A stretch of 64,000 bases of DNA, from NCBI GenBank assembly GCA_017631795.1, contig JAGBSO010000022.1, positions 1-64,000 of the forward strand, in the 5' to 3' direction. Of this stretch, positions 1-64,000 are shown piece after piece. The stretch comes from Clostridia bacterium. Its GTDB lineage: Bacteria > Bacillota > Clostridia > Oscillospirales > Acutalibacteraceae. Below the pieces are notes generated by a model. The model saw nothing but the letters and a program-made list of their open reading frames with translations. It was not told the origin of the DNA and did not search any database. Numbering within the stretch: position 1 is the first letter of the stretch; every line of letters starts with the position of its first letter. A program made the position numbers and the translations under genes.

Positions 1-742
1 TAACCTGAATGAGCAGTTCCGTTCATACCCATACCTGCTGCTGTGATTACGTATGTCTTACCTGCTTCGATTGATGTTGCCTTTGTGAATGTGCCGTCTG
101 CTTCAGGAACATCGGGTGTAGGATCGGGATCAGGATCGGGAGTTACAGGAGTATCGGGTGTGGGATCTTCAACATCAACATTACCGTTTGCAACGTAGAG
201 AGTTACATTATCTGCATTGCTGCTTGAACGTACTGTGAAGAGATTTGCAGTACCTGAAGCATTGTTGATACCGCCATTAACATCGCTGTCTGTATCCCAT
301 GCAAGGAACTTATCTGAACTTGCTGATGAAGATGCTGTTACAGACTTGAGTTTTGAACTGCTTAATGTCCAAGCTTCTGCTGTTGTGCTGAACTTGATAC
401 CGTTGTCACCGTTCTGACCTTCATAGAATGCTGCAAGGTACTGACCGTTGTTTTCATTCTTGAATGCAAAACCGCCGCTTACTGATTCTGCAGTCCAGAG
501 CATATCTTTTGTAACTGTGCTTGTGATTTTATCATTTGAAGCTGTTACTGCTGTACCTGCAAAACCTGAATATGCATAATTACTGCTGTTAACATAACCT
601 GAATGAGCAGTTCCGTTCATACCCATACCTGCTGCTGTGATTACGTATGTCTTACCTGCTTCGATTGATGTTGCCTTTGTGAATGTGCCGTCTGCTTCAG
701 GAACATCGGGTGTGGGATCGGGATCAGGATCGGGAGTTACAG
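1..742. repeat. 594-bp tandem repeat inside the phosphoesterase gene
   Basis: Bases 1-148 recur at 595-742 with a single difference (120 A versus 714 G), which is a synonymous Pro codon change. The period of 594 bp equals 198 codons, so the protein carries at least two copies of linker plus module. Only the start of the second copy is inside the window. Confidence 0.95.
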
Positions 743-1661
743 TACCTGAGCCAGTGCTTACATCAACTGTTACTGCTGTGCCGACTACTGATGCACTGCC
801 GCTGTAATATGTAAGAGTAACAGCAGAACCGTCAACCTTAGCAACAAGTCCGTCTGCCTGAACAGCATGTGCATATGATGTGTTACCCATACAACCTGCT
901 GCTGCGTATGTGAAGTTGATTTCTTTTTCTGAGCCTGAAGATGTGAGCTTGATTGTATCGCCTGCTAAATAAACTTCATCATAATGAGAGTCACTGTTTG
1001 TGTGATTATGTCCCCAGAGGAAGATAACATTGGGATACTTGTTAAGAACATCAAGAAGTGCCTGAGCATTTGATGTTGTTCTGTTACTGTCATAATGCAG
1101 GGGGAAATGAGACATAACAAAAACAGGCATAGTCTTTGCCACATTCTTGAGATAATTATCAAGATTTGTTATATCAGACTGATTAAAGCTCTGGCTCTGG
1201 CTTGCTGCACCGAATACATAGATAATATAATCGGTTGCTTCTTTTGTGTAGCCGATACCCTTGATCTTTTTTGCTGTCGCGTTTGAAGAACTGCTCTGAC
1301 TGCCGTTCTGATGCTCATGGTTACCGTTGATAAAGATGCTTTCTGCAACCTTATCTGAACCGTCTACAACATCCATTACAGTCTGAACACGTGACCAGTA
1401 TGTATCACCGTTTGTATTACTGTCACCGTTATCACCACAGAAGCCCATTACTTCAAATGTGCCGCCGATTATACCGGGGATATTTGCGAGCCAGTTTGTA
1501 AGGTTGTTTGCACCTGTGTCATTTGATGTTGCCGCACCGGTATTATGGATATCTGAAGTGAAAGCAAGATATGACGCATCTGCTGCCACTACAGGCATGT
1601 AACCGAAAGTGCTGACAAGCATTACGATTGCTACAAATAATGAAAATACTCTTTTTTTCAT
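1..1661 (-). CDS. Secreted calcineurin-like metallophosphoesterase with tandem C-terminal modules (3' end beyond window)
   Basis: The frame is open from the ATG at 1661 (AAAGGA-type ribosome site just upstream) to the window edge, so only the first 553 residues are seen. A signal peptide (MKKR, hydrophobic core, VVAADA) occupies residues 1-29. The metallophosphatase metal ligands follow in order: SDIH (D37, H39), GDNGD (76-80), GNHEH (113-117), SHFPLH (about 184-189) and GHNH (about 217-220), so it probably hydrolyses phosphate esters outside the cell. After residue 300 come acidic TPDPDPDPTPDV linkers and a module of about 198 residues that begins to repeat at the window edge. The substrate and the module's family are not recognised; the module may bind carbohydrate or the cell wall. 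Confidence 0.85.
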   Translation of the reverse strand, partial: MKKRVFSLFVAIVMLVSTFGYMPVVAADASYLAFTSDIHNTGAATSNDTGANNLTNWLANIPGIIGGTFEVMGFCGDNGDSNTNGDTYWSRVQTVMDVVDGSDKVAESIFINGNHEHQNGSQSSSSNATAKKIKGIGYTKEATDYIIYVFGAASQSQSFNQSDITNLDNYLKNVAKTMPVFVMSHFPLHYDSNRTTSNAQALLDVLNKYPNVIFLWGHNHTNSDSHYDEVYLAGDTIKLTSSGSEKEINFTYAAAGCMGNTSYAHAVQADGLVAKVDGSAVTLTYYSGSASVVGTAVTVDVSTGSGTVTPDPDPDPTPDVPEADGTFTKATSIEAGKTYVITAAGMGMNGTAHSGYVNSSNYAYSGFAGTAVTASNDKITSTVTKDMLWTAESVSGGFAFKNENNGQYLAAFYEGQNGDNGIKFSTTAEAWTLSSSKLKSVTASSSASSDKFLAWDTDSDVNGGINNASGTANLFTVRSSSNADNVTLYVANGNVDVEDPTPDTPVTPDPDPDPTPDVPEADGTFTKATSIEAGKTYVITAAGMGMNGTAHSG

Positions 1662-2051
1662 TTTTCAATCGTCCTTTCTTTTTGTTTTATGATGTTTAAG
1701 CATTCACCCGATTGTTTTTCAGACATACTGTTTTTTACGGAAAAAAATTGCGAAAATCTGCAACTTTTTTCTAAAAAAGGGTATACTGATCCCTTTGGTG
1801 ATATATAACAACATATTAATTATACCCCTATTTGGTAAAATGTCAAGGAACATATAAATATTTATAAGTATTTAACATATTATAAAGAAAAAAATTTTGC
1901 ATATATAACAAAATATATTTCAGTATATTTTATTATCAATATTTTGACTGATAAGTTTAATTTTCACTATTGAAATATCCTTTATTGTCAGTATATAATA
2001 TAGAAAGACAAACACACACTGCTACATAATATTTTCAGAGGTATGATAACA
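1662..2051. other. AT-rich divergent intergenic region
   Basis: This 390-bp gap separates the divergent phosphoesterase and flavodiiron genes. It holds no gene that I can support. It contains the phosphoesterase ribosome site, a small inverted repeat (AAAGGG at 1776-1781 and CCCTTT at 1791-1796) and the promoter described at 1970-1999. The rest is AT-rich without recognisable RNA structure. Confidence 0.6.
1970..1999 (+). promoter_or_regulatory. Promoter of the flavodiiron gene
   Basis: TTGAAA (1970-1975) and TATAAT (1994-1999) are separated by 18 bp, a good sigma-A type match, about 50 bp before the start codon. Confidence 0.65.
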
Positions 2052-3206
2052 ATGATTATAACAAAAGATATCCGCTACATCGGTGTAAACGACCATAAAA
2101 TTGATCTGTTTGAAGGACAATATGATGTCCCCAACGGAATCGCCTACAATTCCTATGCAATCATAGATGAAAAAATTGCAATTATGGATACTGTGGATGC
2201 CGGATTCACTCAGGAATGGATGGATAACATACAGAAAACTCTCGGAGACAGACTGCCTGATTATCTTATAATTCAGCACATGGAACCCGACCATTCCGCA
2301 AACATCATGAATTTTATAAACAGATATCCCGAAGTGAAGATTGTTTCATCTGCAATTGCATTCAAAATGATGAAGCAGTTTTTCGGCACAGATTTTGAAG
2401 ATAACAGAATTGTTGTAGGCGAAAATGATACACTTTCACTGGGCAGACATGAACTTACATTTGTGACAGCACCGATGGTGCATTGGCCTGAAGTTATCGT
2501 GACATACGACAGCACAGATAAAGTTCTTTTCTCCGCAGACGGATTCGGAAAATTCGGAGCACTTGATGTTGAAGAAGCATGGGCTTGTGAAGCGAGAAGA
2601 TACTACATCGGCATTGTAGGAAAATACGGTGTACAGGTGCAGAATCTGCTTAAAAAAGCTGCAAACCTTGATATTCAGATCATCTGTCCACTGCACGGAC
2701 CTGTACTTACGGAAAATCTCGGATATTACATCAATCTTTACAATATCTGGTCAAGCTACAGACCTGAAGAAGACGGTGTTGTTATCGCGTACACATCCGT
2801 CTACGGCAACACAAAAAAAGCTGTTATGCAGCTTGCAGAAAAACTCAAAGAAAAAGGTTGCCCGAAAGTTACGGTCAATGACCTTGCAAGATGTGACATG
2901 GCTGAAGCTGTGGAAGATGCATTCCGTTACAGCAAAATTGTTCTTGCAACAACCACTTACAACTCAGATATATTCCCCTTTATGAAGGAGTTCATAAATC
3001 ATCTGACAGAACGTAATTTCAGAAACAGAACAGTTGCATTCATGGAAAACGGTTCATGGGCACCTGTTGCAACAAATGTTATGAAAGGTATGCTGGAAAA
3101 GAGCAAAAACCTGACATATACCGCAACATCTGTCAGAATTATGTCTGCTCTGAATGAAGAAAGTTCTGCTCAGATTGATAATCTTGCAGATGAACTTTGC
3201 AAATAA
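2052..3206 (+). CDS. fprA: A-type flavodiiron protein (O2/NO reductase)
   Basis: This cytoplasmic enzyme reduces O2 to water, and in some members NO to N2O, protecting anaerobes. The N-terminal metallo-beta-lactamase-like domain has the diiron motif HMEPDHS, a later MVHWPE His and the distal CPLHGP His. The C-terminal flavodoxin domain begins near residue 250 with the FMN loop TSVYGNT. At 384 residues it has the usual two-domain length without a rubredoxin extension. I chose the ATG at 2052 because AGAGG (2037-2041) lies 10 nt before it; the in-frame ATG at 2043 is too close to that site. Electrons probably come from a separate rubredoxin or NADH reductase not in this window. Confidence 0.93.
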   Translation: MIITKDIRYIGVNDHKIDLFEGQYDVPNGIAYNSYAIIDEKIAIMDTVDAGFTQEWMDNIQKTLGDRLPDYLIIQHMEPDHSANIMNFINRYPEVKIVSSAIAFKMMKQFFGTDFEDNRIVVGENDTLSLGRHELTFVTAPMVHWPEVIVTYDSTDKVLFSADGFGKFGALDVEEAWACEARRYYIGIVGKYGVQVQNLLKKAANLDIQIICPLHGPVLTENLGYYINLYNIWSSYRPEEDGVVIAYTSVYGNTKKAVMQLAEKLKEKGCPKVTVNDLARCDMAEAVEDAFRYSKIVLATTTYNSDIFPFMKEFINHLTERNFRNRTVAFMENGSWAPVATNVMKGMLEKSKNLTYTATSVRIMSALNEESSAQIDNLADELCK

Positions 3207-3247
3207 TACATCATTTGATTTTTACACAGAATATTCCCTGAAAATAG

Positions 3248-4012
3248 GTGAAAGCATTGGAACTTGTATTATTAACTGCTGTCGGTGTAGGCAGTGCAAC
3301 CATTATAGGTTCGGTAATAGGCTTTATTTTTAAAAATATATCTCATAAATTTTCGGATATTGTATTATCCTTTGCCGCGGGTGTCATGCTTGCTGCTGCA
3401 GTGCTCGGTCTTATATTGCCGTCACTTGAATACGGCGGAAAATTCAACATTCTCATAACTGTTGCAGGAATTTTTGCAGGCGCATTATGTCTGAATCTTA
3501 TAGACAAGCTCGTGCCGCATCTTCACAGATTGGCAGGAAACGATAATGAATCTCACAACAATGCAAACCTTAATAAAGTTCTGCTGTTTGTTACTGCGAT
3601 TGCAATCCACAATCTTCCCGAAGGCATTGCTGCAGGTGTAGGTTTCGGCTCGAATGATACATCTCAGGCACTTATTATTGCAGGCGGTATTGCTCTGCAG
3701 AACATTCCCGAAGGAATGGTTATTATAGGGCCTATGCTCGCAGCAGGTGTTTCTCCGAAAAGAACATTTCTGTGTGCAATGATCACAGGTATTGTGGAAG
3801 TTATCGGAACACTTATCGGATATTTTGCGGTGAATATAGCATCAGCAATTCTTCCGTTTGCTCTTGCTTTTGCAGGCGGTACAATGCTGTATGTCATAAG
3901 TGACGAAATGATACCCGAAACACATGCTCACGGAAGTGAACGAGGTGCAACATACGCTCTGCTTGTCGGTTTCTGCGTTATGCTTGTAACTGATGTTCTT
4001 CTGAGCAAATAA
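3248..4012 (+). CDS. ZIP-family divalent metal transporter
   Basis: A 254-residue polytopic membrane protein with a GTG start. The two signature motifs of the ZIP/GufA branch are visible, HNLPEG near residue 120 and QNIPEG near residue 150, each supplying His/Asn and Glu residues to the transmembrane metal site. About eight hydrophobic segments are seen, separated by a short His/Asn-rich loop near residues 95-107 (AGNDNESHNNAN). It probably imports Zn2+, Fe2+ or Mn2+. It follows the flavodiiron gene by 41 bp in the same direction and may be co-transcribed, which would fit iron supply. The ribosome site is weak, so the start is less certain than the function. Confidence 0.85.
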   Translation: MKALELVLLTAVGVGSATIIGSVIGFIFKNISHKFSDIVLSFAAGVMLAAAVLGLILPSLEYGGKFNILITVAGIFAGALCLNLIDKLVPHLHRLAGNDNESHNNANLNKVLLFVTAIAIHNLPEGIAAGVGFGSNDTSQALIIAGGIALQNIPEGMVIIGPMLAAGVSPKRTFLCAMITGIVEVIGTLIGYFAVNIASAILPFALAFAGGTMLYVISDEMIPETHAHGSERGATYALLVGFCVMLVTDVLLSK

Positions 4013-4030
4013 TAAACGGAGATAGAAAAA

Positions 4031-4669
4031 ATGAAAAATTTTACAATAACAGCTCATACAGGATGCGAAAACACACCCGCCAATTCGCTTGAATCAATTA
4101 AAAAAGGAGCAGAATGCGGTGCAGACATTGTTGAGTTTGACATAAGATTTGATAACGACAACAATCCTGTTCTTTCACATGATGAACCCACAGGTGCAGA
4201 AGTAACTCTTGAACAGGCATTTGCTTTACTTGCAGAATATGAAAATCTTAAAGTAAATCTTGATATAAAATGCACAACAAATCTCAATGCGGTACAGTCT
4301 CTTGCTGAAAAATACAATCTCCTTGACAGAGCATTTTACACAGGTGTTTTTGTGGAATTCGTTGATGCTGTAAAATCGGACAGTCCGAAACTCCCCTATT
4401 TTCTGAACATAACAGATGTTATTCCGCCCGATGAACACACTGAAGAATATCTGGATTCTCTGGTAGAAAAAGTCAGAAGCTACGGTGCTTTGGGCATCAA
4501 TTTCCATTTCGGAAATGCATCTGAAAAACTTGTTGAAGCTTTTCATAAAAATGGTTTGCAGGTTTCAATCTGGACCGTAAATGAAGTCGAAGATTTTAAA
4601 AGAATCATGAAATTCAATCCCGACAATATCACAACAAAAGTCCCGGGCATTGCAAAAACTCTTATATAA
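4031..4669 (+). CDS. Glycerophosphodiester phosphodiesterase-family protein with altered HRG motif
   Basis: A 212-residue TIM-barrel protein of the GDPD family, which cleaves glycerophosphodiesters to glycerol 3-phosphate and an alcohol. Family landmarks are AHTGCENTPANS at the N-terminus (usually HRG.. PENT), VEFDIRF (the metal-binding E-x-D), LSHDEP (second catalytic His), and a late VSIWTVNE strand. The conserved Arg after the first His is Thr, so activity or substrate may differ from classical GDPDs. It starts 18 bp after the ZIP gene and ends at a strong terminator, so it is probably the last gene of that unit. A more canonical paralogue lies at 35041-35805. Confidence 0.8.
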   Translation: MKNFTITAHTGCENTPANSLESIKKGAECGADIVEFDIRFDNDNNPVLSHDEPTGAEVTLEQAFALLAEYENLKVNLDIKCTTNLNAVQSLAEKYNLLDRAFYTGVFVEFVDAVKSDSPKLPYFLNITDVIPPDEHTEEYLDSLVEKVRSYGALGINFHFGNASEKLVEAFHKNGLQVSIWTVNEVEDFKRIMKFNPDNITTKVPGIAKTLI

Positions 4670-4671
4670 GC

Positions 4672-4702
4672 AAAAAAAAACGCACTTTTCAGTGCGTTTT
4701 TT
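4672..4702. terminator. Bidirectional intrinsic terminator
   Basis: CGCACT (4681-4686) and AGTGCG (4691-4696) form a stem with a TTTC loop, flanked by an A-run and a T-run. It lies between convergent genes and can serve both. Confidence 0.85.
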
Positions 4703-4704
4703 CA

Positions 4705-5862
4705 TTATGCAAATAATTTTTCAATAAAGTTTTTCAGTTCATCTTCTGAAGATGCGGAAAGTTTTCCCTGTGCGTAGTTATCTTTTCCGCCGCCTTTGCC
4801 GCTGAATGCTGAATTGAGTTCGGATACAAGATTTCTCACATCATTCTCTGCACTGCTGACGACATAAATATAATTGTTTTCGTCGCTCTTTGACAGAAGA
4901 ATGCATTTTCTTGTGCCGTTTTCGATAAGATTATTCGAACACTCTCTCAGGTCATCATAAGACATGTTCTCATTTATCGCATAAGCACAGCCGTTTACAG
5001 TTACGGGGCTGAGCGATGCCAATGCAAGTTTTCTTGACATTTTGCCGTTTTCTGATTTGAGATTATTGGCTGTTTCCTGAAGTTTTTCAACAGACATTGC
5101 AATTGAATCACGTTTTGCGGAAAGCAGATTCATAACCTGTTTTACAGATGTATGAAGAGCTGAATAATCAAGAAAAGCATTGATACCTGCGACCATTTCA
5201 ATTCTTGTGCCTTTTTTATGAGGGCAGAAATCTATAATTTTTATAACACCGATTTCACCTGTAAATGCAGGATGCGGTGCGCAACACGCACAACAATCAA
5301 TGCCTTCAATTGTGATAAGTCTGATGCCGTCACGAGGTTCAATTTTACTTCTGTAATCAGTTGCTGCAAGTTCATCTTTTGTGGGATATGATGCTGTAAT
5401 CGGTGCATTTTTATAAATCGCCTTGTTTGATTCAAGCTCGACCTTTGCAATATCATCTGCTGTGAGAGGTCCGCTGAAATCAACAGTCATAGTCTTTTCG
5501 CTCATATGGAAACCCACATTGTCATAACCGAAAAGGCTGTGCACAACACCTGAAACTACATGCTCACCTGCATGACTCTGCATTCTTTCAAACCTGAGCT
5601 CCCAGTCAAGCTCACAACAGACTGCATCACCAGTATTGAATGCTTTTTCTGTTTTATGGTAAACAATGCCGTCTTTTTCCTGCACATCAAGGACATTCAC
5701 ACCGTTTATAGTGCCTTTATCAGGAGCCTGACCGCCGCCTTCAGGAAAAAATGCGGTTTTATCAAGTACAACAAAAAAAGAACCGTCTTTTTCTTCGCAG
5801 AAAACTACATTTGCAGAAAAACTTCTGCAATATGCGTCTTTTTCAAATAGTCTTTCAGTCAT
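4705..5862 (-). CDS. AlaX-type alanyl-tRNA editing protein with DHHA1 domain
   Basis: A 385-residue free-standing homologue of the editing half of alanyl-tRNA synthetase, which hydrolyses mischarged tRNA(Ala) such as Ser-tRNA(Ala). The FFPEGGGQ strand is near residue 38. The zinc site is HAGEH (H97, H101) plus C193 and H197 in CCAPH. The C-terminal third is a DHHA1 domain with the Gly-rich loop GKGGGKDNYAQGKL. There is no aminoacylation domain. The start codon lies only about 12 bases beyond the terminator of the aspS-gatB operon, so expression may rely on read-through or an unseen promoter in gatB. Function is assigned from family motifs. Confidence 0.88.
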   Translation of the reverse strand: MTERLFEKDAYCRSFSANVVFCEEKDGSFFVVLDKTAFFPEGGGQAPDKGTINGVNVLDVQEKDGIVYHKTEKAFNTGDAVCCELDWELRFERMQSHAGEHVVSGVVHSLFGYDNVGFHMSEKTMTVDFSGPLTADDIAKVELESNKAIYKNAPITASYPTKDELAATDYRSKIEPRDGIRLITIEGIDCCACCAPHPAFTGEIGVIKIIDFCPHKKGTRIEMVAGINAFLDYSALHTSVKQVMNLLSAKRDSIAMSVEKLQETANNLKSENGKMSRKLALASLSPVTVNGCAYAINENMSYDDLRECSNNLIENGTRKCILLSKSDENNYIYVVSSAENDVRNLVSELNSAFSGKGGGKDNYAQGKLSASSEDELKNFIEKLFA

Positions 5863-5873
5863 TTTATCATTCC

Positions 5874-5903
5874 TTAAAACAAAACGGGAGTTTTCACTCC
5901 CGT
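5874..5903 (-). terminator. Terminator of the aspS-gatA-gatB operon
   Basis: On the minus strand, AACGGGAG and CTCCCGTT form a stem followed by TTTTGTTTT. It lies after gatB and immediately before the AlaX ribosome site. Confidence 0.75.
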
Positions 5904-5910
5904 TATTTCA

Positions 5911-7329
5911 TTATTTAAGCTTATTTTCAAGAAGAGCTTTGATGACTGTGGGGTCACCTGCACCCTTGAGTTCTTTCATACAAGCACCGAAGAGTGCCTG
6001 AAGTGCCTTGACTTTACCGTTTCTGTAATCTGTGGCAGCCTGTGCATTGTTTGCGATAACAGCATCAACAATGCTTTCAACAGCTGATGAATCAACCTGT
6101 TTGTCAAGACCGTTAGCCTTGCAGAATTCTACGGGGTCGGCACCGTCTTCAATCATAGCGATAAGAACTTTCTTACCTGCATTTCTGTTGATCTTTCCGT
6201 CTGCAACCATCTTGATAACAGCAGCAAGGTTTTCTGCTGTGATATCAAGCTCAGAGATTGTCTTGCCTGCCTTACGGAGAATACCCATACAGTCTGTAAG
6301 GATATAAGCAGCTGTGTCTTTCATGTTACAGCCGAGTGCAACTGTATCATCAAGAAGTCTGAGAATCTTGTTGTTTGCAAGAAGCATATCAATTTCTTTA
6401 TCTGAAATTCCTGCTTCTCTGTATTCTTCTGCCTTTTCGTCAACTGCTGTGGGCTTTGCAGCCTTGATTGCTTCAAGCCATTCGTCATCAATAACGATAG
6501 GCATAAGGTTTGCATCGGGGAAATAACGGTAATCTGCTTCTGTTTCCTTGTTTCTCATTGCAGATGTCTTACCTGTTACATCGTCAAATCTTCTTGTTTC
6601 CTGAACGAGTTCTTCTGTACCGAATTCGATTGCATCGATATGACGCTGTGATTCGTACTTGATAGCTTTTTCGATAGCTTCAAATGAACTCATGTTCTTG
6701 ATTTCTGTACGAACACCGAATTCTTCACTGCCTTCGGGACGTACTGAAATGTTGACGTCGCAACGCATTGCACCTTCTTCACACTCTGAAATTCCGCCTG
6801 AACGGAACATATTCTTGAGTTTACCGAGGTAAGTTACAACTTCTTCAGCACTTCTGAAGTCGGGCTGAGTAACGATTTCGATAAGAGGCACACTTGTACG
6901 GTTGAAGTCAACAAATGATGAATTACCGCTGTGAACAAGTTTACCTGCATCTTCTTCCATGTGAATCTGCTTGATTCTGATATCACGGGGACCCTGTGAA
7001 GTTTTGAGTGATACAAGACCGTTTGTACAGATGGGATGATTGATCTGAGTGATCTGATATGCACAGGGAAGATCGGGATAATAATAGTTTTTCTTATCAA
7101 ATGTTGTATAACGGCTGATTTCGCAGTTAAGCATAAGACCTGCTGTTACAGCGAGTTCAACAACTCTTTTATTCATTACGGGAAGCATACCGGGCATACC
7201 TGAACAAGCAGGGCATACGCAGTCGTTGGGTTCATTTGCAGCAGAGTGACCGCCGCATGAGCAGAATATCTTTGAAGCTGTTTCAAGCTCAACATGAGTT
7301 TCAAGACCGATAACTACTTCATAATTCAT
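5911..7329 (-). CDS. gatB: Asp/Glu-tRNA amidotransferase subunit B
   Basis: GatB phosphorylates the side chain of Asp on tRNA(Asn) (or Glu on tRNA(Gln)) and transfers ammonia to it. The 472-residue length is normal. Visible motifs are GLETHVEL, the zinc cysteines CSCGG and CVCPAC, KKNYYYPDLP, HMEEDAGKL, and the C-terminal YqeY-type tRNA-binding tail. In the motif usually read as (D/N)-(L/N)-P-K-x-Y-Q, this protein has Cys (codon at 7063-7065). By alignment that position is Lys88 of the Staphylococcus aureus protein, which I recall as lining the ammonia channel; Lys79 and Glu125 equivalents are kept. The gene starts 2 nt after gatA ends. Confidence 0.95.
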   Translation of the reverse strand: MNYEVVIGLETHVELETASKIFCSCGGHSAANEPNDCVCPACSGMPGMLPVMNKRVVELAVTAGLMLNCEISRYTTFDKKNYYYPDLPCAYQITQINHPICTNGLVSLKTSQGPRDIRIKQIHMEEDAGKLVHSGNSSFVDFNRTSVPLIEIVTQPDFRSAEEVVTYLGKLKNMFRSGGISECEEGAMRCDVNISVRPEGSEEFGVRTEIKNMSSFEAIEKAIKYESQRHIDAIEFGTEELVQETRRFDDVTGKTSAMRNKETEADYRYFPDANLMPIVIDDEWLEAIKAAKPTAVDEKAEEYREAGISDKEIDMLLANNKILRLLDDTVALGCNMKDTAAYILTDCMGILRKAGKTISELDITAENLAAVIKMVADGKINRNAGKKVLIAMIEDGADPVEFCKANGLDKQVDSSAVESIVDAVIANNAQAATDYRNGKVKALQALFGACMKELKGAGDPTVIKALLENKLK

Positions 7330-7331
7330 AA

Positions 7332-8513
7332 TTATTCACCCTTCCCTTCTGCACTTGCACCGAGGCTGAGAAGTGTGCTTTCGCTGAAGTTCTTACCTAT
7401 GAACTGAACACCTGATGTTACAAGCGCAGGTGCACCGATAAGGTTGGGAACACAAGTGAATACACTTTCTTCAAATACCTTGATAAATGCGTCATTTATA
7501 TCATAATCTTCGTAAGATGTCTTACTGCATACAGGTGTGAGAACTGCAGCATATGATGCGAAAAGTTCTGCCATTTTTTCTGAAACAACACGGCGGACTC
7601 TGAGAGATTTATCAAAGCAATCCTTATATCTGTTCTTTGAAAGAACATCTGAACCGTAAAGAATAACTGTCTTTGTAAGGAAGTTGAAACCTTCTGTTCT
7701 TGTATTGACATAAAGCTCGTCAATATTTCTGTACTTTTCAGCTCTGTGGCCGAATTTTACACCGTCATAACGTGAAACATTGTTACAAGTTTCTGCACAC
7801 ATGAGAATCTGCCATGCTGTGTTTGCAAGGTCAAATACGTCAAGAGAAACTGTTTCAACAACAACACCGTCTGCCTTGAGTGCTTCTGCAACTGCAAGAA
7901 CTTTTGCCTTTGCAGCATCATCTGCCTTATCAAGAAGCTCCTTGACGATGCAGACTTTCTTACCGTTTACGGCACTGATTGAATAGTCATATTTTTCTTC
8001 GGGAAGGCTTGTGCCGTCCTTTGAGTCATGACCTGCGATAACGTCCATAATCTCTCTGATGCCGTCTGCATTCTTTGCGTAAACTCCAAGCTGTTCACCT
8101 GATGCTGCGCATGAAATCACACCGTAACGTGAAACTGTTCCGTATGTGGGTTTGAGGAAATCAACACCTGAAAGTGCTGCTGCACGTCTTGTTGCACCGT
8201 TCATATCAACACCGAGTGCAGCTTTCACATCACCTTTTGCAACAAGTTCTGCTGCTGCACCTTTAAGATTGCCGTCCTGAGGTGCATAGTATGAAAATTC
8301 ACCGACAAGGTCAAGACCGAACTCACCTGTTGCAGTTTTGCCTGAAACAGTGTAACCTTTATCCAGGAGTCTTGTAACTGCTTCAGCACTGAAAAGAGGC
8401 TTGAATCCTTCAAGAATTTTTGAACCTGCAGTAGCCACGGCATCTTTTACAAGAATTGTATCGTCAACGGCGATATTGCCGTTATCACATATCTTAGTAA
8501 TATATTCTGTCAT
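7332..8513 (-). CDS. gatA: GatA-family protein lacking both catalytic serines
   Basis: GatA normally hydrolyses glutamine with a Ser-cisSer-Lys triad and sends the ammonia to GatB. This copy has 393 residues instead of about 485; roughly 60 N-terminal residues are missing. The framework is clear: ILVKD keeps the catalytic Lys (K23), SKILEGF, LKPTYGTVSRYG, VIAGHD, VSRYDGVKFGHR, and a late VQFIG. The Gly/Ser-rich loop carrying the cis-Ser is replaced by QDGNLKG (79-85, bases 8259-8279). The nucleophile motif TGGS is replaced by MNGA, giving Ala107 (8193-8195). The frame is intact and the flanking blocks are conserved, so this is not a recent frameshift. It probably cannot hydrolyse glutamine and may be a structural subunit. 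It lies between the aspS::gatC fusion and gatB. Confidence 0.9.
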   Translation of the reverse strand: MTEYITKICDNGNIAVDDTILVKDAVATAGSKILEGFKPLFSAEAVTRLLDKGYTVSGKTATGEFGLDLVGEFSYYAPQDGNLKGAAAELVAKGDVKAALGVDMNGATRRAAALSGVDFLKPTYGTVSRYGVISCAASGEQLGVYAKNADGIREIMDVIAGHDSKDGTSLPEEKYDYSISAVNGKKVCIVKELLDKADDAAKAKVLAVAEALKADGVVVETVSLDVFDLANTAWQILMCAETCNNVSRYDGVKFGHRAEKYRNIDELYVNTRTEGFNFLTKTVILYGSDVLSKNRYKDCFDKSLRVRRVVSEKMAELFASYAAVLTPVCSKTSYEDYDINDAFIKVFEESVFTCVPNLIGAPALVTSGVQFIGKNFSESTLLSLGASAEGKGE

Positions 8514-8524
8514 TTAAGCACACC

Positions 8525-10600
8525 TCACTTTACAAGTCTGGGTACCTGCCAGCTGTCTTCATTTCTTTCGGGAGCACCTTCAAGAAGGCTTTCTCTTGAG
8601 AAAGGCTGCTTGCGTGCATCTTCACGAAGAACATTTGTCATGGGCATTACGTGTACCATTTCTTCTGTATCTGTTGTGTCACAATCTGCAAGGATTTTTT
8701 CACTTTCTTTCATTTTAGCAAAAATGTCCTGCATAACTGCTTCTTCATCATCTGTGAGTGAAAGCTGATTGAGCTGCTGAGCGTTTGAGAATGTTGAACG
8801 CTTGCCTGAAGCTTTACTGCCGCCTGAAGTTGCTGCCTGACGCTGTGCAAGAGCACTGCCTGAGCCGAGAAGGTGAACATCTTCAAGCTGCTGATTTGTA
8901 ACTTCTGAGGGAGCACCGAGAAGAAGATCCTGAGCATTATCGTTAAGGGGGAATGCAATAACATCAAGAATCTTTTCTTCATCAGTAAGAAGCATAACCA
9001 TACGGTCAATACCGGGTGCCATACCTGCATGAGGAGGTGCACCGTACTGGAATGCTGTGTAAAGAGCATTGAATCTCTTTTTAAGCTCTGATTCGTCATA
9101 ACCTGCAATATCGAAAGCCTTTTTCATGATTTCAATATCATGGTTACGTACAGCACCTGATGCAAGTTCAATACCGTTACATACAAGGTCGTACTGATAT
9201 GCAAGAACTTCCGTGGGATCTTTTGTCATAAGAGCTTCCATACCGCCCTGAGGCATTGAGAAGGGGTTATGAGTAAAGATTGTTTCGCCTGTTTCTTCGT
9301 CATTTTCGTACATGGGGAAATCAACAACGAAACAGAATTCGAATGCGTCGTCATTTATAAGGTCGAGCTGTTCTTTCTTTGCAAGCCATGTTCTGATAAG
9401 ACCTGCTTTTTTCTCTGTATCATTCTTCTTGTCATCACAGATGAAGAAGAGTGTTTCGCCTTCTTTTACGCCTGTGATTGAAGTGATTTCAGCTTTCTGT
9501 TCTTCACTCAGGAACTTTGCGATAGGACCTGCGAATTCACCCTCTTTGAGAGTGATATAACCAAGACCGCCGAGACCGACTTCTGCTGAAGTTGCATATT
9601 TGAGTGAATCTTCAAAGAATTTCTTTGACTTGCCCTGACAGGGAGCAACAATACCTCTTACGGGTCTGCCTCTGAATGCGGGGAAATTTACACCTGCAAA
9701 GAAATCTGTAAGGTCAACGATGATAAGGGGGTTACGAAGGTCAGGCTTATCTGAGCCGTATGTCATCATTGACTCTGCATATGTGATACGGCGGAAAGGC
9801 TTTGGAGTAACCTTTTTGTCTGAGAATGTCCTGAATGTATCATAGATAACGTCTTCACATACATCAAGAACTTCTTCCTGTGTTGCGAAAGCCATTTCAA
9901 AGTCAAGCTGATAGAATTCACCGGGTGAACGGTCTGCTCTTGCGTCTTCATCACGGAAACAGGGTGCAACCTGGAAGTATCTGTCAAAACCTGATACCAT
10001 AAGAAGCTGTTTGAACTGCTGAGGTGCCTGAGGCAGAGCATAGAACTTGCCGGGGTGCTTACGGCTGGGAACAAGGAAGTCACGTGCACCTTCGGGTGAT
10101 GATGCAGTAAGGATAGGTGTCTGCATATCAAGGAAGCCCTTGTCTTCCATCTTGTTTCTCAGATGGCGGATAATTCTTGAACGCATAACAAGATTGTTGT
10201 GATTCTTGGGATTACGAAGGTCAAGATAACGGTACTTAAGACGGAGTTCGTCTTTGCTCTGTCTTGAATTTCTTACTTCAAAAGGAAGCATATTCTGAGA
10301 CTTACCGAGAATCTGAAGTGAATCGGCAACAAGTTCAACATAACCTGTTGCGATTTTTGTGTTTACGGTTTCTTCGTCTCTTTTTTCAACTTTACCTGTA
10401 ACAGAAATAACTGTTTCACGGTTTACATTTTTAACCAATTCCTCATTGTGGATAACTACCTGTGTGACACCTGTGTAGTCACGAAGGTCAACGAATATAA
10501 CGCCACCGTGGTCACGGACAACATCAACCCAACCTGCAAGACTTACAGTCTGACCGATGTGTTTGTCACAGATGTCGTTACAATACAAGGTTCTGTACAT
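8525..10600 (-). CDS. aspS: Aspartyl-tRNA synthetase fused to GatC (aspS::gatC)
   Basis: A 691-residue protein. Residues 1-577 are a bacterial AspRS: OB-fold anticodon domain, class II motif 2 (FRDEDARADRSPGEFYQLD), GAD insertion and motif 3 region (GMAPGIDRMVML). The segment VRDHGGVIFVDLRD has His where discriminating enzymes usually have Leu, which suggests charging of both tRNA(Asp) and tRNA(Asn). Residues 578 to about 604 are a Ser/Gly/Ala/Gln linker. Residues about 605-691 match GatC: SLTDDEEAV, HVMPMTNVLREDA, LLEGAPE and a WQVPRLVK end. I start at the ATG at 10600, which has GGGAGGA (10608-10614) 7 nt upstream; a longer frame to 10684 runs through the T-box terminator. gatA follows 11 nt downstream. 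Confidence 0.95.
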   Translation of the reverse strand: MYRTLYCNDICDKHIGQTVSLAGWVDVVRDHGGVIFVDLRDYTGVTQVVIHNEELVKNVNRETVISVTGKVEKRDEETVNTKIATGYVELVADSLQILGKSQNMLPFEVRNSRQSKDELRLKYRYLDLRNPKNHNNLVMRSRIIRHLRNKMEDKGFLDMQTPILTASSPEGARDFLVPSRKHPGKFYALPQAPQQFKQLLMVSGFDRYFQVAPCFRDEDARADRSPGEFYQLDFEMAFATQEEVLDVCEDVIYDTFRTFSDKKVTPKPFRRITYAESMMTYGSDKPDLRNPLIIVDLTDFFAGVNFPAFRGRPVRGIVAPCQGKSKKFFEDSLKYATSAEVGLGGLGYITLKEGEFAGPIAKFLSEEQKAEITSITGVKEGETLFFICDDKKNDTEKKAGLIRTWLAKKEQLDLINDDAFEFCFVVDFPMYENDEETGETIFTHNPFSMPQGGMEALMTKDPTEVLAYQYDLVCNGIELASGAVRNHDIEIMKKAFDIAGYDESELKKRFNALYTAFQYGAPPHAGMAPGIDRMVMLLTDEEKILDVIAFPLNDNAQDLLLGAPSEVTNQQLEDVHLLGSGSALAQRQAATSGGSKASGKRSTFSNAQQLNQLSLTDDEEAVMQDIFAKMKESEKILADCDTTDTEEMVHVMPMTNVLREDARKQPFSRESLLEGAPERNEDSWQVPRLVK
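8528..8787 (-). other. gatC: GatC domain region of the AspRS fusion
   Basis: This segment encodes the C-terminal ~87 residues of the fusion. The conserved GatC core (HV-P-NVLRED and AP-x-VP-V motifs) is preserved. No separate gatC gene is seen near gatA and gatB, so this domain is the likely GatC of the complex. Confidence 0.88.
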
Positions 10601-10614
10601 ACAGCATTCCTCCC

Positions 10615-10859
10615 GTTTTGATTCAAAAATAAAAATAAGTCCCAAGGAATATTTTGAAAAATATTCCCGGGACGAGTAAAACAAAAATTAAACCCGCGGT
10701 GCCACCCGCATTGACGCACATATTGTGCATCCTCTTTTATATTAACTTGGGACATAACGCGAAGTGTTGCCGTTCTTACTACTCATCTCAGATGCGCTTT
10801 CAGTCGCTGACGCATCCTCCCTGACAGACTTTCCACAAAAGACGGGTCTTCACATAGAT
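10615..10859 (-). ncRNA. T-box leader of the aspS::gatC-gatA-gatB operon
   Basis: The minus strand has the T-box core GCGGGTGGCACCGCGGGTT (10691-10709), which pairs with the CCA end of an uncharged tRNA. It is followed by a terminator stem (GTCCC and GGGAC arms enclosing GGAATATT/AATATTCC, 10639-10673) and a U-rich tail. Upstream, GATGCG and CGCATC (about 10793-10817) form a stem that I take as the upper part of Stem I. Uncharged tRNA(Asn) or tRNA(Asp) would favour read-through. I could not assign the specifier with certainty; an AAC triplet in AAGAACGGCAAC is one candidate and would mean Asn. Confidence 0.9.
10639..10673 (-). terminator. T-box regulated terminator stem
   Basis: Inverted arms GTCCC..GGAATATTTT and AAAATATTCC..GGGAC are followed on the minus strand by TTATTTTTATTTTT, just before the aspS ribosome site. 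Confidence 0.85.
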
Positions 10860-10887
10860 ATTATATCAAAAAATTTATTTTTGTCAA
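10860..10887 (-). promoter_or_regulatory. Promoter of the T-box leader
   Basis: On the minus strand TTGACA (10882-10887) and TATAAT (10860-10865) are separated by 16 bp. Both hexamers match the sigma-A consensus exactly. Confidence 0.85.
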
Positions 10888-10969
10888 CTGTATTTTTTAA
10901 CAGTATTCCGCAACAAATAAAAAATATACAAATTCTTAAAAAATTAATATTTTAATAAATAAAAATAAG

Positions 10970-11017
10970 TTGACAATACACAAATTACTTGCTAAACTGA
11001 AAATCAACAAGTAATTT
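10970..11017 (+). promoter_or_regulatory. GH78 gene promoter with flanking inverted repeat
   Basis: TTGACA (10970-10975) and TAAACT (10993-10998) are 17 bp apart. A perfect 10-bp inverted repeat, AAATTACTTG (10982-10991) and CAAGTAATTT (11008-11017), brackets the -10 box and probable start site, as expected for a repressor operator. Confidence 0.65.
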
Positions 11018-11035
11018 TCAGGAGTTGTTTGTGCT

Positions 11036-13165
11036 ATGTTAAAAGAAATAAATTTAGGCAAAGCAAAATGGATAGGAACATCCGAAAAATCTCTCCCTGT
11101 TGATATTCAGACTGCGATTGATTTCAAGGCTGATGAAAAGGCTGTGATCACAATCGCTTGCATGGGAACATTCAAGTTATATGTAAACGGTAAAAAAGTC
11201 AGCGATGACCTGTTTTTACCTCTTAATACAGACTTTGAAGAAAGATACAATATTGAATACGGTGACCTGCCTTTTGAAGAAAAACTGGCTCACAGACTTT
11301 ACTGCCCTTATTATGATATCACCGAATATCTGAAAGACGAAAAAAACACAATAGATTTTATGCTGGCTCCCGGATTCTATGAATTCTATGAATACGGCAC
11401 TGCAAAAATCAGCTGGAAAATTGATATTACAGGCATCAACGGTGAATCAAGACAGCTTGTTTCTGACGGCACGGAAAAATACAAAGAAATCTTTGTAAAA
11501 GAATCAAACATGATTACAGGTGAAACACATGATTTCACAGCAGACAACATACCCTGGCAGGATGTGAAAATTCTGACTTCTCCCGAAACACCTTTATATT
11601 TACAGGATTGCCCTGCAGACAAAATCGCAAGAGTGATAAAACCGAAATATCTCGGCAATAACATTTATGATGCAGGCGAAATCATGACAGGTTATGTTGT
11701 ACTCAAAAGCACAAAGGCACAGACAATCAATGTCAGATACAGTGAGCTTCTCAATGAAGACGGCACTCTCAATGAAATGCACATTTATGACCAGCATACA
11801 ACTTATATCACTGACGACAAAGAGCGTCTGCTTCATCCCGAATTCACATGGCTGTGCTTCAGATATTTTGAAGTGACAGGTGATGCAGAAGTTACAGAGT
11901 GTGCTGTCATTCACAGTGATGTTGAAGTTTCATCTGAATTTGAATGCAGCAGTGACATTCTCAACTGGCTGAGAAAAGCATATATCAGAACACAGCTTGC
12001 AAATATGCATTGCGGTATTCCTTCTGACTGTCCGCATACAGAAAGAAGAGGCTACACAGGTGACGGTCAGCTTACATGTGCAGCTTCAATGATGCAGCTT
12101 GATGCACAGAAATTCTATAAAAAATGGATAGCAGACATATGTGACTGTCAGGATCAGAAAACAGGTCACATTCAGTACACTGCACCCTTTGTTCCCTCAG
12201 GTGGAGGTCCCGGCGGTTGGGGTTGTGCTATCGTTATGGTTCCGTATGAATACTACAGAAGCTACGGTGACAAGGAAATTTTCACCGAAACATTCCCGAA
12301 GATGCTCAAATGGTTTGAGTATATGGAAATGCACAGCGAAAATGAACTCGTAACATCTGATCTTCCCGGTGTATGGTGTCTCGGTGACTGGTGTGCACCG
12401 TCACAGAATCAGCTGAACAAGCTCGACGGAATGATTATTCCCAGACCTTTTGTAAACACATACTTCTATGTCAAGGCAATGGAATTCTTCCTTGAAATCT
12501 GCGATGTCACAGGCAATACTGAACACAAGGCAGAAATTCAGAACCGCATAAACATCAAAAAGAATGCAATCACAGCAACATATTTTGATGAAGCAACAGG
12601 TGACTTTGCAAATAATGATCAGGGTGCAAACGGTTTTGCAGTAGACCTGAAACTGGGCGATGAACGAACATTTGCAAACATGATAAGCAAATACACAACC
12701 ACAAAGAAATATGACACAGGTATTTTCGGCACAGATATCGTGACAAGAATCCTCTTTGAAAAAAACAGAGCAGATGTTGCATTTTCTCTGCTGACTTCAA
12801 AAGAAGATATCTCTTTCTACAATCAGATTCAGAACGGTGCAACAACACTTCTTGAATACTGGAACGGTGTCCGTTCACAGTGTCATCCCATGTTCGGTGC
12901 TGTTACAAAATATCTGTTTGAATATATTCTCGGTATCCGTCAGACAAAAAATTCTGTGGGCTATGATGAAATAATCATTGAACCTGTCTGCATGGAATAT
13001 CTCCCGTCTGCAAAAGGCAAAATCAAAACAATCAAGGGCGAAATTGCGGTGGAATATGACGAAAAAGAAATCAGCATCATCTTACCTGAAAACATAAAAG
13101 CAAAACTCATTTCAAACGGTTCTGAATATGAGTTGGCAGCAGGACTTAATAATTTCAAATTCTGA
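11036..13165 (+). CDS. GH78-family glycosidase (alpha-L-rhamnosidase type)
   Basis: A 709-residue protein without a signal peptide, so it probably acts in the cytoplasm on imported oligosaccharides. Residues 1-270 are beta-rich (WIGTSEKS, YVNGKKV, VNVRYSE-type strands). The (alpha/alpha)6 catalytic part follows with the GH78 landmark IPSDCPHTERRGYTGDGQ near residue 330, where Asp and Glu are the family catalytic residues. Later landmarks are GGGPGGWG, CLGDWC, GIFGTD, LLEYWNG and HPMFGAV. AGGAG (11020-11024) precedes the ATG. A second GH78 copy lies at 49858-52404, fused to an acetyltransferase domain. The exact sugar (rhamnose or another 6-deoxyhexose) cannot be read from sequence. Confidence 0.85.
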   Translation: MLKEINLGKAKWIGTSEKSLPVDIQTAIDFKADEKAVITIACMGTFKLYVNGKKVSDDLFLPLNTDFEERYNIEYGDLPFEEKLAHRLYCPYYDITEYLKDEKNTIDFMLAPGFYEFYEYGTAKISWKIDITGINGESRQLVSDGTEKYKEIFVKESNMITGETHDFTADNIPWQDVKILTSPETPLYLQDCPADKIARVIKPKYLGNNIYDAGEIMTGYVVLKSTKAQTINVRYSELLNEDGTLNEMHIYDQHTTYITDDKERLLHPEFTWLCFRYFEVTGDAEVTECAVIHSDVEVSSEFECSSDILNWLRKAYIRTQLANMHCGIPSDCPHTERRGYTGDGQLTCAASMMQLDAQKFYKKWIADICDCQDQKTGHIQYTAPFVPSGGGPGGWGCAIVMVPYEYYRSYGDKEIFTETFPKMLKWFEYMEMHSENELVTSDLPGVWCLGDWCAPSQNQLNKLDGMIIPRPFVNTYFYVKAMEFFLEICDVTGNTEHKAEIQNRINIKKNAITATYFDEATGDFANNDQGANGFAVDLKLGDERTFANMISKYTTTKKYDTGIFGTDIVTRILFEKNRADVAFSLLTSKEDISFYNQIQNGATTLLEYWNGVRSQCHPMFGAVTKYLFEYILGIRQTKNSVGYDEIIIEPVCMEYLPSAKGKIKTIKGEIAVEYDEKEISIILPENIKAKLISNGSEYELAAGLNNFKF

Positions 13166-13180
13166 ATATAAGCACAGCAA

Positions 13181-13207
13181 AAGCGGAGTGAAAATTTCAC
13201 TCCGCTT
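13181..13207. terminator. Convergent terminator-like hairpin
   Basis: Perfect 13-bp arms AAGCGGAGTGAAA and TTTCACTCCGCTT enclose one base between convergent genes. The U-tract is weak. Confidence 0.65.
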
Positions 13208-13223
13208 AAATTTATGCTTTTAT

Positions 13224-14570
13224 TTAAAACTTAAAATATTTCTCTCTCTGTTTTTTCATTCTTCCGCTGATTGCATTAAGAAGTCTTTCTGCGTCTTCAT
13301 CACCGCATGAATAATCCTTCATCAGTCTGCCTTCTTCAAAACAGAGTTCATCATGAAGCGGGAAAAACTCACGAAGAAGGAATGTTGCATATCTTACAAA
13401 ACGCATTTCGCCGACAATACGAAGCTCCGTGCTGATTGAATCCACTGCAACCGAGTAGAAATCCTTGATTGAATAAACAATTCCTTCACGGGTGTTTTCG
13501 GGAGCAAAAACAATTGTTGAAGCAATGAGAGCGTTTCTGTTGTGAACGGATGAATGGCTGTCTGTGCTGCCTACGATGGGATATTTTCTGCCCTTTGCAC
13601 GGTCTTCATAATATCTGATAGCCTGCCAACCGTTCTGTTCAAAATAATTCTCACCGCCAAGCACTTCAAAAGCATCAAAGGGCTGTGTTGCCATGATGTA
13701 TTCTGTCAGGCTTTCAGGCACATGAAGAACATTCTGAAGCCAGTAAGGATGAGCAAAAATCCCCAGACCGTCTGCCTTTTTTATGTGATTGAAAATCCAT
13801 ACACATGCTGCATATGTAAACTTTTCGATTCCGTCGGGAATATCAAGTGTTTCAATAAGCTCATTGACCTGTCTTTTGTATTCATCAACAGAAATAACAT
13901 CAGGGCATTCGCCGTCAAGTGAGCGCAGGTCTTTTCCGTCACCTACATCCATATGATGGTCACCGGGCATGAGTGCATTGACAGAGTATTTTCCGCCGAA
14001 GTTTACGATATGAATATCATTGCCTTCAAGATGAATTTCTTCACCTGTGACAAGGTTATATTCAATAGGCACATTTTTATAAGCATTCATTGCTTCAAGA
14101 GAGGGATAATAACTGTCATGGTCTGTCATTGCAAGGAAGTCATAACCGTTCTTTCTGTAATTTGCAGCAACGATTGCAGGTGACTGTTTACCGTCTGAAC
14201 GGAATGTGTGCATATGCAGGTCTCCACGGAAAGGATATCTGCCGACAAGGTCTTCACCAAGTGAATAAACAGACAGTCTTACAACTCTTTTTCCGTCTTT
14301 TACGATGTCAACATAATGCTCCTGCTCGTCTTTATATGTATGAGTGAATCTGATGCATCCGTCTTCGCAAGGTGTGACTGTATATTCTTTAAGATTGTTT
14401 CTTTCGGGATATCTCTGTGAATTTCCTTCATTGAAAGCTCTGACCTGAATAGTATATTCACCTGAAAAAGCCACATGAAGTCCCAATGGCTTTATTGTTA
14501 CTTCAACAGGCACATCACATCCGAAAACTTTCGGATAAATATCATAATTGGTAAGTTCAAGTTTTATCAT
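13224..14570 (-). CDS. PHP-domain metal-dependent phosphoesterase
   Basis: A 448-residue protein with a beta-rich N-terminal region (about 1-115), followed by a PHP domain. The metal ligands are visible in order: GDLHMHTFRSDG (H-x-H), AMTDHDSY, GEEIH, IFAHPYW and GSTDSHS. PHP enzymes hydrolyse phosphate esters with two or three metal ions, but the substrate is not recognisable here. The N-terminal domain resembles sugar- or Ig-like sandwiches and has no export signal. The gene is divergent from the sugar transporter at 14713, so a role linked to carbohydrate use is possible but inferred. Confidence 0.8.
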   Translation of the reverse strand: MIKLELTNYDIYPKVFGCDVPVEVTIKPLGLHVAFSGEYTIQVRAFNEGNSQRYPERNNLKEYTVTPCEDGCIRFTHTYKDEQEHYVDIVKDGKRVVRLSVYSLGEDLVGRYPFRGDLHMHTFRSDGKQSPAIVAANYRKNGYDFLAMTDHDSYYPSLEAMNAYKNVPIEYNLVTGEEIHLEGNDIHIVNFGGKYSVNALMPGDHHMDVGDGKDLRSLDGECPDVISVDEYKRQVNELIETLDIPDGIEKFTYAACVWIFNHIKKADGLGIFAHPYWLQNVLHVPESLTEYIMATQPFDAFEVLGGENYFEQNGWQAIRYYEDRAKGRKYPIVGSTDSHSSVHNRNALIASTIVFAPENTREGIVYSIKDFYSVAVDSISTELRIVGEMRFVRYATFLLREFFPLHDELCFEEGRLMKDYSCGDEDAERLLNAISGRMKKQREKYFKF

Positions 14571-14664
14571 AACCGAAAAACCTCCTGTTTATCTTGATAT
14601 AGTCATAGTAACACAGTTTTTTATGAATGTCAAAATATATTATTATTAAATTATTTTACTTTTC

Positions 14665-14693
14665 TTTACACACAAGGATTGATATGCTATACT
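14665..14693 (+). promoter_or_regulatory. Promoter of the GPH transporter gene
   Basis: TTTACA (14665-14670) and TATACT (14688-14693) are separated by 17 bp, 20 bp before the start codon; GGAG at 14701 is the ribosome site. Confidence 0.65.
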
Positions 14694-14712
14694 GTCAGCA
14701 GGAGATGATATA

Positions 14713-16872
14713 ATGTCTGACAAACCTAAGAATCTGATACATAAAGCAAAAAATGCAGTCGGTCTTGCAAAACAATACTGGTCTGCACCTGCTAAAGGAA
14801 ACTATATATCATATAAAGAAGTGGCATGTCTGAGCGGTGCAGGTTTCGGCGTACACTGGACAACACTTCTGGCTTCGATGATAGGTCTTAATGCCTCCAA
14901 CTTCCTTGTCGGTGCAAGTATAGGTCTGAGACCTATGGACCTGCAGATAATGCTCAACGTTGCAAATATTATCGGTATCCCTTTGGGAATATTCAGAAGC
15001 TGGTATTATGACAATCACAATCTCAAAGGCGGTAAATTCCTACCGTTTCTGAGAATGACCGCATTGCCGACAGTCCTGATTTCGCTCATATTTGTGTGGC
15101 TTCCCTATGAGCGGATGGAATATACAGCAAAAGCTGTGGCTGTTGAAGTGATGTATATCCTCCTTAACATATTCCTTTGTTTATACAGTGAAAGCTACAC
15201 ATATTTCCAGCAGATTATAACTCCGAATGCTCAGGAAAGAGCCAACGTAATGAGCATATCGCAGGTTATATATTCAATGGCACCCACACTTTCCAACCTT
15301 TTCATACCAATGATTGCAGGTTGGACATGGGGTCTTAACAATATCTGGACATACAGAATAATATATCCGATATTCACAATAATAGGTCTTGTTTTCAGTA
15401 TCGTATTCTTCCGCAAAGTAAAAGAAAGACTGATTTTGCCTAAAAAGAAACCTGAGCCTGTGCGCATGATGGATGCAATCCGTGAAGTTGCAAAAAACAA
15501 GTATTACTGGATAATCCAGTCGGCAGGATGGGTTGTTTTCCTTGAAAGCGGTTTCGGTGTTATCCTTGGATGGTCTTTCGTTTATGCATACGGCGGTCAG
15601 TATCAGACGTCATTGGGTCTTGTAAACACAATCATAGGCAATGCAGGTCTGTGGGCAATGCTTCTGACTCCCCTTGCCATAAAATTAATGGGCAAAAGAA
15701 ATCTGCTTATCACGGCAAATGCAATAAACATCATTGTTATGATTGCGATGTATTTCTCATACAAGAATCTCATTATCGTCTGTATTCTGTGGTATCTGAA
15801 CACATTTATAAACACATTCTGGAACATTGTACAGCACAACATCAGTGCAGACATGAAAGACTACCATCAATGGAAAACAGGTGTCAGAATTGACGGTCTT
15901 TTCGGACCTCTCGGCATGATAGGTACTGTTATCGGTCTTTTCACAGGTCTTGTATACCCTGCTATTTATGAAAAAATGGGACTTCTTGAAAACTACGATG
16001 TGCTGTATGATGACAACATCAGAAACAATCTGTTTGAAGTGCTGATTCTTCTGTCTGCAGTCGGTGCTCTTCTTAACCTTATCCCCTTCTGTTTCTACAA
16101 TCTGACAGAGAACAAGCATAAAGCTTATGTTGATGTTCTGAAAGTCCGTGCGATGTTTGAAAATCATTATCTCGGCGAACTTGAAGACTACGAACTTGAA
16201 GACGCCATGGAAGTTATTATTCAGGCAAAAGAGCTTTACGGCAATGAAAAATTATCCATAGATAAATCTGGTCTTTATAACGCAAGAAAGATGCCTAAAC
16301 ATACGGATGAAGAAAAGTACGCACGTAATAACGCTATCAAAGAAGCAAAGCAGAAAATCAGAAGCATAAAAGAAACAAATCTTGCAATCGAAAGAGCTCC
16401 CATCATCATCGAAGATCTTGAAAAATTCAGCAGTGAATCTGCAAAAGCAAAACTCGAAGCTGCAACGGAAACAATGGCAAACGGAAAGATTTACTATTAT
16501 GAAAATGCCCGTGCAGAATTAAAATCCGCACGACGTCTTCCGAGAAAAACAAAAGCCGAAAAGGAAATCCGTTCAGATGCAATAAAACTTGCAAAAGTAA
16601 AAAAGGAATCAGCTTCGCTTATCCGTAAATACGGTCTTGAAAACATAACACAACCCGATGATTCAGTCAAACAGGAATTACTTGACAGAGAAACATCAAG
16701 TTTTGCTGAAAGCATGAAGACAAAACAGCAGTTGCGTCAGCACCTGAAAAAAGAATCAGTATATTCAAGAATCATAAAACCGTACAGCGATGCGGAAAGC
16801 CTTCTGGCTCAGGCTGAATATTATGAGCATTATGAAGAGCTTGAGCGCAGATATCACGCATTACATCAGTAA
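14713..16872 (+). CDS. GPH/MFS-type sugar:cation symporter with long cytoplasmic C-terminal tail
   Basis: The first ~480 residues form about twelve membrane segments of the glycoside-pentoside-hexuronide (MelB/XynP-like) family, including the early ISYKEVACLSGAGFG block and the central loop with the KVKERL and PEPVRMMDAIREV segments. These symporters import oligosaccharides or glycosides with H+ or Na+. Family members usually stop near 450-500 residues; this one has about 235 more. The tail is highly charged, helical and Lys/Glu/Arg-rich, with two related blocks (YNARKMPKHTDEEKYARNNA and YENARAELKSARRLPRKTKA). It is not an EIIA domain that I recognise. The transported sugar is unknown. Confidence 0.82.
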   Translation: MSDKPKNLIHKAKNAVGLAKQYWSAPAKGNYISYKEVACLSGAGFGVHWTTLLASMIGLNASNFLVGASIGLRPMDLQIMLNVANIIGIPLGIFRSWYYDNHNLKGGKFLPFLRMTALPTVLISLIFVWLPYERMEYTAKAVAVEVMYILLNIFLCLYSESYTYFQQIITPNAQERANVMSISQVIYSMAPTLSNLFIPMIAGWTWGLNNIWTYRIIYPIFTIIGLVFSIVFFRKVKERLILPKKKPEPVRMMDAIREVAKNKYYWIIQSAGWVVFLESGFGVILGWSFVYAYGGQYQTSLGLVNTIIGNAGLWAMLLTPLAIKLMGKRNLLITANAINIIVMIAMYFSYKNLIIVCILWYLNTFINTFWNIVQHNISADMKDYHQWKTGVRIDGLFGPLGMIGTVIGLFTGLVYPAIYEKMGLLENYDVLYDDNIRNNLFEVLILLSAVGALLNLIPFCFYNLTENKHKAYVDVLKVRAMFENHYLGELEDYELEDAMEVIIQAKELYGNEKLSIDKSGLYNARKMPKHTDEEKYARNNAIKEAKQKIRSIKETNLAIERAPIIIEDLEKFSSESAKAKLEAATETMANGKIYYYENARAELKSARRLPRKTKAEKEIRSDAIKLAKVKKESASLIRKYGLENITQPDDSVKQELLDRETSSFAESMKTKQQLRQHLKKESVYSRIIKPYSDAESLLAQAEYYEHYEELERRYHALHQ

Positions 16873-16879
16873 ATAAAAG

Positions 16880-16912
16880 AATTGCCGGCATTTCTCTGCC
16901 GGCAATTTTCTT
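16880..16912. terminator. Bidirectional intrinsic terminator
   Basis: AATTGCCGGCA (16880-16890) and TGCCGGCAATT (16897-16907) form a stem followed by TTCTTTT, between the transporter and trxB, which converge. Confidence 0.85.
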
Positions 16913-16920
16913 TTCTGCTG

Positions 16921-17847
16921 TTATTTAATTCCTGCCAGATATTCTTCTGCAAAGAATGCAGCAACAGCTCCGTCCGCAACTGCAGTCACAATCTGACGCA
17001 AAGCCTTTGTCCGCACATCGCCGACTGCAAAAACTCCCGGTATATTTGTTTTTGTTGATTCATCTGCAGAAATATAACCGTCTTCCGTAAGCTCAAGTTT
17101 ATCTCTTACAAGCTCAGTTGCAGGAATTCTGCCGATGCTGATAAAAACACCGTCACATTCTGCAACTGAAACATCTTCTGTTACAAGATGTTTAACATTT
17201 ACGCCATTAATTTTATTGCCGTTATGCAGTAATTCTGTCACAACAGTATTCCAACGGAATTCAACATTTTCCGCATTCAGCAACGGTTCATGATAAATTT
17301 TCGTAGCTCTTAATGTATCACGTCTGTGAACAAGAATAACCTTTTTTGCAATCTTGCTCAGAAGCAACGCATCTGCTGCTGCAGAATTACCGCCGCCGAT
17401 GACAACAACAGTTTTATCTTTATAAAACATACCGTCACATGCGGCGCAGTAATTCACTCCCCTGCCGACAAATTCAGCTTCATGTTCAAGCCCGAGTTTT
17501 CTCGGATTTGCACCTGTTGCAAAAACAACAGTCTTTCCGTAATACACACCGTCACTAGTCGTGATTTCTTTTACATTACCGTCAAGTTCAACCGAAAAAA
17601 CATCTGCAAGTTCCGTTTTGACTCCGAAACGCTCAGCCTGAAGCTGCATATTTTCGCCCAATGTGAAGCCGTCAACACCATACACAAAACCGGGATAATT
17701 ATCTATCTGTTCTGTCAGAGCCATCTGACCGCCCGCAGAGAGTTTTTCAAGCACAACAACACTCATTCCTGCTCTTGCAGCATACAATGCTGCTGTATAT
17801 CCTCCGGGACCGCCGCCGATGACAATCATATCATATATCTGCTTCAC
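16921..17847 (-). CDS. trxB: Thioredoxin-disulfide reductase
   Basis: The enzyme transfers electrons from NADPH through FAD to thioredoxin. Motifs are the FAD loop GGGPGGYTAALYA, the redox-active pair in NYCAACDGMF (CxxC), the NAD(P) loop GGGNSAADA, HRRDTLRA, and the terminal FAD motif GVFAVGDVR. The 308-residue length is typical. I take the GTG at 17847 as start because AAGTAAGGTG sits just upstream and the protein then begins VKQIYDMIVIGGG; the longer frame to 17877 would overlap trxA. It follows trxA by about 10 nt, so the two form a thioredoxin operon. Confidence 0.95.
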   Translation of the reverse strand: MKQIYDMIVIGGGPGGYTAALYAARAGMSVVVLEKLSAGGQMALTEQIDNYPGFVYGVDGFTLGENMQLQAERFGVKTELADVFSVELDGNVKEITTSDGVYYGKTVVFATGANPRKLGLEHEAEFVGRGVNYCAACDGMFYKDKTVVVIGGGNSAAADALLLSKIAKKVILVHRRDTLRATKIYHEPLLNAENVEFRWNTVVTELLHNGNKINGVNVKHLVTEDVSVAECDGVFISIGRIPATELVRDKLELTEDGYISADESTKTNIPGVFAVGDVRTKALRQIVTAVADGAVAAFFAEEYLAGIK

Positions 17848-17857
17848 ATTGTTCACC

Positions 17858-18181
17858 TTACTTCCCGAGAGATTCATTTATAAATTCTTCGATTCTTGCC
17901 TTTGACTGCGGTGCAACGATTGATCCTGCAACCTTTCCGTTGTGATACAGCACAAGTGTCGGTATCACTTCAATTCTCTCCTGTTGAGCAAGGAACGGTT
18001 CATTGTCGATATTCACCTTTGCAACAACAATATTGTCTCCGAATTCTTCTGCAATTTTCTCATAAGCAGGACCGATTCTGCGGCAATATCCGCACCACGG
18101 TGCCCAGAAATCCACAAGCACGGGTTTATCTTCGTTTATAAGTTTCTGAAAATCCTGATAGTTTATATTTACTGATGCCAT
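17858..18181 (-). CDS. trxA: Thioredoxin with WCGYC active site
   Basis: A 107-residue thioredoxin with the normal fold landmarks: VLVDFWAPWC, KVNIDNEP, and the cis-Pro loop EVIPTLVLYHNGK. The active site reads WCGYC (C30, C33) instead of the standard WCGPC. The residue between the cysteines sets redox potential, so the Tyr should make it a somewhat different reductant from E. coli Trx1. The gene starts 19 nt after a GGAG-type ribosome site and precedes trxB in one operon, divergent from a Crp/Fnr regulator. Confidence 0.95.
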   Translation of the reverse strand: MASVNINYQDFQKLINEDKPVLVDFWAPWCGYCRRIGPAYEKIAEEFGDNIVVAKVNIDNEPFLAQQERIEVIPTLVLYHNGKVAGSIVAPQSKARIEEFINESLGK

Positions 18182-18216
18182 AATTACGGCTCCTTTCGTT
18201 TCTGTTTTGTGATTTT

Positions 18217-18257
18217 ATTATAACCCTTTTGCAGGATTTTTTCTGTGACTTTCTCAC
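18217..18257 (-). promoter_or_regulatory. trxAB promoter with Crp/Fnr-type palindrome
   Basis: On the minus strand TATAAT lies at 18217-18222 without a good -35 box. GTGA (18245-18248) and TCAC (18254-18257) form a palindrome with a 5-bp centre. Its centre (18251) is about 41 bp upstream of the expected start site, the classical class II activator position. The neighbouring regulator is the obvious candidate to bind it. Confidence 0.5.
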
Positions 18258-18263
18258 CAAAGG

Positions 18264-18292
18264 TTGAAGTTTCCTGTTTTTTTGTTTATAAT
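18264..18292 (+). promoter_or_regulatory. Promoter of the Crp/Fnr regulator gene
   Basis: TTGAAG (18264-18269) and TATAAT (18287-18292) are 17 bp apart, directly beside the palindrome at 18245-18257. Confidence 0.65.
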
Positions 18293-18324
18293 AAAGTATA
18301 AAGAATCATGAAAGGGGTATGTGT

Positions 18325-18984
18325 GTGGATTTTTCGTTATATCTTCCCTTCTGGAACAAGCTGACCGAAACACAGCAAAAACGGATTTCTGATGTTCTCG
18401 AATACAGACAGGTTGCAAAAGGCACCCGTATTCACGACAGCAGTTCGGAATGTCTGGGACTTATCATTGTTCATTCAGGGCAACTGCGCACATATATCTT
18501 ATCGGAAGACGGCAGAGAGATAACAATCAGCCGACTGTTTGAATATGATTCAAGTCTGCTGAGTGCATCATGTGTTATGCCTGATATGCAGTTCAACATA
18601 ATGATTGAAGCTGAAAAAGACAGCAGTTTCTGGTCTGTGCCTGCATGTCTTTTCAAGAATCTGACAGAAGAATCCCTTGCTGTTTCTCAGTATTCTCAGA
18701 ATCTTCTGAGCAACAATTTTTCTGAACTGATGTGGCTGATGGAACAGATAATGTGGAAAAGCATGGACAAACGCCTTGCTGAATTCCTGCTTGATGAAAT
18801 CAGGCTTGAAGAGTCAGACACACTGAAAATAACTCACGAAAAAATTGCAAACCATCTCGGCACGGCAAGAGAAGTTATCACAAGAATGCTGAAATATTTT
18901 CAGAGTGAAAACATGGTAAAACTGACACGTGGTGCTATTGAAATCACTGATAAAAAGAAATTAAATAAACTCGTTAATTCATAA
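18325..18984 (+). CDS. Crp/Fnr-family transcription regulator
   Basis: A ~219-residue regulator with an N-terminal cyclic-nucleotide-binding-type beta-barrel (about 1-120: VAKGTRIHDSSSECLGLIIVHSG, GREITISRLF) and a C-terminal winged helix whose recognition helix is in HLGTAREVITRMLKYF. There is no N-terminal cysteine cluster, so it is not a classical Fe-S FNR. The ligand is unknown. I prefer the GTG at 18325, 7 nt after AAAGGGG (18311-18317); the in-frame ATG at 18319 is only 1 nt from that site. It is divergent from trxAB and followed 18 nt later by the epimerase, so it may regulate one or both. Confidence 0.85.
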   Translation: MDFSLYLPFWNKLTETQQKRISDVLEYRQVAKGTRIHDSSSECLGLIIVHSGQLRTYILSEDGREITISRLFEYDSSLLSASCVMPDMQFNIMIEAEKDSSFWSVPACLFKNLTEESLAVSQYSQNLLSNNFSELMWLMEQIMWKSMDKRLAEFLLDEIRLEESDTLKITHEKIANHLGTAREVITRMLKYFQSENMVKLTRGAIEITDKKKLNKLVNS

Positions 18985-19002
18985 AAAAGGAATGGTAAAG
19001 TT

Positions 19003-19674
19003 ATGACAAAACAATTATCTGCTTCACTGATGTGCGCAGATCTTATGAATCTTCAGAAATCTGTTGATGAATTAAAAAAAGCAGGCATTGATTATTTACA
19101 TATCGACATCATGGACGGAAGTTTTGTTCCCAACATCACTCTCGGTTTTGATCTTATAAATGCAATAAAAGCAGTTACAGATATCCCCCTTGATATACAC
19201 ATGATGGTGAATGAACCTTCAAAGTTTTTTGACATGATGAAACTCGATGAAAATGATATCATATGTGTTCATTATGAATCTGATATTCACATACACAGAG
19301 TTCTTTCTCAGATAAAAGCAAAAGGATGCAAAGCAGGTCTTGCACTGAATCCGCAGACTCCCCTTGAATCCGTAAAATATCTGACAGATTATATTGACAT
19401 GTTGCTTGTTATGACAGTAAGCCCCGGTTTTGCAGGTCAGAAACTTTTTGCTGCTGCAGAAAGAAAAGTTGCAGATGCACGCAAACTTCTTGATGATGCG
19501 GGATTCGCTGATATGCCGATTGAAGTTGACGGAAACATCAGCATTGAAAACGGAAGAAAATTGAGTACCAGCGGAGCAGATATTTTTGTTCTCGGAACAA
19601 GCAGCCTTTTCTTAAAAGATAAAGAGCTGAGTCAGGCAGCTCAGGACGTCAGGAGTGCATTGAATGTTCAGTAA
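19003..19674 (+). CDS. Ribulose-phosphate 3-epimerase family protein
   Basis: A 223-residue TIM barrel that interconverts ketopentose or ketohexose phosphates at C3. Landmarks are SASLMCADL near the start, HIDIMDGSFVPN (His and Asp metal and acid/base residues), IHMMVNEP, LALNPQTP, VSPGFAGQK, EVDGNIS and LGTSSLF. The motifs fit Rpe or allulose-6-phosphate epimerase; the branch cannot be set from sequence alone. It overlaps the downstream ribokinase by 11 nt, which points to co-translation and to a pentose or rare-sugar route. Confidence 0.88.
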   Translation: MTKQLSASLMCADLMNLQKSVDELKKAGIDYLHIDIMDGSFVPNITLGFDLINAIKAVTDIPLDIHMMVNEPSKFFDMMKLDENDIICVHYESDIHIHRVLSQIKAKGCKAGLALNPQTPLESVKYLTDYIDMLLVMTVSPGFAGQKLFAAAERKVADARKLLDDAGFADMPIEVDGNISIENGRKLSTSGADIFVLGTSSLFLKDKELSQAAQDVRSALNVQ

Positions 19675-20581
19675 TTTTCATACTGCAGTTGTGGGCAGTA
19701 TCAATATGGATATGATACTCAGAATGAATAAAGTTCCCGATGCGGGAGAAAATCTGCTGGGCACATCATACGGATATGCAAACGGCGGAAAAGGTGCAAA
19801 TCAGGCTGTCGGTCTGGCACGTCTCGGTGCACCCACAAAACTTATAGGCAAAGTTGCTGACGATGAAAACGGCAGAAAACTTCTTAAAAATCTGCAGGGC
19901 AACAACATTGATATTTCGGGAGTTTCAACAAAAGGCTCACAGACAGGTCTTGCGGCAATTATTCTTGATGCAAACGGCAACAACAGAATTGTTGTATACG
20001 AAGGTGCAAATGCTGAAATTGATGCAGATGAAGCTGCATCACAGATCACAGATGACCTTGACTTGCTTCTTCTTCAATTTGAAACAAGCGAAGATGTTGT
20101 TATCAAATGTGTAAACACTGCCGTTTCAAAAGGAATAACCACTGTTGTGGACTGTGGTCCTGCCAAAGAATTCAATCTTGAAAATATGCAGGGTGCGACA
20201 ATCATTACTCCCAATGAAAGCGAAACGAAAGCATTGACAGGAATTTATCCCGACAGTGAAGAATCAATACTCGAAGCTTCTCAGATTCTTATGACAAGAA
20301 GCAAAGCTGAATACATTGTGTTAAAGCTCGGTTCGAGAGGTTGCTCTGTGTGGGACGGTAATAAACTGACACTTCTGCCCGCTTACAAGAGCAACGTTGT
20401 TGACACTACCGCTGCAGGTGACTGTTTTACGGCAGCAATGGCTCTTGAATATCTTCGCAGCGGTGATATTCTTTCAGCATGTGATATGGGCAACAAGGCA
20501 GGCAGTATATCTGTAAGCCGTATGGGTGCAGATGCATCAATGCCTGATGTTTCGGATATTCTGAATTTCAACAAAAATTAA
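19664..20581 (+). CDS. rbsK: PfkB-family ribokinase
   Basis: A 305-residue sugar kinase. The N-terminal signature ANGGKGANQAVGLARLG and C-terminal DTTAAGDCFTAA (anion hole and catalytic Asp) match ribokinases, which phosphorylate ribose at O5 using ATP. The substrate-binding GSINMDM start is also typical. AGGAG inside the end of the epimerase gene supports the ATG at 19664. Pairing with the epimerase suggests that one pentose or rare-sugar kinase and one epimerase feed the pentose phosphate pathway. Deoxyribose or another furanose is also possible. Confidence 0.88.
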   Translation: MFSNFHTAVVGSINMDMILRMNKVPDAGENLLGTSYGYANGGKGANQAVGLARLGAPTKLIGKVADDENGRKLLKNLQGNNIDISGVSTKGSQTGLAAIILDANGNNRIVVYEGANAEIDADEAASQITDDLDLLLLQFETSEDVVIKCVNTAVSKGITTVVDCGPAKEFNLENMQGATIITPNESETKALTGIYPDSEESILEASQILMTRSKAEYIVLKLGSRGCSVWDGNKLTLLPAYKSNVVDTTAAGDCFTAAMALEYLRSGDILSACDMGNKAGSISVSRMGADASMPDVSDILNFNKN

Positions 20582-20596
20582 AAAGGAGTAATAACA

Positions 20597-22258
20597 ATGA
20601 AAATCTTTTCACTTTTCATGTCTTTTATTATGACATTTTTCAGTTTTTATTTTTATGCATTCTTTGACCTGTTCAAAGGAATAAGCACCGCAGAAATTAC
20701 TGTTGACACATCAGAAACCGGAAACACAATTCCCAATGTTGTTGACAACATCAATATCTGGCATATGGGCAATTCTTTTTACAATGCTCAAAGAAACGAA
20801 AAATATGATGTTTTTGAATTTGTAAAATATGTTCAACTCATGCAGTGTACAGGCGGTACTGCAGACAGAGATCTTTTTGAAAATCCCGAAGACAGAACAA
20901 CTTTTACAGACTATAAATTTGATACACTTATCGAAAACTGCAGAGGTATTCTTAATATTGGTGCTAAACCACACCTGAAACTCGGCGGTGTGCCGATCAA
21001 ATTCACATCTGATTATGAGCTTGGCGGTTTTGATATGAATGTGTATCCGCCCGATGACTACAATGTATACTATGATTACATAAAAGCAATTGCACAGGCT
21101 CTTGTTGATGAATTCGGCATTGAAGAAGTCAGAACATGGCGTTTCGGATGCATGACCGAATATGAAAATGAAGCATGGTTCAAGGCTAAAAGCGGAGATC
21201 CCGAAGAAAGTGCCGAAGCATACTGTAAACTTTATGATTATACGGTTCAGGCTCTTATTGATGTTATCGGTAATGATGTTTTTGTCGGTGCTCACAGTAT
21301 GACAGTAACGGAAGGTCTCTGGGATGAGGAAATATTCATTCGTCATGTTGCAGAAGGAACAAACTATGCCAACGGCGGCAAAGGCACAAGAATATGTTTC
21401 CTGTCAGCTTCTTTTTACGACTCAAATCCCGGTAAATTCACAAAAGGCTATACTCTGCCCGAAACAATAGATTATATTAAAAGCACAGCCGAAAAATACG
21501 GACTTGACAATCTTATTTACGGAATCGACGAAGGCAGAATTCTCAGCGGAAATACAAGCGGTAAAGACAGCGATCAGCTTCTGAACAGAACAACCGGCTA
21601 CACATGGCAGGCTGCTTATGATGCAAGACTTTTTGCTCAGGCAATAAATTCAGGTGCTGATTATTTCTCATCATGGAACTTCCTTACAAACGGAAACTTT
21701 GACGGATATCCGACAATCAGTTATCATGTCGCAGAGAATCTTGCAAAATTTGAAGGCTTCAAGATTCTTTCAGCAGAACAGAAAGAACTGAAAACAGGTG
21801 TTAAAGTCGAAATAGGAAATCTTGTTGCTGTCGATGAAGAAACAGGCTTGATCCGTGCAATGGTTTACAATTTCAAAAATGATCCTGATTTCAGCAAAAA
21901 GGCTGATATAACAATCAACATTCCTGCAGAAGACGGTAAGAAATTCAGAGTAACACAGTATCTTATCAATGATGACTGTAATTTCTTCGATGAATGGCAG
22001 GAAGACAGAAAAACATATAACATCACAGATGATTGTTTCTCATGGTCACCCGATGATCCGTGTATTGACAATATTACAACATTGTCCGATCCCGAGGCAA
22101 TTGAAATTTATCAGACAAACCTCCGTGATAAATATGAAAAATGCGCTGAACTTTCACCTTCTGAGTATGAAGCAGTTGCAAGCGAAGGTGTTTTAAGTCT
22201 GAATATCATGCTTGATGCAAGCAATGTTGTTTTCTTTGAAATTGATGAAATAAAGTAA
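20597..22258 (+). CDS. Secreted or membrane-anchored GH39-like glycosidase
   Basis: A 553-residue protein with an N-terminal hydrophobic segment (residues 3-29, Phe-rich) that acts as a signal peptide or anchor. The rest looks like a (beta/alpha)8 retaining glycosidase of clan A: TWRFGCMTEYENEAWF near residue 175 places the putative acid/base Glu, and LIYGIDEGRIL near residue 310 the putative nucleophile Glu, followed by a beta-sandwich. GH39 (beta-xylosidase and related) is the closest match I can name. It starts 16 nt after ribokinase with a good AAAGGAG site and ends at a terminator, so it belongs to the same unit and may release the sugar used there. Confidence 0.65.
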   Translation: MKIFSLFMSFIMTFFSFYFYAFFDLFKGISTAEITVDTSETGNTIPNVVDNINIWHMGNSFYNAQRNEKYDVFEFVKYVQLMQCTGGTADRDLFENPEDRTTFTDYKFDTLIENCRGILNIGAKPHLKLGGVPIKFTSDYELGGFDMNVYPPDDYNVYYDYIKAIAQALVDEFGIEEVRTWRFGCMTEYENEAWFKAKSGDPEESAEAYCKLYDYTVQALIDVIGNDVFVGAHSMTVTEGLWDEEIFIRHVAEGTNYANGGKGTRICFLSASFYDSNPGKFTKGYTLPETIDYIKSTAEKYGLDNLIYGIDEGRILSGNTSGKDSDQLLNRTTGYTWQAAYDARLFAQAINSGADYFSSWNFLTNGNFDGYPTISYHVAENLAKFEGFKILSAEQKELKTGVKVEIGNLVAVDEETGLIRAMVYNFKNDPDFSKKADITINIPAEDGKKFRVTQYLINDDCNFFDEWQEDRKTYNITDDCFSWSPDDPCIDNITTLSDPEAIEIYQTNLRDKYEKCAELSPSEYEAVASEGVLSLNIMLDASNVVFFEIDEIK

Positions 22259-22264
22259 AAATGA

Positions 22265-22299
22265 ACTCCGTACAGTTTTATACTGCACGGAGTTTTTTT
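22265..22299. terminator. Intrinsic terminator
   Basis: ACTCCGT (22265-22271) and ACGGAGT (22287-22293) form a stem followed by TTTTTTT, at the end of the GH39-like gene and the convergent malic enzyme gene. Confidence 0.8.
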
Positions 22300-22307
22300 G
22301 TTTATAT

Positions 22308-23483
22308 TCAGATTCTTGCCACACCTGTTTTTCGTGCAGCATCTGCAACCGCATCTGCAACTGCTTTACCCACACGGGGGTCAAATGCCTTAGGAATGAT
22401 ATAATCGGCAGACAATTCATCATCGCTGATAAGACCTGCAATGGCATTTGCCGCTGCCATTTTCATTTCCTCATTGATTTCACTTGCACGCACATCAAAT
22501 GTGCCTCTGAAAATACCGGGGAATGCAAGCACATTGTTTATCTGATTCGGATAGTCAGAGCGTCCTGTTGAAATTACCTTTGCACCGCCGAGTTTTGCAT
22601 CATCAGGGAATATTTCAGGGTTGGGATTTGCACATGCAAAAATAATCGCATCACTGTTCATTGTTTTTACCATATCTGATGAAACAATACCCGGTGCTGA
22701 GAAACCTAAGAATACATCTGCACCGACCAAAGCATCGGCAAGTTTACCTGTGAGTTTTTCTCTGTTTGTGAGAGTTGCAAGGTGTGCCATATGTTCATGA
22801 GGAATATCTGCTGAGCCTTCGCACAGAATTCCGATTTTATCGCAGAGTGTGATATTTTTAAAACCCGCCGCAAGAAGAAGACGGCAGACAGATGAACCTG
22901 CAGCACCGATACCGTTTATAACAACTTTTGCCGTTTCTTTATCTTTGCCCACAAGTTTAAGTGCATTTGTAAGACCTGCAAGAACAATAACAGCAGTACC
23001 GTGCTGGTCATCGTGGAATACTGGAATATCGCATTTTTCTTTGAGTTTCTGTTCGATTTCAAAACATCTGGGTGCAGAAATATCTTCAAGATTTATTCCG
23101 CCGAAACTGCCTGAAATATTATAGACAGTCTGAACGAATTCATCCACATCCTTTGTTTTCACACAAAGAGGGAAAGCATCAACACCACCGAAAGACTTGA
23201 ACAGAACACATTTGCCTTCCATAACAGGCATACCTGCTTCAGGACCGATATCACCAAGCCCCAGCACTGCACTTCCGTCTGTTATAACAGCACAAAGATT
23301 GTGTCTTCTTGTCAGCTCATAGCTTTTATTTACATCTTCTTTTATTGCAAGACAAGGCTCGGCAACACCGGGTGTATATGCAAGGGATAAATCATCCTTT
23401 GTTTCAACAGGCACTGTTGCCACAACTTCTATTTTGCCTTTCCATTCGCCGTGAAGACGAAGTGATTCTTTTGCGTAATCCAT
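22308..23483 (-). CDS. Malic enzyme (oxaloacetate-decarboxylating malate dehydrogenase)
   Basis: Converts malate to pyruvate and CO2 with reduction of NAD(P)+. The 391-residue short bacterial form is seen with AYTPGVAEP, the strongly conserved ITDGSAVLGLGDIGPEAGMPVMEGK region (residues 70-94), FHDDQHGTA (metal site), the Rossmann loop GIGAAGSSV and FACANPNPE. It lies 10 nt after fumarase on the same strand, so fumarate to malate to pyruvate interconversion is encoded together. The cofactor preference is not certain from sequence. Confidence 0.93.
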   Translation of the reverse strand: MDYAKESLRLHGEWKGKIEVVATVPVETKDDLSLAYTPGVAEPCLAIKEDVNKSYELTRRHNLCAVITDGSAVLGLGDIGPEAGMPVMEGKCVLFKSFGGVDAFPLCVKTKDVDEFVQTVYNISGSFGGINLEDISAPRCFEIEQKLKEKCDIPVFHDDQHGTAVIVLAGLTNALKLVGKDKETAKVVINGIGAAGSSVCRLLLAAGFKNITLCDKIGILCEGSADIPHEHMAHLATLTNREKLTGKLADALVGADVFLGFSAPGIVSSDMVKTMNSDAIIFACANPNPEIFPDDAKLGGAKVISTGRSDYPNQINNVLAFPGIFRGTFDVRASEINEEMKMAAANAIAGLISDDELSADYIIPKAFDPRVGKAVADAVADAARKTGVARI

Positions 23484-23493
23484 AATTTACTCC

Positions 23494-24858
23494 TTAAACC
23501 ATTTTTGCAGGGTCAACTGCTTCATCATATTCTTCTTCACTCAGGATTCCCTGCCCTACAACGGATTCTCTGAGTGTGATTCCGTTCTTATGTGCATATT
23601 TTGCAGCTTCTGCCGCCTTGTCATAACCGATTTTCGGAGTAAGACAAGTAACAAGCATAAGTGAACGGTCAAGATATTCTTTCATTTTATCTTCATTTAC
23701 GGTGATACCGCAAACACAATTATCAGCAAATGAATTCATAACATCAGAAAGCAGATTTACAGACTGAATGAAGTTATAAGCACACACAGGCATAAAAACA
23801 TTGAGTTCAAAATTGCCCTGAGAAGCAGCCATTCCGACTGCAACATCATTACCCATGACCTGCACAGCAACCATTGTGACAGCTTCACACTGAGTGGGAT
23901 TGACTTTGCCGGGCATGATTGAGCTTCCCGGTTCATTTTCGGGAATATTCAATTCTCCGAGACCACAACGGGGACCTGCTGCAAGCCAGCGTATGTCATT
24001 AGCAATCTTCATAAGATTTGCTGCAAGTGATTTAAGTGCTCCGTGTGCAAAAACAAACGCTTCTTTACCTGTCAACGCACGGAATTTATTTTCATCGGGA
24101 ATGAACAATGTATCAAGAAGTACTGTAAGCTCCTGACAGACATTTTTGTCAAATCCTTCGGGAGCATTGAGTCCCGTACCGACTGCAGTACCGCCGATTG
24201 CAAGTTTTCTGAGTTTTTCAAGAGACAGAACAATCATATCTCTTGAATTTTCAAGAAGTCCTCGCCATCCGCTGACTTCCTGCGAAAATTTCACGGGAGT
24301 TGCATCCTGCAGATGTGTTCTGCCGATTTTTATAATATCGGAATATTCATTTTCAAGCTTTATAAAAGCACTTATCAGTTTATCTGCCGCAGGTAAAAGA
24401 CTTTTCTCTATGGCACACAAAGCTGCAATATTCATGGCTGTGGGGAATGTGTCATTTGAGCTCTGACAGGCATTGACATCATCATTGGGATGAAGAATTT
24501 TTTTACCTGCTTTCTGATTTCCCCTGTTTGCAATCACTTCATTGACATTCATATTTGTCTGAGTGCCGCTTCCTGTCTGAAAAACAGACAATGGAAAATT
24601 ATCGCTTAATTCACCGCTGAGAATCTCATCACAGACGGCATCAATAAGATTTGCTTTTTCTTCCCGAATTCTGCCTGATTTGCCGTTTACACGTGCACAG
24701 GCTTTTTTAAGGGATGCAAATGCAGAAATAATCTCCTTTGGCATTTTTACATCGCCGATTCTGAAATTCTGCAGACTGCGCTGAGTCTGAGCACCCCATA
24801 AACTGTCCGCAGGCACCATGATTTCACCCATGATGTCTTTTTCAATTCTGAAATCCAT
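23494..24858 (-). CDS. fumC: Class II fumarate hydratase
   Basis: Interconverts fumarate and malate without an iron-sulfur cluster. The 454-residue length is typical. Family motifs are TGSGTQTNMNVNEVIANR, HPNDDVNACQSSND, IGRTHLQDATPVKFSQE and the signature GSSIMPGKVNP (with its catalytic Ser loop). It is the first gene of the fumC - malic enzyme unit. Because it is an oxygen-stable class II enzyme, its presence in a presumed anaerobe is mildly notable. Confidence 0.95.
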   Translation of the reverse strand: MDFRIEKDIMGEIMVPADSLWGAQTQRSLQNFRIGDVKMPKEIISAFASLKKACARVNGKSGRIREEKANLIDAVCDEILSGELSDNFPLSVFQTGSGTQTNMNVNEVIANRGNQKAGKKILHPNDDVNACQSSNDTFPTAMNIAALCAIEKSLLPAADKLISAFIKLENEYSDIIKIGRTHLQDATPVKFSQEVSGWRGLLENSRDMIVLSLEKLRKLAIGGTAVGTGLNAPEGFDKNVCQELTVLLDTLFIPDENKFRALTGKEAFVFAHGALKSLAANLMKIANDIRWLAAGPRCGLGELNIPENEPGSSIMPGKVNPTQCEAVTMVAVQVMGNDVAVGMAASQGNFELNVFMPVCAYNFIQSVNLLSDVMNSFADNCVCGITVNEDKMKEYLDRSLMLVTCLTPKIGYDKAAEAAKYAHKNGITLRESVVGQGILSEEEYDEAVDPAKMV

Positions 24859-24954
24859 ATTTTACACCTCAATCATATATGACATTATACTCTATTGAAA
24901 GATAGTATGCAAGTATATTTATCCTGTTTTTGATTCTGACAAACACACCCGTAT

Positions 24955-24985
24955 AAAAACCTCCTGCGTCAGCAGGAGGTTTTTA
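24955..24985 (-). terminator. Terminator after the SDR-oxidoreductase unit
   Basis: AAAAACCTCCTGC and GCAGGAGGTTTTT form a stem with a GTCA loop, separating this unit from fumC. Confidence 0.85.
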
Positions 24986-24991
24986 CTGTGT

Positions 24992-26782
24992 TCAGATATT
25001 TTCTTCAGTTATTCTGTTCAGATAATTTTCAAATACAGATTGTTTAAACGGCACAGATGAAACCCTGATGTATTCGGTTTTGCCATTGCCGGTAACAGTA
25101 AGATAATCCCTGTAATACAGATTTTCTTTAACAACATTTCCGTTTTTTACAAAAACAGCACCGCCTCTGCTGCCTGTTTCAGGAAGCTCGGAAACAATTG
25201 CTTCAAGAAGTGCTTTCATACACAGAATCATATCCTTGTCACGGAAATAATCTGAAAGAGACCTGTGTTTTAAAGGATACGAACCGATAACTGCATTAAT
25301 TTCATCCAAAAGAGCAATGCAGCCTTCGTAATCCCTTCTGAATGATGCAACTTCACTCATTTTCTTTTTCAGATATGAGTAATCAACCGTACTGTCTTCA
25401 ACAAAGTCTGAAAGTTCATGGGCATCATAAAATGCAAAATCATTTTCTGACAAATTACAAGTTGCTTTATTTTTTATGTGTCCTGATACAACAAGACCGC
25501 CTACCTGAGTATCATTGAGCGCAGAGCCGCCCGGTCTTGAAAGTCCGAAAGTTCCTGCTGCTTCACCAATAACATAAAGGCCTTTTATATCGGTTTCAAA
25601 ATTTTTGTCTGTATAGACACCACCGTTATTGTGCTGAGCACAAACCGCAATGCGAAGTTTTTCACTGTACAGATCTATACCCTGACGAGCATATACATCT
25701 ATAGCTTTCCGGTTGAGTTTTTCAAGCCTTTCAACAGGTGTGTCTGCAAGACAATCTGTGTTCTCTATATATTCCCTTGCTTCTTCACAAAGCTTTTCAA
25801 AACAAAAATCTGCAGGATTTTTCCTGTAATCAAGATATACAGTTCTGCCTTTCTGCTTTTCGCTGTGAACAGCAATATCGATCTGTGAACTCTGCTCTGA
25901 TCTCGCAAAAGAAAACGGCCACTGATAACCTTTAAGAAAAACATAACTGTATGCTTCGTGAATATTCGTAAAGTAATCCTTAAGAAATTCTGTTTCATTT
26001 CCGTTTTCATCAACGCTGACAAAACGAGGAATAACCTGCATAAAGCTGCCCGAAACATTCCAACGGAAATCAACAGACGCCATTCCGTACTGCCATTGTG
26101 TAAAATTACACATCCGCACACCAGCCTCAAGAAGTACACCTGTCATTCCGTGCTGTGATTCGGGATAAACACTGTCTTCGTATATACATGACGGTGCACC
26201 TGTTGCACAGATTACATTTTCCGCAAAAAATGTTTCTGTCTGATCTGTTTCTGTATTCAGCACAGCAACACCTTTTACCGTGTTATTATCATTTAAAATT
26301 TTTATGACCTGTCTGTTGTCAAAAAGTTCTGTTTTATTTTTCTCAAGCACAACATTCTCAAGTTTCTGCGTCATGAATCTGGATGTGAGCGGTCCGACTG
26401 AAGTTGCACGCACGGTATCATCATGGTCAGTTTTATAACCGGGATAACCGCCGAATTCATCAGTCGGGAATGCAACACCGTAATCACAAAGACGAAGAAA
26501 ACACCTTGTGCTGTTTACAGCTTCAAGATACATTTTCTCTCCGTCACATGAACCGCCTGCAAACATATCCGACGCCATTTTATAGGGACTGTCCGGAGTT
26601 ATTCCGTCCATAGAAAGTTTATAATATGTCTGCTTATCACTGCCTGTATTCCGTGAAGTGCCCCAGAATCTGTTTTCTGTGATTATTGCAATATCATCTG
26701 TGCCGTCTCTGAAAAGCCAATCGGCTGCGCTGTATGCTGCAGCACCACTGCCTATAATCAGTGCTTTATATATCTTTTTCAT
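24992..26782 (-). CDS. FAD-dependent oxidoreductase (fumarate reductase / L-aspartate oxidase superfamily)
   Basis: A 596-residue flavoprotein. The N-terminal dinucleotide loop is IIGSGAAAYSAA, followed by SRNTGSDKQ and a second conserved block CATGAPSCIYED. The FAD motif GLYVIGEAAGTFGLSRPGGSALNDTQVGG lies near residue 400. A helical C-terminal domain follows, as in succinate dehydrogenase/fumarate reductase flavoproteins. There is no signal peptide. Its substrate is unknown; adjacency to fumarase suggests a dicarboxylate but this is inference. It overlaps the upstream SDR gene by 4 nt (ATGA), so the two are translationally coupled. Confidence 0.82.
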   Translation of the reverse strand: MKKIYKALIIGSGAAAYSAADWLFRDGTDDIAIITENRFWGTSRNTGSDKQTYYKLSMDGITPDSPYKMASDMFAGGSCDGEKMYLEAVNSTRCFLRLCDYGVAFPTDEFGGYPGYKTDHDDTVRATSVGPLTSRFMTQKLENVVLEKNKTELFDNRQVIKILNDNNTVKGVAVLNTETDQTETFFAENVICATGAPSCIYEDSVYPESQHGMTGVLLEAGVRMCNFTQWQYGMASVDFRWNVSGSFMQVIPRFVSVDENGNETEFLKDYFTNIHEAYSYVFLKGYQWPFSFARSEQSSQIDIAVHSEKQKGRTVYLDYRKNPADFCFEKLCEEAREYIENTDCLADTPVERLEKLNRKAIDVYARQGIDLYSEKLRIAVCAQHNNGGVYTDKNFETDIKGLYVIGEAAGTFGLSRPGGSALNDTQVGGLVVSGHIKNKATCNLSENDFAFYDAHELSDFVEDSTVDYSYLKKKMSEVASFRRDYEGCIALLDEINAVIGSYPLKHRSLSDYFRDKDMILCMKALLEAIVSELPETGSRGGAVFVKNGNVVKENLYYRDYLTVTGNGKTEYIRVSSVPFKQSVFENYLNRITEENI

Positions 26783-27516
26783 AAACGCCTCACATTGAAA
26801 CCGCCGTCACAATCGATAACTGTGCCTGTGCAGAAATCAAAATTACCTTCGGCAATTGCACCGACACACTTTGCAACATCTTCCGGTTTACCCATTCTTT
26901 TTATCGGAGTTATTCCCTCTGAAATAAGTTTTTCATATTTTTCTTTTACTTTTGATGTCATATCAGTTTCAATGATACCGGGTCTTATTTCAAGAACACT
27001 TATATCATATTCTGCAAGTCTTGCAGCAAAAAGCTTTGTAATCATTGAAATGCCTGCTTTTGAAACGCAGTATTCACCTCTGTTTACGGAAGCAGTATAA
27101 GCTGACATGGAAGAAATATTGACAATTCTTGCTTTTTTGTTATTTACAAGCAAAGGCACAAATTTCTGTGTAACAAAAAAAGTACCTTTTAAATTTATGT
27201 CTGTAAGATAATCAAAATCATCAGGCGTAATTTCAAGAATATCTTTTCTTTCCCTCGGAGCAACTCCTGCATTATTGACAAGAAGCGAAAGCTTTCCGAA
27301 TTTTCTTTCAACAAATGAAACAAGACCGTTTACATCTGAATCATCTGAAATATCACAAGAAACAAAGAATATTTTTTCATTATATTTTTTTTCAAGATCT
27401 TCAAAATCACTGTTTCTGCTTCTTGCAGAAACAATTACCGTAAAACCTTTTTCAAGAAGTTCTTCTGCAATGGCTTTGCCTATTCCTCTGGTTCCACCTG
27501 TTACAACAGCAACCAT
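26779..27516 (-). CDS. Short-chain dehydrogenase/reductase, 3-oxoacyl-reductase-like
   Basis: A 245-residue classical SDR. Landmarks are the NAD(P) loop TGGTRGIGKAIAEELL, NNAGVAPRERKD (NNAG), the catalytic Ser in NISSMSAYTA, the YCVSK pair (Y-x3-K) and RPGIIETDM. It ends in CDGGFNVRRL, as in FabG-like enzymes. It heads a two-gene unit with the FAD oxidoreductase, which it overlaps by 4 nt. The substrate is not known; a polyol, 3-oxoacyl or sugar-alcohol role is each possible. Confidence 0.88.
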   Translation of the reverse strand: MVAVVTGGTRGIGKAIAEELLEKGFTVIVSARSRNSDFEDLEKKYNEKIFFVSCDISDDSDVNGLVSFVERKFGKLSLLVNNAGVAPRERKDILEITPDDFDYLTDINLKGTFFVTQKFVPLLVNNKKARIVNISSMSAYTASVNRGEYCVSKAGISMITKLFAARLAEYDISVLEIRPGIIETDMTSKVKEKYEKLISEGITPIKRMGKPEDVAKCVGAIAEGNFDFCTGTVIDCDGGFNVRRL

Positions 27517-27751
27517 ATTTTATTCCTCCTCAATCTTTTTTGGGAACATATTCAACAATTCTGTTATTCTTTATTTAATTTATCATTTTGCAATTGAAAT
27601 TACAATGGTATTGAACAAAAAAATATATATTTTACAAAGTTCTTGCATAACTATCCGGCATTCAAAATCATTTTGATATTGTGATTTTAATTCTGATGTG
27701 TTAAAATCAATACAAATACAGCTTAAAAACTGATCAGGGAGGTGACGGTCT

Positions 27752-29764
27752 GTGGCTGAAATTTTTCACAATACAGGTATACTCGCCCATGTAGACTCAG
27801 GTAAAACCACACTTACCGAGCAATTACTGTTTCTGACAGGTGCTATCCGTAACGCAGGCAGTGTTGATTCAGGTACAACAGCAACAGACAGCCTTTCTGT
27901 TGAAAAACAAAGAGGCATTTCAGTGCGCACTGCAACTGCAACAACAAAATGGAAAGACGTGACAATCAACATAATTGACACACCGGGTCATATTGACTTT
28001 GCAGGCGAAGTTGAGCGTGCACTTTCGGCACTTGATTATGCCGTTGTTATAGTTTCTGCTGTTGAAGGTGTACGCGCCCATACAGAGAATATACTGAAGT
28101 CACTTGATGCGGAAAATCTGCCCAGACTCATTTTTATAAACAAAGTCGACAGAGCAGGTGCAGATGTTTCAAAGGTTATAAAAGAGCTTGAAAGCATCTC
28201 TTCTCAGACACATATTATTCTTTCAGATATTGAAAATGAAGGAACAGAAAACTGCTCTGTTTGTGCTACAGATGAAAAAACATTCTGCTCAAGAGCTACA
28301 GAGACTCTTGCCGACATTTCCGATGAAGCTGCTGAAATTTTTCTCAGTGACGATGTACTTGCGAAAGAAAAAGCAGATGAAATCATACGCAAAGAGATCG
28401 CGGACTGCCGATTGACTCCTGTTGTTTTCGGCAGTGCAAAATACGGTGTCGGAGTAAAAGAACTTGCAGATATTCTTATTGAATACATGCCCGATTCATC
28501 AAGAAGAGCAACAGATAATCTGTGCGGTATCATATTCAAAATTGAACATGACAAATCTCTGGGTAAAATTTCACACATACGTCTTTTCGGCGGTGAAATT
28601 TCAAACAGAGATGAAGTTGAATTATTTGCTCCCCAAAAAAATCAGATTGCGCAGTCTGATGCGGTTGAAATTGAAGAATCAAAAAAAATAAAAGAAAAAG
28701 TATCTCAGATAAAGAAATTCAGCGGAGCTAAAAGTACCGATACGGGCATCATCCGAAGTGGTGATGTTGCTGCTGTCTGTGGTCTTCCGTCTGCAAAAAA
28801 CGGTTTTTATATCGGCACTCCCATGCAAACGGAAGATGCAAATCTTGTAAATCCGTTTTTACGTGTCAGAGTTACTCCTGCAGATTCCGACCCGCTGAAA
28901 ATCCCGGCTCTTGCCGCTGCACTGAATGAATTATCAGACGAAGAACCTTACATGAATGCCAAATGGGAAAACGGTCAGAAAGAAATAACAATCAGCACAA
29001 CAGGCAGAATCCAGCTTGAAGTCCTTTCAAATCTTCTTAAAGAAAGATATAATCTTACTGCTGATTTTTCTCCTCCGACAGTCATTTACAAAGAAACACC
29101 GTCTTCAGCCGGCACAGGTCTTGCAAGATATACAATGCCGAAACCTTGTTGGGCTGTTGTTGAATTCAATATTGAACCGATGCCCCGAGGATACGGAGTT
29201 TCATATCACGGTAAGCTCCCGAACAACCAATGTTTTTATCGTTATCAGTCACATATCCGTACTTCTTTCGGCAGATGCCTTGAACAAGGTCTTTACGGCT
29301 GGGAAGTAACTGATTTCAGATGCACTCTGGTGGGCGGTGAACATCACACAATTCATACACATCCGCTTGACTTTTTTGTATGCACACCGATGGCATTCAT
29401 GAACGGACTTACTCAGACAGGCTCAACAATTCTTGAACCTTTGCTCAGAATCCGTGTTGTAGCACCCGAAGATTTCCAGGGAAAAATTTTCTCCGAAATC
29501 GTCAAAATGGGCGGTGAATATGACACTCCTGTTATACGTGCAGGGATTATTACAATTGAAGCTGTTGTACCCGTTGCAACATCAATGACTTTCCCCGAAA
29601 GATTGGCAGCACTCACATCAGGCAAAGCCGTACTTTCACAGGTATTCCACGGTTACAGAGAATGTAACGACGGAATTGAACATACAAATCCCAGGAACGG
29701 TGTAAATCCCCTTGATCGTTCCAAATGGATTCTGTGGGCAAGAGGTGCCTATAATGCGGAATAA
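27752..29764 (+). CDS. TetM-like ribosomal-protection-type translational GTPase
   Basis: A 670-residue homologue of EF-G and of TetM/TetO/TetW proteins, which bind the ribosome and eject tetracycline. The G-domain begins at once (NTGILAHVDSGKTTLTE), with SVEKQRGISV (switch region), DTPGHIDF and NKVD. Domains II to V follow, with the tip segment RTSFGRCLEQGLYGWEVTDF. The GTG start is preceded by GGGAGGTGA. It is slightly longer than TetM (639) and has native-looking codon use. Whether it confers tetracycline resistance or is a housekeeping translation factor cannot be decided by sequence reading; I see no mobile element beside it. Confidence 0.85.
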   Translation: MAEIFHNTGILAHVDSGKTTLTEQLLFLTGAIRNAGSVDSGTTATDSLSVEKQRGISVRTATATTKWKDVTINIIDTPGHIDFAGEVERALSALDYAVVIVSAVEGVRAHTENILKSLDAENLPRLIFINKVDRAGADVSKVIKELESISSQTHIILSDIENEGTENCSVCATDEKTFCSRATETLADISDEAAEIFLSDDVLAKEKADEIIRKEIADCRLTPVVFGSAKYGVGVKELADILIEYMPDSSRRATDNLCGIIFKIEHDKSLGKISHIRLFGGEISNRDEVELFAPQKNQIAQSDAVEIEESKKIKEKVSQIKKFSGAKSTDTGIIRSGDVAAVCGLPSAKNGFYIGTPMQTEDANLVNPFLRVRVTPADSDPLKIPALAAALNELSDEEPYMNAKWENGQKEITISTTGRIQLEVLSNLLKERYNLTADFSPPTVIYKETPSSAGTGLARYTMPKPCWAVVEFNIEPMPRGYGVSYHGKLPNNQCFYRYQSHIRTSFGRCLEQGLYGWEVTDFRCTLVGGEHHTIHTHPLDFFVCTPMAFMNGLTQTGSTILEPLLRIRVVAPEDFQGKIFSEIVKMGGEYDTPVIRAGIITIEAVVPVATSMTFPERLAALTSGKAVLSQVFHGYRECNDGIEHTNPRNGVNPLDRSKWILWARGAYNAE

Positions 29765-29765
29765 A

Positions 29766-29800
29766 AAAAGCCTTGAGAATAATCTCAGGGCTTTTATTTT
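29766..29800 (+). terminator. Intrinsic terminator
   Basis: AAAAGCCTTGAGA (29766-29778) and TCTCAGGGCTTTT (29783-29795) form a stem followed by ATTTTG, just after the GTPase gene. Confidence 0.8.
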
Positions 29801-29862
29801 GAATCACCGTATAAGTTTATCATTTTGCAGAAATATTCGCATATATATTACAAGGTGATTTT

Positions 29863-30633
29863 ATGAAAATTTTATCAATCAGACTCAGATCGGTTATTAT
29901 TACTGCATTTGTTATCATTGCAGTTGCATTCGGGATATTTTTTACAGCAAGTACATTGTCTGATGCGGTTTCAGCTCAGGCAAGACTGATACCCATTTAC
30001 AATGTTGATACAACTGAAAACAAAGTGGCGGTCACATTCAACTGCGCTGTGGGAAATTCGGATATTGATACAATTCTTGCAACACTTGATGAATATGGTG
30101 TCAGGGCAACATTCTTTGTTTTAGGCTCATGGGCAGACAATTACACGGATGAAGTGCAGAAAATTTATGATGAAGGACATGAAATCGGCAACCATTCATA
30201 TTCCCACAAAGATATGCCGTCGATGAATTATGAAGATATTATTCTTGATATTCAGAAATGCAATGAAACTGTCAGAAATATAACGGGACACTCTCCTTCT
30301 CTTTTCCGTGCTCCGTCGGGGGCATACGATAACAAAACAATCTCCGCCACAGAAAATCTTGGGATGCAAACAATTCAATGGGATGTTGATTCTCTCGACT
30401 GGAAAAATATTTCTTCAGATGAAATATTCAAGCGTGTTACAACAAAAGTGCAAAAAGGATCGATAATTCAGCTACACACAGGCACTGAGCACACTGCAGA
30501 AGCTTTGCCGCAGATTCTTGAATATCTGAAAAATAATAATATATCTTCAACTGTCGTTAGTGATCTGATTTATTCAGACAATTATATAATCGACAATAAC
30601 GGTACACAGATATACAAAAATGGAACAAACTAA
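29863..30633 (+). CDS. NodB-type polysaccharide deacetylase-like protein with altered catalytic motif
   Basis: A 256-residue protein with an N-terminal signal or anchor segment (residues 10-35) and a NodB barrel. The metal-binding motif 2 is intact (GNHSYSHKDM), as are motif 3 (FRAPSGAYD), motif 4 (WDVDSLDW) and motif 5 (IIQLHTG). Motif 1, usually TFDDG or TFDAAWG, reads TFNCAVGN, so the Asp that serves as catalytic base and metal contact is Asn. It may be a non-catalytic or altered deacetylase of peptidoglycan or another N-acetyl polymer outside the membrane. It resembles the clostridial PdaB/YlxY-type sporulation and wall proteins. Confidence 0.82.
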   Translation: MKILSIRLRSVIITAFVIIAVAFGIFFTASTLSDAVSAQARLIPIYNVDTTENKVAVTFNCAVGNSDIDTILATLDEYGVRATFFVLGSWADNYTDEVQKIYDEGHEIGNHSYSHKDMPSMNYEDIILDIQKCNETVRNITGHSPSLFRAPSGAYDNKTISATENLGMQTIQWDVDSLDWKNISSDEIFKRVTTKVQKGSIIQLHTGTEHTAEALPQILEYLKNNNISSTVVSDLIYSDNYIIDNNGTQIYKNGTN

Positions 30634-30702
30634 TATTTTCTTTATTGATATATTGCTTTTTGTTAACAATTTGTTTACAAAATCAATATATTTATTAAAA
30701 AA

Positions 30703-30743
30703 TTGTTAATCAATTGTGAAAATGTTTGTTATATAATTAACAA
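30703..30743 (+). promoter_or_regulatory. Rex-like operator over the -10 box of the epimerase gene
   Basis: TTGTTATATAATTAACAA (30726-30743) is a palindrome with perfect 6-bp arms. It differs at one defined position from the Rex consensus TTGTTAA-N4-TTAACAA. Its centre is TATAAT (30732-30737), a probable -10 box. Further TTGTTAA half-sites lie at 30703-30709 and near 30659-30668. Confidence 0.55.
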
Positions 30744-30783
30744 TGTTAGCAAACAAAACTCTGCATAATTGGAGGAAAATAAA

Positions 30784-32328
30784 ATGGCAAACAAAAAAAC
30801 CGTATTCATAACAGGCGGTACAGGTACAATGGGTTGGGCGGCTTTCCAGGAGCTTCTCAAATATCCCAGTGAAATCAACATAAGACTTCTTGCAAGAAAA
30901 GGTCCCAAGAATTTCAAACTCCTCACACCTTACCTCAACTACCCCAATGTAAAAATCGTATGGGGCGACCTGCTTGATTACGAATCAATCCAGGAAGGTA
31001 TTGAAGGTTGCGACTATGTGCTTCACATCGGCGGTATGGTTTCTCCTGCTGCTGACTACAAACCCTATACAACACTCAAAACAAACGTAAAAGCTGCTGA
31101 ATACATCGTAAAAGCTGTTCAGGAGCAGCCCAATGCAGATGACATAAAAGTGTGCTACATCGGTACTGTTGCACAGACAGGTTGCAGAAACTATCCCATC
31201 CACTGGGGACGTACAGGTGACCCCATCAAAATTTCTATTTACGACCATTATGCAATTTCAAAGACTATTGCTGAACGCGTTTTCGCAGAAAGCGGTCTTA
31301 AACATTGGGTAGTTATGCGTCAGTCAGGTATTCTTTACCCTGCACTTCTCCATAACATGGAACCCATCATGTATCACGTTCCCCTCAACGGTGTTCTTGA
31401 ATGGGCAACTGTTGAAGACTCAGGCCGTCTTATGGCTAACTTTGTTACAGAAAAGAATCTCCCTGAAGAGTTCTGGAGAAGCTTCTATAACATCGGTTCA
31501 GGTAAGGATTACAGACTTACAAACTATGAGTTTGAAAAACTCCTTCTCGGTTGTATCGGTCTCGGCGATCCCAAAACTCTCTTTGACCCCAACTGGTTCA
31601 CACTCAAGAACTTCCATGGTCAGTATTATGCAGACAGTGATAAGCTTGAAAAATATCTCCACTTCCGTGAAAACCTTCCTGTTGAAATGTACTTCGACAG
31701 AATGGCTACAATGGTTGAACCCTATTTCAGAATTCCCAAGTTCATTCCCACAAAGAAACTTCTCGGTTTCGGTACAAAACCCTTCATGAAGAAAATTGCA
31801 GAAACAAAGCAGTGGGGTACTCTTGACTGGATCAAGAACAGAGATGAAAAGAGAATTTCTGCATTCTACGGCACATATGAAGATTGGAAGAAAATCGGTT
31901 CATACTGGTCAATGTTCGAACTTGAATTCCCTGACAAGCACAACAGTGCAGCAGAAGAATTCAAACTTGATCACGGCTATGATGAAACAAAGCCTACAGC
32001 TGAACTTGATCTTGAAGATATGCAGAAAGCTGCTGAATTCAGAGGCGGTAAGTGCGTAAGCAAGAAGATGACAAAGGGTGATATGTTCACAAAACTCAAG
32101 TGGCAGTGCGGTACTTGCGGCGAAGAATTCAAAGCAAGCCCCAACCTTGTTCTTAAGGGCGGTCACTGGTGTCCTGACTGTACAATCCCCACAGTTAAAT
32201 GGAACTACGACGAAGTTGCAAAGACAAATCCCTTCTTTGCTCAGGTTTGGTATAACGACCATAAAGAAGATGAACACAATGTATACTACTTTGATGAACT
32301 CTTCGAAGGTTGGGAAAGAAAAAAATAA
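30784..32328 (+). CDS. NAD-dependent epimerase/dehydratase with C-terminal zinc-ribbon region
   Basis: A 514-residue protein. Residues 1 to about 300 are an extended SDR: FITGGTGTMGW (cofactor loop), HIGGMVSPAAD, and the YAISK catalytic pair after YDH. The C-terminal part contains a four-Cys zinc ribbon, CGTCGEEF and CPDC, followed by a conserved-looking acidic/aromatic tail. I do not recognise the combined family or its substrate. The ATG at 30784 follows GGAGG (30771-30775); an upstream TTG is less likely. Codon use is strongly biased to CTC, CCC and AAC, suggesting high expression. A Rex-like site overlaps its promoter. Confidence 0.75.
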   Translation: MANKKTVFITGGTGTMGWAAFQELLKYPSEINIRLLARKGPKNFKLLTPYLNYPNVKIVWGDLLDYESIQEGIEGCDYVLHIGGMVSPAADYKPYTTLKTNVKAAEYIVKAVQEQPNADDIKVCYIGTVAQTGCRNYPIHWGRTGDPIKISIYDHYAISKTIAERVFAESGLKHWVVMRQSGILYPALLHNMEPIMYHVPLNGVLEWATVEDSGRLMANFVTEKNLPEEFWRSFYNIGSGKDYRLTNYEFEKLLLGCIGLGDPKTLFDPNWFTLKNFHGQYYADSDKLEKYLHFRENLPVEMYFDRMATMVEPYFRIPKFIPTKKLLGFGTKPFMKKIAETKQWGTLDWIKNRDEKRISAFYGTYEDWKKIGSYWSMFELEFPDKHNSAAEEFKLDHGYDETKPTAELDLEDMQKAAEFRGGKCVSKKMTKGDMFTKLKWQCGTCGEEFKASPNLVLKGGHWCPDCTIPTVKWNYDEVAKTNPFFAQVWYNDHKEDEHNVYYFDELFEGWERKK

Positions 32329-32348
32329 TTTTTTCCTGAAAATTTTTT

Positions 32349-32379
32349 CCGGTATTCTATATGAATACCGGATTTTTTC
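32349..32379 (+). terminator. Intrinsic terminator
   Basis: CCGGTATTC (32349-32357) and GAATACCGG (32363-32371) form a stem followed by ATTTTTTC. Confidence 0.85.
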
Positions 32380-32399
32380 ATATTTCTGTTAAAAAGTTC

Positions 32400-32428
32400 T
32401 TGCAACATATATAAAAATATTGTATAAT
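32400..32428 (+). promoter_or_regulatory. Promoter of the Nudix gene
   Basis: TTGCAA (32400-32405) and TATAAT (32423-32428) are separated by 17 bp. Confidence 0.7.
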
Positions 32429-32460
32429 AAACTCAGTATATTCGATTGGAAGAAAAATTT

Positions 32461-33192
32461 ATGTTGGGTAAGAATGTTAGAGTAAGAATCACAAAACCCT
32501 TCAATTCTTTTGACAGCAAAACAAATATCCGTTATATGCTGAATTTCGGTGTAGCCGAAATAAAAACGGAGAAAAAATCTTTTATCTATTCCGCATGTGT
32601 TCTGGGAATAAATCATCCTGTCAATATTTTTGAAGGAAAAATCATCGGCATTGTCCGTCATCAGGATAAACGTCCGAATTATATTATTGTTGCACCTAAG
32701 AAATCAAGATACATCAATTTTGAAATTGAAGATGCAATAAAATTCTATGAAAAAAACAAGCCTCATTCACTTGAATGTCTTTATGAAAGCTCATGCGGTG
32801 CCGTTGTTTTCAGAATGATTAACGGTGTGCGCAGATTTCTGCTTATCAAAAACAACAGAAGCAGTCATTGGGGATTCCCTAAAGGTCATATCGAAAAGGG
32901 CGAAACCGAAACTGATACCGCCAAAAGAGAGGTATTGGAAGAAACAGGTCTGCATATAAATATTGTGGACGGATTCAGCACAACATCTGAATATAAAATT
33001 GCAGGAAGAGTGGAAAAAAGAGTTACTATTTTCCTTGCATCCACAACTGACACAAACACTGTGCTTCAGAAAGAGGAAATTGAAGATTATATGTGGCTTG
33101 AGTATGACAAAGCTCTGAACACTCTTAAATTTGAAAATGACAAAAGTATTCTGACTTCTGCAAAAGAATTCCTTGCAGAAAAAAACATCTGA
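32461..33192 (+). CDS. Nudix hydrolase with N-terminal pyrophosphatase-like region
   Basis: A 243-residue protein. The C-terminal half holds a complete Nudix box, GHIEKGETETDTAKREVLEETG (G-x5-E-x7-REUxEExG), preceded by SSHWGFPK. Such enzymes cleave nucleoside diphosphates linked to another group, often housecleaning or Ap4A. The N-terminal ~115 residues contain FEGKIIGIVRHQDKRPNYI followed by VAPKKS, which resembles the inorganic-pyrophosphatase-like region seen fused to some Firmicutes Nudix proteins; this is recalled and not verified. I use the ATG at 32461, after GGAAG. It ends just before the next gene. Confidence 0.82.
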   Translation: MLGKNVRVRITKPFNSFDSKTNIRYMLNFGVAEIKTEKKSFIYSACVLGINHPVNIFEGKIIGIVRHQDKRPNYIIVAPKKSRYINFEIEDAIKFYEKNKPHSLECLYESSCGAVVFRMINGVRRFLLIKNNRSSHWGFPKGHIEKGETETDTAKREVLEETGLHINIVDGFSTTSEYKIAGRVEKRVTIFLASTTDTNTVLQKEEIEDYMWLEYDKALNTLKFENDKSILTSAKEFLAEKNI

Positions 33193-33211
33193 AAAACTGG
33201 AGTTGACAATT

Positions 33212-33766
33212 TTGGCTGAAACATTAGCTAATTTTTTCGTTGATTTGTTCGGCAACAAAATTCCCGGAGAATTAACAATTTTTATCATTTCACTGTTACC
33301 GATTCTTGAACTCAGAGGCGGACTTATTGCTGCAGTACTGCTTGGGGTTCCGCTTTGGAAAGCATTTATAATATGCTACATAGCAAACATGCTTCCCGTT
33401 CCGTTCATCATTCTTTTCATCAAGAAAATCTTTGAATTCCTGAGAAGATTCAAAGTCTTCGGCAAATTCATCGATAAACTTGAAGCAAAGACTGAGAAAA
33501 ACAAAGACAAAATCATGCGATACAAGCAGTGGGGTCTTCTTATTTTTGTTGCGATTCCCCTTCCCGGCACAGGTGCATGGACAGGTGCACTTTTCGCAGC
33601 ACTTCTTGATATCGACATCAAAAAGGCAATCCCCATCATTGCTTTGGGCGTACTGATTGCAGGTGTAATCGTTTCAGTTCTTTCATACGGCACAGCAGCT
33701 CTCATCGGTGGCGAACCCGTTTCAACTGAAGCAATGATATCTCTTATTTCACAGATCAGAGCATAA
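33212..33766 (+). CDS. Small multidrug-export/COG2426-type membrane protein
   Basis: A 184-residue integral membrane protein with four to five hydrophobic segments. The family landmarks are LLPILELRGGLIAA in the first third and LPGTGAWTGALFAALL in the second, each containing the conserved Pro/Glu/Arg/Gly and Pro-Gly-Thr-Gly residues. It is annotated as a putative small multidrug exporter in many genomes, but its substrate is unproven. I start at the TTG at 33212 with GGAG 10 nt upstream; a longer ORF overlaps the Nudix gene. The terminator at 33771 closes this unit. Confidence 0.8.
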   Translation: MAETLANFFVDLFGNKIPGELTIFIISLLPILELRGGLIAAVLLGVPLWKAFIICYIANMLPVPFIILFIKKIFEFLRRFKVFGKFIDKLEAKTEKNKDKIMRYKQWGLLIFVAIPLPGTGAWTGALFAALLDIDIKKAIPIIALGVLIAGVIVSVLSYGTAALIGGEPVSTEAMISLISQIRA

Positions 33767-33770
33767 AAAA

Positions 33771-33798
33771 CGGTCGCCGAAACATGGCGACCGTTTTT
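33771..33798 (+). terminator. Intrinsic terminator
   Basis: CGGTCGCC (33771-33778) and GGCGACCG (33786-33793) with TTTTT after. Confidence 0.88.
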
Positions 33799-33809
33799 GA
33801 TTCGTCCAT

Positions 33810-33919
33810 CTCCGAGCACGCATTGCGGGCGTTCGGAGGGACATACAATCTTTTTTACTTTATGGAAACACTGTTTCCATAAAGTAAAAATAACCCTTTC
33901 ACCAACTCAGGTGAAAGGG
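33810..33919. repeat. Cluster of palindromes between convergent genes
   Basis: After the terminator come three further palindromes: an imperfect CTCCGA/TCGGAG stem (about 33810-33838), a perfect palindrome with 19-bp arms and one central base (arms TTTTTACTTTATGGAAACA at 33852-33870 and its complement at 33872-33890), and CCCTTTCACC/GGTGAAAGGG (33894-33919) with a T-run, a terminator for either strand. No gene is present. Confidence 0.85.
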
Positions 33920-33925
33920 AATTTT

Positions 33926-35041
33926 TTATTTATAATACATATAAAGCTGACACTTGATCATACCGTTATACAGTTTTCTGCGCTTATCTGCTTTTCTGCC
34001 GAATGATTTTTCAAAATCTTCATCTGCAGTGATTATGTAATATGCCCAGCCTCTCTGCGGTGCAAAAACTTTGCCGAGATTACCGTACAGCTGCTGAACG
34101 GATTTCACATCCATAAGTCTTTCACCGTATGGCGGATTCACAATAACAGTACCACGCTCAGTTTCAGGCTTGAATGATGTTGCATCACCTTTTGAAAAAG
34201 TGATGTAATCAGCAACTCCTGCTCTCTTTGCGTTATCAAGTGCAATTCTGAGGGCATACTCATCAATATCTGAGCCATATGCTTTAAACGGGATATCAGG
34301 CTTTTCAAGACTCTTTGCACGTTCTCTTTCTTCTGCCCATACTTCAGCAGGAATCTGCTTCCATGTCTGTGCAGTAAAACGTCTGTGCAGACCGGGAGCA
34401 ATATTCTTTACCATCATTGCGCCTTCTGTCAGGATTGTTCCTGAACCGCACATCGGATCATAGAGAGTATGAAAATCACGCAATCTTGCGAAATAACAAA
34501 GTGCTGCTGCAAGAGTTTCCTTGATAGGTGCAGCATTTGATGCAGGTCTGTAACCTCTTTTATGAAGTCCTGCACCTGATGTATCAATAAGCAGACTGAC
34601 CTGATTTTTCATGATAGAAAACTGAATCTGATAAAGAGCTCCTGTTTCTTTGAACCACTCTACTTTATATTTTGTTTTGAGTCTTTCAACAACAGCCTTT
34701 TTTATGATTGACTGACAATCGCTGACGCTGAAAAGATCAGAATTCAAAGAATAGCCTTTTACGGGGAACTGATCTTCTTTACCAATCCATTCTTCCCAAG
34801 GCAGTTTTTTTGTACCCTGAAAAAGCTGTTCAAATGTATGTGCTTCAAAAGTTCCCACAAGAACCTGAATTCGCTCTGAAAAACGTGAGCAGATATTAGC
34901 TCTTGCAAGAATATGTTCATCACCGGAAAACAGCACTCTGCCGTTTTCAGCTCTGACATCGGAAGCACCCATTTCTCTGAGTTCTTCTGCAATAGGTGCT
35001 TCAAGCCCTAAAAGACAGGGCACAACAAAATTTATATTCAT
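33926..35041 (-). CDS. THUMP-domain 23S rRNA (guanine-N2-) methyltransferase (RlmL/YpsC type)
   Basis: A 371-residue S-adenosylmethionine-dependent RNA methyltransferase. The N-terminal THUMP region binds RNA; the C-terminal Rossmann domain has DPMCGSGTILTEGA (motif I), GSDIDEYALRIA and the catalytic NPPYGERL motif of N2-guanine and N6-adenine enzymes. The length matches the single-methyltransferase YpsC/RlmL-N branch, not the fused E. coli RlmKL. Its start overlaps the stop of the upstream GDPD gene by one base (TAATG), so the pair is translationally coupled, though no functional link is evident. Confidence 0.88.
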   Translation of the reverse strand: MNINFVVPCLLGLEAPIAEELREMGASDVRAENGRVLFSGDEHILARANICSRFSERIQVLVGTFEAHTFEQLFQGTKKLPWEEWIGKEDQFPVKGYSLNSDLFSVSDCQSIIKKAVVERLKTKYKVEWFKETGALYQIQFSIMKNQVSLLIDTSGAGLHKRGYRPASNAAPIKETLAAALCYFARLRDFHTLYDPMCGSGTILTEGAMMVKNIAPGLHRRFTAQTWKQIPAEVWAEERERAKSLEKPDIPFKAYGSDIDEYALRIALDNAKRAGVADYITFSKGDATSFKPETERGTVIVNPPYGERLMDVKSVQQLYGNLGKVFAPQRGWAYYIITADEDFEKSFGRKADKRRKLYNGMIKCQLYMYYK

Positions 35042-35805
35042 TACTTAACTCCCATTGATCTCATTATATTCATTGCTCTGTCGGGACAATCGGTAATAAT
35101 TCCGTCAACACCGCAATTGATCATATATCTGATTCGGTCCTCAGGGTTGACTGTCCATACATTAACCTTAAGGCCTTCTTTATGAGCAGCTTTAACATAT
35201 GCTTTATTGACAAAGCATGACATGGGATGCAATGCATAAGCACCGATTTTCTTTGCATGAGCAATCGGGAACATCATGTTTGCATAGTTGTCGCAGTGAG
35301 GCATACCGTAAAGATATCCTGTTCTGATTTTTTTGTCGCAATCCTTAACAGCTTTGAGGATATATGTATCAAAGCCTGAGATAAGCAGTCTGTCTGTGAG
35401 ATTATGTGCTTTTACTGCAGTTATGATTTCGGGAATAAATTCAGTTTTCTTATCTCTGGGACCTTTAAGTTCAATATTCATGACGCTTATGTCAGACTGC
35501 TTGACAAGTTCAAGAAATTCATCAAGAGACGGAATTTTTGTACCCTTGAACTGTGGTGCATAATAACCGCCGAAATCAAGCTTTCTGAGATCTTCATAAT
35601 TATATGAAGCAATACTGCCGATACCGTTACTTGTTTCATTTATAGTATAGTTGTGACAAATTACCGGCACACCGTCTTTTGTAAGGTGTACATCGGTTTC
35701 AAAACCGTCAACACCAAGCTGCAATGCTCTTTCGAAAGCAGGAAGTGTATTCTGCGGAGCATATCTGTTTGCGCCTCTGTGTGCGATTATGTTAACATAA
35801 CTCAT
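35041..35805 (-). CDS. Glycerophosphodiester phosphodiesterase
   Basis: A 254-residue canonical GDPD that cleaves glycerophosphodiesters to glycerol 3-phosphate. The active-site motifs are complete: IAHRGANRYAPQNT (His, Arg, Glu-equivalent position), GFETDVHLTKDGVPVICHN (E-x-D and second His) and MNIELKGP. VNVWTVNPEDR and GVDGIITDCPD close the barrel. I start at the ATG at 35805, which follows AAAGGAG; an earlier in-frame ATG lacks a site. It provides the family's normal motif, unlike the paralogue at 4031. Glycerol kinase is near at 37296, so glycerol salvage is plausible. Confidence 0.9.
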   Translation of the reverse strand: MSYVNIIAHRGANRYAPQNTLPAFERALQLGVDGFETDVHLTKDGVPVICHNYTINETSNGIGSIASYNYEDLRKLDFGGYYAPQFKGTKIPSLDEFLELVKQSDISVMNIELKGPRDKKTEFIPEIITAVKAHNLTDRLLISGFDTYILKAVKDCDKKIRTGYLYGMPHCDNYANMMFPIAHAKKIGAYALHPMSCFVNKAYVKAAHKEGLKVNVWTVNPEDRIRYMINCGVDGIITDCPDRAMNIMRSMGVK

Positions 35806-35958
35806 CTTATTTCTCCTTTTCACAACAATTAATTTACATTTTATTATAACATATATATTTAAATTGTGAATAGTTTTTTAAAAAATTTTTTATTTAGATT
35901 GACTTTTTTATTACCTGCATTATAATATATTTGTAAATTATCAAGGAGCGATGAAATA

Positions 35959-36510
35959 ATGGAATATAAAATGAATATTGCAGGACTTGACAGAGCATTA
36001 CCTCTGTGCAAAGTCACAGATGATCTTTACATCGGAGCTTTTGTTATCTTCGGTGACGCAGAGCTTACAGTTGCATGTGCAAGAGAATTGCTCAAAAAAG
36101 CACCCGAATATGACTATATCATCACTGCTGAAGCAAAGGGAATCCCCCTTATCCATGAAATGGCAAGACAGCACGGTGACAAAAAATACTTCCTTGCAAG
36201 AAAAAAGCCCAAGTTATACATGACAGGTGTTCTTGAAGTTACGGTAAATTCAATCACAACTGCAGGTGAGCAGAAGCTCTATCTTGACACTGCCGATGCA
36301 GAAATGATGAAAGGCAAGAAAATCCTTATCGTTGATGATGTTATCTCAACCGGTGAATCACTTGCTGCCGTTGAAGAGCTTGTAAAACAGACAGGTGCTG
36401 AAGTATGCGGAAAAATGACAATTCTTGCAGAAGGCGATGCTCAGGACAGAGATGACATCATATATCTTGAAAAACTTCCCCTCTTTAATCCTGACGGTTC
36501 AATCAAATAA
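35959..36510 (+). CDS. Adenine/xanthine-type phosphoribosyltransferase
   Basis: A 183-residue type I phosphoribosyltransferase that joins a nucleobase or similar to PRPP. The PRPP-binding loop is KILIVDDVISTGES near residue 120, and the early TAEAKGIPLIHEMA block resembles that of adenine phosphoribosyltransferases. The base specificity cannot be set: the ARKKPKLYMTG hood segment is shared by adenine and xanthine enzymes. A GGAGCGATG-type site precedes the ATG. The next gene starts 6 nt after its stop. Confidence 0.85.
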   Translation: MEYKMNIAGLDRALPLCKVTDDLYIGAFVIFGDAELTVACARELLKKAPEYDYIITAEAKGIPLIHEMARQHGDKKYFLARKKPKLYMTGVLEVTVNSITTAGEQKLYLDTADAEMMKGKKILIVDDVISTGESLAAVEELVKQTGAEVCGKMTILAEGDAQDRDDIIYLEKLPLFNPDGSIK

Positions 36511-36516
36511 GCTGAA

Positions 36517-37251
36517 ATGGAAGAAAATCAATTAAAAAAAGAAAATGATAATTTTCTGCTGGAATGTGAACGCTGGTGGATTTTTGCACTGATGATATGT
36601 GCCGCAGGTTTTTACGGCGGATACACATATTCATGCAGAGGCGGAATCTTCTGCAATGCTCAGACAGCAAACTTTGTTCTTTTCGGCATGGCTGTGGGTA
36701 CTGCTGATTGGGGAAAAGCAATTTATTATCTTATTCCGATGGCATCCTATCTCGGAGGAACAATAATTTCGGAATTTTTGCCGAAATCGGTAAAAAAAAT
36801 CAGCCATATCAGATGGGACACATTTTTTGTGGCATTTGAAATGCTGATGATTCTGATAATCGGATTTATTCCCGAATCTGCACCTGTACAGATTTGTCAG
36901 ATAATGATAAATTTCATCTGCGCAATGCAGTACAACACTTTCAGAAATGCAGAAAACATCCCCGCTGCAACCACTTTCTGCACAGCACACACACGATCAC
37001 TTGGTGTTTATCTTGTAAAATGGTTCAAGCATAAAAAAGAAAAGAATTATGCAAAAAGAAGTGCTTTTCATGCAGGAATGATAATAGCGTTTACTCTCGG
37101 TGCATTATTTTCAGCTTTTCTTTGCAGATATTTCGGAACAAAAGCCATATGGTTTGCAGAAATACTGCTTGCAATAACATTCATTGATCTGCTGCACGCA
37201 GACCTTACAAAAGAAAAAGGCTTGCTCGACAGAGTACCTGACGGACACTAA
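36517..37251 (+). CDS. YoaK-family (DUF1275) membrane protein
   Basis: A 244-residue protein with six hydrophobic segments. The family features are GFYGGYTYSCRGGIFCNAQTAN near the start (Gly-rich, N-x-Q-T-A-N), FICAMQYNTFR and the later THTRSLGVYLVKW and GALFSAFLCR segments. Its function is unknown in general; some members are annotated as putative transporters. It follows the phosphoribosyltransferase closely and ends at a terminator, so it is the second gene of that small unit. Confidence 0.85.
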   Translation: MEENQLKKENDNFLLECERWWIFALMICAAGFYGGYTYSCRGGIFCNAQTANFVLFGMAVGTADWGKAIYYLIPMASYLGGTIISEFLPKSVKKISHIRWDTFFVAFEMLMILIIGFIPESAPVQICQIMINFICAMQYNTFRNAENIPAATTFCTAHTRSLGVYLVKWFKHKKEKNYAKRSAFHAGMIIAFTLGALFSAFLCRYFGTKAIWFAEILLAITFIDLLHADLTKEKGLLDRVPDGH

Positions 37252-37261
37252 AAAAAACAAC

Positions 37262-37293
37262 GACCACTGTACAAAATACAGTGGTCACTTTTT
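37262..37293. terminator. Bidirectional terminator
   Basis: GACCACTGTA (37262-37271) and TACAGTGGTC (37277-37286) with flanking A- and T-runs between convergent genes. Confidence 0.88.
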
Positions 37294-37295
37294 TA

Positions 37296-38813
37296 TTAAT
37301 CTTCAGCCCATGCCATTGCACGTTTTACAGCTTTTTTCCAACCTGCATAGATCATATCTCTTTCTTCTTTACGAAGCTGAGGTACAAATTCATGGGAAAC
37401 TTCCCTGATCTTTTCAATCTCTGCTCTGCCTGACCAGAATCCGACAGCAAGACCTGCACAATATGCAGCACCCAGGGCAGTTGTTTCAACAACCTTAGGA
37501 CGGTTTACCTTTGTTTCAATCATATTTGCCTGAATCTGCATCATGATATCACTTACACTTGCACCGCCGTCAACACGAAGCTCTGTAAGGTCAATATCGG
37601 AATCTGCTTTCATTGCTTCAAGCAGGTCCGTCATCTGAAACGCAATGCTTTCAAGAACAGCACGTGCAAAATGCTGCTGATTTGCGCCTCTTGTGATACC
37701 AACGATAGTACCTCTTGCATATGCATCCCAATAGGGTGCACCAAGACCTGTAAAAGCAGGAACAAAATATATACCGTTTGAATCAGGAACAGATTCTGCA
37801 AGTCTGTCACATTCGGGAGCAGACTTGATCATCTTCAATTCATCACGGAGCCACTGAATTACAGAACCCGCATTGAACGCAGAACCTTCTATACAATACT
37901 CTACTCTGCCGTCAATACCCCATGCGATACCTGTGAGCAGATTATTTTCAGATTTAACACGTTTGCCGCCTGTATTCATAAGCAGGAAACAACCTGTGCC
38001 GTATGTATTTTTTGCCTGTCCCGGACGGAAACATGCCTGACCGAAAAGTGCAGCCTGCTGGTCACCGATTGCACCTGCAATGGGAATACCTGCAAGAGAT
38101 TCAAGACCGGGAATACCTGCGGCAACTTCACCGTATATCTGACTTGAAGGCACAACTTCAGGAAGAATCTCAACAGGAATACCGAGACTTTCACAAAGGA
38201 ATTCATCCCAGCAAAGTTTATCAACGTCAAAAAGCATTGTTCTCCATGCGTTTGAATAGTCAGTAACATGAACTTTACCGCCTGTGAGTTTCCAGATAAG
38301 CCATGTTTCAATTGTACCGAAAAGAAGATTACCCTTTGATGCGACTTCCCTTGCCTTTTCGCAATTATCAAGAATCCATTTGATTTTTGTAGCTGAGAAA
38401 TAAGCATCAACCACAAGACCTGTATGCTCTTTTATATATTCACGCAACTCATCATTTTCATTGATGCGTTTTGCCATATCTGCTGTTCTTCTGCACTGCC
38501 ATACAACAGCATTATAAACCGGTTCACCCGTTGTCTTATCCCACAGCACGGTTGTTTCACGCTGATTTGTAATACCGATGGCTGCAATTTCCTTTGCCTC
38601 AACGCCGCCTTCAATAAGAGCATCTGCAACAGCTCTGTATTCTGTACGCAGAATTTCCATGGGGTCATGTTCAACCCAACCTGCTTTAGGATAAATCTGA
38701 GTAAACTCAAACTGTGCTTTTGATTTTATCTGTCCGTTTTTATCGAAGAGAATTGCTCTTGAACTTGTTGTTCCCTGATCAAGAGAAAGGATATATTTTT
38801 TATCGGAATTCAT
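37296..38813 (-). CDS. glpK: Glycerol kinase
   Basis: A 505-residue FGGY-family kinase that phosphorylates glycerol with [18 protein letters not shown] at the start, the WVEHDPMEI block, [27 protein letters not shown] and DGGASVSD are all typical of GlpK. GAGG just upstream of the ATG gives a good start. It is monocistronic, closed at 37262 by a terminator. With the GDPD genes it can return glycerol to glycerol 3-phosphate. Confidence 0.95.
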
Positions 38814-38885
38814 AAAAATTCACTCCTCAGATAGTTTTCTTTATATATTTTACACTAATTTCAATCATGTGTCAAGTAATATAAA

Positions 38886-38912
38886 AAGCAGACACCCGAA
38901 AGTGTCTGCCTG
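38886..38912 (-). terminator. Terminator of the yerC-hslO-clpE operon
   Basis: GCAGACAC (38888-38895) and GTGTCTGC (38902-38909) form a stem; on the minus strand the T-run TTTTTAT follows. Confidence 0.82.
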
Positions 38913-38915
38913 AAA

Positions 38916-41252
38916 TTATGCTTTTGAGCAAATTATCTTTCCGTCTTCTGCAGTGACGATGATTCTGTCAATGCTCATGTTTCTGTTTGCGATAATGATA
39001 TTTGCAATTGCATCTTCAATATTCTTTCTGATTGCAATACGGATATCTCTTGCACCTCTTTCACCGCCGACTGCCATTTCTGCAATAACTGCGGGAACAT
39101 TTTCTGCGATTTCAAGAGTTATGCCCTTATCACGAAGACCGGGAATAAGGTCTGAAATGAGAAGAGATGCAATTTTTGTGTAAGCCTCGGCATCAAGCTT
39201 ATTGAACACGATGACTTCATCAACTCTGCCGATAAATTCAGGTCTTAAGAATTCTTTAAGCCCTTTCATTGCCCTGTCTTTTGAAACATCGTTTTCATTT
39301 TTGCCGAATCCCATTGCACTTTCACGATTCTGACTGCCTGCATTTGATGTCATGATGATGACAGTATTTGAGAAGTCAACTGTTCTGCCCTGTGCATCGC
39401 TTGTCTTGCCTTCGTCAAGAATCTGCAGAAGAATATTCATAACATCGGGATGTGCCTTTTCGATTTCATCAAAGAGAATAACGGAATAAGGCTTTCTTCT
39501 GACCTTTTCTGTAAGCTGACCTGCTTCATCATAGCCGACATATCCCGGAGGAGAACCGATGATTCTTGAAACAGAGTGTTTCTCCATAAACTCAGACATA
39601 TCAAGTCTTATGAGTGTTTCGGGAGTATCAAAAAGTTCATTTGCAAGCTGTTTTACAAGCTCAGTTTTACCTACACCTGTGGGACCTACAAAAATGAATG
39701 ATGCCGGACGCTTCTGGGGATTTATCTGAATCTTGTTTCTTCTGATTGCGGCAGAAACTGCTTCAACTGCTGCATCCTGACCGATAACACGTGCTTTGAG
39801 ATGAGCTTCCATATCGGCGAGTTTATCAAGATCAGAATCAATGATTTTTCTTACAGGGATACCTGTCCAGAGATTGATTACTCTTGCGATATCATCTTCT
39901 GTAACATCATTATCTGCAGCTTTTTCACGCAGTACGGGAAGTTCGTTTTCAAGATTCATAATCTCTGAACGGATCTGTGCAAGTGCTTCGTAATCAGGCT
40001 CTGCACCATCTTCTGTCTGCATTTCTGCTTCTTCCTGAGCCTTCAACTCTTTAAGCTTATTCTCTGCAATTTCACAATCGCTGATAGCTTTGTTGCGGAG
40101 ATTTGCACATGTACAAGCTTCGTCAAGAAGGTCGATAGCTTTGTCGGGAAGGAATCTGTCGTTGATATATCTCTCGGAAAGTGTTACTGCAAGATAAAGA
40201 AGTCTGTCTGAAATTCTGACTCTGTGATACATCTCATAGTAACCCTTGATACCGAGAAGCATTTTATAAGCATCATCAATTGAAGGCTCTTCGACCTTTA
40301 CAGGCTGGAAACGTCTTTCAAGAGCTGAATCCTTTTCAATATATTTTCTGTATTCTGTGAATGTTGTTGCACCGATAACCTGAATTTCACCACGTGAAAG
40401 AGCAGGTTTAAGGATATTTGCGGCATTCATTGAACCTTCCGCATCACCTGTGCCCACAAGATTATGAACTTCGTCGATAAAGAGAATTATATTGCCTTCT
40501 GCTTTTACTTCGTCAACAAGACCTTTGATTCGGCTTTCAAACTGACCTCTGAACTGTGTGCCTGCCACAAGAGCTGTAAGGTCAAGCAGATGAAGCTCCT
40601 TGCCCTGAAGTTTTGCAGGAACGGCACCTGCTGCAATTTTAAGAGCAAGTCCTTCTGCGATAGCTGTTTTACCTACACCGGGTTCACCGATAAGACAAGG
40701 GTTATTCTTTGTTCTTCTGCAAAGAATCTGAGTTACTCTGTATATTTCATCATCTCTGCCGATGATTGCGTCAATCTTGCCGTCACGTGCCTTTTTTGTA
40801 AGGTCGGTACAGTAGAGACCAAGGAATTTTCTCTGTTTTTCGTTATTCGGAGCCTGTTTCTTATCCTTGCCGAATCTCTTTTTCTTGCCTGTATCCTTGA
40901 CAGCATTATTATCTTCCGATACAGATTCATTGTCTTCTTTTTTTGCCATGGGCATTCCGCCCATACCGTTCATAAGTCCCTGCATAAAGGGAAATGTGCC
41001 TGCGCCGCCGAATTCAAAACCGTCAACATCGCCCATTGCATCCATAGCATCGCCGAGCTGTTCGCTGACTGCTTCAACTTCTTCTTCGGTAATGCCCATT
41101 TTTTCCATAAACTGCTTTATGGGACCGATATTCATATCCATTGCACATTTAAGACAAAGACCTTCCTGTGTTGAGTCATCCCCTTGTATTTTGGAAATGA
41201 ATACAACTGCAGGTCGCTTGCCGCATTTTGAGCATAACATATTATTATTCAT
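38916..41252 (-). CDS. clpE: ClpE-type AAA+ unfoldase with N-terminal zinc finger
   Basis: A 778-residue Hsp100 ATPase that unfolds proteins and may feed ClpP. It lacks the Clp-N repeat domain. Instead it begins with a zinc finger ([11 protein letters not shown] and CLKCAMDM), the mark of ClpE, and then a Gly/Met-rich low-complexity linker (80-150). Both Walker A motifs are present ([13 protein letters not shown] and [13 protein letters not shown]), with [13 protein letters not shown], the coiled M-domain and [18 protein letters not shown] may be the ClpP-binding loop. Its ATG overlaps the hslO stop codon (TAATG), so it is coupled to the redox chaperone gene. Confidence 0.9.
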
Positions 41253-42136
41253 TAATTTTCTCCCTGTGAATCTTCCAATAATTTAAGTATATCTTTACCT
41301 GTAAATCTGTAAGCCTTGTTACAGAACTGACATTTTACTTCTGTTACAGGATCGTTTGCCATATCAAGAAGCTCTTCCCTGCCTGCAGAGATAAGTGCTG
41401 TCTGAACTCTTTCAACAGAGCAGTCACATTTGTATTCGGGATACATCACATCAAGCTCCTGAATATCAAATGAAGGCAGAACTTTTTTGCAGATTTCTGT
41501 GGGTGTGAGTCCGTCTGTGAGCATTTTTGTGACGGAAACAATACCCTGTATATCTTTTTCAACCATGTCTATAATGCTGTCATCTGCTGTGGGAAGAAGC
41601 TGAATAAGAAAACCGCCTGCAGTAAGCACAGTGCCGTCCTGAGCCACAAGTACACCCAGACCGCACACTGACGGAGTCTGTTCACTTGCTGCAAAGTATG
41701 CAGTGATATCCTCTGCTATTTCACCCGAAACGATGGGCACCTGACCGACAAAAGGCTCTTTAAGCCCTAAATCCTTGATAACGGTAACAAAACCGTTTTT
41801 GCCGACTGCACCGCCGACATCAAGTTTGCCTTTATTATTAAGAGGAAGTTCCACATTTCCGTCCACAATATAGCCTTTTACATGACATGAACTGTCTGCA
41901 ACAGCAAGAACACTTCCTGCAGGACCTCCGCCGTTTATTTTAAGTGTCAATGTATCGTTTTTACCTTTGAGCATACTGCCCATCATAGCACCTGCTGTGA
42001 GAAGTCTGCCGAGAGCAGCAGTACATACTTTTGATGTGCCGTGTATTTCATAAGCATCAGCAACAATATCTGTTGTGTCACATGCCATAATAAGGAGTGT
42101 ACCGTCTTCTGAAATACATCTTACAAGTTTACCCAT
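41252..42136 (-). CDS. hslO: Hsp33 redox-regulated holdase chaperone
   Basis: A 294-residue Hsp33. The N-terminal domain has GRLLTAGAMMG and GGGPAGSV. The C-terminal redox switch contains four cysteines, YKCDC and CQFC, spaced as in the family, which hold zinc until oxidation opens the chaperone. It prevents aggregation during combined heat and oxidative stress. Its stop codon overlaps the clpE start by one base (TAATG), and 14 bp separate it from the upstream methyltransferase. Confidence 0.95.
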   Translation of the reverse strand: MGKLVRCISEDGTLLIMACDTTDIVADAYEIHGTSKVCTAALGRLLTAGAMMGSMLKGKNDTLTLKINGGGPAGSVLAVADSSCHVKGYIVDGNVELPLNNKGKLDVGGAVGKNGFVTVIKDLGLKEPFVGQVPIVSGEIAEDITAYFAASEQTPSVCGLGVLVAQDGTVLTAGGFLIQLLPTADDSIIDMVEKDIQGIVSVTKMLTDGLTPTEICKKVLPSFDIQELDVMYPEYKCDCSVERVQTALISAGREELLDMANDPVTEVKCQFCNKAYRFTGKDILKLLEDSQGEN

Positions 42137-42150
42137 TAAAATTTACCTCT

Positions 42151-42879
42151 TTATCTTTTTACTGCCGTGAAATATACTCTTTCGCTTATTTCAGTCGGTT
42201 CGTTTTCAGTCATATCATCATATATGCCTGTTACTTCAAACCCTGTTTCAGAGAGCCATTTTTTTATGTCTTCAATAGAGTATGCTCTTTCTGAAAAGCT
42301 TTCACGCAGTCTTTCATATTTATTTTCTTCTTCAATAAAAATATCGATATTTATATCAACCGTTTTGCTTTTTTTCTTATAGGTATTCTGCCACACGCAG
42401 AAAACATTGTCCTTTTCGGAAACAAAAGAGTTATTACCGAGTACATTTTCGTGTTTATGAATTGTGTTCACATCGAAAACAAACACTCCGCCTTTTTCCA
42501 TAAAAAGAGAAACGGATGAAAATGCGGCTTTTACATCGCATGGCTTGAGCAGATGATTTATGCTGTCAAGCGAACACACAGCATGGTTGATTGTGCCGTA
42601 CAGGTCAAGCTCAGTCATACTCTGACAAAGAATAAGTGCATCCGGCAGTCTTTCTCTTGCAAAGGAAAGCATTTCTTCTGACAAATCGCACAGAATCATA
42701 TCGTAACCGAACTTTGCAAGTTCAACGGACAATGTCCCCGTGCCGCATGCAAGATCAAGCAGAACTCCGCTGTCTGCTCCGTTTTTCAGAAGCAGAGAGT
42801 GAATATATTCTGCTCTTTTTTCATATTCAACATTTTCCGTAAGCTTATCATAAACTTCTGCCAATGAAGAATAACTCAT
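42151..42879 (-). CDS. Class I SAM-dependent methyltransferase
   Basis: A 242-residue enzyme with the standard AdoMet fold: VLLDLACGTGTLSVELAKFG (motif I), ILCDLSEEML (motif II) and the AVCSLDSINHLL strand (motif IV region). The C-terminal half folds as a beta-sheet. Substrate unknown; it belongs to the YrrT/COG2226-type small-molecule or protein methyltransferases. Its start overlaps the yerC stop by one base (TAATG), so it is translationally coupled. Confidence 0.85.
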   Translation of the reverse strand: MSYSSLAEVYDKLTENVEYEKRAEYIHSLLLKNGADSGVLLDLACGTGTLSVELAKFGYDMILCDLSEEMLSFARERLPDALILCQSMTELDLYGTINHAVCSLDSINHLLKPCDVKAAFSSVSLFMEKGGVFVFDVNTIHKHENVLGNNSFVSEKDNVFCVWQNTYKKKSKTVDINIDIFIEEENKYERLRESFSERAYSIEDIKKWLSETGFEVTGIYDDMTENEPTEISERVYFTAVKR

Positions 42880-43160
42880 TATTCGCCCAGCCTTGTAAAA
42901 ATATCGTACTGTTTATAGTTTTCCATATATCTCTTGACACGGCTGATTGTTGCAGGTGATGCACCTGTTGCTTCTTCGATTTCATCATACTTCTTGCCCG
43001 ATGCAACCATTTTAGCAACCATAAAACGCTGTGCCATTGAGAAAAGTTCAGTATCTGTGCAAAGGTCTTTAAAAAATCCTGCACATTCTTCTTCATTCTG
43101 AAGACTGAGAATTGCCTTATAAAGCATTTTTACATTTTCCTGTTTTACGCTGTCTTTCAT
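42879..43160 (-). CDS. yerC: YerC/YecD-family TrpR-like DNA-binding protein
   Basis: A 93-residue protein of the Trp-repressor superfamily. The helix-turn-helix is KKYDEIEEATGASPATISRV, typical of YerC, which is found across Firmicutes with an unknown ligand and uncertain target. It is the first gene of the yerC - methyltransferase - hslO - clpE unit and may autoregulate it. GAGGAG before the ATG at 43160 supports the start. Confidence 0.85.
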   Translation of the reverse strand: MKDSVKQENVKMLYKAILSLQNEEECAGFFKDLCTDTELFSMAQRFMVAKMVASGKKYDEIEEATGASPATISRVKRYMENYKQYDIFTRLGE

Positions 43161-43183
43161 GAGGAGTTTCCTTTCAGATTATA

Positions 43184-44566
43184 TCATAAGTTCTTGAAAT
43201 ATTCTTTAATTTCTGCTGTTCTTCCGCAACACATTGCACCTTCGGGACAAGATGAAATAAAACAACTCGGACCGTATTTATTGAAAATTGCAGGAGAAAC
43301 TTCACGAAGCTGTCTGAGCATTTCGATTGCGAAATCACGGATTTCCCACTGTGCTCTTGTACATGTACGAAGTCTCATGAAAAGCATCAGTTCTCTGCCG
43401 TTCATACATGAAACGATATCGAGAGTGTTACCGCTGAGCTGACAGTAAACCACCTGTTCTTCTGTGCAGCCTTCAGATTTGAGATATTCATAAAGTTCAT
43501 TCATCTTTGCGAAAGCTTTTTCGTATCTCTCAAGAAGACCTGCATTCTTTACAGTTTCGGGAATTATGTATTTTTTTCTGTCTGTAAGAGTCAGTGAAGG
43601 CACCATGAGTGAGTGCATTCTGTGACGGGCAAAATGAGTGATTGTTGAAAGTGAAACACCGTTTACACGGAATGTGTAATTCACGGTTTCAAGCGGTCTG
43701 GGACGTGCAGAATCAATCACACAATCAATGATTTTATTCACATTACCCTTGTCTGCAATGATTTTTTCGATTGCATCAGGTGTATACTGTCTTGTCCAGA
43801 TAAGAGCTGAACGTGCAACGCATTTTTCTGCATCGGGGAAAACAGAAATAAGTTCAACTGCCTTTTTGTTCTCATTGTTTTCTTCGTAGTTGTTGAACAT
43901 ATATCCCAGAGCGATTTTATCACTCTTTTCGGGTCTTCTCTTATAGAAATCTGCAACAATACCGGGTGTGAGCTTTTCTATCTGAGAATAAATCTGCATA
44001 CCAAGGTCATAAAGCTCTTTGAACTCACTGCCTCTGCCGAAAAGCATTGAACGGAGTATATGAAGAAGTTCACGTGCATTGACTGAGCAATAGAAATTAC
44101 TTCTCAGACAGTAAGGAAGCAGGAATCTTGCATCTTCCTTGGGTACACCTGCATCAACAAACGCAGTATACTCATTGAAAAGGTATTCCATTGTTTCGCT
44201 GAATTTATCTTCAAGCTCTTTTTTGCCGAGGAAAGGCACATAAAATCCGCACTTACGGAAGTCAACATATCTTCTTGATTTTACTGTGAATGATGCGAGT
44301 CTGAATTCGATAAGGAACTGCTCAACAAAAACGGAAACATCCTGAAATGCGAGATTGAAAACGGTATGCTCGATTGTTGAGTTATGACCTGAACGGGTAA
44401 CTTTCTGAATAAGATTTGCGTTCTTCTCCTTATCCTGACTTTTTGCAAATATTTCGGAGGCATCTCCCTCCTGTGTAGAAATTCTGCCCGATGCGGCAGG
44501 GATTTTTTCATCTGTATCGGAAAGACCGAGCACAATGGCAACAGAGCCTCTGTAATCTTCTGTCAT
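43184..44566 (-). CDS. thyX: Tandem-domain ThyX-family flavin-dependent thymidylate synthase
   Basis: ThyX makes dTMP from dUMP with FAD and methylenetetrahydrofolate. A usual ThyX has about 220-250 residues; this protein has 460 and contains two related halves. The first half carries FRLASFTVKSRRY (remnant of RHRxxSxNExSxRY) and NARELLHILRSML. The second carries RHRMHSLMVPSLTL and the intact NGRELMLFMRLRTCTRAQWEIR. ThyX active sites form at subunit interfaces, so a pseudo-dimer in one chain is plausible. A cysteine-rich tail (CFISSCPEGAMCCG) may bind metal. It lies alone, upstream of yerC by 23 nt on the same strand. Confidence 0.82.
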   Translation of the reverse strand: MTEDYRGSVAIVLGLSDTDEKIPAASGRISTQEGDASEIFAKSQDKEKNANLIQKVTRSGHNSTIEHTVFNLAFQDVSVFVEQFLIEFRLASFTVKSRRYVDFRKCGFYVPFLGKKELEDKFSETMEYLFNEYTAFVDAGVPKEDARFLLPYCLRSNFYCSVNARELLHILRSMLFGRGSEFKELYDLGMQIYSQIEKLTPGIVADFYKRRPEKSDKIALGYMFNNYEENNENKKAVELISVFPDAEKCVARSALIWTRQYTPDAIEKIIADKGNVNKIIDCVIDSARPRPLETVNYTFRVNGVSLSTITHFARHRMHSLMVPSLTLTDRKKYIIPETVKNAGLLERYEKAFAKMNELYEYLKSEGCTEEQVVYCQLSGNTLDIVSCMNGRELMLFMRLRTCTRAQWEIRDFAIEMLRQLREVSPAIFNKYGPSCFISSCPEGAMCCGRTAEIKEYFKNL

Positions 44567-44960
44567 TTTGAAACCCTCCGAATATATAATTATATTTAAT
44601 CTTTATAATTCTATCACATAGTGAAGAAAAATTCAACCGAAAAAACAATAATTTATCGCCGGAGCTGATAAATTATTGTCAGTGAGAAGTGAGGAGTTAG
44701 GAGTGAGAAGTGTCGGAAGCCCTATTGGGCTTGTTCCGCTACACTCTATTTATAACACGTTAAAATTTTTGCAGTATACCGCTGTTTCTGATTCATCTGC
44801 ATTATAATGGGGTAAGGGGTATAACTCCTTCATTCACTTCTAACTCCTAACTTCTAACTCCTGACTCTTCGATAAATTATTGTTTTTATTACAAAAACAT
44901 ATTGCACTTTTTTTTATGAGTGTTATAATGTTAATAATAAAAAGAAAGGACTTTTTTACA
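44567..44960. other. Intergenic region with palindromic repeats
   Basis: This 394-bp gap separates divergent thyX and the oxidoreductase gene. It holds the repeat cluster described at 44645-44882 and the AAAGAAAGGA ribosome site for the downstream gene. No coding potential beyond that is supported. Confidence 0.7.
44645..44882. repeat. MITE-like palindromic element with ACAATAATTTA ends
   Basis: ACAATAATTTATC (44645-44657) is answered by GATAAATTATTGT at 44667-44679, making a 35-bp hairpin, and again at 44870-44882, making terminal inverted repeats of about 13 bp around 238 bp. The interior has repeated GAGTTAGGAGTGAGAAGTG-type sequence on one side and its complement on the other. A second hairpin with the same arms lies at 47742. 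Confidence 0.75.
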
Positions 44961-46775
44961 ATGAGTGACATTATTAAAATAGGTGTTCTCGGTGCAGGCC
45001 GAGGACAGTCAATGATACAGTATGCAAGCAAGGCTGAAAATGCAAAGCTTGTTGCAATCTGCGATTATTCCGATTTCCAGATTGAAAGAGTAAAGAACAA
45101 ACTGAATGACGATTCAATCACATACTACACATCTTTCGATGAATTCCTTGATCATGATATGGATGCGGTTGTACTTGCAAACTTTGCAACAGAACATGCT
45201 CCTTTTGCAATCAAGTGCCTTGAGAAAGGTCTTAATGTCATCAGCGAAGTACTTCCCTGTCAGACAATGAAAGAAGCAGTTGAACTCTGCGAGGCTGTTG
45301 AAAAGTCAGGCAAGATTTATGCTTATGCCGAGAACTACTGCTACATGCCCGCTACATATGAAATGAAAAAACTCTACAAAGCAGGCGCTGTGGGCGAATT
45401 CGAATACGGTGAAGGCGAATATATGCACAACTGTGAAAGCATCTGGGACCTTATCACATTCGGTGAAGAAAGCCATTGGAGAAACAACATGTATGCAACA
45501 TTCTACTGCACACATTCAATAGGTCCCCTTATCCATATAACAGGTCTTCGTCCCGTTTCTGTTACAGGTTTTGAAATGCCTTTCAACGCAAGAATGGCAA
45601 GAATGGGCGCAAAAGCAGGTAATGCTGCTGTTGAAATGATCACTCTCGAAAACGGTGCAATCGTCAAGAGTCTTCACGGTGTCGGCTGTTCAAAGGATTC
45701 AATCTGGTACTCAGTTTACGGTTCAGACGGCAGAATGGAAAGTGCAAGAGAAGATGCTAAGAATGGCGATTTCGGAAGAGTTTATCTCAACAATCCTGAT
45801 AACTTCTCAGTAAAATCATACGAACCCGTAGGCGAATATGATGACATTGCAAAGGAATTCGGTCACGGAAACTCTGACTTCTACACAATGTATCACGCAG
45901 TTGAAGCAATCAAGGGCAATCCTGATGCTGATTACATTGATGTATGCGAAGCTCTTGATATGTTCCTTCCCGGTCTTCTCGGTTACCGTTCAATCCTGAA
46001 TGGCGGTATTCCCGTTGCAATTCCTAATTTCAGAAACAAGGAAGAAAGAGAAGCATTCAGAAACGATACAGCTTGTACAGATCCCAAAGTTGCAGGAGAT
46101 ATGCTTATCCCCTCATATTCAAAGGGTAATCCCGAAATTCCGCAGGAAATCTATGACGGTCACAAGAAGACATGGAAACCCAGAGCTCAGGCTCAGAACA
46201 AACAGCTCAAGCTTCTTGTTTTCCCCAAGGATAAGGAAATTCCCGCACTTCCCGAAGGTTACACAATCAGAACATATCAGGGCGAAGAAGATATCCCCCA
46301 CTGGATCAGAATCTGCAACAACGGTCTTGTAAGATACGGTGCTGACAATTCATCATTCACAAACTGCATGGAAAATATTGATGTTTACACAGACTGTTTC
46401 TTTATCTGCAATGAAGAAAATCTTCCCGTTGCAACAATAACAGCTGTCAGAAAATATCCCGACACAGGCAAAGGTCTTGTTCACATGGTTTCTGTTGCTG
46501 ACTCAGAAAGAGGCAAAGGTCTTGGCACTGCACTCTGCGCAATTGCTGAAAAGCATTTCTTCGACAACGGTGTTGAAATTGCAACTCTTACAACAGACGA
46601 CCACAGAATCCCCGCTTGCAAGAGCTATCTGAAAGCAGGTTGGGTACCTGTAAACCACGATACAGATATGGTTCTCCGCTGGACAAGAGTTATGGAAAGA
46701 TTCGGCATAAAAGAACTTCAGATGTATACAGAAGAATGCGAAAAAGACGTTCTTCTGACAAACGAAAAGGTATAA
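44961..46775 (+). CDS. Gfo/Idh/MocA oxidoreductase fused to a GNAT acetyltransferase domain
   Basis: A 604-residue protein. Residues 1 to about 385 are a Gfo/Idh/MocA dehydrogenase: IGVLGAGRGQ (NAD loop), ISEVLPCQTM and AYAENYCYMP (the family's E-K-P region altered to E-V-L-P). Residues about 435-590 are a GNAT fold with the acetyl-CoA loop SERGKGLGTALC and ACKSYLKAGW. The ATG at 44961 follows AAAGAAAGGA. The link region LKLLVFPKDKEIPALPEG may be flexible. Such fusions suggest joint processing of a sugar or inositol derivative, with acetylation inferred; substrates are unknown. A terminator follows. Confidence 0.85.
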   Translation: MSDIIKIGVLGAGRGQSMIQYASKAENAKLVAICDYSDFQIERVKNKLNDDSITYYTSFDEFLDHDMDAVVLANFATEHAPFAIKCLEKGLNVISEVLPCQTMKEAVELCEAVEKSGKIYAYAENYCYMPATYEMKKLYKAGAVGEFEYGEGEYMHNCESIWDLITFGEESHWRNNMYATFYCTHSIGPLIHITGLRPVSVTGFEMPFNARMARMGAKAGNAAVEMITLENGAIVKSLHGVGCSKDSIWYSVYGSDGRMESAREDAKNGDFGRVYLNNPDNFSVKSYEPVGEYDDIAKEFGHGNSDFYTMYHAVEAIKGNPDADYIDVCEALDMFLPGLLGYRSILNGGIPVAIPNFRNKEEREAFRNDTACTDPKVAGDMLIPSYSKGNPEIPQEIYDGHKKTWKPRAQAQNKQLKLLVFPKDKEIPALPEGYTIRTYQGEEDIPHWIRICNNGLVRYGADNSSFTNCMENIDVYTDCFFICNEENLPVATITAVRKYPDTGKGLVHMVSVADSERGKGLGTALCAIAEKHFFDNGVEIATLTTDDHRIPACKSYLKAGWVPVNHDTDMVLRWTRVMERFGIKELQMYTEECEKDVLLTNEKV

Positions 46776-46780
46776 AATTA

Positions 46781-46806
46781 AAGGACACCGAAAGGTGTCC
46801 TTTTTC
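46781..46806. terminator. Bidirectional terminator
   Basis: AAGGACACC and GGTGTCCTT with a GAAA loop (46781-46802) then TTT, between convergent genes. Confidence 0.88.
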
Positions 46807-46817
46807 AATGACTGAAA

Positions 46818-47714
46818 TTATAAAAAGTGATTTTCAAAAACCTGATTATTATAATCAAAATCTTTAATTTTTAAATAATGCTCGGCACAGTCGATAAGCG
46901 CTTTCATAGGTGACAAACCTATAAGTTCAGTGCATTTTACGGTTGTGCCGTATTTTTCTGCTTCTTCACGGACTTTATCAACCACAGTATAAAGCGAAGT
47001 TGTTTTGTAATCCGTAAAATTGATTGACACCTGTGCGGTGTTTGTTTCATGGAGCATCAGTCCCAGAGCTTTGACGCATGGGTAACCGCCACTTGAAAAA
47101 CGGATTGTCTTTGCAATATTCTTTGCAATTTCCACATCGTCAGTTTCAAGCTCAATATTGAATGCTATCAGAAATTCTCTTGCACCGACTATTGTTATGC
47201 CTGCAGTTTCGTGATAACCTGTACCGAAATCAGGCTGCCATCCGGGAAGTTTTGTTTTTTCGGGAAGACCTTCAAACTGACCGCGTCTTACATCTGCAAG
47301 ATTCTGTCTGTGGGGTGCAGATGCTGCTTTTTCATAAAGATAAACCGGCACACCTGCTTCTTCATACATCCTTTTTCCCGCTTTTTTTGCAAGTTCAATT
47401 ATTTCTTCTTCTGAAACGTTTTTAACAGCAATAAAGGGACACACATCAACAGCACCCATTCTCGGATGCTCACCTGTATGTTTTGTCAGGTCAATAAGCT
47501 CCGATGCCTTTTTGCAAAGTCTCACAGCTGCTTTAACAACCCCATCGGGACTGCCTGCAAAAGTGATTACACTCCTGTTATGGTCATAGTCTGATGTAAA
47601 ATGCAGGACTTTTACTCCCTCTGCAGATGCAACAGCTTCGACACATGCGGCAACTACTGAAGGATTTCTGCCTTCGCTTATATTCGGCACACATTCAACA
47701 ATTTTCTGTATCAT
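46818..47714 (-). CDS. ftcD: Glutamate formimidoyltransferase
   Basis: A 298-residue protein carrying only the formiminotransferase domain, the typical Firmicutes form. It transfers the formimino group of N-formimidoyl-glutamate to tetrahydrofolate in histidine breakdown. Landmarks are ECVPNISEGRN at the N-terminus, HTGEHPRMGAVDVCPF and YHETAGITIVGAREFLIAFN. The usual fused cyclodeaminase domain is absent, and no hut gene is adjacent here. Confidence 0.9.
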   Translation of the reverse strand: MIQKIVECVPNISEGRNPSVVAACVEAVASAEGVKVLHFTSDYDHNRSVITFAGSPDGVVKAAVRLCKKASELIDLTKHTGEHPRMGAVDVCPFIAVKNVSEEEIIELAKKAGKRMYEEAGVPVYLYEKAASAPHRQNLADVRRGQFEGLPEKTKLPGWQPDFGTGYHETAGITIVGAREFLIAFNIELETDDVEIAKNIAKTIRFSSGGYPCVKALGLMLHETNTAQVSINFTDYKTTSLYTVVDKVREEAEKYGTTVKCTELIGLSPMKALIDCAEHYLKIKDFDYNNQVFENHFL

Positions 47715-47741
47715 TTTTTCACCTTTTTCATAATCTGAGAA

Positions 47742-47779
47742 ACAATAATTTATGTGGCTTTACGCCACTAAATTATTGT
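47742..47779. repeat. Short hairpin repeat with ACAATAATTTA arms
   Basis: ACAATAATTTA and TAAATTATTGT enclose a TGTGGC/GCCAC stem and a small loop, giving a near-perfect 38-bp hairpin. Its outer arms are the same as those of the element at 44645-44679. Confidence 0.8.
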
Positions 47780-47781
47780 TT

Positions 47782-47815
47782 AAGCGGTCAGTTTCCCGAC
47801 CGCTTTTCTTTTTTA
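47782..47815 (+). terminator. Terminator-like hairpin, T-run on the plus strand
   Basis: AAGCGGTC (47782-47789) and GACCGCTT (47798-47805) are followed on the plus strand by TTCTTTTTT. Both neighbouring genes are on the minus strand, so its orientation is unusual. Confidence 0.55.
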
Positions 47816-49312
47816 CTTTGATTTTACAAACACTTTATACATTGCATTGATTGCTTCACAGAGTGCAGATTCACCGTCTCTGTCACTTGCCTCAAAAAAC
47901 TTGTCCGCAGACATATGTGAAAACAGCATTGCAAATATTTCAGCGTCCCCCGTGTTTTTACCTGCAATAACATCACTGATACACTGTGCAAATGCAGGTT
48001 TATGTTTTTTCGCCGAAGCATTAAGCTTTACGATGTAAGCATTTTCGTATTTTTCTTTATTTTCATTTTTTCTGAAGAATTTACCGTTGACTTCAGGAAT
48101 GAGAGAATAGAAAGATGCAAGATAATTTGCAATAACATCGTATCTTGCAATACACTCTGCATTGACTTTTTCCGCAAAATCTTTATCAATAACATATCTG
48201 TTACCTTTTTTCTCACAGAATGTTTTAAGGAAATTGAGCACACTCATAAGATATGCGGGTGCATCCTGTCTGGGTGTACCGACAACAAATTTTTCGCCGT
48301 CTGCAATAATATATCCCTTTTCCATACATTCAAGAATTGCCATCGCAAACAAAACAGGAACTTTTTTTGATGTCTTCTTAGGACTGATTTTTGATGCGGG
48401 ATTGAGCATTTTATAAGCTTCACATGCAGAAATTCCTTCCGGAAGTGATTTTCCTGCATGATTCTCTTCATTTTTAAGAAGCTTTTTTGCACTGCTTTCA
48501 AGCGGCAATCTTCTGATTCTGTCTGTAAAAAGAAGAAGAATTATTACTGCAACTGCAAACAATACCCCTGCAATCCATGGTAAAACAGAAAAAATTCCGT
48601 TTTTGATTTTCACGATATTTTCTTTTGCTGCTGAATATGAAACAAGCACACCGTTATCAAAAACCTTGTCATCTGCACTTGCTTCAACTGCAAAATTGCC
48701 GTTTACCAATTTTGTTGAAAATGTAGCGCTGTTTCCCTCAACAACACCTGAATTTTCTTCAGATGCCGAGATATCTTCCGCATCGTCAGGGAAATAAACA
48801 GTAGCTGCCACATTGTTACATGTTGACATAAAAGCGTCGCCTATAAACACATAAGAAAAAACAGCATCTCCGCTTTTTTTCTTCAATGCACCTGTGACAG
48901 TATAGGAAATCTCATATTCTCTTGTCATCTGTGCTGAAGGACAATTTATTTTTATTTCATAACTTTTTCCGTCTGTGGCCTGTGCAAACGAATATGTATT
49001 AATTCTGTCTGCAGCTTCAGCCACGGTTTCACCGTCTATTTTTACGGAAACATCTTTTATTTCATCATATTTCTGCAACAAAGTAATGTTGTTATCGCTG
49101 CTGTAGATATCAATATTTCTGTAAAAATAATTACCTGCATTAATATAGGAAACTGTCCATTTTTCAACGATATTCACTGTACCATCCACATTCAGATACG
49201 CACTGAATTCTGCTTTATCCACGGAATCAGACGGTACTGCACTTACTGTTACCGTAAACACAGAAAAAACCAGCAACATGACAAGAATAAAGCTGAGTAA
49301 AACTTTCTTCAT
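47813..49312 (-). CDS. DUF2207-family membrane protein
   Basis: A 499-residue protein with a signal peptide (residues 1-25, MKKVLLSFILVML..SAVP), an extracellular beta-rich domain of about 200 residues (DUF2207-like: KAEFSAYLNVDGTVNIVEKW, YRNIDIYSS) and one or two membrane helices near 245-265 (VLPWIAGVLFAVAVIILLLF), followed by a cytoplasmic region of about 230 residues. The family has no known function; members occur in many Firmicutes envelopes. It is the last gene of the lacZ - GNAT::GH78 - zinc-ribbon group on the minus strand. Confidence 0.78.
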   Translation of the reverse strand: MKKVLLSFILVMLLVFSVFTVTVSAVPSDSVDKAEFSAYLNVDGTVNIVEKWTVSYINAGNYFYRNIDIYSSDNNITLLQKYDEIKDVSVKIDGETVAEAADRINTYSFAQATDGKSYEIKINCPSAQMTREYEISYTVTGALKKKSGDAVFSYVFIGDAFMSTCNNVAATVYFPDDAEDISASEENSGVVEGNSATFSTKLVNGNFAVEASADDKVFDNGVLVSYSAAKENIVKIKNGIFSVLPWIAGVLFAVAVIILLLFTDRIRRLPLESSAKKLLKNEENHAGKSLPEGISACEAYKMLNPASKISPKKTSKKVPVLFAMAILECMEKGYIIADGEKFVVGTPRQDAPAYLMSVLNFLKTFCEKKGNRYVIDKDFAEKVNAECIARYDVIANYLASFYSLIPEVNGKFFRKNENKEKYENAYIVKLNASAKKHKPAFAQCISDVIAGKNTGDAEIFAMLFSHMSADKFFEASDRDGESALCEAINAMYKVFVKSK

Positions 49313-49330
49313 AAAAAAACTCCTCCTTGT

Positions 49331-49834
49331 TTATTCCTGATGCATCTCATAATAATAAACACTGTCTTCTTCTATTCCCTGCATTCTTATTATCATCTGC
49401 GCATATTCTTCGTCATCAAGCCTCTCAAGAGATTCTGAAATTTCAACATCATATTTATCAGACCCCAGAAAACTGTTTCTGTGACATATTCTTATTATTT
49501 CATAAAGCATATACAGAAAAGCTGCTGCAACGACCAGATAAATCGCAATGGTAAAATTCTTTGATGTAAGAATAAAAAACAGAAATACTGCATAAATCAG
49601 GATAAGCACAATACGCAGATTGCTGTAAAGTGAAGCATATCTGATATTGAAATACCTGTTTCCTCCGATGAGTGCAGGTTCAAGAATTGAACTTCTGTAT
49701 GATAGTTTTCCGCAGGAAGGACATTCCATCATGGGATTTCCGATATTTTTACCCTTTTTTGCAGTGCTGTCATAATATTCACAGTTACAGAAGGGACATC
49801 TGAATATCTGAAAATCTTTCATTCTTTTTGCCAT
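49331..49834 (-). CDS. Membrane protein with N-terminal zinc ribbon
   Basis: A 167-residue protein. The N-terminus has a zinc-ribbon-like CPFC and CPSC pair (FRCPFCNCEYYDSTAKK, MECPSCGKLSYR), followed by two hydrophobic helices (residues about 75-110, LRIVLILIYAVFLFFILTSK and IYLVVAAAFLYML). The C-terminus is acidic. I do not recognise a family or function. It sits between the GNAT::GH78 gene (23 nt) and the DUF2207 gene (18 nt), so it is probably part of that envelope-linked operon. Confidence 0.7.
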   Translation of the reverse strand: MAKRMKDFQIFRCPFCNCEYYDSTAKKGKNIGNPMMECPSCGKLSYRSSILEPALIGGNRYFNIRYASLYSNLRIVLILIYAVFLFFILTSKNFTIAIYLVVAAAFLYMLYEIIRICHRNSFLGSDKYDVEISESLERLDDEEYAQMIIRMQGIEEDSVYYYEMHQE

Positions 49835-49857
49835 TTTCTAACCTCAAATCTGTCTTA

Positions 49858-52404
49858 CTATACCTTGATAATCTTATCAGACATTGTAAAATCAACAATC
49901 TGTTCACCGTTTACATATCTGACATCAACAGAAATTCTGCCGTTTTTTGTCTTAATACTGCCTGAAATATCACCACATTCGGGAATATTTGCAGGTTCAA
50001 TTTCAACTTCACTGTACCCGGCAGAATTTTCAGTCTGTCTGATACCGAGAATGAAATTGAAGATATATTCACTGACTGCACCAAACATGGGATGTGAAAG
50101 TGAATCACAACCGTCCCAGTTTTCCCAGAGAGTGTTTGTGCCGGTACGTTTCATATTTGCAAATGAAATTTCACCGTCTCCTGTCATCAGTCTGAACGCA
50201 AGACTGCCGTAACCGTTTTCAAAAAGAATTCTTGTAACGACATCTGTGCCGAAAATACCTGTATCATATTCTCCGAGTGCTTCGTAATGTGAGACAAGGT
50301 TAGCCATTGTCTTTTCATCACCGAGACCGATATCAAGAGCAAACGCATCTGCACCCTGAACACCGTCACAGAATGATGATGTTTCCGCATTATAATATTC
50401 ACGGCAGAAAGCATCCGATAAAACTCTGATTTTTTCATCAAGTGCTTTTGCATCATCTTCATAACCGAGAATCTGAGCAGATTTCTTTGTGAGAATGCAG
50501 CACTTTATAAAGAAATATGTGTTTATAAAAGGCTCCGGAATCAGATTGACGTTATTCGGAGCACACCAGTCACCGAGGCACCATCCGCCTTCTTCCTCTC
50601 TCATAACGATATTGTTATCACATCTTGACTGCATATAGTCAAGGTATTTTTTCATTCTGAGATAATATTTTGAAAGGATTTCTTTATCGCCGAATTTTTT
50701 ATAGAAATTCCATGGCACGATTACCATTGCACCACCCCAGCCACCGGGACCACCGCCGCCACCATAAAACGGTGCTGTGTGCTGGACATGACCGTTATAA
50801 ATATCCTGACAGTCTGCCACATCATCCATCCATTTGCGATACATTTTTTCGCTGTCGAAAATTGTCATGGCAGCAGCAGAGCAAAGCTGACCGTCACCTG
50901 TGTAACCGAGTCTTTCACGGTGAGGACAGTCTGACGGAATCATACCGTGAATGTTACACATCTGTGTGTTGCAGTATGCATCGAAAAACCATCTGAGATT
51001 TTCGTTTGATGTTTCAAGCTCTGCAGTAACAGGCACGGGAGAATACACAACATCAAACCGCACAAGAGTTGCCTTGCCTGTGACTCTGATGTATCTTCCT
51101 GCTCTCCATGTAAATACGGGACTGAATTCCCTTTTTGTTTCACCGCAGATATATCTGTCACACTGTTTTCTCCATTCTCCGCCTGTATGACGAAGACGGA
51201 AATCACCGTTATCATCAACTATTTCAGAGAAAACAACAATTGCTTCATCACCGGTTTTTGCATCGTCATCAAAACGGATAACCCACAGTCCCGATTCATC
51301 TGCACAAAGGTCATAAAGTCTGCCCTTTTCGTCATCGGCAATAAGTTTGGGTGTGATGCTGTAATCAAACTTATCACCGCCGAAAAACTGCTTTACCATA
51401 ACACAAGGGCCGGCTTCAGTTTCTCTTACATTAAGCCATGATGAATCATCATAATCTGCAAAAAGAAGGCTTTCGTCATAACATCTGCCGTCCATTGTTT
51501 CGTTGAGATAGATGTTTGTACGGCTGATGAAACTTGTTTTATAACGAGCTGTGCTGTCTGAATTGATTTCTCTGACAGTGCCGTCTTTCATTGTGAGAAT
51601 TATTTTATAAATGACTTTCGGGTCGCCCCATTTGGGCATTCTTTCGGCATGATTCTCTGTCTGGCAATACCATCCGTTGCCCACATGAAGCACAAGTGCA
51701 TTTTTTTGAGCAATTTTATCTGTTATATCATATTCAAGATAATATCTGCGCTGTGTCATTGTGTCGAAAATCGGAAATGACACCCTTGAAAGGTCGCGTT
51801 TTTCGTAATTTGACCATGCAGGGATAAACATTTCATCGGTGAGCTTCTGACCGTTAAAATAAGGCTCAACAAAGCCCATTGCATTTATTCTGACAATCGC
51901 TGATGCAACATCACCGCAGTCAAAAGTCTTTCTGACATAGTAAGCTTCAACACCTACTTCTGTAAAGACATAGCTGCAACCGTCAAATTCAAATGATTTA
52001 ACCATTGGTACACGGCTGAAATTTTCATCCGTAAACTCGCATCCGCAGACTGCAAATCCGCATTTTTCATAAAAACCGACAGCATCTGCCCTTGCATTTA
52101 CGGTAACACGCTCTGCACCTTTCTTTTTACATTCATCAGCAAGAGAAAGAACGAGTTTTTTACCCATTCCCTTTCCTCTCATTTCTTTTCCGAATGCAAT
52201 ATTATCTATATGCCAGTCCGTTTCATTCTCTTTATAGAAACGGCCGCAGCCGACTGCCTTGCCTGCATCAAAACAGGCAAGAAAATCGGCTGAATTTTCT
52301 TTATCATCAAAAAGTTTGTCTTCGGGATATCCCTGCTCAAGAGAGAAAACTTCTTTTCTTAAATCACTGACAGTTTCACCCTTGACAATTCTGATTTCAG
52401 ACAT
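49858..52404 (-). CDS. GNAT acetyltransferase domain fused to GH78 glycosidase
   Basis: An 848-residue protein. Residues 1 to about 150 are a complete GNAT fold: EQGYPEDKLFDD, IDNIAFGKEMRGKGMGKKLV (acetyl-CoA loop) and VGFYEKCGFAVCG. From about residue 165 a GH78 enzyme follows: IPSDCPHRERLGYTGDGQ (catalytic region), GGGGPGGWGGAM, CLGDWC, GIFGTDVV, LWENWDG and HPMFGAV. The paralogue at 11036 lacks the GNAT part. It starts 4 nt after lacZ ends, using a site inside lacZ's stop region. Cytoplasmic, with no signal peptide; it may deglycosylate and acetylate related substrates, but the link is inferred. Confidence 0.88.
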   Translation of the reverse strand: MSEIRIVKGETVSDLRKEVFSLEQGYPEDKLFDDKENSADFLACFDAGKAVGCGRFYKENETDWHIDNIAFGKEMRGKGMGKKLVLSLADECKKKGAERVTVNARADAVGFYEKCGFAVCGCEFTDENFSRVPMVKSFEFDGCSYVFTEVGVEAYYVRKTFDCGDVASAIVRINAMGFVEPYFNGQKLTDEMFIPAWSNYEKRDLSRVSFPIFDTMTQRRYYLEYDITDKIAQKNALVLHVGNGWYCQTENHAERMPKWGDPKVIYKIILTMKDGTVREINSDSTARYKTSFISRTNIYLNETMDGRCYDESLLFADYDDSSWLNVRETEAGPCVMVKQFFGGDKFDYSITPKLIADDEKGRLYDLCADESGLWVIRFDDDAKTGDEAIVVFSEIVDDNGDFRLRHTGGEWRKQCDRYICGETKREFSPVFTWRAGRYIRVTGKATLVRFDVVYSPVPVTAELETSNENLRWFFDAYCNTQMCNIHGMIPSDCPHRERLGYTGDGQLCSAAAMTIFDSEKMYRKWMDDVADCQDIYNGHVQHTAPFYGGGGGPGGWGGAMVIVPWNFYKKFGDKEILSKYYLRMKKYLDYMQSRCDNNIVMREEEGGWCLGDWCAPNNVNLIPEPFINTYFFIKCCILTKKSAQILGYEDDAKALDEKIRVLSDAFCREYYNAETSSFCDGVQGADAFALDIGLGDEKTMANLVSHYEALGEYDTGIFGTDVVTRILFENGYGSLAFRLMTGDGEISFANMKRTGTNTLWENWDGCDSLSHPMFGAVSEYIFNFILGIRQTENSAGYSEVEIEPANIPECGDISGSIKTKNGRISVDVRYVNGEQIVDFTMSDKIIKV

Positions 52405-52408
52405 TTTA

Positions 52409-55400
52409 TCACTCCGTTACAAAAGTAAACTCAAAAATAAGCATACTGTCTTCATCAATCACATATTCGGGAAGAGTTTCGGGACCGCAGCTGTTTGTAC
52501 CGGTTCCTCTTACATAACCGTCAATTGTAAGCACTGAAGAATCAACAGTAATAATATCTTCCTGATGCTTTGCTTTGTAAAGATTATCCTGTGTATAGTC
52601 ATGGATATTGAAAGCAAATCTTTCCTCTGCATACACACGGATTGAATGACCTTCATTATCTGAAACATCAAGCCATTTTACATTGCAATGCTCTCCGTTA
52701 TCCTGAGGCATAATGTAAGGTTCATGCATTTCATGAACAGTTGATTTATAAATACCCATCGGTGACTGAGCTTTGAGGTCGGGAAGATTTTCTGCTGAGC
52801 CTCTGCCGTAATATTCAACATCTGTAAATTCTTCAGGCAGCTCTACTGTCATACCGAATCTGGGAAGATTGATTTTTTCGTCAATCACCTTATTGAGTAC
52901 AGCTCTTACCTTCATTTCACCGACAGGAGAAATTGTGTAGTCAACCATACACTCAAACAGATCTTTTTTACCGCCTTTTATGTTATATACAGACATAACC
53001 GATGCACAGTTACCGTCAAGGCAGACATCGAATGCATCAAGCACAACAGTTACATCATCAAGCTTGAGTTTGCTCCATTTTGATGCAATTTCTCTGTCAT
53101 TATCAAGAGGTGCACGGAATACATTGGGAACAAAACCTTTTGTACCGCATGCAGGCTTCTGATTGAGATATTCTTTTTTATTCATTTTATAGGAAGTGAT
53201 ATTTCCGTTTTCTGCACTGAAAACAGCTTCACCGCCGTCAAACTTGACTTTTACTTTATTACCGTCAGATTCAACACAGATTTTACCTGTCTTGTTAAGC
53301 TCATATGCAACGGAAACATCATTGAGAACAATCTGTTCTCTTGAAACTTCTCTGTCACCGTCAAAACAGATAAAATTGATTATAAAGTCATTTTCATTAT
53401 TGATTTCCTTAAAATCAATTTCAACATCCAATGTTGCCTCGGGTTCAATATCAAGAACAACAGTACCGTTATCATAAGCTACACCGTTTCTCTCAAGAAC
53501 CCATTTCATTGTAAGGTATGAAGCATTTCTGAATCTGTTTGTGTTTGTGAATCTGAACATATTTCCGTCTGCAGATTCAACTCTTACGGGACGGTAAATT
53601 TCTTTCATCTGAAGAGCACCTGTATGGGGTGTTCTGTCGGGATACAAAAGACCGTCTACACAGAAATTGCCGTCATGACGAGGTTCCTTATGGTCTCCGC
53701 CGTATGTATACTGATAGGGATATTTCGGATCATCGGGAGTGTGATAAACTGCATGGTCAACCCATTCCCAGATACAACCGCCCATGAGATTATCGTATTT
53801 ATAGAAAAGATCCCAGTATTCTTCCATACCGCCGGGGCCAACACCCATTGCATGAACATATTCGCAAAGGAAATAGGGTTTTTCTGCATACTGTTTACGG
53901 ACATTCATCTTGCTGCCGCGTACTGCGTTTGCATGCTTGCCTTTTCTGCCGTCATATACACCTTCGCCGACCTGCTGAACTTCTTCATGATCGGGATACA
54001 TTTCGGAAACAACGTCATATGCAATTCTCTTTGTTCTGCAGACACCTTCATAATGAACGGGAATGGGAGTGCCCTGTGCCTTGAGATATTCATAGCACTT
54101 ATCCTGACACTTATAACCGCCTGCTTCATTACCCAGTGACCACATTGCAATTGAAGTATGACTTCTGTCACGCTTATACATTCTCATTACTCTGTCAACA
54201 TAATGATGCTGCCATTTGATATCATGACTGATACCGTTGTCATCCTCATTGCATACTTCCCATGCACCGTGAGTTTCAATATCTGCTTCATCAACAACAT
54301 ACAGACCATGAATATCGCACAGAGTGATAAAGAAAGGATCGGGAGGATAGTGAGATGTTCTGACGGAGTTGACATTAAGCTCCTTCATGAGTACAACATC
54401 TTTTTCAAGGTCTTCATGACTCATGACATAACCAGTTACGGGATGGGAGTCATGATGGTTCACACCCTTGAACTTTATTTTCTTACCGTTGAAATAAAAT
54501 ACGTTTCCGATGATTTCAACAGTCTTGAAACCTGTATAGTTACGCAGTGACATAACTTCTTCACCGTTCTGATAAAGAGTTACGTAAACTGTGTAAAGAT
54601 AAGGCTCTTCCGCATTCCATTCTTTAACATCAAGAGCATCGAATTTGAATGTCATTTTCTGAGATGCTTTCTGCTCTGCAGATGCGATTTCTTTTTCACC
54701 GTCACAAAGTGTAACTCTTACTGTGCAGTTTTCACCGTATGCAGGCACTTCAACATCACAGGTCATATCATATTTATCGCCGTTTTTGACTGATGAAACA
54801 GCGTAATCGTAGATATAGGATTTATCATAAGCTGTAAGAAGAACATCTCTGAAAATACCTGTTTCACGGAACATATCCTGACATTCAAGATAAGTACCCG
54901 TACACCATCTGTACATAAGCACAACAAGTTCATTTGTGCCTTCAACAAGCTGTGATGTGATGTCAAATTCAGCTGTATTATGTGAACCTTCGGAATAACC
55001 GATATATGTACCGTTAAGATATACTTCGATGTTGTTTGCAGCACCGAGGAATGTGAGGATATAGTTCTTTTCCATATCCGCAATATCGAATTTTTTTCTG
55101 TAAATACCTGCTGTCATATCCTCGGGGATAGCAGGAGGAGGCAACTGGAATTCATAGGGACAGTTAAGATAAACAGGCTCCATATAACCTGTTCTCTGCC
55201 ATGTGGAAGGAACAGTTACTTTATCAAATTTCAGATATGAAGTGTCCATTGTATCGGGCACTTTTGCACAGTGATTATAGAACTTGAAATCCCATTCGCC
55301 TGAAAGACATGTCACCATATCTGATGCAAATCTTTCAGCTCTGACATCTGTATTTTTAAGAGTATCGAGCTTTGCATAGGGAATAAAATATGCTCTGGGC

Positions 55401-55465
55401 TCAGTGATATTATCTCTGAAAATTTTGAAATTTCTGTAGTTTTTCTTCTCTAATGTGTATTTCAT
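52409..55465 (-). CDS. lacZ: GH2 beta-galactosidase
   Basis: A 1018-residue LacZ-type enzyme that hydrolyses beta-galactosides such as lactose. It has the usual five domains without an export signal. The TIM-barrel holds MWSLGNEAGG (acid/base Glu) and FLCEYVHAMG (nucleophile Glu), with RTSHYPPDP and the late GGCIWEWVDHA Trp motif. The C-terminal beta-galactosidase small chain begins near residue 730. The ATG at 55465 follows GGAGGT; an earlier in-frame ATG at 55504 lacks one. It is the first gene of the operon with the GNAT::GH78 gene and has a strong promoter with an operator-like palindrome. Confidence 0.92.
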   Translation of the reverse strand: MKYTLEKKNYRNFKIFRDNITEPRAYFIPYAKLDTLKNTDVRAERFASDMVTCLSGEWDFKFYNHCAKVPDTMDTSYLKFDKVTVPSTWQRTGYMEPVYLNCPYEFQLPPPAIPEDMTAGIYRKKFDIADMEKNYILTFLGAANNIEVYLNGTYIGYSEGSHNTAEFDITSQLVEGTNELVVLMYRWCTGTYLECQDMFRETGIFRDVLLTAYDKSYIYDYAVSSVKNGDKYDMTCDVEVPAYGENCTVRVTLCDGEKEIASAEQKASQKMTFKFDALDVKEWNAEEPYLYTVYVTLYQNGEEVMSLRNYTGFKTVEIIGNVFYFNGKKIKFKGVNHHDSHPVTGYVMSHEDLEKDVVLMKELNVNSVRTSHYPPDPFFITLCDIHGLYVVDEADIETHGAWEVCNEDDNGISHDIKWQHHYVDRVMRMYKRDRSHTSIAMWSLGNEAGGYKCQDKCYEYLKAQGTPIPVHYEGVCRTKRIAYDVVSEMYPDHEEVQQVGEGVYDGRKGKHANAVRGSKMNVRKQYAEKPYFLCEYVHAMGVGPGGMEEYWDLFYKYDNLMGGCIWEWVDHAVYHTPDDPKYPYQYTYGGDHKEPRHDGNFCVDGLLYPDRTPHTGALQMKEIYRPVRVESADGNMFRFTNTNRFRNASYLTMKWVLERNGVAYDNGTVVLDIEPEATLDVEIDFKEINNENDFIINFICFDGDREVSREQIVLNDVSVAYELNKTGKICVESDGNKVKVKFDGGEAVFSAENGNITSYKMNKKEYLNQKPACGTKGFVPNVFRAPLDNDREIASKWSKLKLDDVTVVLDAFDVCLDGNCASVMSVYNIKGGKKDLFECMVDYTISPVGEMKVRAVLNKVIDEKINLPRFGMTVELPEEFTDVEYYGRGSAENLPDLKAQSPMGIYKSTVHEMHEPYIMPQDNGEHCNVKWLDVSDNEGHSIRVYAEERFAFNIHDYTQDNLYKAKHQEDIITVDSSVLTIDGYVRGTGTNSCGPETLPEYVIDEDSMLIFEFTFVTE

Positions 55466-55494
55466 AAAATGTACCTCCATGTACAATTTAAAAT

Positions 55495-55536
55495 ATTGTA
55501 ACATATGACGATATTTTTTTCAATTCTTTAATTGAA
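55495..55536 (-). promoter_or_regulatory. lacZ promoter and operator-like palindrome
   Basis: On the minus strand TTGAAA (55518-55523) and TACAAT (55495-55500) are separated by 17 bp. A perfect palindrome, TTCAATT-CTTT-AATTGAA (55519-55536), overlaps the -35 box, a position typical for a repressor or activator site. Confidence 0.7.
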
Positions 55537-55591
55537 AATTTATCAAAATTATGATATATTTATATTATTATTTTTGATAGGAACCGAATCA

Positions 55592-56764
55592 ATGAAAAAC
55601 AACAGAGAAAATAAAAGTTCAAAGTGTCCTGTTTCGGGAAAATGCGGCGGTTGTCAGCTTCAGAATATGACATATAACCGTCAGAAAGCATTCAAACAGG
55701 CAAGCGTTGTGAAACTTTTTGCAAAATATTGTCACGTAGCTCCCATTGAGGGAATGGAAAATCCGTATCATTACAGAAATAAAGTCAGTGCCGCTTTCGG
55801 AACAACGAGAAGCGGTATGATTATTTCAGGCGTTTATCAGTCAAGCACCCATAATATCGTAAAAGTTGACTCTTGTCTGCTTGAAGATGAAACTGCCGAT
55901 AAAATCATTGTCACAATCAGACAGCTGCTGAAAGACTTCAGACTTACGGCATACAATGAACACACCGAAAAAGGTTTTCTGCGTCATGTGCTGATAAGAA
56001 GAGGCTTCAGCACGGGTGAAGTTATGGTTGTTATGGTAACATCAACACCCGTTTTCCCCGGCAAAAATCATTTTATCGACAAGCTTGTTTCAATCCACCC
56101 TGAAATCACCACAATTGTTCAGAACATAAACAACAAATTCACTAGTATGGTGTTGGGTGATGCACAGAAAGTCCTTTACGGTGACGGATATATTGAAGAT
56201 ATACTTTGCGGAAAAAGATTCAGAATTTCACCAAAGTCTTTTTATCAGATAAATCCCGTACAGACAGAAAAACTTTATAACTGTGCCATAAATCTTGCAG
56301 GTCTTACAGGAAAAGAAACAGTTATCGATGCCTACTGCGGAATCGGCACTATCGGTATTGCCGCAAGTGAAAAAGCAAAGACTGTTATCGGCACGGAGCT
56401 TAACAAAGATGCTGTAAAAGATGCCATCGTGAATGCAAAAATCAACAACATTAAAAATGTGCGTTTCTTTGCACTTGATGCAGGTGAATTCATGCAGAAT
56501 CTTGCAGCTGACGATGAACATATCGATGTTCTTTTCACAGACCCGCCCAGAGCAGGATGTTCAAGAGAATTTCTCGACGCGGCAATTGCTCTGTCACCTG
56601 AAAAAATCGTTTATATTTCATGTAATATTGAAACACAGGCAAGGGATGTTTATCATCTTGTAAAACACGGCTATAAAGTCAGAGCATGCAGACCTTTTGA
56701 CATGTTTCCTCACACACGACACATTGAAAATATAATTTTGCTTACAAAAGAGAAGGAGAAATAA
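55592..56764 (+). CDS. rlmD: 23S rRNA (uracil-C5)-methyltransferase
   Basis: A 390-residue TrmA/RlmD-family RNA uracil methyltransferase. The N-terminal CPVSGKCGGCQLQ supplies three of the Fe-S cluster cysteines (CxCGGC spacing). The methyltransferase domain has DAYCGIGTIGIAA (motif I), DPPRAGCS and the catalytic Cys motif VYISCNIET. AAGGAACC-type site precedes the ATG at 55592. It stops 1 nt before the DD-carboxypeptidase begins, though that pairing may be accidental. Confidence 0.9.
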   Translation: MKNNRENKSSKCPVSGKCGGCQLQNMTYNRQKAFKQASVVKLFAKYCHVAPIEGMENPYHYRNKVSAAFGTTRSGMIISGVYQSSTHNIVKVDSCLLEDETADKIIVTIRQLLKDFRLTAYNEHTEKGFLRHVLIRRGFSTGEVMVVMVTSTPVFPGKNHFIDKLVSIHPEITTIVQNINNKFTSMVLGDAQKVLYGDGYIEDILCGKRFRISPKSFYQINPVQTEKLYNCAINLAGLTGKETVIDAYCGIGTIGIAASEKAKTVIGTELNKDAVKDAIVNAKINNIKNVRFFALDAGEFMQNLAADDEHIDVLFTDPPRAGCSREFLDAAIALSPEKIVYISCNIETQARDVYHLVKHGYKVRACRPFDMFPHTRHIENIILLTKEKEK

Positions 56765-56765
56765 A

Positions 56766-58019
56766 ATGAAGGCAAATACCCGAATCATCGCATTCATATT
56801 AACTGCAGTATTATTTATTACCATGAGCGTACCTGCTTTTGCTGAAGAAATACTGTCTGCAACAGAAGAAGAAACTACATCTTCTGATTCAGGAAACACA
56901 ATTCTGAAAGGTGATGCGGATTTAAACGGAAAAATAACTGCTGCCGATGCAAGACTTATTTTAAGAATAGCAGCAAAACTTGTTTCAGTTGACAGCTATC
57001 GTCTGACATATGCAGACTACAACGGTGACGGAAATGTGACATCTCAGGATGCACGTTTTGTATTAAGACTTAGTGCAAATCTTGATCCTTATGCTCCTGA
57101 AACAACAGCACCTCCCGAAACAACAACAAAACCGCCTGAAACCACAACTGTACTTACAGATGAAAACAGAAAGTTTACTGTTGAAACAAATGATCTTTTC
57201 AAAACAAATTACGCAAAAGCTGCTGTGCTTTATGATTACGATAATGACAAAATCCTTTACGGAAAGAATATGCACTCAAGAATGCATCCTGCAAGCACAA
57301 CAAAGGTCATTACAGCTGTTCTCGGCTGTGAATATCTGACTCCTGACTATGTGCTTACTGTCGGAAATGAGTTGTATCTTGTTGAAACAAATACAAGCAG
57401 AGCAGGACTTTATGTGGGTATGAAAATAAAATTCAAAGAAATACTCAAATGCCTTCTTGCGCCGTCAGGCTGTGATGCTGCATACACAATTGCCGTTCAT
57501 GTTGCAAGAGTTGCAACAGGAAATCCCAACATGTCTGCACAGAAAGCTCTTAACCATTTCGTGAGCATGATGAACTCTTACACAAAAAAGTTGGGAATGA
57601 ATGATTCTCACTTTGCAAATCCCGACGGTTTTCCGAACAGCAATCACTACACTTCAGCATATGACATGACAATCATCACAACAAAGGCATATTCATTCAA
57701 GCTTATAAGAAATGTTGTATGCGAGCCCTGGGTAACAGCATATTTTGAATCCGGTCAGAAGATTTCATACACAAATTCAAACGAAACCATAAACCCTTAC
57801 AGTGACAGATATTATCCTTACATGGTAGGTATGAAGACAGGTTCACATTCACAGGCAGGTCAGTGTCTTGTAACTGTTGCAAAAAAATACATCAGCAAAA
57901 CAGGCAAGACCAAAACATTCGTTGCTGTTGTTTACAACTGTCCGAATAAATACGGCAGATATTCAGATCTGAAAAGCATGTATGAAACTGCTTTTTCATA
58001 CTTCTGGCGTCAGCCTTGA
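56766..58019 (+). CDS. D-alanyl-D-alanine carboxypeptidase with N-terminal dockerin
   Basis: A 417-residue secreted penicillin-binding-type peptidase that trims peptidoglycan pentapeptides. A signal peptide (residues 1-27, ending AFA) is followed by a type I dockerin (about 48-108): the two calcium loops use D50, D52, N54, D61 and D84, N86, D88, D95. A PETTAPPETTTKPPETTT linker leads to the S11 peptidase with STTK (S177, K180) and KTG (in GMKTGSHSQAG). The usual S-x-N triad residue reads SGC (C236), so the Asn is Cys. A dockerin on a wall hydrolase suggests docking on a cohesin, perhaps in a cellulosome or cell-surface scaffold. Confidence 0.88.
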   Translation: MKANTRIIAFILTAVLFITMSVPAFAEEILSATEEETTSSDSGNTILKGDADLNGKITAADARLILRIAAKLVSVDSYRLTYADYNGDGNVTSQDARFVLRLSANLDPYAPETTAPPETTTKPPETTTVLTDENRKFTVETNDLFKTNYAKAAVLYDYDNDKILYGKNMHSRMHPASTTKVITAVLGCEYLTPDYVLTVGNELYLVETNTSRAGLYVGMKIKFKEILKCLLAPSGCDAAYTIAVHVARVATGNPNMSAQKALNHFVSMMNSYTKKLGMNDSHFANPDGFPNSNHYTSAYDMTIITTKAYSFKLIRNVVCEPWVTAYFESGQKISYTNSNETINPYSDRYYPYMVGMKTGSHSQAGQCLVTVAKKYISKTGKTKTFVAVVYNCPNKYGRYSDLKSMYETAFSYFWRQP

Positions 58020-58083
58020 CATTTTGTCCAAAATATTACATAATATAAGCAAATAAAATAAAATAAAAGGAGTCTGATATACA

Positions 58084-59772
58084 ATGAGAAATCCACGTTT
58101 TTTTTGCGAATACACATATAACGGAAACAACTTCCTGCTTGCAGGCACAACAAGTGCTCATCTTGATGCAGAATTCACTGTTACAGATGATGCTGTAAAA
58201 CTTACTCTTAAACCCCAGACTGCTGTTACCCTCACAAAAGCATGGTTTGAATTTGACCATGATTTCAAAGACGGTGACAAATTCTTCTCCAACGGTTATC
58301 AGTCATGGACAACTTCAAGAGAATATACAAAAGATGATGTTCACTACGGTCTTAATAAACTTGCACGTATTCAGCCGTTCATCAAGCTTGCAGGTACATC
58401 TTCAGACGTATGGTTCTGTGACGATGCAGAAAAGAAAGGTATTTTCCGCAGCCACTGTTATACATACATAAAGAACGGTGAAAACTTCCTTTTCCTCGGT
58501 TCTCTTTCAGAAAAACAGGGTTACACAATGTTCCATGCTGACATGAACGAAGGCAAGTTCTCAATTGTAAAGGACGTTGAAGGTCTCACAATTGACACAA
58601 ACTACCCTCTTTATGATGTTGTAATTCTCAACGGTGACGAAAATTATGTTTTCGACAAATATTTTGAACTTATGGGAGTACAGAAACCCAAGGTTGATCA
58701 TCTTGCAGGTTACACATCATGGTATAACTATTTCCAGAAAATTGACCAGAACATTATCTATCGTGATCTTGATGCTATGGATCGTATCAAGGAACACGCA
58801 AATATTTTCCAGATCGATGACGGTTACGAAACATTTGTTGGTGACTGGCTTGATCCCAACCCCGAAAAGTTCCCCGACGGCATGAAGGCTGTTGCTCAGC
58901 GTATCCATGACAAGGGTTACATGGCAGGTATCTGGATTGCTCCTTTCAGCGTTCAGATCAAGTCAAGAATTTACAGAGAACATCCCGACTGGGTTATCAG
59001 AGATGAAAAAGGCAAGCCTGTTCTCGGCTGTGTAGGCTGGGGTGGTGCTTATACTCTTGATATTTATAATCCCGAAGCAAGAGAATACATCAGAAACTTC
59101 TTTGATGTTATCCTTAATGACTGGGGTTATGACCTTGTTAAGCTTGACTTCCTTTACAGTGAGTGTATGTTCCCCAGAAACAACAAAACAAGAGGAACAA
59201 TCATGTGTGAAGCAATGGAATTCCTCCGTGAATGCTGTGGCGAAAAGCTTATTCTCGGTTGCGGTGTACCTCTCGGTGCTGCTTTCGGTAAGGTTGATGC
59301 ATGCCGTATCAGCTGCGACGTTGACCTTTCATACAAACCCAAAATCTACAACACTCTCCATGTAAACAACGAAATCATGTCTGCACAGAATGCGATGAAT
59401 AACTCTATCTTCCGCCGTCAGCTCAACGGCAGAGTTTTCACTAACGATCCCGACGTATTCTTCCTGAGATATTCAAATCTTAAGTTCACAATGGAGCAGA
59501 AGATTCTTCTCGGTTTCATAAATCATATCTGCGGTGACGTTCTTTTTGTTTCAGACAACATGGAAGAATATGTTGATGCTGACTTTGAAGCAGTCAAGAA
59601 ATTCTATGCAAAATCAGAATTCAAGATTCTTGATGCAAATTACAGCAAAAACAACAACAAGATTGTTATTAAACTCCTTGACAAAAACGGAGATACAAGA
59701 ATCTTGTGGTATGACACAACAACAGGATTTGGTAACTACCAGCAGATCAGCGGAATTCTCGCAGACAGATGA
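58084..59772 (+). CDS. GH36-type alpha-galactosidase
   Basis: A 562-residue cytoplasmic glycosidase of GH36/clan D. The N-terminal beta-supersandwich is followed by the (beta/alpha)8 barrel: FSNGYQSW, the FQIDDGYE strand, KGYMAGIWIAPF, the nucleophile Asp in LVKLDFLYSE and the probable acid/base in ISCDVDLSYK. It would remove alpha-galactose from raffinose-type or galactomannan oligosaccharides. AAGGAG precedes the ATG. The stop overlaps the glycosyltransferase start (ATGA), so they are coupled even though their roles seem unrelated. Codon use is strongly biased, suggesting high expression. Confidence 0.87.
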   Translation: MRNPRFFCEYTYNGNNFLLAGTTSAHLDAEFTVTDDAVKLTLKPQTAVTLTKAWFEFDHDFKDGDKFFSNGYQSWTTSREYTKDDVHYGLNKLARIQPFIKLAGTSSDVWFCDDAEKKGIFRSHCYTYIKNGENFLFLGSLSEKQGYTMFHADMNEGKFSIVKDVEGLTIDTNYPLYDVVILNGDENYVFDKYFELMGVQKPKVDHLAGYTSWYNYFQKIDQNIIYRDLDAMDRIKEHANIFQIDDGYETFVGDWLDPNPEKFPDGMKAVAQRIHDKGYMAGIWIAPFSVQIKSRIYREHPDWVIRDEKGKPVLGCVGWGGAYTLDIYNPEAREYIRNFFDVILNDWGYDLVKLDFLYSECMFPRNNKTRGTIMCEAMEFLRECCGEKLILGCGVPLGAAFGKVDACRISCDVDLSYKPKIYNTLHVNNEIMSAQNAMNNSIFRRQLNGRVFTNDPDVFFLRYSNLKFTMEQKILLGFINHICGDVLFVSDNMEEYVDADFEAVKKFYAKSEFKILDANYSKNNNKIVIKLLDKNGDTRILWYDTTTGFGNYQQISGILADR

Positions 59773-60821
59773 AAAAAATAGCCATCTTTCAAAAAGATCT
59801 GAGCATTGGCGGTATTCAGAGATCGCTGCTCAATATGCTTACAAACATGGATCTGTCATGCTATGAAGTTGATTTATTTCTCTTTGCAGAACCGGAAATT
59901 TGTACTGTAAACGAGCTGAAAAACGTCAATCTGCATATTATTCGTCCGCTGTTCTATCTTAACAGGCTGATTAAATTTGATGTTTTAAGAAAAATGTTCA
60001 TATATGATCTGCCTGATAAGGAATACGACCTTGCAATTGATTTCAACAGCTACAGCAACGAATGTGCATTATGTACATTGGCAGTAAAAGCAAAAAAACG
60101 CATCATGTGGATTCACAATGATGTAGAAATTGAGCATAAGAACTCACGTAAATACCGTATACTCTGGTCGATGTTCAAAAACAAATTCAGATATTATGAT
60201 GAATTTGTTGCAGTATCAAAAGGTATTGTTGACCCGTTCAGAGAAATGACTGATCTTTATGATACAAAAATTACAGTTATACCAAACACCATCAATACTC
60301 ATCAGCTTATTCTGAAAAGCCGTGAAACTGTCGATTTCAAGGTAGAACCTGATATCACAAATTTCATTTTTGTGGGCAGATTCACCCATCAGAAAGGTAT
60401 TGATATACTGCTTGACTATTTTGCAAGAGCTGTTGAAAAAAGACATGATATTCATCTCTATCTTCTCGGCTCTGGTCCTGAAGGACTTAAAATCGCACAG
60501 CAGATAGAAAATCAGAAGATGAATGATTATGTTACGGTTATTGATGCTGTTGAAAATCCTTATCCTTACATGGCTCAGATGGATGCACTTATTCTTACAT
60601 CAAGACATGAAGGTCAGGGTATGGTCCTGTGGGAAGCAAAAGCTCTGGGACTTGATCTGATTTTTGAAAAGCATCTTGAAAAATACAACGAAGACCTTGA
60701 AGGCAGCGTTGATATTGAAAGCGCTATCATCAATCAGAAAAAACACATAAAACAGCTTGACAGCCTTGATTATTACAATTTAAAAATCAAACAAAGCCTT
60801 TATGAGCTGTTTGATCATTGA
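59769..60821 (+). CDS. Glycosyltransferase family 4 protein
   Basis: A 350-residue GT-B glycosyltransferase. IGGIQRSLLNML at the start, FVGRFTHQKGIDILL, and the EX7E motif in SRHEGQGMVLWEAKALG mark the C-terminal nucleotide-sugar-binding domain. It transfers a sugar from a nucleotide donor to an acceptor, probably in surface polysaccharide or glycolipid synthesis at the membrane. It overlaps the GH36 gene by 4 nt and is followed about 10 nt later by a GT2 gene, forming a small glycosyltransferase pair. Donor and acceptor are unknown. Confidence 0.82.
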   Translation: MKKIAIFQKDLSIGGIQRSLLNMLTNMDLSCYEVDLFLFAEPEICTVNELKNVNLHIIRPLFYLNRLIKFDVLRKMFIYDLPDKEYDLAIDFNSYSNECALCTLAVKAKKRIMWIHNDVEIEHKNSRKYRILWSMFKNKFRYYDEFVAVSKGIVDPFREMTDLYDTKITVIPNTINTHQLILKSRETVDFKVEPDITNFIFVGRFTHQKGIDILLDYFARAVEKRHDIHLYLLGSGPEGLKIAQQIENQKMNDYVTVIDAVENPYPYMAQMDALILTSRHEGQGMVLWEAKALGLDLIFEKHLEKYNEDLEGSVDIESAIINQKKHIKQLDSLDYYNLKIKQSLYELFDH

Positions 60822-60831
60822 GGTGGAAAAT

Positions 60832-61809
60832 TTGCTTTTAAGCGTAATTATTCCTGCATACAATTGTAAAGACACTCTTTCAGCAGCCGTTGATTCGGTT
60901 GCTGAAAATTTTAAGGACACAGAAGTTATCATAATTGATGACGGTTCAACTGACGAAACGCCTGAATTGATTGAGTATCTTAAAAAATCTTACGATTGTA
61001 TTGTGACAGAAAGAATAAAAAACTCAGGCCCTGCAAATGCAAGAAATTACGGTATCAGCAAGGCTTCGGGTGATTTTATTATGTTTCTTGACAGCGATGA
61101 TACCTATGAAATAAAAACGTACAATACTGTCAGCCAAAATCTGACTGATAATATTGATCTTCTCATTTTCGGATTCAGACAGAATTTTCTCGGCAGAGCA
61201 GATGACAAAATCTACTCACTCTCCTCTCCTTTTGATATTGATGAGTTTTACAGAAACAATCTTCTCAATCAGGTATGGAACAAAGCGTACAGACGTGAGT
61301 TTCTGCTGAAGAACAACATTCATTTCAAAGATTACAGATACGGTGAAGACAGGATTTTCAATGCAGATGTGTTAAAATGCACACCACGGGTTATTGCAAT
61401 TCCTGATGTGCTTTATAACTACAATATTGACAAATCCGTCAGCCTGATTTCAGGTTACACTCCCGAAAAATTTGATGCCTGCAAAGAAATCAACCGCTAC
61501 TACTCTGAGCTTTGCAAGGATAAGAAAACTTCGGGCTATATGTTCCTGAAAAACATAGTTTCCTGCATGACTGTTCTTTTTGCAGACAATTGCAGACTCA
61601 CAAAAAAAGAGAAAAAGGCTGTTATAAAAGAAATAATTTCAGATACAGATGTAAAAACTGCGATGGAGTCTGAACAGACTTCCGCTGCAAATGAAATTAT
61701 AAGAAAAATCATCAAAACAGAAAATGTGACAATGAATTATCTGTTTGCATTTACTGTTGCTTTTATCCAGAAGCACTTTCTGCCGTTGTTTCTTAAATTC
61801 AGAAAATGA
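60832..61809 (+). CDS. Glycosyltransferase family 2 protein
   Basis: A 325-residue GT-A glycosyltransferase. SVIIPAYNCKDTLSAAVDSV, IIIDDGSTDETPEL and FLDSDDTYE (DxD-type) are the classical GT2 motifs. The C-terminal part has hydrophobic segments. I start at the TTG at 60832, which follows GAGGTGG (60820-60826); an upstream in-frame ATG at 60802 overlaps the previous gene. It is paired with the GT4 gene and closed by a terminator, suggesting polysaccharide or glycan assembly. Confidence 0.82.
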   Translation: MLLSVIIPAYNCKDTLSAAVDSVAENFKDTEVIIIDDGSTDETPELIEYLKKSYDCIVTERIKNSGPANARNYGISKASGDFIMFLDSDDTYEIKTYNTVSQNLTDNIDLLIFGFRQNFLGRADDKIYSLSSPFDIDEFYRNNLLNQVWNKAYRREFLLKNNIHFKDYRYGEDRIFNADVLKCTPRVIAIPDVLYNYNIDKSVSLISGYTPEKFDACKEINRYYSELCKDKKTSGYMFLKNIVSCMTVLFADNCRLTKKEKKAVIKEIISDTDVKTAMESEQTSAANEIIRKIIKTENVTMNYLFAFTVAFIQKHFLPLFLKFRK

Positions 61810-61810
61810 T

Positions 61811-61843
61811 AAAAAGGTATTGCAGATGCAATACCTTTTTTTT
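61811..61843. terminator. Bidirectional terminator
   Basis: AAGGTATTGCA (61814-61824) and TGCAATACCTT (61827-61837) with a GA loop, flanked by A- and T-runs. Confidence 0.88.
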
Positions 61844-61844
61844 G

Positions 61845-62939
61845 TTATTCAAGCAAAGAGAGAATTTCTCTGAATCCGGAAGTCGATTTAAAATCATCAG
61901 ACAAAGGATATTTTTCTGTCATAAGATATTTCATACGTTCACGCATAGTCTTTCTCTGATGTTTCTTTTCATAATGCATACCTTCAAAAAACTGTGCCGA
62001 CCTTTCGGAATCATCAGGAAGTTCATCATATTTTCCTGCAAGGACTGCACTTTTACGAAGATTCTTCAATGCATTTTCATTGTCACCGATTGAAAAATAA
62101 AAATGTCCGAGATGACCATAATCATATATCATATTATGCCATAATTTACCGTAATTTCCGTCTGTATAAATAATATTTGCGATATCAATAAGCTTTTCTA
62201 TTGCCTCAATATTATATTCTGCAGAAAAATTTTTGTCATAATAGCAATAATGACTGACTGTATTATTAAGCAGAAAAAGAGTTTTTTCAATCAGATTACT
62301 GCATGCTTCATAATGCTTCGGCATATCTGAAATGAGCATAGTTGACAGATAATCCTTTGTGTCTATCAGGCAAGGCATTCCGGAAAGGATCTTTTCAGAC
62401 TGAATCTGATATTCATTGTTTCCCGTAAAATAAGCTTTTGAATGAAGATGCTCACAGATAAGACGTTTTGACCACATTCTTATGCTGTCATCGGTGCAGT
62501 GTTTCTGAATATTCTCGTAAATGGAGATAATCTTTCGGGAATCATTTTCATAATCGGGATTGTCTTTCACATTCTTATGATACATAAGAATTTCCATATA
62601 TCTTACAAGAATACGGAAATCAGACGGAAAATCTTTCACCGCCTGCTGAAATTTTTCAAACGTCAGCTGTGCATCTTTTACTTTCATTTTATCATAAAAA
62701 TCAAGATATTCCTGTATTTTAATCTGGGCTTCGGATTCATTCATTCCGAGAAGCTCATCAACGCTGACTCTGAAAAATGATGCAATTTCAGGCAGAATGG
62801 TGATATCAGGGTAACTTTCTCCCCTTTCCCAATTGCTGACAGTCTGAAAAGTAACACCGAGAAAATCTGCAAGCATTTCCTGTGTAAGCTCATTTTCACG
62901 TCTTAATCTTTTGATATTTTCGCCTAAGTAGATAGTCAT
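61845..62939 (-). CDS. XRE-family regulator with TPR-like C-terminus
   Basis: A 364-residue protein. The first ~65 residues are a Cro/CI-type helix-turn-helix (NIKRLRRENELTQEMLADFL, SNWERGESYPDI). The remaining 300 residues are helical with TPR-like repeats (GHLGHFYFSIGDNENALKNLR), as in RRNPP/Rgg-type or metabolite-binding regulators. Such proteins often respond to peptides, but the ligand and target are unknown here. It stands alone; the 172-bp gap beyond its start carries no recognised gene. Confidence 0.82.
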   Translation of the reverse strand: MTIYLGENIKRLRRENELTQEMLADFLGVTFQTVSNWERGESYPDITILPEIASFFRVSVDELLGMNESEAQIKIQEYLDFYDKMKVKDAQLTFEKFQQAVKDFPSDFRILVRYMEILMYHKNVKDNPDYENDSRKIISIYENIQKHCTDDSIRMWSKRLICEHLHSKAYFTGNNEYQIQSEKILSGMPCLIDTKDYLSTMLISDMPKHYEACSNLIEKTLFLLNNTVSHYCYYDKNFSAEYNIEAIEKLIDIANIIYTDGNYGKLWHNMIYDYGHLGHFYFSIGDNENALKNLRKSAVLAGKYDELPDDSERSAQFFEGMHYEKKHQRKTMRERMKYLMTEKYPLSDDFKSTSGFREILSLLE

Positions 62940-63086
62940 TGTACTTATCTCCTCTGATTGTATTTATTAACCGGTCTGTCTATATAATAACGCACCAGCG
63001 AGCAAAAAACAATAAATCAATCTTTGAATAAAATTCAAGTTACTTTTGAAAAATTCAAATAATTTATGAATAACAATTCAAAAAAA

Positions 63087-63112
63087 ATACACCCTTTCGG
63101 GTGTATCTTTTT
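63087..63112 (-). terminator. Terminator after the isomerase gene
   Basis: ATACACCC (63087-63094) and GGGTGTAT (63099-63106) with a TTTC loop; on the minus strand a T-run follows. Confidence 0.85.
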
Positions 63113-64000
63113 TATGCCCACCACATCTCTGCGGGATTTTCTTTGATAAGAACACGTTTGAGCATTTCAACAGCCTTTGAAAGACCTTCATTCTGGCTCA
63201 TGAGTGAATCTTCATGTTCGATTGAAAGAACATGGTCATAGCCCACAAGACGAAGATTTGAAACGATATCTTTCCAGTATACTTCGTCGTTTCCATAACC
63301 AACAGAACGGAAAATCCATGCACGGTTGATTTCGTCACCATAGGGTTTTGTATCAAGCACACCTGTCTTTGCGGTGTTGTATTTATCCATCTTTGTATCT
63401 TTAGCATGAACGTGGAAAATCGCATCACCAAGAGCTCTGATAACTGCAACAGGCTCCATTCCCTGCCAGATAAGATGGCTGGGGTCAAAGTTTGCACCGA
63501 GCTCAGGACCTACTGCTTCACGGATACGGAGCATTGTGTCTGTGTTATAAACGCAGAATCCGGGATGCATTTCGAATGCAATCTTGTTTACACCGTGTGC
63601 TTTTGCAAACTCAACAGTGTCTTTCCAATAAGGAATAAGGACATCATTCCACTGCCAGTCAAGAATCTTTCCGAAATCATCAGGCCAGGGACATGTTACC
63701 CAGTTGGGATATTTTGCAGTTTCACAGTCACCGGGACAGCCTGAGAATGTGTTTATCTGGTGAATACCGAGTTTTTCTGCAAGAAGGATTGTATTCTTTA
63801 TTGCATCGTCAAAATACTTTGCTGTAGCTTTGTCGGGATGTACGGGGTTGCCGTGACAGCTGAGAGCACTGATTTCAACATCATAATCCTTGATAAGACC
63901 TTTGAATGTGTCAAGCTCCTTGGCATCATTCAGAAGAATCTCAGGATTTGCGTGTGCGTTGCCGGGATATCCGCCTGCACCGATTTCAACAGCTTCAATG
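63112..64000 (-). CDS. Sugar phosphate isomerase/epimerase (5' end beyond window)
   Basis: The frame is open from the window edge to a stop at 63112, so at least 295 C-terminal residues are seen. It is a TIM-barrel protein of the xylose-isomerase-like family: AVEIGAGGYPGN, ALSCHGNPVHPD, NTFSGCPGDC, IAFEMHPGFCVYN, FDPSHLIWQG, HVHAKDTK and SIEHEDSLM. The Glu, His and Asp of these motifs bind the metal and move protons between ketose and aldose carbons. The substrate is unknown; such proteins often act on inositol or rare-sugar derivatives, which would fit the Gfo/Idh fusion in this window. The start codon is outside. Confidence 0.85.
   Translation of the reverse strand, partial: IEAVEIGAGGYPGNAHANPEILLNDAKELDTFKGLIKDYDVEISALSCHGNPVHPDKATAKYFDDAIKNTILLAEKLGIHQINTFSGCPGDCETAKYPNWVTCPWPDDFGKILDWQWNDVLIPYWKDTVEFAKAHGVNKIAFEMHPGFCVYNTDTMLRIREAVGPELGANFDPSHLIWQGMEPVAVIRALGDAIFHVHAKDTKMDKYNTAKTGVLDTKPYGDEINRAWIFRSVGYGNDEVYWKDIVSNLRLVGYDHVLSIEHEDSLMSQNEGLSKAVEMLKRVLIKENPAEMWWA

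Follow-up and report, generated by a model that had tools for sequence, protein, structure and literature searches.

Descriptions of the amidotransferase GatCAB present it as dependent on glutamine. The closest described relatives of the operon analyzed here, which lies in a 64,000-nucleotide stretch of a clostridial genome (the window), are bacterial GatCAB and the Asn-transamidosome (S. aureus, A. aeolicus, P. aeruginosa, and T. thermophilus), with which it shares the fold, the subunits, the operon, the GatB site, and, judged by a motif, an AspRS of putative non-discriminating type. T-box(Asn) control, as reportedly found in C. acetobutylicum (Saad 2012, as cited), is a further common feature. 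In contrast to bacterial GatCAB, the GatA-fold subunit encoded in the window, here GatA*, has no catalytic triad, no glutamine-binding residues, and none of the N-terminal ~60 residues of canonical GatA; in addition, GatC is fused to AspRS, and GatB is changed at positions 89 and 274.

Two systems outside this group bear on how such a complex might work. In yeast GatFAB, the native glutaminase is intact, and when mutations impair it, amidation can still proceed with NH4Cl (PMC4027206). The ammonia-dependent asparagine synthetase AsnA resembles the proposed activity in that asparagine is made with ammonia and not glutamine, but it acts on free Asp rather than on Asp-tRNA and lies outside the GatCAB families. 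An inactive GatA was undescribed in the literature that our search covered, most structural work on GatCAB being outside its reach.

Operon layout and the T-box leader

The operon is encoded on the minus strand, as are all features of the window given below, and begins with a T-box leader (10665..10878). The leader resembles Rfam family RF00230, with a divergent stem I, an antiterminator, and a terminator; the cmscan match is full-length but falls short of the gathering score of 93 (49.5 bits, E 6.5e-9). A T-box element was found 5' of aspS in nine of 10 related loci searched, with scores likewise under the gathering score. The T-box/antiterminator sequence, GGGUGGCACCGCG, and a putative AAC specifier are present and conserved in relatives. 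By sequence reading, the probable specifier codon AAC (Asn) is at 10766..10768, within a motif, GGNAAC[A/G]C, that is conserved in the leaders of related operons.

Downstream of the leader are the aspS::gatC fusion (8525..10600; 691 residues from the ATG at 10600), gatA* (7332..8513), and gatB (5911..7329), followed by a probable intrinsic terminator read from the sequence as CGGGAG-TGAAAA-CTCCCG-TTTTGTTTT (5876..5904). The T-box-driven Asn-tRNA operon proposed in the preliminary description is real, both in its leader (cmscan) and in its gene order (Pfam). Beyond the gatB terminator lies an AlaX/DHHA1-like alanyl-tRNA editing gene (window 4705-5862), a homologue of which occurs within the flanks of ~30 of 69 GatA* loci, often 3' of an asparaginase-like gene.

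The fusion protein contains the Pfam domains tRNA-synt_2, anticodon OB-fold, GAD, and GatC. Its GatC part scores 36.1 with Pfam GatC, above the cut-off of 23, and 44.2 with TIGR00135, slightly below the cut-off of 47.1. The anticodon-loop motif reads RDHGGVIF in the operon AspRS, while the genome's second AspRS has RDLGALIF and in this resembles the discriminating enzyme of E. coli. The operon AspRS is predicted, by its motif, to be of the non-discriminating type. A mycobacterial non-discriminating AspRS reportedly has glutaminase activity (Chew 2020, by title, as cited in PMC8406222), and such an activity in the AspRS part, or in another cellular amidotransferase, might in principle serve the complex; nothing in the sequence of AspRS::GatC points to an extra glutaminase domain (Pfam, NCBIfam), and we give this explanation very little credence. 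Two loci of the window's genus (L180 and L181) have a separate aspS::gatC-gatA-gatB operon with canonical GatA, so the fusion is found in both the GatA* and the canonical lineages.

By profiles and alignments, the active-site residues of the transamidase subunit GatB are intact, and the catalytic residues (Glu10, His12, and the Glu125 region) are invariant in 67/67 operons. Position 89 is Cys in the window GatB, whereas it is Lys in 54/55 canonical GatB sequences, and position 274 is Asn in place of the canonical Asp; both changes are clade-specific (K89 to C/A/G/S and D274 to N). Lys89 is reportedly a tunnel residue in the H. pylori enzyme.

The glutaminase site of GatA*

The GatA frame, earlier described as intact, is confirmed to be so, and profiles, alignments, and a structural model show that the 393-residue product of gatA* has the GatA fold and belongs to the GatA family. 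An amidase fold is present (Pfam amidase match of 176 bits), and the score with the GatA equivalog model TIGR00132 is 249.1 bits, below the curated cut-off of 481.1. The AlphaFold model (pLDDT 82.6, with a weak stretch at residues 244-291) superimposes on S. aureus GatA (2df4_A) with a TM score of 0.87.

Residue columns were set by alignment with the S. aureus, T. maritima, and A. aeolicus GatA proteins and by family alignments. As previously noted, QDGNLKGAA stands in place of the cis-Ser loop, PGGSSGGSA, and Ala107 (codon 107, 8193..8195) occupies the column of the nucleophile Ser178. The catalytic lysine was thought to remain, which the alignments contradict: the segment IAVDDTIL corresponds to (I)A(I/V)KDNIL, and the Lys79 column is therefore occupied by Asp17 (codon 17, 8463..8465), the lysine formerly taken as catalytic being K23 of LVKD, six residues past that column. 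Further losses, absent from the preliminary description, are seen in the Glu354, Arg358, and Asp425 columns, which hold Leu, Val, and Ser, respectively. Work on GatFAB assigns binding of the glutamine substrate to the counterparts of Arg358 and Asp425, the Glu acting as a support for the Arg (PMC4027206); the correspondence drawn here between GatFAB and GatA* residues is our own.

Alignment with canonical GatA thus finds the triad missing and a lesion larger than was first described. An intact triad elsewhere in the protein was considered and rejected, as the alignments with PDB sequences place the columns where the family alignments do, and the model adopts the GatA fold. Sequencing or assembly error, already judged unlikely, was rejected as well, the identical state being found in 38 relatives and in many further genomes. 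On these sequence grounds, it is near certain that GatA* has lost the canonical glutaminase site, and the predicted loss of glutaminase activity by the known mechanism is strongly supported, by more residue losses than had been claimed.

A new catalytic site in GatA* that still frees ammonia from glutamine or another donor might be built from other residues. Candidates include Asp17, Asp68, Asn105, Arg110, and Cys243, which vary little or not at all within GatA* and most of which differ from canonical GatA. Such a site nonetheless appears improbable, given that Lys79, the cis-Ser, Arg358, Asp425, and Glu354 are all lost, that the cis-Ser loop is shortened, and that the nucleophile column varies, holding Ala, Ser, or Thr in different GatA* proteins.

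Spread of GatA* and the supply of Asn-tRNA

Relatives of the window GatA* in public genomes (n = 38; 48-92% identical) all share its losses, and the losses of the triad and of the glutamine-binding residues are common to all full-length GatA* members examined. The Lys79 column is Asp in 98% of 55 aligned GatA* sequences and Glu in the remainder; it is also Glu at two loci, L114 and L148. Nineteen positions, including 79, 125, 129, 130, 176, 181, and 354, are fixed differently in GatA* and canonical GatA. The triad is kept in the 30 canonical GatA proteins of the family and in nearly all other canonical ones. An exception, from L157 (like L179, from genome G683), is a full-length GatA with K79E and S154A that retains Ser178, Arg358, and Asp425; this is an independent partial loss in a genome that has a second match. 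Descent of GatA* from the L157 protein was rejected because L157 sits inside the canonical clade.

In the tree, GatA* and its divergent subclasses form one clade apart from canonical GatA (98/87), and a profile search likewise splits GatA* (at least 389 bits) from canonical GatA (at most 292 bits). With the window's own genome included, GatA* was found in 17/394 genomes of the order, 13/391 of the class, and 2/399 of the phylum. The clade is spread over many clostridial families, and its carriers include some gut and digester Clostridia. Among close orthologues, dN/dS is ~0.10-0.14 for GatA* and 0.04-0.07 for GatB; GatA* is under purifying selection, and these values rule against recent decay of the gene.

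Other divergent GatA proteins were encountered in the survey. A second class of 440-445 residues (L088, L089, L090, and L096) has Thr or Gly in the Lys79 column and has lost the cis-Ser loop but keeps Ser178; the genomes concerned also have canonical GatA and no AsnRS. At L106 (genome G112, 5227-8681), a divergent GatA-like protein with Cys in the Lys79 column adjoins a 670-residue GatB-like protein with a C-terminal extension.

The window's genome (97.6% complete) encodes no Amidase-family protein other than GatA*, and hence no second canonical gatA, and synthetase searches found no AsnRS in it: the class II D/K/N synthetases are the second AspRS, AspRS::GatC, and LysRS only. AsnB is present, but free Asn cannot be charged because AsnRS is lacking. 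GluRS adjoins GlnRS in this genome, and GlnRS scored over the cut-off in 43/50 genomes with GatA* or its class-2 relative; a need for the complex in Gln-tRNA amidation is unlikely, as GlnRS is present. With AsnRS absent and GlnRS present, the complex should be the sole source of Asn-tRNA(Asn).

This pattern extends to other carriers. AsnRS scored over the cut-off in one of 29 GatA* genomes (order and class samples, own genome included) as compared with 127/200 genomes of the family sample (Fisher p 4e-10), the genomes being mostly metagenome-assembled, so that AsnRS could be missed. Counter-examples are eight GatA* genomes of the family sample with AsnRS over the cut-off. Some carriers possess AsnRS or canonical GatA in addition, so the complex cannot be essential in all of them, and one could suppose on the same grounds that it is a remnant or a regulator and that Asn-tRNA is produced some other way. 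We regard that supposition as highly improbable in view of the purifying selection on gatA*, the T-box(Asn) control of the operon, and the absence of AsnRS from the window's genome and from 27/28 other GatA* genomes. The earlier suggestion of a complex retained for a scaffold role is likewise unlikely to be the whole explanation, as the genome appears to have no other means of producing Asn-tRNA.

Source of ammonia

Because every catalytic residue is lost, the ammonia should come as free ammonium or be supplied by a partner. In the reading that we prefer, and consider probable, the complex is an Asn-tRNA amidotransferase that depends on ammonia from outside GatA*, with GatA* serving as its scaffold and as the point of ammonia entry. 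The operon would then encode an asparagine-dedicated transamidosome without a glutaminase. The non-discriminating AspRS part of AspRS::GatC would charge tRNA(Asn) with Asp, and GatB would activate the Asp side chain with ATP for amidation by ammonia. GatA* would be retained as a scaffold for GatC and GatB and as both wall and mouth of the ammonia tunnel, its former glutamine pocket having presumably been rebuilt, with an acidic residue in place of the catalytic Lys. The ammonia would be drawn from the cytosolic ammonium pool and not produced by GatA*, and part of it probably comes from an asparaginase-like protein whose gene, in many relatives, belongs to the operon or adjoins it. The absence of any other Amidase-family protein and of AsnRS, the invariant GatB site, and the asparaginase-like neighbors all support an outside source. 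That the complex is active and takes up external ammonia we infer, whereas the losses in GatA* and their conservation, the purifying selection, the intact GatB site, the T-box, and the gene content are computed results. An enzyme supplied with ammonia from free ammonium or by a second protein, as first suggested, fits best, with free ammonium as the simplest candidate source.

The asparaginase-like gene (PF00710) lies beside the operon in 27 rows of the GatA* position table, two of which re-fetch one locus: directly 3' of gatB on the same strand in 16, 5' of the T-box on the same strand in seven, and on the opposite strand in four. The count leaves out L190, where a type II asparaginase gene (1803-2927, minus strand) is found 49 bp past gatB of a canonical GatCAB operon. 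Among NCBIfam models, those for type I asparaginase and archaeal GatD come closest to the asparaginase-like protein, which reaches the cut-off of none of them, and its structural model is closest to asparaginases. Matches of at least 300 bits occur in 24/46 GatA* genomes versus 0/34 comparison genomes, and matches of at least 140 bits occur in 42/54 genomes without AsnRS versus 2/26 with it, the p-values of these comparisons being only indicative because the controls were hand-picked and the genomes are related.

These observations raise the possibility, which we hold to be real but rather doubtful, that the asparaginase-like protein is a dedicated partner of the complex, which it would bind and whose GatB it would supply with ammonia taken from asparagine or glutamine, as a bacterial counterpart of archaeal GatDE. 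The adjacency, the restriction of close matches to GatA* genomes, the asparaginase/GatD-like sequence and fold, and the retention of the Thr nucleophile and of the Thr-Asp of HGTDT are in its favor, but the position of the catalytic Lys is occupied by Gln or another residue, and, where GatA is canonical, the wider family also tracks a lack of AsnRS. Because of the latter, the protein may only convert otherwise unusable free Asn to Asp and ammonia. The window's operon, moreover, has no adjacent asparaginase-like gene; the homologue in its genome is more distant (180 bits) and is located 52 bp after leuS (L221:4464-5438), and it carries the motifs SENL, HGTDT, and YHSGT but lacks Lys at position K162. 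The case for a donor role is therefore weak in this genome, given both the missing Lys and the location of the gene outside the operon. If a partner does feed ammonia, the likeness to archaeal GatDE would consist of an asparaginase-fold protein combined with aminoacyl-tRNA amidation of the GatB/E type; unlike GatDE, the present system has no GatE, keeps a GatA-fold subunit, and has its candidate partner outside the operon and without the catalytic Lys.

We conclude that GatA* represents a GatA lineage lacking the glutaminase site, in a transamidosome that is specific for asparagine and very likely supplied with ammonia from outside GatA. Less likely, though conceivable, is that the GatCAB glutaminase was abandoned and replaced in trans by an ammonia-feeding asparaginase-like protein, a bacterial re-invention of GatDE; if this were true, free asparagine, useless without AsnRS, would be converted to Asp and ammonia, from which asparagine would be re-formed on the tRNA. 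With the glutaminase site lost throughout a widespread clade, and with the complex predicted to be the only supplier of Asn-tRNA(Asn), nature would offer an amidotransferase that depends on ammonia. Such an enzyme makes the non-glutaminase roles of GatA and the uptake of ammonia by the tunnel directly testable questions, and it would tie the decoding of asparagine to ambient ammonium in gut bacteria.
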